Positions 1 through 38,060 of a DNA stretch of 38,060 nucleotides are shown one piece after another. A program made the translations under genes and the position numbers. The DNA lies in assembly GCA_945915475.1 (NCBI GenBank), contig CAMEFI010000029.1, positions 1-38,060 on the forward strand, given 5' to 3'. The DNA is from an uncultured Clostridium sp. Its GTDB lineage: Bacteria; Bacillota; Clostridia; Lachnospirales; Lachnospiraceae. Below the pieces are notes generated by a model. The model did not search any database. It saw only the letters and a program-made list of their open reading frames with translations, and was not told the origin of the DNA. How positions within the stretch are numbered: position 1 is the stretch's first letter; every line of letters begins with the position of its first letter.

Positions 1-250
1 GTAGTAATCTCCGTGGATTTTTCTGTTGTTGTGGGAGCTTCCGAGGTAGTAATCTCCGTGGATTTTTCTGTTGTTGTGAGAGCTTCTGAAGTAGTAATCT
101 CCGTGGTTTTTTCTGTTGTTGTAGGAGCTTCCGAGGTAGTAATTTCCGTGGATTTTTCTGTTGTTGTGGGAGCTTCCGAAGTAGTAATCTCTGTGGTCTT
201 TTCCGTTGTTGTGGTCGCCTCCGAAGTAGTAATTTCTGTCGTTTTTTCTT
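1..250 (-). repeat. 45-bp in-frame tandem repeats coding a Thr-rich stalk
   Basis: Five near-identical 45-bp units start at 1, 46, 91, 136 and 181, and a sixth diverged unit starts at 226. The array continues beyond the left edge. Units differ mostly by single bases and all keep the reading frame, so each adds 15 residues to the stalk of the surface protein. Such arrays commonly change length by slippage or recombination. Confidence 0.93.
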
Positions 251-1358
251 CTGTAGTGGTTGATTCAGGTTCAGGATCCGTATATCCGGTAAAATCAAAA
301 CGGTGGCTTTCTTGACCGGCCTGATATGTTTTCTTTGCTATGATACTTCCGTTTACTGCACCGTATTGAATCTGGGCGGCCGGAGCTAAAATAGTACCGA
401 AGAAATAGTCACTGCAACCCACGCAGGCATAGTCAGATGTAACAAATAAACGGTTTGGATTGCTACTGTCGTACAAATTCCACATTAATCCGCATGCATT
501 TGCAATGACCTGTTCACCGTTATGGTGTCCGTTTAAACAGGTAACTAAATTCTTAAGGCTGTGAATACTTGCCCCTTTCATATCCACATTGATAATTAAT
601 GTAGTCGAGGAAGGAATGGTAATGTTAAGAATCCGCTTGTTGTTGCCGGCACTAATGTCGGCAGCACTAACATTCAGATAATGGTTTATGCCGGAGCCAC
701 TTACAGTAATGGTCTGATGTTCGCCGGATACTTTGCTTAACGTAACATCCTTTGAGGACTCTTTTTGGGAGAGTTGTCTGGAGATGACACTGAGATTGCT
801 CAGTTCCGATGCAATGTCAATGTATGGCGTAGAAGATGTTGTTTCCAAATAGACCTTCTTACTGGTTTGTTGGTCAAATGGATTACTGTGGTTACCAATG
901 CTTACCCGCTGCTCCTGCTTGGAATAACTTGTAACTACAGTGGATCCTACAATGATATTACCATTGCTGTTGATATTTGAGAGTGCTTCAGCAGACTTTC
1001 CTATGTAGTTATCTTCCCGTTTGCCTAGATGATTCACCTGTGTAGCACCAAAGGTATGTGTGTTAGCATGTAGAATATTTGTGGCAATATTGCCGTTTGT
1101 GTGTCCACCAAGCGTAACTTCTTCTGCAAAAATGTGAAAGTCAAAAGCCGGAGATGCGTATGTGTTCCCACCAAAATGATTCTGTGATTGATAAGCAGAA
1201 TTTATCGATTTTGTTCCATCGAGTATATTGTCAGCATGATAGCCGCTTCCGCCAGCTTTGGCACTTCCCATGTTCAGTGCAATAATTAGCAGTAGTGCCA
1301 GAATAATTGCAATGACACGTTTTACTTTTGTAGGAATTTGTCTTTTCATAATTTTCAA
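1..1358 (-). CDS. Choice-of-anchor A family surface protein, 5' part (runs off the left edge)
   Basis: The frame is open from the start codon to the window edge, about 452 codons, with no stop in the window. The N-terminus is basic, followed by a hydrophobic stretch (VIAIILALLLIIALNMG) and an A-K-A signal peptidase site, so the protein is exported. Residues about 45-355 match my memory of the choice-of-anchor A domain: an early AFDFHIFAEEVTLGGHTNGN segment and a late GTILAPAAQIQYGAVNGSII segment are typical. From about residue 365 a Thr/Ser/Glu-rich stalk of 15-residue repeats (TTTEKSTEITTSEAP type) begins and continues past the edge; a cell-wall anchor such as LPXTG probably follows, which I cannot see. 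The start is a choice: GAGGTGAT lies 8 bases before a TTG at 1358 but only 2 bases before an ATG at 1364, so TTG is preferred. The domain's exact role is unknown; adhesion or surface display is inferred. Confidence 0.8.
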   Translation of the reverse strand, partial: MKIMKRQIPTKVKRVIAIILALLLIIALNMGSAKAGGSGYHADNILDGTKSINSAYQSQNHFGGNTYASPAFDFHIFAEEVTLGGHTNGNIATNILHANTHTFGATQVNHLGKREDNYIGKSAEALSNINSNGNIIVGSTVVTSYSKQEQRVSIGNHSNPFDQQTSKKVYLETTSSTPYIDIASELSNLSVISRQLSQKESSKDVTLSKVSGEHQTITVSGSGINHYLNVSAADISAGNNKRILNITIPSSTTLIINVDMKGASIHSLKNLVTCLNGHHNGEQVIANACGLMWNLYDSSNPNRLFVTSDYACVGCSDYFFGTILAPAAQIQYGAVNGSIIAKKTYQAGQESHRFDFTGYTDPEPESTTTEEKTTEITTSEATTTTEKTTEITTSEAPTTTEKSTEITTSEAPTTTEKTTEITTSEALTTTEKSTEITTSEAPTTTEKSTEIT

Positions 1359-1419
1359 ATTCATCACCTCTTTTCTAACATATACACTTTAAGAAAAAAT
1401 GTGACATGAAAATTTCGAC

Positions 1420-1451
1420 AAATTATAAAAGGCATGCAAAATGCATGCCTT
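1420..1451 (-). terminator. Rho-independent terminator of the PurF-like gene
   Basis: A 9-bp perfect stem AAGGCATGC / GCATGCCTT (1429-1437 and 1443-1451) has a 5-base loop. Read on the minus strand, it lies just after the stop codon of the PurF-like gene and is followed by the T-rich stretch TTATAATTT. Confidence 0.7.
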
Positions 1452-1459
1452 AAAAATTA

Positions 1460-2869
1460 TTATTCTTTTCCGTTCCAGCAATACGTGCAAAGCCTATCGG
1501 TGGGAATGCCGACAGAGGCGAGCATATCATCTAATCGGTTGTAGCGAAGTGTGGTGAAATTCAATTCCTTGCGAATCTCCTCTACCATTTCATCGTATTT
1601 TGGAGACTCGGGATCCGTGTATTGTTGTAACACTTCTTCGGAAACATCCTCGGTCCCCTCTAACCGCGCAATGACACGGCGGGTAATCAGATCCATTTCG
1701 GAAGAGGAACGGGAGAAGTTCAAATACTTACAACCATATACAAGGGGCGGGCAGGCAGGGCGGATGTGCACCTCTTTTGCACCACTTTGATAGAGAAATT
1801 CAGTGGTTTCTCGTAACTGTGTACCACGGACAATGGAATCATCAATTAATAAAAGGCTTTTATCCTTAATCAGATCATGCACCGGAATCAGCTTCATCTT
1901 CGCGATGAGATTCCGCTTACTTTGAATGGTTGGCATAAAGGAACGCGGCCAGGTTGGTGTATATTTGATAAATGGTCTGGAAAATGGAATGCCGGATGCG
2001 TTGGAATAACCAACGGCATGAGCGGTTCCGGAATCCGGAACACCGGCTACAATATCCGGTTTCACGTTGTCGCGTTTTGCAAGGGCTGCACCACAATTAT
2101 AACGCATCTGCTCGACGCTGATTCCTTCGTAGGAGCTGGATGGGTAGCCATAATATACCCATAAAAAGGTACAGATTTTCATATTGTCGCCGGGAGCAAT
2201 TAAGGTCTTGACCCCTTCCCGGGTAACAATATCAATCTCACCGGGCCCCAATTCCTTGAAGTCCTGATAACCGAGATTACGGTAGGCAAAGTCTTCAAAG
2301 GTGAGACAGTATGCATCCTCTTTTTTGCCAATTACCATTGGAGTTCTGCCATATTTATCTCTTGCAGCATAGATGCCCTTCGGAGTCATAACCATCATGG
2401 TAAGGGAACCATCAATTAGTTCTAATGCATAATGAATACCATCTATAATATTTTCCTTCTGGTTGATAATGGCGGCAACCAGCTCCGTTGGGTTAATATC
2501 TCCACCACTCATTTCTAAAAAGTGGGAATTCCCATTGTTAAAAATGGTGTTCACAATCTCCTCGGTATTATTGATCTTACTTACTGTTGTAATGGCATAG
2601 GTTCCATGATGGGAACGTACAATTAAAGGCTGTGGTTCATAGTCTGAGATACAGCCGATTCCCATATATCCCTTCATTTCCTGTACGTCTTTATCAAATT
2701 TCGTACGAAATGGGGCGTTCTCAATATTGTGAATGGAACGGTCAAATCCATTTTCTCCATATACAGCAAGACCACCTCGTCTTGTGCCTAAATGGGAATG
2801 ATAGTCCGTTCCAAAAAATAAATCAAACATGCAGTCTTCTTTTGCTACAACTCCAAAAAATCCACCCAT
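1460..2869 (-). CDS. PurF-like protein (amidophosphoribosyltransferase homologue) with a degenerate glutaminase domain
   Basis: At 469 residues this has full PurF length and fold order: an N-terminal Ntn-type glutaminase-like domain, then a type I phosphoribosyltransferase domain. The PRPP loop LLLIDDSIVRGT is intact at about 339-350. Four cysteines sit where Bacillus-type PurF binds its [4Fe-4S] cluster (C233, C380, C461 and C464 in CTYC). The glutaminase half has lost its chemistry. The nucleophile Cys that follows the initiator Met or propeptide is Gly2 (MGGFFGVV), the GHVRYST glutamine-binding segment has become GCISDYE, and AHNGN has become TTVSK. A normal PurF is encoded at 27474-28940, so this is a paralogue. 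An ammonia-dependent phosphoribosylamine synthase, a regulator or another transferase are all possible. GGAGAAC precedes the ATG, and the gene stands alone with its own promoter and terminator. The family call is secure; the function is not. Confidence 0.85.
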   Translation of the reverse strand: MGGFFGVVAKEDCMFDLFFGTDYHSHLGTRRGGLAVYGENGFDRSIHNIENAPFRTKFDKDVQEMKGYMGIGCISDYEPQPLIVRSHHGTYAITTVSKINNTEEIVNTIFNNGNSHFLEMSGGDINPTELVAAIINQKENIIDGIHYALELIDGSLTMMVMTPKGIYAARDKYGRTPMVIGKKEDAYCLTFEDFAYRNLGYQDFKELGPGEIDIVTREGVKTLIAPGDNMKICTFLWVYYGYPSSSYEGISVEQMRYNCGAALAKRDNVKPDIVAGVPDSGTAHAVGYSNASGIPFSRPFIKYTPTWPRSFMPTIQSKRNLIAKMKLIPVHDLIKDKSLLLIDDSIVRGTQLRETTEFLYQSGAKEVHIRPACPPLVYGCKYLNFSRSSSEMDLITRRVIARLEGTEDVSEEVLQQYTDPESPKYDEMVEEIRKELNFTTLRYNRLDDMLASVGIPTDRLCTYCWNGKE

Positions 2870-2953
2870 GATGTTCTCCTCACATATATTTTTGTTTTGA
2901 AAGTCTTTTGTATTTAATAATTAAAACAAAAAACAATTTTTTTAACAAAATAA

Positions 2954-2982
2954 AGTATAACAAGCAACAGGGTGACTGGCAA
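2954..2982 (-). promoter_or_regulatory. Sigma-A-type promoter of the PurF-like gene
   Basis: On the minus strand there is a -35 TTGCCA (2977-2982), a 17-bp spacer and a -10 TATACT (2954-2959) with an upstream TG (extended -10). The leader before the ATG would be about 80 bases. No PurR box or riboswitch was recognised in it. Confidence 0.65.
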
Positions 2983-3015
2983 GAAAAATTTTTTATGCTA
3001 TGCACCTTGTAGGTT

Positions 3016-3044
3016 TTGTGTCAATTATGGTAAGATTTTATACA
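3016..3044 (+). promoter_or_regulatory. Promoter upstream of the small broken gene and the GH43 gene
   Basis: TTGTGT (3016-3021), a 17-bp spacer and TATACA (3039-3044) form a plausible promoter pointing at the small disrupted gene at 3083 and on to the glycosidase at 3263. The rest of 2870-3082 is AT-rich and holds the divergent promoter of the PurF-like gene; I see nothing else in it. Confidence 0.5.
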
Positions 3045-3082
3045 TAGGCTACGTAATCGTAAGAAGATAGGAAGAGTATAAA

Positions 3083-3238
3083 ATGATAATTGGATTTGTA
3101 GTTTGAGTACTTTGTGGTCTGGTATTTTTAGGATTTGGAATTGCTGCATTTCGTGCAGAGAAACCAGTGGGATTCTGGGCAAATGCAAAGGTAGCGGATA
3201 TAGAATCTGTAATAGAGGGAAAGTACCGCAAAAAATAA
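3083..3238 (+). pseudogene. Small membrane-protein gene interrupted by an in-frame TGA
   Basis: Reading from ATG 3083 gives MIIGFVV, then TGA (3104-3106), then VLCGLVFLGFGIAAFRAEKP and more in the same frame to TAA at 3236, 52 codons in all. The product would have one hydrophobic helix followed by a basic segment and a GFWAN motif, resembling small Firmicutes membrane proteins of unknown function that I cannot name with confidence. TGA for GGA is a single G-to-T change, and glycine fits the helix, so a point nonsense mutation or a sequencing error is the simplest reading. There is a purine-rich AGGAAGAG before the ATG and a promoter at 3016. The reading frame ends 24 bases before the GH43 start. 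Confidence 0.55.
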
Positions 3239-3262
3239 TGTTGAAAAGAGAGGGATTTTGTT

Positions 3263-4870
3263 ATGAAAAAACAAGTATATAACCCATTTTTACCACTTCA
3301 TGAATATATACCGGACGGGGAACCACACGTTTTTGGAAATCGTGTATACCATTATGGTTCCCACGACCGGGAGGGCGGCTATACCTTCTGTATGCAGGAT
3401 TATGTTGTGTATTCTGCTCCGGTTGATGATCTGACAGATTGGCGGTATGAGGGAGTTACCTACAAAGCTTCCCAGGATCCGAATTACCCGAAGATGAAAT
3501 ATATGTATGCTCCGGACGTGGTTCAGGGAAATGATGGACGTTACTACCTGTACTATTGCATGGGCGGGGATTATGGCTATGGTGGATACCAGGGACCAAT
3601 CAGCGTGGCAGTCTGTGACACCCCTGCCGGACAGTACCAATATTTAGGATATGTTCAAAACCCTGATGGAACTCCCATGATGAAGTATATCTGTTTTGAT
3701 CCTGCGGTATTAAATGATAATGGAACCATCCGTGTTTACTATGGTACACAGTATAGCTATGAAGAGGAACCGGATTTTTTTGAAAATGAATCCTATATTC
3801 AGGAAGAGATAAATATGTTTGGAAGAAGCAGGGAAGAGATTTTAAGCTATCCGGACAGTATCATGGGACCTGTCATGGTGGTGTTGGAGGAGGATATGCT
3901 TACGGTGAAGGAAGAGGCAAAGCATATTATACCTTACAAGGTGAAAGGAACCAGTTTCGAGACACATCCGTTTTTCGAGGGCTCGTCTATGCGTAAGGTG
4001 GGAGATAAATATTATTTTATCTACTCTTCCTGGCAGAATCATGAATTATGTTATGCCATAAGTAATTATCCGGATCGGGATTTTACCTTTGGTGGAACCA
4101 TTGTTTCCAATGGGGATATAGGGCTAAATGGAAGAACCGAACAAGACAAATTGAATATGACTGGAACTACCCATGGAAGTATTGTGCAGATTCAGAATCA
4201 GTGGTATGTGTTTTATCATCGTTTAACTCACAAGTCAGATTATAGCAGACAGGCATGTGCAGAAAAAATACAGATTACAGAGGATGGGAATATTCCTCAG
4301 GTGGAGATTACAAGCTGTGGCTTAAATGATGGTCCACTGCTGGCGCAAGGGAATTATCCGGCAGTGATTGCATGTAATATTACGAATGGTGCCATGCCTC
4401 ACGGTTCCAACAGCATTTATACTACCACTTTTCCCAATGTGACCAATTTATGTGAAGAACGGTTTATTGCAGAGGTATCGGATGGGACGTTAATTGGTTT
4501 CAAATATTTTGCCTTTGAACAGGTTTCAGAAATTGGAATCCTGTATCGACCGGAAAATGAGCAGAACAAAGTTGTATATGATGGACCTGTGCGGATAGAT
4601 GAACGCTGTGAGGATGAGGAGAACCGGCAAAGAGTAGCGAACACAGAGATAGAAGGAGATAGCGGTAATGCATATTTTGAGATCAGATTGCAGCCGGAAG
4701 GAAAAGAAATTGCCCGTATGGAATTACAGAAAAAGGGACAGCAGGATGCCATGGAATGGATAACATTGACGGTGAAGGTGGAGATTCCGGATGGAACCTA
4801 TCCTCTTTATCTGGTGTATCACGGTGCCGGCAGTGTGCAGCTAAAGGAGATTGTTTTTGTTACTTTTTAA
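3263..4870 (+). CDS. Glycoside hydrolase family 43 enzyme, cytoplasmic
   Basis: This 535-residue protein has the five-bladed beta-propeller pattern of GH43. The expected carboxylates are visible: D18 in EYIPDGEP (base), D85 in MYAPDVV (pKa modulator) and E239 in HPFFEGSSM (acid). GSHD at about 32-35 and YYFIYSS at about 250-256 are also typical. Residues from about 370 to the end look like a C-terminal beta-sandwich accessory domain. No signal peptide is present, so it should act inside the cell on short oligosaccharides taken up by transporters. GH43 members are mostly alpha-L-arabinofuranosidases or beta-xylosidases; which one cannot be told from the sequence alone. GAGAGGG lies 8 bases before the ATG and a strong terminator follows. 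No sugar transporter or regulator lies next to it in this window. Confidence 0.85.
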   Translation: MKKQVYNPFLPLHEYIPDGEPHVFGNRVYHYGSHDREGGYTFCMQDYVVYSAPVDDLTDWRYEGVTYKASQDPNYPKMKYMYAPDVVQGNDGRYYLYYCMGGDYGYGGYQGPISVAVCDTPAGQYQYLGYVQNPDGTPMMKYICFDPAVLNDNGTIRVYYGTQYSYEEEPDFFENESYIQEEINMFGRSREEILSYPDSIMGPVMVVLEEDMLTVKEEAKHIIPYKVKGTSFETHPFFEGSSMRKVGDKYYFIYSSWQNHELCYAISNYPDRDFTFGGTIVSNGDIGLNGRTEQDKLNMTGTTHGSIVQIQNQWYVFYHRLTHKSDYSRQACAEKIQITEDGNIPQVEITSCGLNDGPLLAQGNYPAVIACNITNGAMPHGSNSIYTTTFPNVTNLCEERFIAEVSDGTLIGFKYFAFEQVSEIGILYRPENEQNKVVYDGPVRIDERCEDEENRQRVANTEIEGDSGNAYFEIRLQPEGKEIARMELQKKGQQDAMEWITLTVKVEIPDGTYPLYLVYHGAGSVQLKEIVFVTF

Positions 4871-4904
4871 AATGTATAGTTAAAATGACAATAGAATCAT
4901 ATTC

Positions 4905-4940
4905 AAAAAAATACAATCTGTCCGGATTGTATTTTTTTTT
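4905..4940 (+). terminator. Rho-independent terminator after the GH43 gene
   Basis: The stem AATACAATC / GATTGTATT (4910-4918 and 4925-4933) has a 6-base loop and runs straight into a nine-T tract (4932-4940). It is preceded by an A-run that lengthens the stem. Confidence 0.9.
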
Positions 4941-4948
4941 GAAAAAGC

Positions 4949-4977
4949 ATGACAATGGCAAAAAATAGTAGTACACT
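4949..4977 (+). promoter_or_regulatory. Probable promoter of the lrgAB operon
   Basis: ATGACA (4949-4954), a 17-bp spacer and TACACT (4972-4977) lie directly after the GH43 terminator and 35 bases before the lrgA start. The match to consensus is moderate. Confidence 0.45.
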
Positions 4978-5012
4978 ATTACGGTTGAAAAAAAGAAGAG
5001 AGGCGTGTGAAT

Positions 5013-5405
5013 TTGAAGTATTTGAGACAGTTCTGTTTGATTATGTTAATTTCTTTTTTAGGAGAAATCCTGCATTATTTTTTGCCATTGCCGGTTCCGG
5101 CAAGTATTTATGGCCTTGTAATTCTGTTCGTGGGGCTGGTAAGTGGCGTGGTGAAGCTTAGTGCGGTGGAAGAGACCGGACGGTTCCTGATTGAGATTAT
5201 GCCGGTTATGTTCATTCCGGCAGCAGTAGGTTTGCTGGAAAGCTGGGGAATCCTTGCACCTATCTGGATTCCAATTGTTGGTATTACGCTGATTACGACG
5301 ATTCTTGTTATGGTGTTAGCGGGAAAAGTAACACAGTTTGTACTCCACATGGAGAAGGAGCCCGAGGAAACATTGAAAGCGAAAGGGGTGGAGGCTCATG
5401 AATGA
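5013..5405 (+). CDS. lrgA: CidA/LrgA family membrane protein
   Basis: About 130 residues with four hydrophobic segments and the LrgA/CidA hallmark region near the N-terminus (FLGEILHYFLPLPVPASIYGLVILF). The family comprises holin-like inner-membrane proteins that work with LrgB/CidB in murein hydrolase control, and some members take part in pyruvate or small-acid transport. The start is uncertain: GAGAGG lies 9 bases before TTG 5013 but only 3 bases before GTG 5007, so TTG is preferred. The end overlaps lrgB by 8 bases, which points to translational coupling. Confidence 0.88.
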   Translation: MKYLRQFCLIMLISFLGEILHYFLPLPVPASIYGLVILFVGLVSGVVKLSAVEETGRFLIEIMPVMFIPAAVGLLESWGILAPIWIPIVGITLITTILVMVLAGKVTQFVLHMEKEPEETLKAKGVEAHE

Positions 5406-6090
5406 ACTGTTTGTAGAATCCGTGTTTTTTGGTGTGGTGCTCAGTCTTGCAACATACGAGGTCGGAGTACGGTTGAGAAAAAAGGTGGATTTTATATTAT
5501 TTAACCCATTATTGCTTGCGATTGCCATTACGATGGTGGTATTATTGGCATGTCATGTAGATTATGACACCTACTATGAAGGGGCGAAGTACCTAAGTTA
5601 TCTGTTGACACCGGCAACGGTTTGTCTGGCGATTCCACTCTATGAACAGTTGGAATTGTTAAAAGGAAATTGGAAAGCGATTATGGTTGGTATCATAACC
5701 GGAGTACTCACCAGTCTTACAAGTGTACTGGTATTTTCTATTATAGCAGGACTTAACCACAAAGAATATGTGACGATGCTGCCAAAGTCTATTACCACCG
5801 CTATTGGAATGGGAGTATCAGAGGAACTTGGCGGCTATGTTACCATTACGGTAGCGGTGATTGTTATAACCGGATTGTTTGGAAATATGATTGCTGAGAC
5901 GATATGTAAGGTGTTCAGCATCGAGGAGCCGATTGCAAAAGGAATTGCTATTGGAAGTTCCTCCCATGCCATGGGAACCTCCAAAGCGATGGAGATGGGA
6001 GAGGTGGAAGGTGCCATGAGCAGCCTTTCCATTGCGGTTGCAGGATTGCTTACTGTGGTGGGAGCCTCTGTGTTTGCACATTTTCTGTAA
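5398..6090 (+). CDS. lrgB: CidB/LrgB family membrane protein
   Basis: At 230 residues this has the normal LrgB length. It is almost entirely hydrophobic, with about six or seven membrane segments. The family signature near the C-terminus is clear: GSSSHAMGTSKAMEMGEVEGA, about residues 180-200, matches the usual GTAAHGIGTARALELGEVEGA pattern. It is expected to form a membrane complex with LrgA, encoded directly upstream with overlapping reading frames (ATGAATGA). No LytTR-type regulator gene is adjacent in this window. Confidence 0.92.
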   Translation: MNELFVESVFFGVVLSLATYEVGVRLRKKVDFILFNPLLLAIAITMVVLLACHVDYDTYYEGAKYLSYLLTPATVCLAIPLYEQLELLKGNWKAIMVGIITGVLTSLTSVLVFSIIAGLNHKEYVTMLPKSITTAIGMGVSEELGGYVTITVAVIVITGLFGNMIAETICKVFSIEEPIAKGIAIGSSSHAMGTSKAMEMGEVEGAMSSLSIAVAGLLTVVGASVFAHFL

Positions 6091-6131
6091 TTACCTAATT
6101 TACTTTTATACGATGATAGGAGGATACAGGA

Positions 6132-6956
6132 TTGAATACAAAGTATGTATTTTTGGATATTGATGGAACGTTGGTAGGTGCAGATGGAAAGGTTCCGGAC
6201 AGTGCAAGAAAGGCAATCTGTAAGGCCAGGGAAAATGGGCATAAAATATTTATCTGTTCCGGACGCTGCCGGTGTGAGATGCATGAGAATATACTCAGTG
6301 TTCCGCTAGATGGAATTGTGGGTTCGGCAGGTGCTTATGTGGAGATTGATGGCAAGGTGATTTTTCATCGTCCGATGACAGAGGAAATGAATACGATAAT
6401 ATTAGATTATTTTTTGACAAGAGGTATGGCGATTTTATTAGAGACGAATGAAGAATTATATGGAAATGATGTTGCTGTTCTGGCAATTCAGAAGTATGTG
6501 GAGTATTGTGAAGCCAATAACAAGGCATATGATAAACCGCTGTTTGATCTGGTGAGACCGCTCTCAGAGGTAGAAGAACCATCTAAGTTAGCGGTAAATA
6601 AGCTTATATATATTACCGATCAATATGATCCGGCCGAAGTGCGTCGGGATCTGGGCAAAGAGTTTACGGTGGTAGACAGTGCCATCGATATGCCGGGTAA
6701 TAGTGGTGAGGTGTCGGAACTCGGTATGCATAAGGGCAAGGGTATTGAGAAGGTTATGGAATATTACGGAGCCAATCTGGCAGATACCATCGGAATCGGA
6801 GATGGGGAAAATGATATGGGAATGCTACAGGCCTGTGAGGTTGGAATTGCCATGGGGAATGCGAATCCGATCCTAAAGGAGATTGCGGATTACGAAACAA
6901 CGGCAGTGGGAGAGGACGGACTCTATCATGCATTGGAACATTATGGACTGATCTGA
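6132..6956 (+). CDS. HAD superfamily hydrolase, Cof-type (IIB) phosphatase
   Basis: This 274-residue cytoplasmic protein carries all four HAD motifs: DIDGT near the N-terminus (nucleophile D9, acid D11), SGR at about residue 43, the lysine in HKGKG, and GIGDGENDMGML toward the C-terminus. The large cap between motifs II and III is the type IIB cap of Cof-like sugar-phosphate and nucleotide phosphatases. The substrate cannot be assigned. It starts with TTG at 6132, chosen because AGGAGGA lies 7 bases upstream and no ATG fits. It follows lrgB by 41 bases and precedes the histidine phosphatase by 22 bases, so it may be cotranscribed with both. Confidence 0.88.
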   Translation: MNTKYVFLDIDGTLVGADGKVPDSARKAICKARENGHKIFICSGRCRCEMHENILSVPLDGIVGSAGAYVEIDGKVIFHRPMTEEMNTIILDYFLTRGMAILLETNEELYGNDVAVLAIQKYVEYCEANNKAYDKPLFDLVRPLSEVEEPSKLAVNKLIYITDQYDPAEVRRDLGKEFTVVDSAIDMPGNSGEVSELGMHKGKGIEKVMEYYGANLADTIGIGDGENDMGMLQACEVGIAMGNANPILKEIADYETTAVGEDGLYHALEHYGLI

Positions 6957-6978
6957 TAGATGATACAAGGAGGATAGA

Positions 6979-7512
6979 ATGAGATATTTATACTTTGCAA
7001 GACATGGACAGACGGTTTGGAATGTGGAAAATAAGATCTGTGGAGCCACGGATATTGCACTTACTGAGTTAGGTCATCAGCAGGCAATTGAGCTTGGAAA
7101 AAAGATTGTGGAGGAGGGAATTTCCTTTGATGAAATCCTGTATTCTCCATTGATCCGGGCAGCAGAGACGGCAAGACATGTTGCCGAGGTGACAGGGGTG
7201 CCCATGAGGGAGGAACCGAGACTGAAAGAACAGAACTTCGGTAAGTATGAGTCAACTCCAAGACATGGAGAGGAATTTGAGATTGCCAAAACATATTTTA
7301 TTGACCATTATGATGGTGGAGAATCCATGTTTGCCATGGCACAGAGAATCTATAATCTGCTGGATGATGTGATGGCGGGCGAGAAAACCTACCTGCTGGT
7401 TGCACATAATGGAATCTCCCGATTTGTGGAATCCTATTTTCGTGATATGAGTAATGAAGAGTTTGCAAAGTTTGGAATCCATAACTGCGAGATTCGCAGA
7501 TACGAATTCTAG
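6979..7512 (+). CDS. Histidine phosphatase family protein (phosphoglycerate mutase-like)
   Basis: At 177 residues, the protein opens with the RHG catalytic motif (LYFARHGQTVWN; catalytic His near residue 9). The partner His is in LLVAHNGISR near residue 140, and the conserved YSPLIRAAETA segment is present. The length fits the short phosphatase branch (cobC/GpmB-like) better than full glycolytic dPGM. With no cobalamin genes nearby, a general small-molecule phosphatase is the honest call. AAGGAGG lies just before the ATG. Together with the HAD gene it forms a phosphatase pair. It ends 36 bases from a convergent gene, with no clear terminator between. Confidence 0.87.
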   Translation: MRYLYFARHGQTVWNVENKICGATDIALTELGHQQAIELGKKIVEEGISFDEILYSPLIRAAETARHVAEVTGVPMREEPRLKEQNFGKYESTPRHGEEFEIAKTYFIDHYDGGESMFAMAQRIYNLLDDVMAGEKTYLLVAHNGISRFVESYFRDMSNEEFAKFGIHNCEIRRYEF

Positions 7513-7548
7513 TTATTAAGAAAACACTCTACAGGATTATCCCGGGGA

Positions 7549-7959
7549 TCAGCTGTTATTGTTATTATTGTTGTTGTTATTATTATTGTTGCTGGAACTG
7601 CCGGAGCTGTCCCCGTGTGAACTGTGATAAGGACGCTCCACATTGAATGTATCTAACGTCATTTCCAACAGGTCAAAATGGGTATCATACACTTCTACGG
7701 GAAGGGTACGGATTCGTTTTCCTGCATAATCAAACCACTCCATATAATGATTGGAGATGGTAATCTTATTTGCCGGATGTTCTATCAGAAAGCAGTAGGT
7801 CTGCTTTATCAGTTCCTCGGATACATTTAAAATGTACTGGGACAGGCTGATGCTTTTTTTCATTGCTACTAATTCGTGATATGTTTCAGGAACTCCATTT
7901 TTCATATACATCTCCATTCTGCCGCCGATGTCGGCGACCATAATTGTAATATCATTCAT
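7549..7959 (-). CDS. Small protein with a Ser-rich and poly-Asn C-terminal tail (possible radical SAM substrate)
   Basis: I do not recognise the family. Residues 1 to about 112 look like a small mixed alpha/beta domain with a single Cys (TYCFLIEHP) and end in PYHSSHGD. The tail is SSGSSS, twelve consecutive Asn, then Ser and stop. The Asn codons are an irregular mix of AAC and AAT. The gene starts 11 bases after the radical SAM stop codon and is the last of three genes on this strand. A conserved leader-like domain plus a repetitive tail beside a SPASM enzyme suggests a modified-peptide precursor, but that is inference; it could also be a partner protein. The first ATG has no Shine-Dalgarno, so it may depend on translational coupling. 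An internal ATG at 7905 has GGAG upstream and would give a 118-residue protein. Confidence 0.6.
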   Translation of the reverse strand: MNDITIMVADIGGRMEMYMKNGVPETYHELVAMKKSISLSQYILNVSEELIKQTYCFLIEHPANKITISNHYMEWFDYAGKRIRTLPVEVYDTHFDLLEMTLDTFNVERPYHSSHGDSSGSSSNNNNNNNNNNNNS

Positions 7960-7970
7960 CTGATATCTGT

Positions 7971-9716
7971 CTACAGATAATAAAATTCTATATTCTGAAA
8001 AGGCAGGTTCATTGCCTGTATGTGGTAATATGCATTGTTTTTCTGCTTCAGGTAGTGATAGTCGCGCAGTGCCTGTGTTGTAAAGAACAGGTTATTCGGC
8101 TTTTGATCTGACAATTGTTCTTTGTAGAGAGAGAGCAGTCTGTTTAAATGCAAACAATAATAACCCTTTCGGGCAGATGGCTGGGCGGCAAGGGTACGGT
8201 AATAGACCTGATGAGTCATAATATGCTCCTGCTTGTTGCGTCCTTCATCTCCGTAGGTGACGCAGTCGCCGGAGAGAAGCATGATATATAGGCTGTTATT
8301 CACCGGATAGTCGCAAATCTGTTCCATGATTTCACATTTTACATAGAGCAATACATCCATTTCATCACACAGATAGAGGATATCCCGCTTCCCTTTTTGA
8401 ATCTGGGAGTGCAGTGGATAGGTATGCCCTCCCACTTCTATGATAAAGGCATCCGGACTGTAGACCAGTGCAAGGGAAGGATCCTGTTCAATCAGATCGG
8501 ATAAATGCGGAATATCTGACGGAATCATACACTCCTCCTGTGGACGGTATGCGGCAACCTCACCAGGGTGCATGGAACGGACATAAGAATATACATCGTC
8601 TGCCGTGGTATCGCTTGCAGGGTATTCCTCCGGGTGGTCTTCATAGATCGCTTGTTGAAGCTTACAGGTATAGGAGCAGTCTGTATGGTAGAACTGTTTT
8701 ACGAAAGGACAGCCGGTTCTGCAATAGCGGATGTAGCTGCATTTTCCGCAGGACTCATTTAATGGCACTGAGCTGTGGGCTTCATATATTTTTCGTTTTG
8801 CTTCTGAAAGAATCTCATCTACGGACTGATGATAGATATTTCCGTAATAGAATTCCGGATGCCCCTGTCCCCTTACACAGGAATAGATGTCACCGTTTCT
8901 TTCTAACAGGAAGAATTTTTCCCCGCAGTTATCACTTCCGGTGCAGTAGTCCGGTGTGAACTCGGCAAACCAGCTTTTCTGTAATCCGGGTTCTAGATGG
9001 GTTCCGGCAAATGCCTTCTGTATTTTTCGATAAAAGTCTACCTGTTCGGTATGAGATAGAGGTGTAAGCAAGTCATTTTCTCCTGCAAAACCGATCATGA
9101 AATTGAAGGCATTCATGTCTAAGCAGGTGTTGGTGTCCAGATAGCGGATGTCTTCTATTAATTCTTCGATATGTTTGTAATGTTCATGAAAAATGGTTGC
9201 TGATACTTTCTTACGGTTTGGCAGATCTTTTAGCAATTTTACATTCTTAAAAATACGGTCTAAGGTGTCTTGATCGTCCTTGGTTCTGCGGTATTTCCGA
9301 TGCAGGGAAAAAGGAAGATCCAGACTTCCGCTTACAATGACCCGGTAATCCCGGATGGCATCGATATGTCTATCAATACCATAGAGGTTTGTTTTAATAT
9401 GTGGATGAGGCAGTGGAAATCCCTGACTGACTATCATATTTTTATTTTTCTCATAATAATTCGAGATATAGGCAACAAGCTCCCGGAAATCGGCCTGGGA
9501 AAGGCAGGTAACCTCGCCGCCATGTAGGGAAATATTAAATGGTACAACTTTACTTTCTCTGAATTTATCCACAGCATAGGATAGTGTTTCAAGACAACCG
9601 TATGCACTTTGACAGTCTTCTGTATGTTCTTTCAGATAGCAGTAACGACATTGCATGTTACAGGCCATAGTTGGAACATAGAGCAGATGAATCATTTTGT
9701 ATTGGGATGGTTCCAT
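7971..9716 (-). CDS. Radical SAM / SPASM domain protein, probable peptide or protein maturase
   Basis: About 581 residues. The radical SAM cluster motif is CNMQCRYCY near the N-terminus (CX3CX2C, about residues 19-26), followed by SLHGGE, the GGE motif for SAM binding. The SPASM-type auxiliary cluster region holds a Cys-rich run (YSCVRG, then SCGKCSYIRYCRTGCPF and later DCSYTC) at about 290-365, typical of sactisynthase or anSME-like maturases. About 200 further residues at the C-terminus match nothing I know and may bind a partner. The start is ATG 9716, because AAGGAG lies 8 bases before it; a GTG at 9725 touches the Shine-Dalgarno. The gene lies 32 bases after the LRR gene and 11 bases before the poly-Asn gene, so the three are very likely one operon. 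Its substrate is unknown; the downstream small protein is the obvious candidate. Confidence 0.85.
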   Translation of the reverse strand: MEPSQYKMIHLLYVPTMACNMQCRYCYLKEHTEDCQSAYGCLETLSYAVDKFRESKVVPFNISLHGGEVTCLSQADFRELVAYISNYYEKNKNMIVSQGFPLPHPHIKTNLYGIDRHIDAIRDYRVIVSGSLDLPFSLHRKYRRTKDDQDTLDRIFKNVKLLKDLPNRKKVSATIFHEHYKHIEELIEDIRYLDTNTCLDMNAFNFMIGFAGENDLLTPLSHTEQVDFYRKIQKAFAGTHLEPGLQKSWFAEFTPDYCTGSDNCGEKFFLLERNGDIYSCVRGQGHPEFYYGNIYHQSVDEILSEAKRKIYEAHSSVPLNESCGKCSYIRYCRTGCPFVKQFYHTDCSYTCKLQQAIYEDHPEEYPASDTTADDVYSYVRSMHPGEVAAYRPQEECMIPSDIPHLSDLIEQDPSLALVYSPDAFIIEVGGHTYPLHSQIQKGKRDILYLCDEMDVLLYVKCEIMEQICDYPVNNSLYIMLLSGDCVTYGDEGRNKQEHIMTHQVYYRTLAAQPSARKGYYCLHLNRLLSLYKEQLSDQKPNNLFFTTQALRDYHYLKQKNNAYYHIQAMNLPFQNIEFYYL

Positions 9717-9748
9717 AGGCGACACTCCTTTGTATGCATCAGTTCGCG

Positions 9749-11221
9749 TTAGTTATAGTATAGAACAGTAGTTGGGCTTTCCTTAAATGCCCGTTCATTG
9801 ATGGAAGCTGTTGCAGGCACAATGATTTGCTGTAAGCTGTTGCATTGGCGAAAGGCAGAGCTGCCAATTTCAGTCACAGTAGGGGGAACCGTGACCTGTG
9901 AAAGGGAGGAACAGCCATAAAATGCGTGGGCTGCGATTCGGGTTACTCCATTTGGAATCACAATGGAGGTAAGAGAAGAGCAGTTTTCAAATGTATTCCC
10001 ACGGATTTCTGTTATGCCGGCAGGTAAGGTGATACTTGTGAGACTGTTACAACCCCTGAAACATTCACCATGAATCGTTGTCAGATGAGCCGGCAGAATC
10101 ACTGACCGGAGTAAACTGCAACCTTCAAATGTATTGCCGCGAAGTTCTGTCACCTGTGGGGGAATGGTAATGTCTGTCAGAACACTGCAATACATAAAAG
10201 CCTCTGCACCGATGCGGATAACCGAATCCGGCAGGGAGATGGTCTTTGCATGGTTATTGCCGTAAAATGCCTGTGTTCCGATTTCCGTGACCGGTTTTCC
10301 ATTATAAGTATCCGGAATTGTAATACTGGTTTCGTCTGTGTTCTGATAATGTACTAAAGTATAACCATCTTTATTTTCCTTGTATGAAGTAGGCTTTTTC
10401 CGAATTTTTTCCAGCGAATATACGCGGTTGTAGGAACGAAATAGTTTTTTGCCGGCTGAAAAGATATCTGCCGGGTTTCCTAGTGCAGGAATAAACATGC
10501 AAAGTATCACGATGATAGGCAGAAGGGAGTAAAAACTATTGTGGGGCTTGCTTTGAGGACTTCCGGTTGTCCGGGAAAAGGTGGTGCCTGCAGGGGTGAC
10601 ATACGGGTCAAGTGTTGGATCGTAGGTTGTGGTGTAAGTTTGACGCTCTGTGTCCGGTGTATGCTCTGTTGGGGAGACTTTTAAGGAAAGTCCGCTTTTA
10701 GATGACATATGAGTAGAAAAATCGGTGGCAAATGGCCAGTCAGCGGCATTTACCTGTTCCGGGGATACGGAGTAAGAAACCGGAGTAGGGTCGTAGTGAT
10801 ACTGTCCGCTTGTTATGTCAGCAAATATCTGTGACCAGTGACTGTACATATATGGCTCTGATGCCTGTTCCGGAAGGGGTTTTCCATAATGGCGTTCAAT
10901 CAGCTGCCGTATGGACCGATCCGGATTCTCCATTGCCTCCTTGGCAATCCACCCGGCAGTTCCGGATTGACTTTTTATTTTGCGAAAAGCAGAGAAGACG
11001 TATTTGCCCACCAGAATAATGGACAAAAGGGAGAAATAAGGAACGAATAGGGAGAGCGTAATTCCTAATAGGATGAGGATCAGGATGCCAATGATCCGTT
11101 TACGGGTATTGGCCTTTTCCTCCGGAATGGATAATGGTCCATAGTAACGTTCAAATAGATTCAGTTCCTGTTCCACAAGTGTCTTTAACAGTTCTTGTTC
11201 AGATTGCTTCTCATAGTTCAT
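9749..11221 (-). CDS. Membrane protein with BspA-type leucine-rich repeats
   Basis: This 490-residue protein has three parts. Residues 1-45 are a charged segment, followed by a long hydrophobic stretch (about 46-80, one or two helices). A Ser/Thr/Pro-rich linker runs to about residue 230, then comes another membrane helix (SLLPIIVILCMFIPAL). The C-terminal 160 residues contain about seven 23-residue LRR_5/BspA repeats of the form LPxxVTxIGxxAFxxCxSLTxIT. Such repeats usually bind proteins or host ligands. Topology is ambiguous: one N-terminal helix plus the second helix would place the LRRs in the cytoplasm, two plus one outside. It is the first gene of the operon with the radical SAM enzyme, so a scaffold, export or immunity role for the modified product is conceivable but unproven. 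GGAAAGGAAAG precedes the ATG. Confidence 0.75.
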   Translation of the reverse strand: MNYEKQSEQELLKTLVEQELNLFERYYGPLSIPEEKANTRKRIIGILILILLGITLSLFVPYFSLLSIILVGKYVFSAFRKIKSQSGTAGWIAKEAMENPDRSIRQLIERHYGKPLPEQASEPYMYSHWSQIFADITSGQYHYDPTPVSYSVSPEQVNAADWPFATDFSTHMSSKSGLSLKVSPTEHTPDTERQTYTTTYDPTLDPYVTPAGTTFSRTTGSPQSKPHNSFYSLLPIIVILCMFIPALGNPADIFSAGKKLFRSYNRVYSLEKIRKKPTSYKENKDGYTLVHYQNTDETSITIPDTYNGKPVTEIGTQAFYGNNHAKTISLPDSVIRIGAEAFMYCSVLTDITIPPQVTELRGNTFEGCSLLRSVILPAHLTTIHGECFRGCNSLTSITLPAGITEIRGNTFENCSSLTSIVIPNGVTRIAAHAFYGCSSLSQVTVPPTVTEIGSSAFRQCNSLQQIIVPATASINERAFKESPTTVLYYN

Positions 11222-11262
11222 AAAGGCTTTCCTTTCCGTCGGGGTTTCATAGAGTGCTCATA

Positions 11263-11291
11263 ATGATATATAGATAATTGTCTAATGAAAA
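11263..11291 (-). promoter_or_regulatory. Possible promoter of the LRR / radical SAM / poly-Asn operon
   Basis: On the minus strand: TTTTCA (11286-11291), a 17-bp spacer and TATCAT (11263-11268), about 40 bases before the LRR start codon. The -35 is weak. No other regulatory element was recognised between here and the gatC promoter at 11399. Confidence 0.4.
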
Positions 11292-11398
11292 GTATTGAAA
11301 AGATTAGCATATTTATGTAAAGGATGTTCTGATTGTACCATAGAAAAAGAATAGTGTTGGTTAAATGTATGTTAAAAGTGCAATTTGGCTGTTTTTGC

Positions 11399-11427
11399 TT
11401 GCATTTACCCTGCGTTTATGCTAGTAT
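11399..11427 (+). promoter_or_regulatory. Promoter of the gatCAB operon
   Basis: TTGCAT (11399-11404), a 17-bp spacer and TAGTAT (11422-11427) with an extended -10 TG. Predicted transcription start is near 11434, giving a leader of about 88 bases that contains the hairpin at 11456-11486. Confidence 0.7.
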
Positions 11428-11455
11428 CAAATTGTCTGTGAAAGTGACAGAGTCG

Positions 11456-11486
11456 TCCCAGAGTTGTTATGGCTCTGGGATTTTTC
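11456..11486 (+). terminator. Terminator-like hairpin in the gatC leader
   Basis: A perfect 8-bp stem TCCCAGAG / CTCTGGGA (11456-11463 and 11473-11480) is followed directly by five Ts. It lies between the gatC promoter and its ribosome binding site, so it would act as an attenuator rather than an end-of-operon terminator. A short CTGT/ACAG stem precedes it at about 11435-11451. No T-box consensus was found. Confidence 0.65.
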
Positions 11487-11521
11487 TTGAATAGAATATA
11501 GATGCAAACAGGAGGTATACC

Positions 11522-11809
11522 ATGCAGATTACAGACGAGACAATTGAGTATGTTGGAATTCTTGCCAAGTTGGAGTTATCTGACGAAGAGAAGGAGCAGG
11601 CTAAGAAAGATATGTCCAATATGTTAGAGTATGTGGGCAAGTTGAATGAGTTAGATACGGATGGGGTAGAACCGATGAGTCACACATTTTCCGTGCATAA
11701 TGTATTTCGTGAGGATGTGGTAACCAATGGGGATGACAGAGAGAATATGATTAAGAATGCACCGGAACAAAAAGATGGAGCATATAAGGTGCCAAAGACA
11801 TTTGATTAA
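11522..11809 (+). CDS. gatC: Asp-tRNA(Asn)/Glu-tRNA(Gln) amidotransferase subunit C
   Basis: This 95-residue protein has the GatC pattern: [16 protein letters not shown] at the N-terminus, then a short helix and the [20 protein letters not shown] segment, with [17 protein letters not shown]-like residues closing the chain (here NAPEQKDG). GatC stabilises GatA and GatB in the complex that converts misacylated Glu-tRNA(Gln) and/or Asp-tRNA(Asn) to the amidated forms. AGGAGG lies 7 bases before the ATG. It is first in a gatC-gatA-gatB operon, 18 bases ahead of gatA, behind a promoter and an attenuator-like hairpin. Confidence 0.95.
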
Positions 11810-11827
11810 GACGGGAAGGAGAACAAC

Positions 11828-13297
11828 ATGGATTTGAGTATGACCGCCGTAGAACTCGGCAAGAAGATTCAGAATAAAGAGATTTCTGTTGTGGAAGCCA
11901 CAACAGCATATCTTGACAGTATGGAAGCGAAAGAAAAAGATATCAATGCATTTGTTACCATTAACCGGGAAGGTGCATTGGCAAGAGCAAAGGAAGTACA
12001 GAAGTTGATGGATGAAGGCAAGCTTACAGGTCCCCTTGCAGGGGTTCCGGTTGCCATTAAGGATAATATGTGTATTGATGGAATGCTGACAACCTGTTCC
12101 TCTAAGATACTTAATAATTTTAAGCCTACATTTACAGCTACTGCGGTGGAGAAGTTAGAGGAAGCAGGTGCAGTCATTGTAGGTAAGACGAATATGGATG
12201 AATTTGCAATGGGTTCAACAACAGAGACCTCTTATTATGGAGAGACAAAGAATCCTTGGGATTTAAGCAGGGTTCCCGGCGGTTCTTCCGGTGGCTCAGC
12301 AGCAGCTGTTGCAGCAGAAGAGATTCCTTATGCATTAGGCTCTGATACCGGAGGTAGTATTCGCCAGCCGGCAGGGTTTTGTGGCGTGACCGGAATCAAG
12401 CCGACCTATGGACGGGTATCCCGCTATGGTTTGATTGCGTATGGTTCTTCTCTGGATCAGATTGGACCTCTTGCAAAGGATGTAACAGACTGTGCGACTA
12501 TCCTGGAAATAATCTGTGGAAAGGATGATAAGGACTCTACATCCGTAAAAGAAGCTGGGGATGATTTCACCAATGCTTTGGTAGATGATGTGAAGGGAAT
12601 GAAGATTGGTATTCCTAAAGATTATTTTGGAGATGGATTGGATGCAGAGGTGAAGGATGCGGTTCTTGCAGCTGCCAAAGCGTTAGAGGAAAAGGGTGCC
12701 ATTGTGGAAGAATTTGACTTAAGCCTTGTGGAATATGCGATTCCTGCTTACTATATTATTGCATCGGCTGAGGCAAGTTCTAATTTAGAACGCTTTGACG
12801 GCGTGAAGTACGGATACCGTACACAGGAGTATACGGATCTTCATAATATGTATAAGAAGACCCGTTCGGAAGGTTTTGGACCTGAGGTGAAACGTAGAAT
12901 TATGCTGGGTTCCTTTGTTCTTTCTTCGGGATATTTTGATGCCTACTATATGAAGGCACTTCGGACAAAGGCTTTGATTAAGCAGGCATTTGATAAGGCA
13001 TTTGAGAAATATGATGTAATATTAGGACCGGTTGCTCCAACTACAGCTCTTAAGATGGGTGAGTCTTTAAGTGATCCTATTAAGATGTATCTTGGAGATA
13101 TTTACACAGTATCTGTGAATCTGGCAGGTCTTCCGGGCATTTCCCTTCCTTGTGGATATGACAGTAAGGGACTTCCAATCGGTTTGCAGCTTCTTGGAAA
13201 ACATTTTGACGAAAAGAGCATTATCCGGGCAGCTTTTGCATTTGAGCAGACCAAAGAATACAAGAGACCTGCATTTGCAGTAGAAAGGGGGCGTTAA
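11828..13297 (+). CDS. gatA: Asp-tRNA(Asn)/Glu-tRNA(Gln) amidotransferase subunit A
   Basis: At 489 residues this is standard length for GatA, the amidase that releases ammonia from glutamine and channels it to GatB. The amidase-signature triad is visible: Lys in GVPVAIKDNM (about residue 79) and the two serines in the GGSSGGSAAAVA loop (about 150-175), followed by ALGSDTGGSIRQPA. The C-terminal LPGISLPCG segment is also typical. AAGGAG precedes the ATG. It ends one base before gatB starts. Confidence 0.97.
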   Translation: MDLSMTAVELGKKIQNKEISVVEATTAYLDSMEAKEKDINAFVTINREGALARAKEVQKLMDEGKLTGPLAGVPVAIKDNMCIDGMLTTCSSKILNNFKPTFTATAVEKLEEAGAVIVGKTNMDEFAMGSTTETSYYGETKNPWDLSRVPGGSSGGSAAAVAAEEIPYALGSDTGGSIRQPAGFCGVTGIKPTYGRVSRYGLIAYGSSLDQIGPLAKDVTDCATILEIICGKDDKDSTSVKEAGDDFTNALVDDVKGMKIGIPKDYFGDGLDAEVKDAVLAAAKALEEKGAIVEEFDLSLVEYAIPAYYIIASAEASSNLERFDGVKYGYRTQEYTDLHNMYKKTRSEGFGPEVKRRIMLGSFVLSSGYFDAYYMKALRTKALIKQAFDKAFEKYDVILGPVAPTTALKMGESLSDPIKMYLGDIYTVSVNLAGLPGISLPCGYDSKGLPIGLQLLGKHFDEKSIIRAAFAFEQTKEYKRPAFAVERGR

Positions 13298-13298
13298 A

Positions 13299-14729
13299 AT
13301 GAGTAAAGCATATGAAACAGTTATCGGTTTAGAGGTGCATGTGGAACTGGCAACGAAGACCAAGATTTTCTGTGGATGCTCTACCGCATTTGGAGGAGCT
13401 CCGAATACCCATACCTGTCCGGTTTGTACCGGTATGCCGGGTTCCCTTCCGGTGTTGAATAAGGAAGTTGTGAATAAGGCCATCGCAGTTGGTCTTGCAA
13501 CCAATTGTACGATTACACAGAATTGTAAGTTTGACCGTAAGAATTATTTCTATCCGGATAACCCGCAGAATTATCAGATTTCCCAGTTGTATTATCCAAT
13601 CTGCCGGAATGGTAAGGTTGAGATTGAAGTGGATGGTAAGAAGAAATGGATCGGTATCCATGAGATTCATATGGAGGAGGACGCAGGTAAGTTAGTGCAT
13701 GATCCTTACACGGATAGTTCTTTAGTAGATTATAACCGTTCCGGTGTACCTCTTATTGAGATCGTATCGGAGCCGGATATGCGTTCCGCAGAGGAAGTGA
13801 TTGCTTATTTAGATAAACTTCGAATGACGATTCAGTATCTCGGAGCCTCTGATTGTAAGTTAAATGAAGGCTCTATGCGTGCAGATGTGAATTTATCTGT
13901 CCGTGAGGTCGGCACTGAAGAATTTGGAACCAGAACAGAGATGAAGAATCTGAATTCTTTTAAGGCGATTGCAAGAGCCATTGAGAACGAGAGAGAACGA
14001 CAGATTGATCTGTTAGAATCCGGTGAGAAAGTAGTTCAGGAGACCAGAAGATGGGATGATGCCAAAGAATATTCTTATGCAATGCGTTCCAAAGAAGATG
14101 CGCAGGATTATCGATATTTTCCGGATCCGGATCTTGTACCTATCATCATCAGTGATGCATGGTTAGATGAAATTCGTGCCAGACAGCCGGAATTCCGTGA
14201 GGAGAAGAAAGGGAGATACCAGGAAGAATATGGTCTTCCAGAGTATGATGCAGATATTTTAACAGGAACAAAGAAGTTAGCAGATATTTTTGAAGAGACA
14301 GTTGGGTTAGGAGCGAATCCCAAAAAAGTATCAAACTGGTTAATGGTGGAGACGATGCGTCTTTTAAAAGAGCATGAGATGGATGCGGAAGATATTTCTT
14401 TCTCTGCTGAGAATCTTGCAAAATTGATCAAATTAGCAGATTCCCAGGCAATTAATTCCAGTGTTGCCAAAGAAGTATTCGAGATCATCTTTGAAAAGGA
14501 TATTGATCCGGACAAGTATGTGGAGGAGAAAGGCCTTAAGACTGTCAATGATGAAGGTGCACTTCGCGCTACCATCGAAAAGGTCATTGCGGAGAATCCT
14601 CAGTCCGTAGAGGATTACCATAATGGGAAAGAGAAAGCCATTGGATTCTTAGTAGGGCAGACCATGAAAGCTATGAAAGGAAAGGCCAATCCGGGAATGG
14701 TGAACCAGATACTGAAAGAATTATTATAG
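13299..14729 (+). CDS. gatB: Asp-tRNA(Asn)/Glu-tRNA(Gln) amidotransferase subunit B
   Basis: This 476-residue protein is the kinase/transamidase subunit that activates the tRNA-bound acyl group and binds the tRNA. The N-terminus has the GatB signature YETVIGLEVHVELATKTKIF and the zinc-site cysteines CGC and CPVC within the first 45 residues. DYNRSGVPLIEIVSEPD and the RYFPDPDL segment are intact. The C-terminal YqeY-like tRNA-binding domain ends in KANPGMVNQILKELL. AAGGGGG overlaps the end of gatA just before the ATG. A secreted-protein gene follows after 12 bases. Confidence 0.97.
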   Translation: MSKAYETVIGLEVHVELATKTKIFCGCSTAFGGAPNTHTCPVCTGMPGSLPVLNKEVVNKAIAVGLATNCTITQNCKFDRKNYFYPDNPQNYQISQLYYPICRNGKVEIEVDGKKKWIGIHEIHMEEDAGKLVHDPYTDSSLVDYNRSGVPLIEIVSEPDMRSAEEVIAYLDKLRMTIQYLGASDCKLNEGSMRADVNLSVREVGTEEFGTRTEMKNLNSFKAIARAIENERERQIDLLESGEKVVQETRRWDDAKEYSYAMRSKEDAQDYRYFPDPDLVPIIISDAWLDEIRARQPEFREEKKGRYQEEYGLPEYDADILTGTKKLADIFEETVGLGANPKKVSNWLMVETMRLLKEHEMDAEDISFSAENLAKLIKLADSQAINSSVAKEVFEIIFEKDIDPDKYVEEKGLKTVNDEGALRATIEKVIAENPQSVEDYHNGKEKAIGFLVGQTMKAMKGKANPGMVNQILKELL

Positions 14730-14741
14730 GGGGAGAGAAGA

Positions 14742-15638
14742 ATGATGAGAGGACATGCTGAGTTAAGAAGTATTATTATATTTTTTGTGTTATGTGCATG
14801 TGTAGTGTTTATGAATGGGAATCAGGTATCTGCTGCTAAGGCAGAGACAAGGATTTTTCAGGATACAGAGAATGGTACCATAGCGAAATGTGGAAGATAT
14901 TATCTGAAGTGGTCCAATAGTAACGTCTATATATCGGATCAGAAAGATGGCGTATATGAGCTTACTCCGATTACCTATGGTGCCTGTGCCAATGCCAATA
15001 AGGCATATTATATTGATCATACCGGAAAGACTTTGTGTGAGTATTCTTTTGCAAAGAGAGAAAGCAAGACGTTGAAAACGCTGTGTCAGGCCAGTCAGGA
15101 TTTATATTTGTCTGTAAGTGGAGTGTGCGGTAATAATGTATTTGTAACATGTGGTGGAGAGGAGACCTGGCGTTATGATACTTATGTATATAACACAAAG
15201 AAGAACAAGGTGATTCAGACAATTGAGGATTGCTGTATTGGATGTTTTAATGGGAATTATGCCATTTCTTCACCGGCATATCACACGGATGTATCCGGGA
15301 GCAGACTGGATCTGTATAAAATTTCAAATGGCGGACTGAAAAAAGTCAAGAAACTATGTAACTATGGATTTTCCTATGCGAAGGTTGGTAAGAAATTCTA
15401 TTATACAGACTATCCAGATAAGTATTCTAATATAGATGGGTATAAGATGGATCGCGTTATTGTATATAAGTGTAATGCCAATGGTTCCGGCAGGAAACGG
15501 GTTGCAACGATAACCGGGAAAGGGGAGTATGCCCAGGTGATTGTTCAGAAATTTACCAATAAATATCTGGAGTATTGGGATGGAAGTGGTACCTATCGCT
15601 ATGTTTATAAGACGAAAGGGACAACAAAAATCCAATAA
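14742..15638 (+). CDS. Secreted protein of unknown function
   Basis: At 298 residues, it begins with a signal peptide: a hydrophobic core (SIIIFFVLCACVVF) and a likely A-A-K-A cleavage site near residue 34. The mature part is rich in Tyr, Gly and beta-type repeats (for example YYLKWSNSNVYISDQKDGVYEL, KAYYIDHTGKTLCEYSF and KKFYYTDYPDKYSNIDGYKM), suggesting a beta-propeller of the DUF5050-like kind. It has about nine cysteines in the mature chain, a lot for a Gram-positive secreted protein. I cannot assign a function. GGGGGAGAG precedes the ATG, 12 bases after gatB, so it could be read through from the gatCAB promoter. A terminator follows it. Confidence 0.7.
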   Translation: MMRGHAELRSIIIFFVLCACVVFMNGNQVSAAKAETRIFQDTENGTIAKCGRYYLKWSNSNVYISDQKDGVYELTPITYGACANANKAYYIDHTGKTLCEYSFAKRESKTLKTLCQASQDLYLSVSGVCGNNVFVTCGGEETWRYDTYVYNTKKNKVIQTIEDCCIGCFNGNYAISSPAYHTDVSGSRLDLYKISNGGLKKVKKLCNYGFSYAKVGKKFYYTDYPDKYSNIDGYKMDRVIVYKCNANGSGRKRVATITGKGEYAQVIVQKFTNKYLEYWDGSGTYRYVYKTKGTTKIQ

Positions 15639-15652
15639 ATAACATAAATCAT

Positions 15653-15701
15653 AAATGCGTTTTCTGCCGTAGATGATCGGAATGGAAACGCATTTTTTCT
15701 T
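15653..15701 (+). terminator. Rho-independent terminator after the secreted-protein gene
   Basis: The 10-bp stem AAATGCGTTT / AAACGCATTT (15653-15662 and 15686-15695) encloses a 23-base loop and is followed by TTTCTTT. Confidence 0.8.
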
Positions 15702-15712
15702 TATAGAATTAT

Positions 15713-15938
15713 GGTGTCAAAAGCCCATTTTAAATTTGTGATCTGGCACCTTGCACAAAAAAAGACTGTTTGCATTCCATTGCGCTAACCGTTCCAATGA
15801 ACCTCTAAGCGCAAAAATCGTGTTCAGCAAAGGCTTCCACGATTTTCAGAGTCTCATTTACACAGCGCAAAAGTCATTTAAATAATCTATTTTTGTGCAA
15901 TATGCCATCCAAGTTTTTGAAAATGGGCTTTTGACACC
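15713..15938. repeat. 226-bp palindromic element with 19-bp terminal inverted repeats
   Basis: GGTGTCAAAAGCCCATTTT at 15713-15731 is repeated exactly in inverse at 15920-15938. The complementarity continues inward imperfectly for roughly 30 more bases on each side (TTGCACAAAAA near 15751 against TTTTTGTGCAA near 15890). Inside are two small hairpins, GCGC...GCGC (about 15782-15812) and AAATCGTG...CACGATTT (about 15814-15845). AATT lies just outside both ends and may be a short target duplication. It carries no gene. The sequence suggests a non-autonomous mobile element or a large structured RNA. It fills most of the gap between the secreted-protein gene and the chemotaxis receptor. Confidence 0.75.
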
Positions 15939-15970
15939 CTAATTTATTTTGGAAAATATTGTAATAAGGC

Positions 15971-15999
15971 TTGTTTCAATTGCATAAAAATCGTATAAT
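15971..15999 (+). promoter_or_regulatory. Promoter of the chemotaxis receptor gene
   Basis: TTGTTT (15971-15976), a 17-bp spacer and a perfect TATAAT (15994-15999). It lies inside what would be an N-terminal extension of the receptor's reading frame, which supports the downstream ATG at 16061 as the true start. Confidence 0.75.
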
Positions 16000-16017
16000 T
16001 GTTGTAGAAATGTTTCA

Positions 16018-16031
16018 TAGGCAATTGCCTA
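16018..16031. promoter_or_regulatory. 14-bp perfect palindrome in the chemotaxis receptor leader
   Basis: TAGGCAATTGCCTA lies between the -10 box and the ribosome binding site. It is either an operator or a remnant of the 207-bp repeats downstream, whose ends read AGGCAATTGC and GCAATTGCCT. Confidence 0.5.
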
Positions 16032-16060
16032 AAGAATATTACATAAATGGAGGAGTTACA

Positions 16061-17761
16061 ATGAAAGACAATTTATTTAGTATTCATTCTATCCGCAGTA
16101 AATTAAGTATACTTACTGCCCTTGCAATCATAATAACAGGATTTATGATGATATTTATCTATTCGCCGAATGTAAAAAGTGAGATATCATCCATGTCTCA
16201 GAATTATCTGATGGATCTTGCTATTTCCTATGGCAAGGTAATTGACAGTGAGATAGAGAACAAAGGGGTGAAACAGGCTCTTGGAGGGGAAGAACTGGAC
16301 AAACATCTGAATGGTGTGGGAATCCAGGACGTAGAGTCAAGCTATGTATATGTCGTTTCGCCGGATGGCACCATGCTTTATCATCCCACGGCGGATAAGA
16401 TTGGACAACCGGTTGAGAATGAGGTAGTGAAAGGGGTAATTGCTGATTTGCAGGCTGGCAAGAAAGTAGAGAACAAAGTTGTTACTTATGTGTTTAAGGG
16501 CGTACAGAAATATGCAGCTTATTATGTGAATGATGCGGCTGATTTCATATTGGTTGTGACAGCGGATGAAGATGATATCTTAGCTCCCATCAATAAGATT
16601 AATCGGATTGGCGGAATAGGACTTGCCATTGCTTTTGCAGTATGCTTTACTATCATCATAACCTTTATTACCATATTGATTGTGAATCCGATTAACAGGG
16701 TGAAGAACCTGATTGGAAAGGTTGCGAACATGGACTTCACGGAGAGTCAGGAGCAGATGCAATTGAATTGCCGCAAGGATGAGATTGGCATGATGTCTAG
16801 AGAACTGGATGAGCTGAAAGAGAAGCTTACACAGGTGATTGTGGCAATCCGAACCAACAGTGATGCATTGGTGGAATCCGCAAAGGCGCTGGATGTTGGT
16901 GCAAGCGATACGAATACAACAATGGAGCAGGTAGAGAATGCGGTAAATGATATTGCCAATGGAGCAACCAATCAGGCCGAAGAGACACAAGAGGCAACAG
17001 AGAATGTTCGCCTGATCGGAGATATGGTAAGAGACACTGGTAAGACGGTGGAGGAATTGATGAGCTCTGCACAGCAGATGAGAGTTGCAAATGAGAATGC
17101 ACAGCAGATTTTAGCAGAACTTCGTGAGATTAACCGGCAGTCCGGAGAGTATATCGATGTCATTGCGAGACAGACAGAAGTCACAAATGAATCCGCAATA
17201 CGAATTGGTGAAGCAACAAAGATGATAACGGATATTGCAAGTGAGACAAATCTGCTTTCACTAAATGCGTCCATTGAGGCAGCCAGAGCGGGAGAACAGG
17301 GACGAGGGTTTGCAGTCGTTGCTGCTGAGATTCAGAAACTTGCAGAACAGTCTACAGAATCAGCGGGCAAGATTGAGGAGATTATTAATATGTTGCTGGC
17401 CGATTCGGAAAAAGCGGTAAGTACCATGACTCAGGTGAAGGCGATTATTGATAAGCAGACGGAGCACATTCATCGCACAGATTTAGCATTTGAAGAGATC
17501 AATAACGGAGTATCTGCATCGATAACCGGAATGCAGGAGATTTCCGATAAGACGATGCAAATGGATACCGCAAGAGTAACGGTTGTAGATGTTGTTAATA
17601 ATTTAACTGCAATTGCAGAGGAGAATGCTGCTGCTACAGAACAGACCTCTGCTTCCGTTGTGGAAGTGGCAAGCATCGTGACAGAAATTGTAGAAAAAGC
17701 ACAGGGCTTGCACACAATTGCAGAGGAATTGGAAGAGCAGATTAGTATATTCCAGCTATAG
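16061..17761 (+). CDS. Methyl-accepting chemotaxis protein
   Basis: About 566 residues with transmembrane receptor architecture. TM1 is at about 17-33. An extracytoplasmic Cache-like sensor follows to about 182 ([18 protein letters not shown] and the [11 protein letters not shown] end are typical). TM2 is at about 184-208 and a HAMP domain at 209-260. A long coiled-coil signalling domain contains the conserved hairpin tip [20 protein letters not shown]. There is no C-terminal CheR/CheB-binding pentapeptide; the chain ends [12 protein letters not shown] 16061 is chosen because GGAGGAG lies just upstream and the promoter at 15971-15999 would otherwise be inside the gene. No other chemotaxis genes are nearby. 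The ligand is unknown. It converges with the response regulator gene 9 bases away. Confidence 0.93.
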
Positions 17762-17770
17762 AAATACTCT

Positions 17771-18391
17771 TTATTTGTGCTGATAATAGAATACTGCTAA
17801 CTGGGTACGGTCGCGTAATTGTAGTTTTTCCAGTATGGAACTTAGATAATTACGCACCGTCCCTTCGCTTAAGAAAAGCTGGGAAGCAATTTCTTTGTTG
17901 CTAAGTCCCTGGGCAACAAGAGTGATGATATCGTATTCTTTATCTGAGATATCATAGGCGGAATAATCAAAAGAATCTGCCGTTTTCATAAGATCAGGGA
18001 TTTTCTCCATAATTTCATTTCCATATACATTCTGCCCGGAATGGACAGCATGAAGGGCGGGAATGATATTATCATAATTCTGTTTCACAATATATCCCTT
18101 GGCACCGAGTTCTAAGGCTTTCACAATGTATGCATCATCCACAAAAGTTGTTAAGAACAGCACTTTGGCATCCGGAAATTCCTCTAATAAACCGGATAAG
18201 GCATCTGTGCCATTTAAGTGCTGCATCTGAATATCCATTAATAGAACATCCGGATGGTGTTCCCTGTAAAGGGGAAGGGCATCACTGCCATCCGTTCCAA
18301 TTGCGGTGACATGGATATCATTATTCGCTTCTAATATCATTTTCAAAGACATGCAGACCAACTGGTCATCATCTATTAATACAATGTTCAT
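17771..18391 (-). CDS. NarL/LuxR-family response regulator
   Basis: This 206-residue protein has a receiver domain with acidic pocket DDD at 7-9, phosphoacceptor D53 (LLMDIQM), T81/T82 and K103, then a short linker. A C-terminal LuxR-type helix-turn-helix follows at about 145-205 (GLSNKEIASQLFLSEGTVRNYLSSILEKL). It should bind DNA as a dimer when phosphorylated. The natural partner is the HisKA_3 kinase encoded at 20825-21892 on the same strand, although a lipoprotein gene and two repeat copies lie between them. AAAGGAATTC precedes the ATG. The dyad at 21976-22007 is its most likely binding site in this window. Confidence 0.93.
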   Translation of the reverse strand: MNIVLIDDDQLVCMSLKMILEANNDIHVTAIGTDGSDALPLYREHHPDVLLMDIQMQHLNGTDALSGLLEEFPDAKVLFLTTFVDDAYIVKALELGAKGYIVKQNYDNIIPALHAVHSGQNVYGNEIMEKIPDLMKTADSFDYSAYDISDKEYDIITLVAQGLSNKEIASQLFLSEGTVRNYLSSILEKLQLRDRTQLAVFYYQHK

Positions 18392-18420
18392 GAGAATTCC
18401 TTTCGTATAAAATGTCTGTC

Positions 18421-18627
18421 AGGTAATTGCGAAACTCTTGAAAATGTATATTGAGTTGTGCAGATTTGACAAGTATCCTAAGCAGGTGCTTTGAGACCGC
18501 CGGTACTTAACGAGTGTGAAACACGAGTTTAGTACCGCTGCGAGGCGAGAGCAGCGCAAGCGTGCCTGTGAGGATATTGTCAAATTGCACAACGTTTATA
18601 GAAGAAACAGGCGTTTCGCAATTGCCT
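18421..18627 (+). repeat. 207-bp MITE-like repeat, copy 1
   Basis: It starts AGGTAATTGCGAAAC and ends GTTTCGCAATTGCCT, imperfect terminal inverted repeats. Copies 2 and 3 have exactly the same length; by hand count about eight positions differ from copy 3. Inner arms TTGTGC..TTTGACAA..TATCCT and AGGATATTGTCAAATTGCACAA pair, and the centre holds GGTACT...AGTACC and CTGC...GCAG stems, so the element folds into one long branched hairpin. No target duplication is visible for this copy. It lies between the lipoprotein stop and the response regulator start. Confidence 0.9.
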
Positions 18628-18698
18628 GACAATTATGATACACAAAAGGAGAGAACATTGTCAAGAAAGGATTCTATGTGTTAAGCAGGGAAACGTTG

Positions 18699-20486
18699 TT
18701 ATTGTTGAGCCACACCATTTACGTACAGGGTGTGTCCATTTTGATTAACATTTTCCAAAGAACCTTCGAAAGAGGTTATATAGCTGTCCCCGGTCAGCGT
18801 CCAGGTACTGTCGTCATTAAGGGTTACGGCTACCGTGCCGCCTTCCTGCTCTTCGTTGATACTGCCCTCAAAAGTACTGTTTTCAGAAAGGGTTAAGATA
18901 AGAGAGGATATTTCATCTACGATTATTTTGCCCTGTAATGTCTGGCTGGTTGCATAGAGACTCATATCTGCACCGTTACTTCCCTCATTTCCCCAGCCCC
19001 TGGCACCGTTATTTCCCTCAATTCGCAACAGGGTATCATTGGAAAGGGTCAGAGCCACGTCTTCTAATGTTACAATGGAAGTTGTATTGGTGGAGTAAAT
19101 GAGATCGCCATTTAATCCGGTGATGGAACCACCGGTGATGGTAAGATTGGCCTCCCCTTCCTCGGCATCTCCTGACATGCTTTGATAGACCATAATGGTG
19201 TGAAGATTTTCGTTTTCATCGCCCTGGTAGGTACCCTGCATATTGCCTGTTACATCGCAGTCTTTCAATGTGACGGGATTCTGACCTTCAATTACTATGC
19301 CTTCAGAAGCATTCGCATTTAATGTAGCGTCGGAAACGGTAATATCGGCAGTACAATAAATGGCTGGTGAGCCGGTTCCGTTGGTAGTGTAGGTTCCGTT
19401 TGTAACAGTGAGTGTACCACCGCCCCGGTCGCTTCGGATTGCCGCGGAAGATTGACCGTTGGTCTCGATATTCAAATTGCTGGCTTCAATGGATGCACCA
19501 TCAGTGACGTCGATTCCACCGGAATTGTCAGCTAAAGTGGTGATACTTGTATTATTTACGGTGATGGTGCTTCCTTCTCCATAGGCAAAAATTCCGTTGG
19601 CACCCCGGGCATCTGTTGAGATGGTGGATCCCGTTATGGTTGCAGATGCACCGTCTAGGGCAAGAAACCCGGCATTTAATCCATAGAAATCACTGCTTTC
19701 TGTGTTGGAGGTGTCACCTGATTTTTTCAGTGTTAAGTTCGTTCCATTATAAGCGACGGAGCCCTCCACACGGAGGGCATTTTCATCGTCATTGTCCGAG
19801 AAATAGGTGGTATCGGCATCCTCTGTATCTGTAGTAATGGTGGTTGCACCGGTTCCGGAGCTGACGGTTGATGGTTCTGCATTCATCTCACCGGGTGCGC
19901 CGGAAACAGTATCAGATGTCGTAATGGATGTAATGATGCCGTCCTCTCCAAAGGTAATGGTGAGATACGTTCCGTCTGCAATGTCGGATAAAGTAATATC
20001 TTCTAGTACAGATTCGTCTTTGATGATAAGGGTAAATGTTGTGGTGTTCATAGAAGAATCACCTGTTGGCATGTTGCCTGACTTTTCACCTTTATGAGTA
20101 TTGTCTATGGATTTTGAAGAATCCTGAGGAACATTTTCTTTATCCGGCATTTCCGGTGGGTTCTGGTCACCGGTATCATTTGCTGTTCCCTGAGAGTTGG
20201 GACTATCTTTTGTTTTTTCTGGTGGCATTTGTCCACTTTCATTTTGTCCTTGAAAACCCTCTTGTGGAATGCCGCCCCGGCCATTTGCTAAGGAGAGTGT
20301 CACTGTGTTTCCGTCCACTGCTGTGACTACGCCTTGCAATGTTGTGTTGTGAAAGGATACAGCATTAGCGGAAGAACTGCCGGATGAAGTTGTCTTGCTT
20401 CCGATATTAGCGCCACATCCTCCTAACAAAGATACTGCAAGTGCAGTTGTTGCACCAAGGACAAATATTTTTTTTTTTAATCTCAT
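18699..20486 (-). CDS. Lipoprotein with right-handed beta-helix repeats
   Basis: About 595 residues. The N-terminus MRLKKKIFVLGATTALAVSL ends in the lipobox LLGGC with C24 as lipidated cysteine. Residues about 45-75 form a small beta domain (TTLQGVVTAVDGNTVTLSLANG) resembling DUF5666-type folds. A Pro/Gly/Gln-rich low-complexity linker follows (about 75-140), then another short beta domain. From about 220 on come degenerate beta-strand repeats rich in T, N, S, D and G, typical of parallel beta-helices. It ends with NGHTLYVNG, a common ending for such surface proteins. The reading frame extends upstream to 20585 through repeat copy 2, but ATG 20486 has AGGAG 9 bases before it and starts a proper signal peptide. 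It lies between the kinase and regulator genes on the same strand, so an envelope-sensing or ligand-binding role with them is inferred. Confidence 0.8.
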   Translation of the reverse strand: MRLKKKIFVLGATTALAVSLLGGCGANIGSKTTSSGSSSANAVSFHNTTLQGVVTAVDGNTVTLSLANGRGGIPQEGFQGQNESGQMPPEKTKDSPNSQGTANDTGDQNPPEMPDKENVPQDSSKSIDNTHKGEKSGNMPTGDSSMNTTTFTLIIKDESVLEDITLSDIADGTYLTITFGEDGIITSITTSDTVSGAPGEMNAEPSTVSSGTGATTITTDTEDADTTYFSDNDDENALRVEGSVAYNGTNLTLKKSGDTSNTESSDFYGLNAGFLALDGASATITGSTISTDARGANGIFAYGEGSTITVNNTSITTLADNSGGIDVTDGASIEASNLNIETNGQSSAAIRSDRGGGTLTVTNGTYTTNGTGSPAIYCTADITVSDATLNANASEGIVIEGQNPVTLKDCDVTGNMQGTYQGDENENLHTIMVYQSMSGDAEEGEANLTITGGSITGLNGDLIYSTNTTSIVTLEDVALTLSNDTLLRIEGNNGARGWGNEGSNGADMSLYATSQTLQGKIIVDEISSLILTLSENSTFEGSINEEQEGGTVAVTLNDDSTWTLTGDSYITSFEGSLENVNQNGHTLYVNGVAQQ

Positions 20487-20519
20487 AACGTATTGCTCCT
20501 TTCCTAATAAAAAGTTGTT

Positions 20520-20726
20520 AGGCATTTGCGAAACGCCTGTTTCTTCTATAAACGTTGTGCAATTTGACAATATCCTCACAGGCACGCTTGCGCTGCTCTC
20601 GCCTCGCAGCGGTACTAAACTCGTGCTTCACACTCGTTAAGTACCGGCGGTCTCAAAGCACCTGCTTAGGATACTTGTCAAATTTGCACAACTCAATATG
20701 CATTTTCGAGAGTTTCGCAATTACCT
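20520..20726 (-). repeat. 207-bp MITE-like repeat, copy 2 (inverted)
   Basis: Same length and near-identical sequence to copies 1 and 3 but in the opposite orientation. It is flanked by a direct duplication, ATAAAAAGTTGT just left (20507-20518) and ATAAAAAGTTGT just right (20727-20738), as expected after transposition. It lies in the leader of the lipoprotein gene, 33 bases before its ATG, and adds a spurious in-frame N-terminal extension to that reading frame. Confidence 0.92.
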
Positions 20727-20824
20727 ATAAAAAGTTGTAGGCGTTTGCCAAACAGATTATATGAGTATAATATAGGAGAATTCTTAAAGAAAGCTTGAAA
20801 AAGTGTGAGGAAAGTGTAAAAGAT

Positions 20825-21892
20825 TCAGGATTTTGGAATGGACACAAAGATTCGGAAACCATTGTCGGTGCTGATATGCAGGATTCCATTCAAGGCATCT
20901 ACCCGGTCTTTCATGTTGGAAAGTCCCATGCCGGATATATCTGTTAGAACAGTGGACACAGTGTTACCGTTATCTTCAATGAGAAGTTGGTAAAATGCAG
21001 GAAGCTCCTTGACGGTAAGGGTCAATAAGGAAGCGTTACTATGACGCACCACATTGTTCATTGCTTCTTTTGTAAGGGTAAGAAAACAGTATTTCACGTT
21101 TTTTGGAAGATGTTTCGAGATGTCACATTGAAAATGAACGGGACAAAAGGTGAAAGAATCCACCAATCCCTGTAATGCATTGGATAAATCGATAGATTCA
21201 TCATGCAGATCGTGTACACTGTTTCGGATACTGTTCATTGCAAGATCCAAAGTCTCCTTCAGGGTTTCTAAGTGAGGTTTCATTGTCTCATCTTTGCAGA
21301 TGGCGAGCAATGCCCCCACCTGTAAAATGGAGCGGGATAGAAGATGGCCTACATTGTCATGAATTTCACGGGCAATACGGTTTCGCTCCTTTAATGTGGC
21401 AATATAGATCTGGTCATTCTGGCTGTCTAGCAGCTGTTGGTTGGTTTTCTTTAGTATCATTTCTTTTTCTACACTGTTGTCCCGGAGAGAGTGAATGGTT
21501 TCTGATAACTGTGTGCGTATCCGATTATTGTAGGACAGGTAGTAAGAAAGGACCAAAATAGGAAAATATATAAGGTTAACATAATTCTGATCTGTATAGT
21601 AATACCTCACAAAAGGCAGCAGATATAAAAAAGGGATGCTATATTTTTGGTGCAGAAAAAAAACATAGTTGTGCCATGGTAGCATAAGAGAGAATTCCGG
21701 AAAGAAAAAACTGATAATAAAGGTCAGAATCCCCAGCCGAAAGCGGTTTACATCTGTTCGGCTGATCAATTCAAAACAATATATGGCAACCAAAAGCAGG
21801 ATGCCCAGAATATGTAATGCATCCAGTTGTTCCACCGGATATATCATCAAACACAATATGCATAACAGAATGGAATCTATATAAGTTGACAT
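20825..21892 (-). CDS. Sensor histidine kinase, HisKA_3 (NarL-partner) type
   Basis: About 355 residues. Five or six hydrophobic segments in the first 120 residues form a membrane-embedded sensor with almost no extracellular loop. A coiled-coil follows (about 125-165), then the HisKA_3 dimerisation box ERNRIAREIHDNVGHLLSRS with phospho-accepting H178. The ATPase domain has the N-box-like LTKEAMNNVVRHSNA, the G1-type DNGN and GMGLSNMKDRV. Kinases of this shape often sense envelope stress or membrane-active peptides in Firmicutes. ATG 21892 is preferred over an earlier start at 21931 because AGGGGGG lies 8 bases upstream and the -10 box of its promoter would fall within the longer version. It is divergent from the ABC operon. 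Confidence 0.92.
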   Translation of the reverse strand: MSTYIDSILLCILCLMIYPVEQLDALHILGILLLVAIYCFELISRTDVNRFRLGILTFIISFFFPEFSLMLPWHNYVFFLHQKYSIPFLYLLPFVRYYYTDQNYVNLIYFPILVLSYYLSYNNRIRTQLSETIHSLRDNSVEKEMILKKTNQQLLDSQNDQIYIATLKERNRIAREIHDNVGHLLSRSILQVGALLAICKDETMKPHLETLKETLDLAMNSIRNSVHDLHDESIDLSNALQGLVDSFTFCPVHFQCDISKHLPKNVKYCFLTLTKEAMNNVVRHSNASLLTLTVKELPAFYQLLIEDNGNTVSTVLTDISGMGLSNMKDRVDALNGILHISTDNGFRIFVSIPKS

Positions 21893-21938
21893 AATAATAC
21901 CCCCCTGATGTTCGGTGTTTGCAAAGCCCATGTCCTAT

Positions 21939-21967
21939 ATTATAAGGTATTCAGGAAAGGATATCTA
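21939..21967 (-). promoter_or_regulatory. Promoter of the sensor kinase gene
   Basis: On the minus strand: TAGATA (21962-21967), a 17-bp spacer and a perfect TATAAT (21939-21944). The poor -35 with a good -10 suits an activated promoter, and the 32-bp dyad sits directly upstream of the -35. Confidence 0.55.
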
Positions 21968-21975
21968 CCTGCAAT

Positions 21976-22007
21976 GGAAAGAATGTGACAAATGTCATAT
22001 TCTTTCC
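21976..22007. promoter_or_regulatory. 32-bp dyad, candidate operator between the kinase and ABC operons
   Basis: Half-sites GGAAAGAATGTGACA and TGTCATATTCTTTCC are inverted around AA with a single mismatch. The core TGACA-AA-TGTCA is perfectly symmetric. It lies 8 bases upstream of the kinase -35 box and upstream of the ABC operon. NarL-type regulators bind such dyads, so the response regulator at 17771 is the expected ligand; this is inference. Confidence 0.65.
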
Positions 22008-22073
22008 TTACATTTCGCACTACCATTTTTCCCTGTCTTGCCCTATGATGAATATGTCAATAGCGAATACTTT

Positions 22074-22280
22074 AGGCAATTGCGAAACTCTTGAAAATGC
22101 ATATTGAGTTGTGCAAATTTGACAAGTATCCTAAACAGGTGCTTTGAGACCGCCGGTACTTAACGAGTGTGAAACACGAGTTTAGTACCGCTGCGAGGCG
22201 AGAGCAGCGCAAGCGTGCCTGTGAGGATATTGTCAAATCGCATAACGTTTATAGAAGAAACAGGCGTTTCGCAAACGCCT
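22074..22280 (+). repeat. 207-bp MITE-like repeat, copy 3
   Basis: It begins AGGCAATTGCGAAAC and ends GTTTCGCAAACGCCT. It is bounded on both sides by the direct repeat ATAGCGAATACTTT (22060-22073 and 22281-22294), a clear target-site duplication of about 12-14 bp depending on where the element's end is drawn. It lies between the operator-like dyad and the ABC ATPase start, so the promoter-to-gene distance was lengthened by about 220 bp on insertion. Confidence 0.94.
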
Positions 22281-22312
22281 ATAGCGAATACTTTCAAAAA
22301 AGGAGAAAGAAT

Positions 22313-23245
22313 ATGGTTGTTAAAATTGAGAATCTGGTAAAAAGATATGGAGAACTGGTTGCTCTTGACCATTTTAACCTGACGATTGAAGAGGGAGAAA
22401 TCTTTGGTCTGCTTGGACCGAATGGAAGTGGTAAATCTACAACCATCAACTGTCTGCTGTCTTTGTTGGAATATGATAAAGGAAATATTGAGATATTTGG
22501 TAAGGAAATGAAGCCCACCAGTTATGATCTGAAAAAGGATATTGGCGTTATTATGCAGAATGTTGCAGTGTTTGAAGAATTGACTGTATATGAAAATATT
22601 GATTATTTCTGTGGTCTTTATGTAAAGAATAAGGCAGAGAGAAAAGAGCTTGTGGAAAAAGCAATTAAATTTGTGGAGCTTTCGGATTATCGCAAATTTT
22701 ACCCTAAAAAGTTATCGGGAGGACTTCTTCGCCGGTTGAATATTGCATGTGGAATTGCGCATAAGCCGAAGTTGATTATTTTAGACGAACCTACGGTGGC
22801 TGTGGATCCTCAAAGCCGTAACAAGATATTAGAGGGAATCCGGAGGTTAAATGAACAAGGTGCTACTATCATTTATACAACACATTATATGGAAGAGGTA
22901 GAGCAGATCTGTACCCGCATTGCCATTATGGACAAGGGTAAGATCATTGCTACGGGAACAACGGATGAGTTAAAGGCAATGATTGACCTTGGAGAAACGA
23001 TTAGTGTGGAAATTCTGAATCTGCCGGATGCGTTAAAGGAGGATATATACAATCTTCCTCATGTTAAGCAGTTATCTTATGAAAATCAATTGTTGAAGGT
23101 TCGGTTTTCTAAGGGAAAACATAATCTTATCCGTCTATTGGATTTGTTGCGGAAAAATGAGATTGGTTTTGGGGGTGTGCATTCAGAACTCCCAACATTA
23201 AATGATGTTTTTCTGGAGATTACAGGGAAAGACTTAAGAGATTAG
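22313..23245 (+). CDS. ABC transporter ATP-binding protein (ABC-2 type exporter)
   Basis: About 310 residues. Walker A GPNGSGKST is at about 35-43, the signature is LSGGLLRRLNIA, Walker B is LIILDEPTVAVDP and the switch His is in IIYTTHYMEE. A C-terminal regulatory region of about 90 residues follows, as in drug and peptide exporters of the CcmA/NatA type. ATG 22313 is preferred, with AAGGAGAAAG just before it. The open frame continues upstream to 22169 only because it runs through repeat copy 3. It forms an operon with two permease genes; neighbours suggest control by the two-component system on the other strand. Substrate unknown. Confidence 0.95.
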   Translation: MVVKIENLVKRYGELVALDHFNLTIEEGEIFGLLGPNGSGKSTTINCLLSLLEYDKGNIEIFGKEMKPTSYDLKKDIGVIMQNVAVFEELTVYENIDYFCGLYVKNKAERKELVEKAIKFVELSDYRKFYPKKLSGGLLRRLNIACGIAHKPKLIILDEPTVAVDPQSRNKILEGIRRLNEQGATIIYTTHYMEEVEQICTRIAIMDKGKIIATGTTDELKAMIDLGETISVEILNLPDALKEDIYNLPHVKQLSYENQLLKVRFSKGKHNLIRLLDLLRKNEIGFGGVHSELPTLNDVFLEITGKDLRD

Positions 23246-23256
23246 GAGGAAATGTT

Positions 23257-24423
23257 ATGCAGTTAATCAGATATCGAATGAAAGTAATGATTCAGCAAAA
23301 AAGTCTGTTGTTCTGGTCCCTTGTCTTCCCTCTGCTTCTTGGTATGCTGTTCTATTTTATGTTTGGTGGAATCAGTGAGTTGGAACAGTTTGATAAGGTG
23401 CCGGTTGGAATTGTGGACGATACATCGCAACAGTCTGAAGTAACCGATGTTTCGTCACAGGTAAATGCAGGATTGGTAACAATGATGAAAGACATCAAAA
23501 CGCAAGACAATGTATCCATGTTTCAGGTGAAGGAATATACGGATCGAAAGCAGGCAGAAAAAGATTTAGAGGCAGAGAAGATTCGTGGAATCATCGATGT
23601 CAAGGATGAGTATGCCCTTATGGTAAAGGAATCTGATATTTATAGTAGTCTGATCAAAACATTTATTGACCAGTACCGGCAAAATGTTGCTTTGATCACG
23701 GATGTGGCGAAGGAACATCCGGAACAGATGGAAACATTTATACAATCCCTTTTGCAGGAACAGGAAACTACCATTCAGGAAATCGAGTTGAAGGGAACAG
23801 ACAAGGATCCTTATGCACAGTATTTTTACGCCCTGATCGCCATGACCTGTCTGATTGGAACCATGGTTGGGGTATCGAATGGAAATGATATTCAGGCGGA
23901 TTTGTCCTGTGTGGGTGCCAGACGCAATGTGGCGCCTACTCCGAAGCTGCTACAGGTGGCATATGATTTCATTGCAACTTATGTTCTGTATTGTGGGATT
24001 GTTGCCCTTGTAATTGCAGTATGTGTCTTTGTATATGGACAGGATTTTGGCAGGAATGCATTGCTGGTATTGCTTGGCGGATGGATTGGAAGCTTTACGG
24101 CAATGGCAATGGGAACAGTCATTGCTATCTTCACAAAAGGTCCTGTTCAGAAAAAGGAAGGCGTTTGTGTTGCGGTATTTATGATCAGTTCTTTTTTAGC
24201 CGGTTTGCAGTGGGCGGATATTACGTATCTGTTGGAGGAAAAATGTCCCCTTATCAACCGTGTGAATCCCGGAACATTGATTGTCAATGGATTTAAGAGT
24301 TTATCCGTATTTGGAGATTACAGACAGTATGCAGTGAATATGATTACCCTATTTGTGATTGGAATAATCTGTGTGTTGGCGGCTGTATTGAAGTTGAGGA
24401 GGATGAGATATGAGAGCCTTTAA
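23257..24423 (+). CDS. ABC-2 type permease subunit
   Basis: This 388-residue protein has ABC2_membrane_3-like architecture: one N-terminal membrane helix (LLFWSLVFPLLLGMLFYFMFGG), an extracytoplasmic domain of about 170 residues, and five or six helices in the C-terminal half. The segment ISSFLAGLQWADITYLLEEKCPLINRVNPGT is the usual late loop. It pairs with the second permease to form a heterodimeric exporter powered by the ATPase 11 bases upstream. AGGAGGAAATG precedes the ATG, and it overlaps the next gene by 14 bases. Confidence 0.9.
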   Translation: MQLIRYRMKVMIQQKSLLFWSLVFPLLLGMLFYFMFGGISELEQFDKVPVGIVDDTSQQSEVTDVSSQVNAGLVTMMKDIKTQDNVSMFQVKEYTDRKQAEKDLEAEKIRGIIDVKDEYALMVKESDIYSSLIKTFIDQYRQNVALITDVAKEHPEQMETFIQSLLQEQETTIQEIELKGTDKDPYAQYFYALIAMTCLIGTMVGVSNGNDIQADLSCVGARRNVAPTPKLLQVAYDFIATYVLYCGIVALVIAVCVFVYGQDFGRNALLVLLGGWIGSFTAMAMGTVIAIFTKGPVQKKEGVCVAVFMISSFLAGLQWADITYLLEEKCPLINRVNPGTLIVNGFKSLSVFGDYRQYAVNMITLFVIGIICVLAAVLKLRRMRYESL

Positions 24424-25570
24424 AACCTATTTTTTGATCCTGAATAAATATAAATCAACAGTGTTTATTTTTCTTGCCGTTTTTCTTGGAATTACTCTTA
24501 TTATGGCAAAAGTTAATCACAAAGAGGGAAATGCTTCTTTTCAACAGGAACGGTTGGATATTGCTATAGTGGATGAAGATAATGGAATATTTAATGAGAT
24601 GCTTAAGGATTATTTTGGTACGGAAAATGATATTGTCACAATAGACTACAATGAGCAAAAGATTACTGATGCACTGTATTGGAGAAGACTGGATTACGTA
24701 CTGGTGATTCCGGAGGGCTTTGCAGACAGTCTGGAAACAGGAAAGGCAATGGAACTTTCCTGCATGAAAGTTCCGGGATACTTTGATTCCGCTTATTTTG
24801 AATCGGAGTTGCAGATGTATCTTGGTAAGCTGCTTGCACTCATAAAGAGTGGATACAGTGTAGAGCAGGCAGGGAAAGAATTAAAGGATTTACAGAGTGA
24901 GGAAACACAAGTGACTATGGCTTCTTTTGTAAATGAAAAGCAGGAGGACAGTACGGTACAGCTTTTCCTCTATGTGCCATATCTTTTTATTGCGGTGGGT
25001 GTTTCCGGAATCGGACTGGTTCTGCTGCGGTTTAATATAAAAGAGATCAAGGATCGGACAGAATGTGGGGCTACACCGATGGCAAACCGAGTGGCGGGAA
25101 CAGTGGCTGCAATCTTTGTATATGGAATCATGATGTTTGGAATCGTTTTAGTAATTGCATTTCTGTTATCCGAAGGAAGTATTTTCAGGGATGAAAGACT
25201 CCCATGGTTTTTGTTAAATATGTTTGCCATGCTGCTGTTTGGCTTAAGTCTTGGATTTTTTACCGGAATGGTTGCAAAAAATAATGATGTGGTAAATGGA
25301 ATTGTCAATGTAACCAGTCTTGTGTTGTGTTTTCTCGGTGGTGTGTTTGTTCCACAGGAATTCTTTGGAGCAGGTGTAAGAAAAGTGGCGAAGTTTGTAC
25401 CTACTTATTGGTATGTCGCCAATAACGATGCAATTGGATCCATGACAAAGACAACAGCAGCCTTTGCAAAAAATATTCTGATTCAGTCCGGTGTCATGGT
25501 TGGATATGCCGTAGTGATTTTTGCGGTTACCTTGGTGGTTATTTCGGCGAAGAGAAAACGTATTTGTTAA
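24410..25570 (+). CDS. ABC-2 type permease subunit
   Basis: At 386 residues, it has the same layout as its upstream neighbour: an N-terminal helix (STVFIFLAVFLGITLIM), a large external domain to about residue 180, then about six helices. The segment LCFLGGVFVPQEFFGAGVRKVAKFVPTYWYV is typical of ABC2 permeases. The sequence has diverged too much from the first permease to be a recent duplicate. Overlapping reading frames and AGGAGG inside the upstream gene support translational coupling. It is the last gene of the transporter operon. Confidence 0.9.
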   Translation: MRAFKTYFLILNKYKSTVFIFLAVFLGITLIMAKVNHKEGNASFQQERLDIAIVDEDNGIFNEMLKDYFGTENDIVTIDYNEQKITDALYWRRLDYVLVIPEGFADSLETGKAMELSCMKVPGYFDSAYFESELQMYLGKLLALIKSGYSVEQAGKELKDLQSEETQVTMASFVNEKQEDSTVQLFLYVPYLFIAVGVSGIGLVLLRFNIKEIKDRTECGATPMANRVAGTVAAIFVYGIMMFGIVLVIAFLLSEGSIFRDERLPWFLLNMFAMLLFGLSLGFFTGMVAKNNDVVNGIVNVTSLVLCFLGGVFVPQEFFGAGVRKVAKFVPTYWYVANNDAIGSMTKTTAAFAKNILIQSGVMVGYAVVIFAVTLVVISAKRKRIC

Positions 25571-25593
25571 TAGGAACACCTCCACCGGCAGTT

Positions 25594-25622
25594 TTGCGTT
25601 TCCGGACAGATGATGCTATAAT
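25594..25622 (+). promoter_or_regulatory. Promoter of the amidase gene
   Basis: TTGCGT (25594-25599), a 17-bp spacer and a perfect TATAAT (25617-25622) with an extended -10 TG. Confidence 0.75.
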
Positions 25623-25672
25623 AGCCATATCATTTATGTGTGGGTCATGCAATGGAATTATGGAGGTCTTTT

Positions 25673-26950
25673 ATGTATCATAATCATAGACAACAATATA
25701 AGTTAACATGGATTCTGGCAGCGTGGATTTTGCTGATGCTCCCATCTTTTCCGGTACGGGGGGAGAAGAATGGGGAGACTGTGGTTAATTGGAAAGTGAT
25801 TGCATTAGATCCCGGTCATGGAGGAGATGAGGATGGTGCATACTATTATGGGAAGAAGGAAAAGGATGTTAATTACCGGATTGCACAGGAAGTAAAAAGT
25901 CATCTGGAGGAATATGAAGGAGTAACGGTTGTGCTGACCAGAGGGCAGGAGGAACAGCTTGGTCTGGCCGGCCGTGTGGAACGGGCGAAGGAAGCAGAGG
26001 CTGATGTTTTTATCAGTCTGCACTGTAATGCAACGGAATCACATAAATCCAATGGGGCATCTGTGTATATCAGTACAGGGGCGCAGTGGAAAGATACGTT
26101 GCAACAGTTTGCAGACTGCTTTCTGGGGGAATTCGAGGCAATTGGATTGGAGAATGCAGGAACCTTTGCAAGAGTGACACAGATGGGTGGAAGACGGGAA
26201 GATGGTACCTTTGATGATTATTATGGGGTACTCAGACATTCTTATAATAACGGAATACCGGCATTGCTTGTTGAACATTGCTTTATGGATTCGGAAATCG
26301 ATCGGAAATATATAAAGGACGGGGAAGGGATTGCGCAATTAGCACAGGCGGATGCCAATGCCATTGCTGCCTTTTGTGGTTTTCGGAAAGAAGATGGAAC
26401 CGGAGTGGAGAGAAAGCATGCAAAGGTATATGGGGCAACTACAAAGGCACAACAGCTGGAATGTTATGATGCTCCGAATGTGACAGGAGTGCAACTGGTA
26501 TCTTATGACGGCCAGACACCGGGAATTGCAACCTATTGTGTTTCAGTGGAAGATCAGGCAGGAATCCGGTCTATGTATCTGGTGTACCGTAATACTTTCG
26601 GTAATACGATGACAGTTCCCCTGATATTTGGAAAGGCACTTACAGATGGAACATGGGAAGTGAAGGCCTATATTCCGGAGAATATGAATGTGGACAATTA
26701 TGCTTTGTGTTATGTTGGAGCTTATAATGTGGCAGGATTGGATGCGGGATATAATCTCTCGGGAAATGAGATGGTTGGATATGGAAAATGTGACTGGCTC
26801 AATACCTTTGTATATAATGGCGAAGCCGATCTGAATGTCACAACAAAAGGCAGTCTTGCGACTGCCCATGCTAAGAAAATCGAATATGAGATTCAGATAG
26901 GATTAAGAAACAGGAATAACCTGTATCCGATATCTTTCTATCCGTATTGA
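25673..26950 (+). CDS. N-acetylmuramoyl-L-alanine amidase (Amidase_3) with a C-terminal GBS Bsp-like repeat region
   Basis: About 425 residues. A hydrophobic N-terminal segment (LTWILAAWILLMLPSF) is a signal peptide or anchor. The Amidase_3 catalytic domain spans about 40-240. Its zinc ligands are H49 in DPGHGG, a Glu in the KEKDVNYRIAQEV helix and the His in SLHCNA; the catalytic Glu is in LLVEHCFMDS. It cleaves the bond between muramic acid and L-Ala in peptidoglycan, outside the membrane. The C-terminal half (about 265-400) has beta-rich repeats ending in YVGAYNVAGLDAGY, like GBS Bsp-type domains seen in cell-surface amidases. ATG 25673 is chosen since GGAGG lies 6 bases upstream. Its stop codon abuts the stop of the convergent PilZ gene (TGATCA). 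Confidence 0.9.
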   Translation: MYHNHRQQYKLTWILAAWILLMLPSFPVRGEKNGETVVNWKVIALDPGHGGDEDGAYYYGKKEKDVNYRIAQEVKSHLEEYEGVTVVLTRGQEEQLGLAGRVERAKEAEADVFISLHCNATESHKSNGASVYISTGAQWKDTLQQFADCFLGEFEAIGLENAGTFARVTQMGGRREDGTFDDYYGVLRHSYNNGIPALLVEHCFMDSEIDRKYIKDGEGIAQLAQADANAIAAFCGFRKEDGTGVERKHAKVYGATTKAQQLECYDAPNVTGVQLVSYDGQTPGIATYCVSVEDQAGIRSMYLVYRNTFGNTMTVPLIFGKALTDGTWEVKAYIPENMNVDNYALCYVGAYNVAGLDAGYNLSGNEMVGYGKCDWLNTFVYNGEADLNVTTKGSLATAHAKKIEYEIQIGLRNRNNLYPISFYPY

Positions 26951-27301
26951 TCAGTCTTCTAACTGATGTTCGTACTCTTCAAATACAGAGTCAAAGATTC
27001 CGGCGAGACCGGTGAACTCACATCCATAACGGTATATGTTGTTGTCTAATTCGGTACGGTGCAGGATCTTAACTACAGTTAATATCTTCTGTTCAGAGGA
27101 TTCTAAAATAATGGTTGCGTTAAAATAATAACCCTCCGGAAGATAAGTAGAGGTTGTAAAGCCGATACCGGCTTTGGAGATATCAAATACGTTAATCTCT
27201 GCATTCAGATCACGGATGACATCATTGTCCTGTTTGAATACTTCGGAAACCTCTAAAGTCAACTGAATTGGTAATCGTTTGTATCGTCTCTTTTCTTCCA
27301 T
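26951..27301 (-). CDS. PilZ domain protein (probable c-di-GMP receptor)
   Basis: At about 116 residues, this is a stand-alone PilZ domain. The c-di-GMP-binding motifs are present: RRYKR near the N-terminus (RxxxR) and DISKAGIGF (D/NxSxxG) about 40 residues later. The C-terminal strand RYGCEFTGL is typical. ATG 27301 is preferred over an earlier start at 27337 because GGAGGATATATT lies directly before it. The protein should change conformation on binding c-di-GMP. Neither a cyclase nor a motility gene is in the window, apart from the distant chemotaxis receptor. Confidence 0.9.
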   Translation of the reverse strand: MEEKRRYKRLPIQLTLEVSEVFKQDNDVIRDLNAEINVFDISKAGIGFTTSTYLPEGYYFNATIILESSEQKILTVVKILHRTELDNNIYRYGCEFTGLAGIFDSVFEEYEHQLED

Positions 27302-27400
27302 AATATATCCTCCAAATAATATTATAAAGTATAACATGCCATTAGGTTTTCATATTATAGCATAATTCCATAAAAATAACAAATAAAATCCGCATTTCCA

Positions 27401-27429
27401 TTGACAGTTTTTGCAAAAAAAGATAACAT
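27401..27429 (+). promoter_or_regulatory. Promoter of purF-purB
   Basis: A perfect -35 TTGACA (27401-27406), a 17-bp spacer and TAACAT (27424-27429). The predicted leader is only about 38 bases, so there is no room for a purine riboswitch. Confidence 0.75.
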
Positions 27430-27473
27430 ATATTCGGTACAACTGAAGAAATGAATTGCGTGAGGAGACTTAC

Positions 27474-28940
27474 ATGAGCGAAGTATTTGATAACAGTTTT
27501 GAAGAGGATGCATTACATGAAGAATGTGGTGTGTTCGGTATCTATGATTTTGATGGGAATGATGTGGCAGCATCCATTTATTATGGACTGTTTGCATTAC
27601 AGCATCGTGGTCAGGAAAGCTGCGGTATTGCAGTTTCTGACACAGAAGGACCAAAGGGAAAAGTTCTCTCTTCAAAGGGGATGGGCCTGGTCAATGAGGT
27701 GTTTACACCAGAAGATTTGGAGAAGCTGAAGGGGAACATTGGAGTAGGGCATGTACGTTATTCAACAGCAGGCGCCTCCACAAGAGAGAATGCACAGCCA
27801 TTGGTTCTTAATTATGTCAAAGGAACTTTAGGGCTGGCACATAATGGTAATTTGGTGAATGCACCGGAACTACGCAGAGAATTGGAACTTACAGGGGCAA
27901 TTTTCCAGACAACGATCGATTCAGAGGTGATTGCTTATCACATTGCCAGAGAACGTGTGAAGACTTCAATGGTAGAGGATGCGGTAAAAAGGGCACTTAA
28001 GAAGGTAAAAGGCTCCTATTCCCTGATCGTTATGAGTCCCCGCAAATTAATCGGGGCAAGAGATCCATTTGGTTTCCGGCCGTTGTGTATCGGTAAGCGT
28101 AATAATGCATATATCTTAGCCTCTGAAAGCTGTGCGTTAGATACGATTGGTGCAGAATTCATCAGAGATGTAGAACCGGGTGAGATGGTTACAATCACAC
28201 CGGAGAATGGTATTGTATCTTATAAGGATATGTGTCAGGACAAACATGCGAGATGTATTTTTGAATATATTTATTTTGCCAGACCGGACAGTGTGTTAGA
28301 TGGTATGAGTGTATATAAGTCACGACTGATTGCAGGAAGGTGCCTTGCTAAAGATTCGCCGGTAGATGCGGATCTGGTGGTTGGAGTACCGGAGTCCGGT
28401 AATGCTGCAGCACTTGGTTATTCTTTGGAATCCGGTATTCCTTATGGAACCGCATTTGTGAAGAATAGCTATGTGGGGCGGACCTTTATCAAACCGAAAC
28501 AGAGTCAGAGAGAGTCCAGTGTTCAGGTGAAGCTGAATGTCTTAAAGGATGCGGTGAAGGGCAAACGTGTCATTATGATAGATGATTCCATTGTAAGAGG
28601 AACAACGTCAGACCGGATTGTAGGAATGTTGAAGGAAGCCGGGGCTACAGAGGTACATGTCCGTATTTCCTCTCCGCCATTTTTGCATCCGTGCTATTTT
28701 GGAACGGATATTCCAAGTGAAGATCAGCTGATTGCTCACAATCGTACAGTAGATGAGATTTGTGAGATATTAGGTGCCGATTCGTTAGCTTATCTGCAGA
28801 TGAATCGTTTGAAAGAGCTTTCTGATGGCAGACAATATTGTGATGGATGCTTTAGTGGACAGTATCCGATGGAACCGCCGACAGAAGATATTCGTGGAGA
28901 ACATGATTCCACGGTTCGAGATAACAAGAAGAAACAGTGA
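27474..28940 (+). CDS. purF: Amidophosphoribosyltransferase
   Basis: About 488 residues. This is the first committed enzyme of purine synthesis, making phosphoribosylamine from PRPP and glutamine. A 17-residue propeptide (ending LHEE) precedes the nucleophile C18 in CGVFGIYD. The glutamine-site motifs GHVRYST and AHNGNL are intact. The PRPP loop is MIDDSIVRGTT. The iron-sulfur cysteines are in ARCIFEY, HPCYFG and YCDGCF, so this is the Bacillus-type enzyme with a cleaved propeptide and a structural [4Fe-4S] cluster. ATG 27474 has GAGGAG upstream. It is followed 14 bases later by purB, forming an operon. It is the functional counterpart of the degenerate paralogue at 1460-2869. Confidence 0.97.
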   Translation: MSEVFDNSFEEDALHEECGVFGIYDFDGNDVAASIYYGLFALQHRGQESCGIAVSDTEGPKGKVLSSKGMGLVNEVFTPEDLEKLKGNIGVGHVRYSTAGASTRENAQPLVLNYVKGTLGLAHNGNLVNAPELRRELELTGAIFQTTIDSEVIAYHIARERVKTSMVEDAVKRALKKVKGSYSLIVMSPRKLIGARDPFGFRPLCIGKRNNAYILASESCALDTIGAEFIRDVEPGEMVTITPENGIVSYKDMCQDKHARCIFEYIYFARPDSVLDGMSVYKSRLIAGRCLAKDSPVDADLVVGVPESGNAAALGYSLESGIPYGTAFVKNSYVGRTFIKPKQSQRESSVQVKLNVLKDAVKGKRVIMIDDSIVRGTTSDRIVGMLKEAGATEVHVRISSPPFLHPCYFGTDIPSEDQLIAHNRTVDEICEILGADSLAYLQMNRLKELSDGRQYCDGCFSGQYPMEPPTEDIRGEHDSTVRDNKKKQ

Positions 28941-28954
28941 TTTAGGAGGAGACA

Positions 28955-30403
28955 ATGAAGGATAAGTATGTAAGCCCGTTATCAGAGAGATACGCAAGTA
29001 AAGAGATGCAGTATATTTTTTCGCCGGATATGAAGTTTAAGACCTGGAGAAAATTATGGATCGCGTTAGCAGAGACGGAGCAGGAATTGGGACTTTCTGA
29101 GAATGGAAAGCCCGTAATTACCACTGCACAGATTGAAGAGTTGAAAGCATTTGCAGATGATATCAATTATGATGTTGCCAAAAAACGCGAGAAACTGGTT
29201 CGTCATGATGTTATGAGTCATGTATATGCATATGGCAAGCAGTGTCCGGAGGCGGCAGGTATTATTCATCTTGGTGCTACCAGTTGTTATGTTGGTGATA
29301 ACACGGATGTTATTATTATGACAGAAGCAATGAAGCTTGTTCGCAAGAAATTATTAAATGTAATCAATGAGTTATCTAAGTTTGCTATGCAGTATAAGGA
29401 TCTGCCAACGCTTGCATTTACGCATTTCCAGCCGGCACAGCCTACTACAGTGGGAAAACGTGCTACTCTTTGGATTGAGGAACTGATGCTGGATTTGTCG
29501 GATTTGGAATATATGATCGGACAGCAGAAGTTACTTGGCTGTAAGGGAACAACCGGAACTCAGGCAAGTTTTCTGGAATTGTTTGATGGAGATCATGAGA
29601 CGGTTCGTAAGATTGATAGTATGATTGCTAAGAAGATGGGATTTGATGAGTGCTATCCGGTATCCGGACAGACATATTCCCGCAAGGTAGATTCCAGAAT
29701 ATTGAATGTTCTTTCCGGAATTGCACAGAGTGCACACAAATTCTCTAATGATATTCGTCTGCTTCAGCATTTAAAAGAGATTGAGGAACCTTTTGAGAAG
29801 AATCAGATTGGATCTTCTGCAATGGCATATAAGAGAAATCCGATGCGCTCAGAACGTATTGCATCGCTTGCCAATTATGTAATGACAGATGCATTGAATC
29901 CTGCAATTACAGCAGCAACCCAGTGGTTTGAGAGAACTTTAGATGATTCGGCGAATAAGAGGATTTCAATTCCGGAAGCTTTCCTTGCTGTTGATGGAAT
30001 CCTGGATTTATACCTGAATATTGTAGATGGATTAGTTGTGTATGACAAAGTAATTTATCAGAGGTTCATGAAAGAGATTCCGTTTATGGCAACTGAGAAT
30101 ATTATGATGGATGCTGTAAAACGTGGTGGTAACCGTCAGGAACTTCATGAGAAGATTCGTGAACATTCCATGGCAGCGGGAGCTGTTGTGAAACGGGAAG
30201 GCAAAGAGAATGATCTTGTTGACCGGATTGCTAACGACCCTGCATTTGGAATGACGAAGGAAATGATAGAAGAGATTTTAGAGCCAAAGAACTTTGTAGG
30301 CCGTGCTCCACAGCAGACAGAGGAATTCATTAATGAGGTGGTTAAGCCGGTTTTAGATGAGAATAAGAATATTCTTGGCATGACAGCAGAGATTAACGTG
30401 TGA
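28955..30403 (+). CDS. purB: Adenylosuccinate lyase
   Basis: This 482-residue protein of the fumarase/aspartase superfamily makes AICAR from SAICAR and AMP from adenylosuccinate. Visible signatures include HLGATSCYVGDNTD, the TFAHFQPAQPTT-like segment (here AFTHFQPAQPTTVGKR) and the flexible catalytic loop GSSAMAYKRNPMRSERI (about residues 285-302). AGGAGGAG lies just before the ATG. It is cotranscribed with purF and followed by a terminator. Confidence 0.96.
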   Translation: MKDKYVSPLSERYASKEMQYIFSPDMKFKTWRKLWIALAETEQELGLSENGKPVITTAQIEELKAFADDINYDVAKKREKLVRHDVMSHVYAYGKQCPEAAGIIHLGATSCYVGDNTDVIIMTEAMKLVRKKLLNVINELSKFAMQYKDLPTLAFTHFQPAQPTTVGKRATLWIEELMLDLSDLEYMIGQQKLLGCKGTTGTQASFLELFDGDHETVRKIDSMIAKKMGFDECYPVSGQTYSRKVDSRILNVLSGIAQSAHKFSNDIRLLQHLKEIEEPFEKNQIGSSAMAYKRNPMRSERIASLANYVMTDALNPAITAATQWFERTLDDSANKRISIPEAFLAVDGILDLYLNIVDGLVVYDKVIYQRFMKEIPFMATENIMMDAVKRGGNRQELHEKIREHSMAAGAVVKREGKENDLVDRIANDPAFGMTKEMIEEILEPKNFVGRAPQQTEEFINEVVKPVLDENKNILGMTAEINV

Positions 30404-30454
30404 TTACACATAAAGAGACGCTGTTAGCAGAAGTAATTGTATAGACAATGATAG

Positions 30455-30503
30455 AAAACACAAATTCACCATAGCGGGAAGCAGAGTGGATTTGTGTTTT
30501 TTT
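30455..30503 (+). terminator. Rho-independent terminator of purF-purB
   Basis: AAAACACAAATTCAC (30455-30469) pairs with GTGGATTTGTGTTTT (30486-30500), with one wobble pair and a 16-base loop, ending in a run of seven Ts. Confidence 0.85.
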
Positions 30504-30598
30504 CATTCTTTTTTCACATAATTGTCTAATTATCTCCACACTCTTTTCATATATTATAAAGAAAATATGTCTCATAGTATAAGATTGGAGGAAAAAAA

Positions 30599-31558
30599 GT
30601 GGTTGAAGTAAGGGATGTGGTGAAACGCTACGGCAATCATGTGGCAGTAGACCATTTGTCTTTTTGCGTGGAAAAAGGACAGATTTATGGTTTTCTTGGA
30701 CCGAATGGAGCAGGGAAATCCACAACAATGAATATCATTACAGGGTATCTTGCCTCAAATGAGGGAACGGTATTGATCAACGGACATGATATTTTGGAGG
30801 AACCGGAAGAAGCAAAGAAGTGTGTAGGATATCTACCGGAACAACCTCCTTTATATATGGATATGACGGTACTGGAAAGCCTTAATTTTGCAGCAGAATT
30901 GAAGGGTGTCCAGAAGTCTGAACAGGAAGAAATGATAGAAGATATTATGCAGATGTTATCTCTTACCGATGTGAAGGATCGATTGGTTAAGAATTTATCC
31001 AAAGGATATAGACAGCGGGTAGGTCTTGGACAGGCGTTAGTTGGCAATCCGGAGATCCTCATTTTAGACGAACCAACTGTAGGGCTTGACCCAAAACAGA
31101 TTATCGAGATTCGAAGTCTGATTAAAGATCTTAGTAAGGAACATACGGTTATCTTAAGTTCTCATATTTTGTCAGAAGTCAGTGCACTTTGTGACCAGAT
31201 TCTAATTATATCCAAAGGAAAATTAGTGGCCTGTGATACACCACAGAATTTGAGCCGGAGTATGCAGGGGGCAAGCACACTACACATGAGCATATTAGAT
31301 CCGGAACATAAGATTGAAGATGTATTCCGGGAGAAGTTTGGCGATGCCATTCAGGTAGAGGGCGAGTGGCAACAGGATGAGTGGAAAGGCATGTTGAACG
31401 TTGATGGAACAGATGATATCCGGGCAGAATTATTTTATCTGTTAGCAGAAGTGGATTGCCCCATTCTTGAACTATCCCAGAATAAGATGTCTTTGGAGGA
31501 TATCTTCTTAGAGTTGACAGAGGCAGAACAGGAGGTGCAGCATGAAAGCAATCTATAA
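30599..31558 (+). CDS. ABC transporter ATP-binding protein, GldA/NatA-like
   Basis: This 319-residue protein has Walker A GPNGAGKST (about 34-42), signature LSKGYRQRVGL and Walker B ILILDEPTVGLDP, and an H-loop in VILSSHILSE. It starts with GTG at 30599, with GGAGG 7 bases upstream. A C-terminal extension of about 100 residues ends in the conserved LEDIFLELTEAEQE motif. It powers the membrane complex encoded by the next three genes and overlaps the permease gene by 17 bases. Confidence 0.94.
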   Translation: MVEVRDVVKRYGNHVAVDHLSFCVEKGQIYGFLGPNGAGKSTTMNIITGYLASNEGTVLINGHDILEEPEEAKKCVGYLPEQPPLYMDMTVLESLNFAAELKGVQKSEQEEMIEDIMQMLSLTDVKDRLVKNLSKGYRQRVGLGQALVGNPEILILDEPTVGLDPKQIIEIRSLIKDLSKEHTVILSSHILSEVSALCDQILIISKGKLVACDTPQNLSRSMQGASTLHMSILDPEHKIEDVFREKFGDAIQVEGEWQQDEWKGMLNVDGTDDIRAELFYLLAEVDCPILELSQNKMSLEDIFLELTEAEQEVQHESNL

Positions 31559-32258
31559 AAGAGAAGTTGCAGGTTATTTTAAAACAATGACGGGGTATGT
31601 ATTCCTGTTTTTTGTATTGTTAATTGTTGGAATATATTTTTATGCGTACAATCTGTTAAGCGGATATCCGTCCATGAATGTAACATTTAACAGTATAACA
31701 TTTATTTTTCTCATTGCGATACCGATTCTCACCATGCGTGTGCTATCAGAGGAACGCAGGCAAAAGACAGACCAGCTCTTGTTAACAGCACCGGTATCCG
31801 TGGCGAAGATTGTACTTGGTAAATTTTTTGCACTGCTTACGGTTTATATGATCCCAATTGCTATTGTCTGTCTGTATCCATTGATCATGCGGATTTTTGG
31901 TAAGATATCTTTTGCACAGAATTATACTGCAATTCTTGGATTTTTCCTGCTTGGAGCTGCCAATATTGCAGTGGGATTATTCATCTCTTCTTTAACTGAG
32001 AATACGATTATTGCAGCGGTACTTACCTTTGTTGTGATGTTCTTAAGCTTTATTATGAGTGGATTAGAGAGTTTTCTACCGAGTTCCATGTCAGATGGAA
32101 TCCTGTATGATATCATGGAAGCATTTAACGTGGATGGACATTTTCAGTCCTTTGTAGATGGAACCTTTGAAGTGACTGCGGTTGTTTATTTTATCTCTGT
32201 CGTGGTTGTGTTTGTGTTCCTTACCATGCAAAGTATCAGGAAGAGACGTTGGAGCTAG
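31542..32258 (+). CDS. ABC-2 permease, GldF-like
   Basis: At 238 residues and six hydrophobic segments, it matches the short GldF-type permease (opening KAIYKREVAGYFKTMTGYVFL; middle MRVLSEERRQKTDQLLLTAPVS). The latter segment is the family's cytoplasmic elbow. Short permeases of this type work as homodimers with a GldA-like ATPase and a GldG-like partner. AGGAGGTGCAGC lies before the ATG inside the upstream gene, which suggests translational coupling. Confidence 0.92.
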   Translation: MKAIYKREVAGYFKTMTGYVFLFFVLLIVGIYFYAYNLLSGYPSMNVTFNSITFIFLIAIPILTMRVLSEERRQKTDQLLLTAPVSVAKIVLGKFFALLTVYMIPIAIVCLYPLIMRIFGKISFAQNYTAILGFFLLGAANIAVGLFISSLTENTIIAAVLTFVVMFLSFIMSGLESFLPSSMSDGILYDIMEAFNVDGHFQSFVDGTFEVTAVVYFISVVVVFVFLTMQSIRKRRWS

Positions 32259-32271
32259 GAGGTGACAGACA

Positions 32272-33774
32272 ATGAGTATGGAACAGAATGAAATAGAGAA
32301 GGGGAAAAAGAATAGAGTGTCCTTTAAAATGAATCGTGCCTTTCGTAAAGATTCCTATAGTGCAGCACTTTCGGTTGTTGTGATCGCTATCGTGGTGGTG
32401 TTGAACCTGATTGTCGGTCAGATTCCTTCAAAATATACAGAAATTGATATTAGTACCGGCAAGCTATATACAATTGGAGCTGAGACGAAGAAGGTACTGA
32501 AGAATCTGAAAGAGGATATAACAATCTATTATGTAGTACAGTCGGGAAATGAAGATACTACAATTGAGAAATTACTGAATCAGTATGAAGAGAATTCGTC
32601 TAAGATTAAGGTGAAAAAAATTGATCCGGTTACCAGTCCCAATTATACAAGCAAGTTCACGGATGAGAATGTTAGTGAGAATAGTCTGATTGTTTCCGGT
32701 GAGAAACGGAATAAAGTTGTGGATTACAGCAGTATGTATGAAACAGAATTGGATTATTCCACCTATCAGTCAAAAGTAAGTGGTTTCGATGGGGAAGGGC
32801 AGCTTACCAGTGCCATTGATTATGTGCTTTCAGATGAACTTCCGGTGGTTTATTATGTGACCGGACATAACGAAGTGACCCTTCCGGATGCATTAACAAA
32901 CCGGATTGAAAAAGCAAATTTAGAGATAAAAGAGTTGAATCTGTTAACAGCTTTAGAGGTACCGGATGATGCAGCCGGATTGCTGCTGAATTCTCCGGAA
33001 ACGGATTATTCGAAAGAAGAGGCGGATGCTGTAATTGCCTATCTGAAAACGGGTGGAAAAGCCATACTGTTAACGGACTATACGGGAAAAGATCATACGA
33101 ATTATGACAGCATTTTGTCTGAATATGGAATGGAAGTAACAGATGGTATTGTGATAGAGACAGACAGTAGTATGTATGTGCAAAGACCATATTATATTGT
33201 ACCGGAGATTGGTTCATCTGAAGTTACAACGGATATGACAGGGGGATCTGTCAACGTTTTGTTAAGTGGCTGCCAGGGATTTAAAGTGGCAGAAGATGTA
33301 AGGGATACGTTGGACATCAGTACGGTGTTATCCCCATCTGAAGAGGCATTTGTTAAGACCGATCCGCAGAATATGACCAGCTATGATAAAGAGGAAGAAG
33401 ATGCGGATGGACCATTTCTTGTGGCTGCAACGATAACGGAGAATGTGAGTACAGAAGATGATTCGGCGGATTCGGATACGGAAGCAACAAAGACAACACA
33501 GATAGTATGTGTAGCATCTTCTGCAATCCTGGATTCTTCTATGAATAGTATGGCTTCAGATGGTAATTATACGCTTTACATGAATGCCATGAAGTGGTTG
33601 GTGCACGCGGACGATTCTAACAGGATATCTGTTGCAAGCAAACCGGTATCGGTGGATTATCTTACTGTTCCATCTGGAGATGCGGCTGTAATAGGACTGT
33701 TTGTATGCATTTTGCTCCCGTTCCTCTGCCTGGCTGGCGGGATTGCGTTCTGTCATAATAGAAAGAAGAGATGA
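32272..33774 (+). CDS. GldG-family auxiliary ABC component
   Basis: This 500-residue protein has one N-terminal membrane helix (about 35-56), a large external domain, and a C-terminal helix (about 474-493) ending in basic residues. IDISTGKLYTIGAETKKVLKNL and the ITIYYVVQSGNEDTTIEKLLNQYEE segment are the usual opening of the GldG/ABC_transp_aux domain. GKAILLTDYTGK lies in the central Rossmann-like part. In Bacteroidetes the Gld ABC complex is linked to gliding; in Firmicutes the role is unknown. AGGAGGTGA lies 6 bases before the ATG. Confidence 0.88.
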   Translation: MSMEQNEIEKGKKNRVSFKMNRAFRKDSYSAALSVVVIAIVVVLNLIVGQIPSKYTEIDISTGKLYTIGAETKKVLKNLKEDITIYYVVQSGNEDTTIEKLLNQYEENSSKIKVKKIDPVTSPNYTSKFTDENVSENSLIVSGEKRNKVVDYSSMYETELDYSTYQSKVSGFDGEGQLTSAIDYVLSDELPVVYYVTGHNEVTLPDALTNRIEKANLEIKELNLLTALEVPDDAAGLLLNSPETDYSKEEADAVIAYLKTGGKAILLTDYTGKDHTNYDSILSEYGMEVTDGIVIETDSSMYVQRPYYIVPEIGSSEVTTDMTGGSVNVLLSGCQGFKVAEDVRDTLDISTVLSPSEEAFVKTDPQNMTSYDKEEEDADGPFLVAATITENVSTEDDSADSDTEATKTTQIVCVASSAILDSSMNSMASDGNYTLYMNAMKWLVHADDSNRISVASKPVSVDYLTVPSGDAAVIGLFVCILLPFLCLAGGIAFCHNRKKR

Positions 33775-33791
33775 GAAGGGAGTGGGATAAA

Positions 33792-34364
33792 ATGAAGAAA
33801 AAGGGAATACCATTGATCGTTGCATTATTGTGTCTTGTGGTACTGTCCCTGGGGTATGTCTGGCTTGTACATTACAATAAAGAACAGGAAAAAAAGGAAC
33901 AGAAAGAGGATACCATTCCTGTGCTAAGCTTAAAAGCTTCAGACATAGAGAAGATATCCTATACGCTAGATGGGCAGGAAATCACATTTACAAGGTCAGG
34001 AGATGGCTGGATAGTAGATTCGGATGCGACATTTCCTGTGGATACAGATAAGATAGAATCATTGCTTTCTACCATAACGGAAATGACAGCAACCCGTAAG
34101 ATGACAGATGTGGAGTCCCTTAGTGATTATGGATTGGATACACCGGTACAGACTGTTACGCTGACAGATTCCGATGGTAATGTGACAACACTTTGCTTTG
34201 GAAGTAATAATGCAACAACGGGTGATGATTACCTGTATGATAAAAGCGATGACAAGACCGTTTATACGGTGGCAGCCAGTGTCCAGAGTTCTCTTAGTGG
34301 TACGTTAGAGGACTTCCGGGCAACGGAAGAAGAAACGACAGAAGCGGATTCGGAAAATGAATAA
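33792..34364 (+). CDS. DUF4340-type membrane-anchored protein
   Basis: About 190 residues: a single N-terminal membrane anchor (GIPLIVALLCLVVLSLGYVWLV) followed by an external domain typical of DUF4340 (IEKISYTLDGQEITFTRSGDGWIV and LSDYGLDTPVQTVTLTDSDG), and an acidic tail. DUF4340 genes regularly follow GldG-like genes, and this is the fourth gene of the operon. ATG 33792, with AAGGGAG 9 bases upstream, is preferred to ATG 33771, which overlaps the upstream stop and has a weaker site. Biochemical function unknown. Confidence 0.8.
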   Translation: MKKKGIPLIVALLCLVVLSLGYVWLVHYNKEQEKKEQKEDTIPVLSLKASDIEKISYTLDGQEITFTRSGDGWIVDSDATFPVDTDKIESLLSTITEMTATRKMTDVESLSDYGLDTPVQTVTLTDSDGNVTTLCFGSNNATTGDDYLYDKSDDKTVYTVAASVQSSLSGTLEDFRATEEETTEADSENE

Positions 34365-34440
34365 TATGATTTCAAAATGATTGATTTTTGTTAACATTTT
34401 ATTAAGTTTTCAAAAAACACTAGGGAAGAAAGTAAAAATA

Positions 34441-34449
34441 TGTTATACT
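34441..34449 (+). promoter_or_regulatory. Extended -10 promoter of the citrate synthase gene
   Basis: TGTTATACT gives a TG-extended -10 (TATACT at 34444-34449). No good -35 is seen at the right distance. The 130-bp gap from the DUF4340 gene also makes a separate promoter likely. Confidence 0.5.
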
Positions 34450-34494
34450 AGTCCGTGGAGGAATTAGAGATTAAGGAAAAGAAAGGGTGATTGG

Positions 34495-35880
34495 ATGAAT
34501 AACAACCACATGGAGCGGATTAATAAGTATTCGCAAGTGACGGAACAGATTAAGGATTTGTCCAAGTTATGTGAGACGAATCTGCAGATTGACACGGACT
34601 TATATACAAAATATGAAGTGAAAAGGGGACTGAGGGATATCAATGGTAAGGGTGTATTAGCAGGACTTACAGATGTATCGAAGATTCAGTCTTATATTGT
34701 AGAAGATAATGATATGATTCCATGCGAAGGCAAGCTGTATTATCAGGGTGTTGATGTAGAAGACATTGTCGCAGGATTTATCAAAGAGAAACGGTTTGGA
34801 TATGAGGAGACGGTATATCTTTTATTGTTTGGGAAGCTTCCAACAGCGGAACAACTTAATGATTTTACGAAGATATTAGCGGATTACCGGACATCATTAC
34901 CAACACATTTTGTCCGGGATATCATTTTAAAAGCACCTAGCAAAGATATGATGAATACGTTGCAGAGAAGTATTCTTACATTGTATGCATATGATGACAA
35001 AGCGGATGACACGTCGATACCGAATGTATTAAGACAGTGCATGCAGTTGATTTCTGTGGTGCCGGTGCTTTCTGTATATGGATATCAGGCATATAGTCAT
35101 TATCATGATGGTAATAGTTTGTTTATTCATACACCAAGTCCGGAATTGTCCACGGCAGAGAATATATTGTACTTATTAAGAGCAGATAGCAAGTATTCAG
35201 AGTTAGAGGCAAGAATATTAGATCTTGCATTGGTGCTTCATGCAGAGCATGGTGGTGGTAATAATTCAACATTTACTACCCATGTGGTTACTTCTTCCGG
35301 GACAGATACGTATTCATCAATGGCTGCCTCCTTAGGTTCGTTGAAGGGACCAAAGCATGGTGGAGCGAATATCAAAGTAACGAAGATGTTTGCGGATATG
35401 AAGGAGAATGTGAAGGACTGGACAGACGAAGAGGAGATAAAAGATTATCTGAAAAAGCTGCTTCATAAGGAAGCATTTGATAAAGCCGGTCTGATTTATG
35501 GTATGGGGCATGCAGTATATTCCATTTCTGATCCAAGAGCAAAAGTATTTAAGTCCTTCGTGGAGAAGCTTTCCGAGGAAAAAGGCTACCAGAAGGAGTA
35601 TCAGTTGTATGCCAATGTTGAGAAACTTGCACCTCAGGTTATTGCAGAGGAGCGTAAGATTTACAAGGGGGTCAGCGCAAATGTTGACTTTTATTCCGGC
35701 TTTGTATATCAGATGCTGGGGCTGCCGACAGAACTATTTACTCCATTGTTTGCAGTTGCCAGAATGGCTGGCTGGAGTGCCCACCGGTTAGAAGAGTTGA
35801 TCAATCAGGGTAAGATTATTCGTCCTGCATATAAGGCTGTGAAGAGAAAGCAGGAATATGTGCCGATGGATGAGAGATAA
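34495..35880 (+). CDS. Citrate synthase (citrate/2-methylcitrate synthase family)
   Basis: This 461-residue protein is longer than the common 370-430-residue bacterial enzymes because of an N-terminal extension of about 50 residues. The catalytic residues are visible: His in HAEHGGGNNSTF, His in GMGHAVYSISDPRA and Asp in VDFYSG. FAVARMAGWSAHRLEEL is also conserved. It condenses oxaloacetate with acetyl-CoA (or propionyl-CoA), most likely to supply glutamate precursors, since neither aconitase nor isocitrate dehydrogenase is adjacent. AAAGGGTGA lies before the ATG. Confidence 0.92.
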   Translation: MNNNHMERINKYSQVTEQIKDLSKLCETNLQIDTDLYTKYEVKRGLRDINGKGVLAGLTDVSKIQSYIVEDNDMIPCEGKLYYQGVDVEDIVAGFIKEKRFGYEETVYLLLFGKLPTAEQLNDFTKILADYRTSLPTHFVRDIILKAPSKDMMNTLQRSILTLYAYDDKADDTSIPNVLRQCMQLISVVPVLSVYGYQAYSHYHDGNSLFIHTPSPELSTAENILYLLRADSKYSELEARILDLALVLHAEHGGGNNSTFTTHVVTSSGTDTYSSMAASLGSLKGPKHGGANIKVTKMFADMKENVKDWTDEEEIKDYLKKLLHKEAFDKAGLIYGMGHAVYSISDPRAKVFKSFVEKLSEEKGYQKEYQLYANVEKLAPQVIAEERKIYKGVSANVDFYSGFVYQMLGLPTELFTPLFAVARMAGWSAHRLEELINQGKIIRPAYKAVKRKQEYVPMDER

Positions 35881-35943
35881 TGATATTCTATATATATAAA
35901 TGTGGTTCTGGACATAAGATTTCAGTGAAATCAGGTGAAGAAG

Positions 35944-37086
35944 ATGATAAAGGATAGAGACAAAACATTATTAAAAGGTGTATTCTTAATTGTATTTTTC
36001 TATGTATTAGTGGAGCATTTTAATATTGTAAAAAGTGTGTTGCTTACAGGATATCAAGCCATATCTCCGTTGATATATGGGATGGTGATTGCATTTGTTG
36101 TGAATCTTATTGTGGTTAGATTAGAGGCACATATGACAAAAGGAATCTTTGAGAATCAAACCTTGAAACGTACCGTTTCTATTATTGTATCATTTCTGAT
36201 TGTGGCCGGTATCATAACCATTGTATGTTTTAATGTGATTCCGGGTATTGTGGACAGTGTGAAACAGATCGCAAAAGAGGCACCACAGGCATTAGAAACG
36301 GCATTTACGTTCATGGAGAAAAATTTTGGCATTTCACAGGACATTATGAAAGAAATCCAGAATTTTGAATTGGATGAGAATACAATAGATAACATGTTTG
36401 GTCTTATAAAGAATCAGTCTGTTATGGATGCACTGAAAGCAAGCGGTAATGCTGTAGGCAGTGTGATATCTGTGATTACGAAGTTATTTATCGGTTTGTT
36501 TTTTGCATTTTATATCCTGGCCAAGAAGGAATCCATTAACGCATACATTCATCGATTAATGGAGACGTATCTTCCAAAGAGGATTGCAGATGGATTAGAA
36601 AACTTTGGACATATTACCTACGAGACATATGCTAATTTTATCTCCGGACAGTGTGTAGATGCGGTGATATTGGGATGTCTGGTAACCATTGGTATGGGTA
36701 TTTTCGGATTGTCCTATCCTATTTTAGTGGGGGTTGTTGTGGCAGTAACGGCGTTAATTCCAATTGTGGGTGCCTTTTTTGGCGGCACAGTGGGAGTCTT
36801 TTTACTTGTGATGGAATCACCGGTGAAGGCACTTACATTCCTGATTCTATTCTTAGTATTGCAACAGATCGATAATCGTTTGATTTATCCACATATCGTT
36901 GGGAATGCGATTGGTATTCCGTCTATTCTTATCTTCGCGGCGATTATCATTGGCGGTGAATTCAGTGGTGTGATTGGTATGTTTTTAGGGATTCCATTTA
37001 CGGCAGTGCTGTATACATTGGTGGAACAGGATATGGAGAAACGTCGTGCACGCAGGGAAGCACAGGATACAACGCCTACAAAATAA
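35944..37086 (+). CDS. AI-2E family transporter-like membrane protein
   Basis: About 380 residues with the usual AI-2E layout: two N-terminal helices (about 10-60), a third near 80-105, an external segment with amphipathic helices (about 110-175), then four or five helices. The conserved C-terminal block is LVLQQIDNRLIYPHIVGNAIG, followed by FSGVIGMFLGIPFTAV. Members have been linked to autoinducer-2 release, Na+/H+ antiport and other roles, so substrate is not assignable. ATG 35944 is preferred to GTG 35935 because AGGTGA lies at the right distance only from the ATG. The 3' end overlaps the convergent next gene by 11 bases. Confidence 0.88.
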   Translation: MIKDRDKTLLKGVFLIVFFYVLVEHFNIVKSVLLTGYQAISPLIYGMVIAFVVNLIVVRLEAHMTKGIFENQTLKRTVSIIVSFLIVAGIITIVCFNVIPGIVDSVKQIAKEAPQALETAFTFMEKNFGISQDIMKEIQNFELDENTIDNMFGLIKNQSVMDALKASGNAVGSVISVITKLFIGLFFAFYILAKKESINAYIHRLMETYLPKRIADGLENFGHITYETYANFISGQCVDAVILGCLVTIGMGIFGLSYPILVGVVVAVTALIPIVGAFFGGTVGVFLLVMESPVKALTFLILFLVLQQIDNRLIYPHIVGNAIGIPSILIFAAIIIGGEFSGVIGMFLGIPFTAVLYTLVEQDMEKRRARREAQDTTPTK

Positions 37087-37990
37087 CTTTGGCAAGCCAC
37101 ATTTCATAGGAGATGTTTCCTTTTGGATAGAATGGCCATATAAGAGTTTGAGCATCTATTGTCAGATTGCGTGATTGCAGATCTGCAATTGCCTGATATG
37201 CCCCTTCAATGGCAGAGGATTCAGCGGATGGAATTTTCTTTGTTTCTAATCCAAACCAGACAGCTTTTTTTCCACAGGATAGTATCTGAGTATTGAGAAG
37301 AGGAATCCATAGATTATTTTGTTGTTTGAGATAATTCATGAAAGTTGTGACGGCTTTGTCACAATCTTTTGGATTCACGGATTGAAACACACTGTTCCTT
37401 AGATTCACATCAAAGGCATGATATATATACGAATACATGGAAAGAAGCTGGCTGTGTACGCCGAAGCAGCAGACGTAATCGTATGTCTGATTGCTAAGAG
37501 GCGAGTTCTTAAGTGTATCTGCACGAAGCTGCTCTTTTATAAGAGAGATGGCATGTTCTGCAAAGGTCTGTGGAGTGATTGTGTCATTGTGTTCCATCAA
37601 ATAGAACTGAAGCTCATCACATAACTCCCGGTAATGCACATCTGTAATTCCGGTTAAGCTGGTTTGTTCGCAGGATATAGTAGGATAATCTTCTAGTTGA
37701 TATGTGATTAAGGCCTGCTGCATAGCCTCGGTATCAGAATCCAATAAGGTAATATGGGAAAAATGGGATGCTAATGCATGAAGATCGATATCATTGCAGG
37801 CTCCGGCACCAATCACCAGCAGTGTAGGAAGTAAATCATCCTCTGCCATGGAGGCATGAAAAGAAAGAGGCAGGGAGACCTGTTCCGTCTCTTTGATTAT
37901 GACTTGTGTCAGGGCATTACGGTAATCGGTCCAGTTGGTATAGGCATCAGGAATCACAAAATGAGTTTTAATCTGATCATATAAATGCAT
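37076..37990 (-). CDS. Rossmann-fold protein, probable SAM-dependent methyltransferase-like, unknown function
   Basis: About 304 residues. The segment LLPTLLVIGAGACNDIDLHAL, then HITLLDSD about 20 residues later, reproduces methyltransferase motifs I and post-I (GxGxxND, then an acidic residue after a beta strand). A motif IV-like strand YDYVCCFGVHSQL follows at about 175-190. The C-terminal third is not recognised. No family or substrate can be named. ATG 37990 is chosen because AAGGAG lies before it; a longer start at 38008 is less likely. It is convergent with the AI-2E gene and overlaps its end by 11 bases. Confidence 0.65.
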   Translation of the reverse strand: MHLYDQIKTHFVIPDAYTNWTDYRNALTQVIIKETEQVSLPLSFHASMAEDDLLPTLLVIGAGACNDIDLHALASHFSHITLLDSDTEAMQQALITYQLEDYPTISCEQTSLTGITDVHYRELCDELQFYLMEHNDTITPQTFAEHAISLIKEQLRADTLKNSPLSNQTYDYVCCFGVHSQLLSMYSYIYHAFDVNLRNSVFQSVNPKDCDKAVTTFMNYLKQQNNLWIPLLNTQILSCGKKAVWFGLETKKIPSAESSAIEGAYQAIADLQSRNLTIDAQTLIWPFYPKGNISYEMWLAKVIL

Positions 37991-38031
37991 GATATTCTCC
38001 TTCCACATGTTTCACTATCACAGGGTTATTT

Positions 38032-38058
38032 CTGGGACAGTCTATCCGACTGTCTCAG
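38032..38058. terminator. Hairpin at the right edge, possible terminator
   Basis: CTGGGACAGTC (38032-38042) and GACTGTCTCAG (38048-38058) form an 11-bp stem with one wobble and a 5-base loop. The minus-strand side has no T-run, and the plus-strand side is cut by the window, so which gene it serves is unclear. Confidence 0.4.
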
Positions 38059-38060
38059 AT

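Follow-up and report, generated by a model that had tools for sequence, protein, structure and literature searches.

A Radical SAM/SPASM Enzyme Family Encoded Near Proteins with Asparagine-Run Ends in Gut Bacteria and Campylobacter (Pro)phages

Introduction

Much new protein chemistry comes from radical SAM/SPASM enzymes, and the targets known to us comprise Cys, aromatic residues and Val as well as short mixed motifs. PapB-type ranthipeptide, DynA and AmcB-type maturases act on Cys or aromatic residues of a substrate encoded beside the enzyme, and mycofactocin MftC targets the Val-Tyr pair that closes a short protein. Also among the systems nearest to the one reported here are the anaerobic sulfatase maturases (anSME; TIGR03942, PDB 4k36-4k39) and TvgB, another radical SAM/SPASM enzyme, which converts Val in TVGG repeats to cyclopropylglycine (PMC9062424).

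We analyzed a 38,060-nt stretch, called here the window, of contig CAMEFI010000029.1 (GCA_945915475.1) from an uncultured Clostridium sp., a gut bacterium. Like that of TvgB, the target proposed here would be repetitive and changed in the same way at several chain positions, with repeated Asn instead of the Val of TVGG repeats. As for MftC, the proposed target lies at the very C-terminal end of a short protein, with constant Asn and a variable or missing last residue rather than a Val-Tyr end. Unlike anSME, the enzyme family has Val (bacteria) or His (phages) at the position of the presumed catalytic Asp, and the window enzyme has an extra C-terminal domain of ~185 residues and a neighboring Asn-tail protein. 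In contrast to the substrates of PapB-type, DynA and AmcB-type maturases, the small proteins have no conserved Cys, nor do the bacterial Asn runs listed contain aromatic residues. In our literature search, outside which most subscription papers lay, no radical SAM enzyme paired with an Asn-tail protein was found described.

Gene Row and Enzyme Family

Three minus-strand genes stand in an operon-like row in the window (Table 1). Taking the ATG at 9716, with a GGAG-type ribosome site ahead of it, as the start of the enzyme gives gaps of 32 and 11 bases between them; the alternative GTG at 9725 shortens the first gap to 23. A preliminary description of this DNA had reported three same-strand genes with gaps of 32 and 11 bases, an SSGSSS-N12-S end, and CX3CX2C and SPASM-type cysteines in the middle gene, and all were found as claimed, the gaps given the ATG start.

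Table 1. Features of the operon-like gene row in the window.
Feature	Position (nt)	Strand	Remarks
LRR membrane protein, BspA-type LRRs	9749-11221	-	490 aa; Pfam LRR_5, E 5.6e-62
Radical SAM/SPASM enzyme	7971-9725	-	581 aa from ATG 9716, 584 aa from GTG 9725
CX3CX2C radical SAM cluster motif (C22, C26, C29)	9639..9662	-	Invariant, 74/74 aligned rows
SPASM region, C261-C354	8664..8945	-	Invariant cysteines; structural match of predicted fold to anSMEcpe
Family-specific C-terminal domain, ~residues 400-584	7971..8528	-	Also present in phage homologues
Small poly-Asn-tail protein	7549-7959	-	136 aa as called; likely start Met19, nt 7905
SSGSSS spacer	7591..7608	-	Directly ahead of N12 run
N12 run	7555..7590	-	AAC/AAT mixed, then one Ser and stop

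The radical SAM assignment rests on PF04055 (Radical_SAM; E 3.2e-10, over the cut-off), the invariant C22, C26 and C29 and the predicted fold; PF13186 (E 8.1e-5) and TIGR04085, both over their cut-offs, place the enzyme among the SPASM proteins. In the enzyme alignment, which covers 74 of the 80 loci surveyed (see below) with the window among them, the SPASM cysteines C261, C267, C283, C326-X2-C329-X5-C335-X3-C339 and C354 are invariant. The C-terminal domain has the conserved motifs YGDExRxKQxH and NxFFTTxxLRxYHYxK...NLPF, and residues 394-584 alone gave no Pfam match up to E 1.

Anaerobic sulfatase maturases are the top matches both among NCBIfam equivalogs, at 92.1 bits against a cut-off of 349.45, and in the PDB; the PapB-type, DynA and AmcB-type models score 69-78 bits, all far under cut-off, and no named sulfatase or RiPP maturase model of NCBIfam is reached at its cut-off. 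The position of Asp277 of anSMEcpe, which we take to be the catalytic Asp, is Val in 74/74 rows; five phage rows were aligned, and all have His there. Filing the enzyme under an existing family in Pfam, NCBIfam, PHROGs or PADLOC led only to radical SAM/SPASM, relatives below cut-off and the unspecific phrog_1802; viperin (PADLOC pVip) was rejected, with 27.8 bits (E 4e-7) over profile positions 7-81 of 257 only. Judged from its sequence, the enzyme represents a separate radical SAM/SPASM family that has a C-terminal domain of its own; the preliminary description had been able to name no maturase/peptide pair that matched the gene combination.

Conservation of the Pairing

We surveyed 80 loci, namely the window and 79 relatives taken from 112. 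Four candidates are not among the 79: L012 is on the contig of L011, L082 is the locus of L010, and the enzyme ORF is incomplete in L080 and L086; L031 and L032, both from one MAG, were counted separately. A run of at least five Asn was found within 600 nt downstream of the enzyme in 72/72 scorable loci, many of them related and hence not independent events (as for similar counts here), vs. 3/2640 control tiles; the other 8 of the 80 loci run off their contig. The run lies within an ORF in 68 of the 79 relatives; run and front are in different frames in L031, and L037 has an interrupted run that falls within no proper gene. By these counts, the enzyme has the adjacent gene for a small putative substrate expected of a RiPP maturase in the broad sense. 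Homologues consistently devoid of the small gene, which the preliminary description had named as counter-evidence, were not encountered.

The Small Protein and Its Tail

The window protein may truly start at Met19, a start in line with the ~116-130 aa of most relatives. AlphaFold predicts a fold for about residues 20-110 (pLDDT 89-97 per ten-residue block) and no structure for the tail. The N12 tract is the sole run of at least eight Asn codons detected in the 3.09 Mb assembly (the pattern read backwards matches this tract again and so gives no independent control). Across relatives, the run is 6 to 20 Asn long with mixed codons; GSSS or GGSS precedes it in 43/68 relatives and other G/S-rich spacers do so in most others, Ser or Thr stands directly before most runs, and the residue after the run varies or is missing while Asn is constant.

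In 51 relatives, identity to the window protein is 12-37% (median 23%) for the front and 50-95% (median 84%) for the tail, the reverse of a RiPP-style variable core behind a conserved leader. The neighborhood comparison thus bore out the expected co-occurrence of the small gene, but not the variable tail and conserved front that had been anticipated with it. In the alignment of small proteins (52 of 62 complete ones), no Cys occurs among the invariant or >90% columns; a ranthipeptide or sactipeptide substrate would have a conserved one. Thr26-Tyr27 of the front is kept in >90% of the 52 rows, and the front could instead carry the modified residue. The small protein fell into no family of Pfam, NCBIfam, PHROGs or PADLOC (none over cut-off or below E 0.001), and NCBIfam searched to E 0.1 with the 52 members gave single-member matches only.

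Neighboring Genes

The LRR gene adjoins the enzyme in 71/77 scorable relatives, and the six without it retain the Asn run; no LRR protein was found by motif scan in 14/14 phage loci. The motif count missed a short LRR protein in L073, added by eye, and may have missed others. The LRR protein, which had been proposed as part of the system, is a common yet dispensable accessory member of the cassette. A zinc-ribbon family gene is absent beside the window operon, with weak matches elsewhere in the assembly only (E 1.7e-5). Its product presumably resembles Tim44-like proteins; a Tim44-like identity was not retained, Pfam giving sub-threshold zinc ribbons and other weak matches only. Compared as clusters, the neighbors include none beyond LRR, Asn-tail and zinc-ribbon genes that occurs in more than 6/79 loci; a dedicated peptidase or exporter, as in a RiPP natural-product cluster, may lie elsewhere.

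Campylobacter (Pro)phage Homologues

A full-length homologue, 31% identical, is found in tail modules of Campylobacter (pro)phages, where a fibre-like gene two genes upstream ends in NNNNY, GNNF, GNNS or NNNNN. Relatives of the fibre have an Asn tail in 7/7 loci with the enzyme, which contain three different fibre-end types and include one (L130) with the enzyme gene split into two ORFs, and in 0/17 loci without it; in L137, where only 566 nt lie beyond the fibre gene, enzyme absence was judged from the next gene. L114-L119, second copies of the L104-L110 loci, were not counted. At 2-5 Asn, the runs in phages are short, perhaps a sign of a chemistry different from that of the bacterial runs. 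The fibre-like proteins have a common tail and differing bodies, so that outside the tail no residue shared by all was seen. A diversity-generating origin of the fibre gene's variable block was rejected, as changes extend beyond A positions.

In viral contigs, the bacterial enzyme profile detected no relative and the phage enzyme used as query did. Both match phrog_1802, a "radical SAM domain-containing protein" without known substrate (475 bits over its length for the phage homologue, 109 bits for the window enzyme), which is unspecific as a family query, with 344/398 genomes matching at E <= 1e-20. For CP220/CPt10, another Campylobacter phage lineage, the abundance of radical SAM genes has been termed "highly unusual" (PMC2853527); no phage of this type was among the matches of the Asn-tail enzyme family.

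Discussion

Because its relatives, even those in phages, sit near proteins with such ends, the enzyme probably modifies Asn-run tails, a reading drawn from sequence comparison. The earlier guess that the poly-Asn protein is the substrate gains support from the 72/72 pairing and from the phage tails (7/7 vs. 0/17). Taken as a whole, the best explanation, in which we have good confidence, is that the family acts on unstructured protein ends made of Gly/Ser/Thr and an Asn run, usually followed by at most one residue. In gut bacteria, a small protein dedicated to the purpose, its front folded, would bear this target; in Campylobacter (pro)phages, it would form the end of a tail-fibre-like protein whose gene lies two genes upstream. 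The family-specific C-terminal domain would probably grip the tail, and the 5'-deoxyadenosyl radical would abstract a hydrogen from Asn, repeatedly along the run, so as to leave a lasting covalent change, be it a cross-link, an epimerisation or an oxidation. The product would remain in a structural or membrane-associated protein, with no release as an antibiotic, and the LRR protein and, in many species, the zinc-ribbon protein may bind or display the modified tail.

Among other readings, the tail could be a docking or assembly tag, with the residue that the enzyme modifies located in the folded front or on a partner protein. The conserved Thr26-Tyr27 pair is consistent with this, and RiPPs usually have docking regions outside the modified residues, but the phage fibre-like proteins share only the tail, and we consider such a tag unlikely. 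Even less probable, in our judgment, is an oxidase of the anaerobic sulfatase-maturase type turning the Ser (or Thr) ahead of most runs into an oxidised residue such as formylglycine: the best equivalog and structural matches point that way, but the score stays far below the cut-off, the catalytic Asp position is occupied by Val or His, and runs of 12-20 Asn would be left unaccounted for. We give very little credence to the LRR or zinc-ribbon protein being the substrate, with the poly-Asn protein as a helper; the frequent LRR neighbor and a last LRR repeat well conserved in the sequences looked at favor it, but Asn runs persist where no LRR gene adjoins, and the phage loci have no LRR protein by motif. 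The variable run length would suit a low-complexity expansion that is neutral and travels along with the gene, but this reading is disfavored to the point of being negligible, as mixed codons and the control tiles rule out slippage or chance, the tail is conserved across distant bacteria and phages, and its presence tracks the enzyme in phage modules.

The Asn tail makes the system easy to test, with one enzyme, one small protein and one peptide, and a target that is an Asn homopolymer speaks for new chemistry. For at least one radical SAM gene in Campylobacter phages, the phage finding offers a role that can be tested; it also suggests that some phages have fibre ends that undergo chemical change after translation. 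We also advance, tentatively and with more doubt than belief, that a single radical SAM family hardens or cross-links a poly-Asn end-piece, which would serve as a functional tip both on phage fibre-like proteins and in a membrane-associated surface system of gut bacteria. If so, a radical SAM enzyme would here make a structural protein modification rather than a natural product, and a phage fibre would be among the targets of radical modification.

Enzyme and Asn-Run Pairing across Relatives

The preliminary description proposed a neighbourhood search to see whether the small gene co-occurs with the radical SAM gene, and co-occurrence was borne out in a sample of 80 loci (the window plus 79 relatives, namely L010, L011, and 77 of the 80 loci kept from the GTDB search described below). 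Taking as a criterion an Asn run of five or more residues within 600 nt after the end of the enzyme gene, we found such a run in 72/80 loci; the remaining eight have less than 450 nt between the enzyme and the contig end and, as they thus run out of contig, the score becomes 72 of 72 scorable loci, versus 3 of 2640 control tiles, each 600 nt long, from other parts of the same loci. A stricter count, requiring an ORF that carries the run, gave 68 of the 79 relatives; in L037, the run is interrupted and lacks a proper gene. One relative, Lachnospiraceae bacterium GAM79 (L064), is a complete genome with the same genes, which shows that the pairing does not stem from binning errors.

Two contigs from one MAG, L031 and L032, carry near-identical cassettes, with the Asn run of L031 out of frame with the small-protein front, a difference that may be natural or an assembly fault. 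Ten MAG contigs (L025, L027, L032, L034, L038, L041, L067, L077, L084, and L087) stop within or shortly after the Asn run, probably owing to the difficulty of assembling such tracts.

Distribution and Accessory Genes

The occurrence of the enzyme is patchy: it is found in the window genome alone among 26 genomes of its genus and, window genome included, in 3/299 genomes of a family sample and 2/398 of a phylum sample (profile, E ≤ 1e-30). Searching the GTDB genome collection confirmed 112 relatives, of which 80 were kept; going by record titles, nearly all are MAGs, many of gut and rumen origin, labelled Bacilli, Clostridia, Lachnospiraceae, Oscillospiraceae, Bacteroidales, Eggerthellaceae, and others. 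No cluster of neighbouring genes outside the cassette recurs in more than 6/79 loci; the cassette therefore occupies many different places.

Among the 77 relatives with room for it, motif counting placed an LRR gene directly upstream of the enzyme in 70, raised to 71 by L073, added by eye; none was found in L019, L051, L065, L087, L089, and L092. In the last three, labelled Bacteroidales, no LRR gene adjoins the enzyme, and the protein ahead of it resembles a sugar-phosphate nucleotidyltransferase. Most sampled LRR proteins have hydrophobic stretches (none in L044, short as called). Pfam searches on four of them gave a zinc ribbon in each, over the cut-off and ahead of the LRRs in one and sub-threshold in three; for the window LRR protein, no zinc ribbon appears among the listed matches. 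Another protein, about 338 residues long and bearing zinc-ribbon cysteines, comes next in 39 loci and is absent from the window.

Asn Tail and Small Protein

In 61 complete tails, the longest Asn run spans 6–20 residues (12 or 13 in 28 of them); the next residue is R in 23 tails, G in 8, H in 7, S in 5, and A in 4, 12 tails end with the run, and 2 continue into a further, interrupted stretch. The codons of the runs are mixed (AAT 474, AAC 369), neighbouring codons differing in 435/775 cases, and the window's own tract is the sole run of eight Asn codons in its assembly. The expectation of a varying tail behind a conserved front was reversed: across 51 relatives, identity to the window protein is 12–37% for the front (median 23%) and 50–95% for the tail (median 84%), the opposite of the pattern in a usual RiPP precursor. 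A well-kept tail on a poorly kept front speaks for one fixed function. In L051 and L065 (Slackia/Eggerthellaceae), where no LRR gene adjoins the enzyme, the Asn-tail proteins have a longer acidic/Ser stretch ahead of the run and no Thr-Tyr motif at the front.

Phage Relatives

A tblastn search with the window enzyme gave one match each among plasmid and phage records, both covering 98% of the query at 30.8% identity. The plasmid match is a Campylobacter coli record, where the gene lies among phage tail genes; the phage match is Campylobacter phage CAM-P21. Invariant residues of the enzyme C-terminal domain are common to phage homologues and the bacterial family. Two genes upstream of the phage enzyme lies a tail fibre gene, annotated as such in CAM-P21 and matching tail fibre PHROGs in L102, L109, L111, and L120. 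Its protein ends in APSGSTNNNNY in the first two phage-type loci; further viral-contig loci (ten, L104–L113, then L120 and L147) have SGSTNNNNY, SNSTNNNNY, SSSTNNNNY, PSSTNNNNY, SGATNNNNY, LGSSNNNNY, YSTGNNF, PSSGNNF, TSMGNNS, TSMGNNF, and SCNNNNN. In L110, L112, and L113, the protein at the fibre position has a different body, with no clear named tail-fibre family found, yet keeps the Asn end. The phage loci contain 381 distinct ORFs of at least 80 aa; an NN or NNx end occurs in 15, and in 14 of those cases the ORF is the fibre-position gene. An LRR protein was not found by motif in 14 phage loci (at most one match per frame), in a scan giving 4–8 matches in three positive controls and only 2 in the fourth, L073, and which a short LRR protein could therefore escape.

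The near-identical tail modules of L102–L108 differ, ahead of the constant Asn end, in a short block of about eight codons in the 3' part of the fibre-like gene (FPEIAPNHFISQ versus FPEIASDHRMRQ); these changes also fall outside A positions. On the single contig that L120 and L130 represent, the enzyme gene is in two ORFs, and in L112 the final portion of the enzyme gene has a different reading; the neighbouring fibre-like genes still have Asn ends.

Fibre genes with and without the enzyme offer a natural comparison. Among 26 relatives in viral contigs, two of them cut off, the Asn end is present in 7/7 with the enzyme behind and 0/17 without it (Fisher p = 2.9e-6, not adjusted for relatedness: the seven fall into three end types, and the 17 include several near-identical ones). 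The fibre gene of L144 is split, and in L137 the absence of the enzyme was judged from the next gene, since only 566 nt follow the fibre gene. In enzyme-less loci, the last fibre part differs and the next gene encodes a protein of 164–168 aa, not the 210–211-aa one. Asn end and enzyme thus move together in phage modules.

Proposed Chemistry and Novelty

The simplest reading of these sequences, fitting both the bacterial and phage settings, is that the enzyme would recognise the Asn tail and modify it. Sulfatase-type oxidation is disfavoured because the enzyme scores far below the sulfatase maturase cut-off and the catalytic Asp position holds Val in 74/74 rows and His in five aligned phage rows; thioether chemistry is disfavoured because the small proteins have no conserved Cys. 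What remains would be hydrogen abstraction on Asn, followed by cross-linking, epimerisation, or oxidation. TvgB makes the same change several times in a repetitive target (PMC9062424), a precedent for the repeated modification proposed for the Asn run.

We found no description of an Asn-tail radical SAM pair in the literature searched. The enzyme is a new family within a known superfamily, and the Asn-tail target class and the link to phages both seem to be new.
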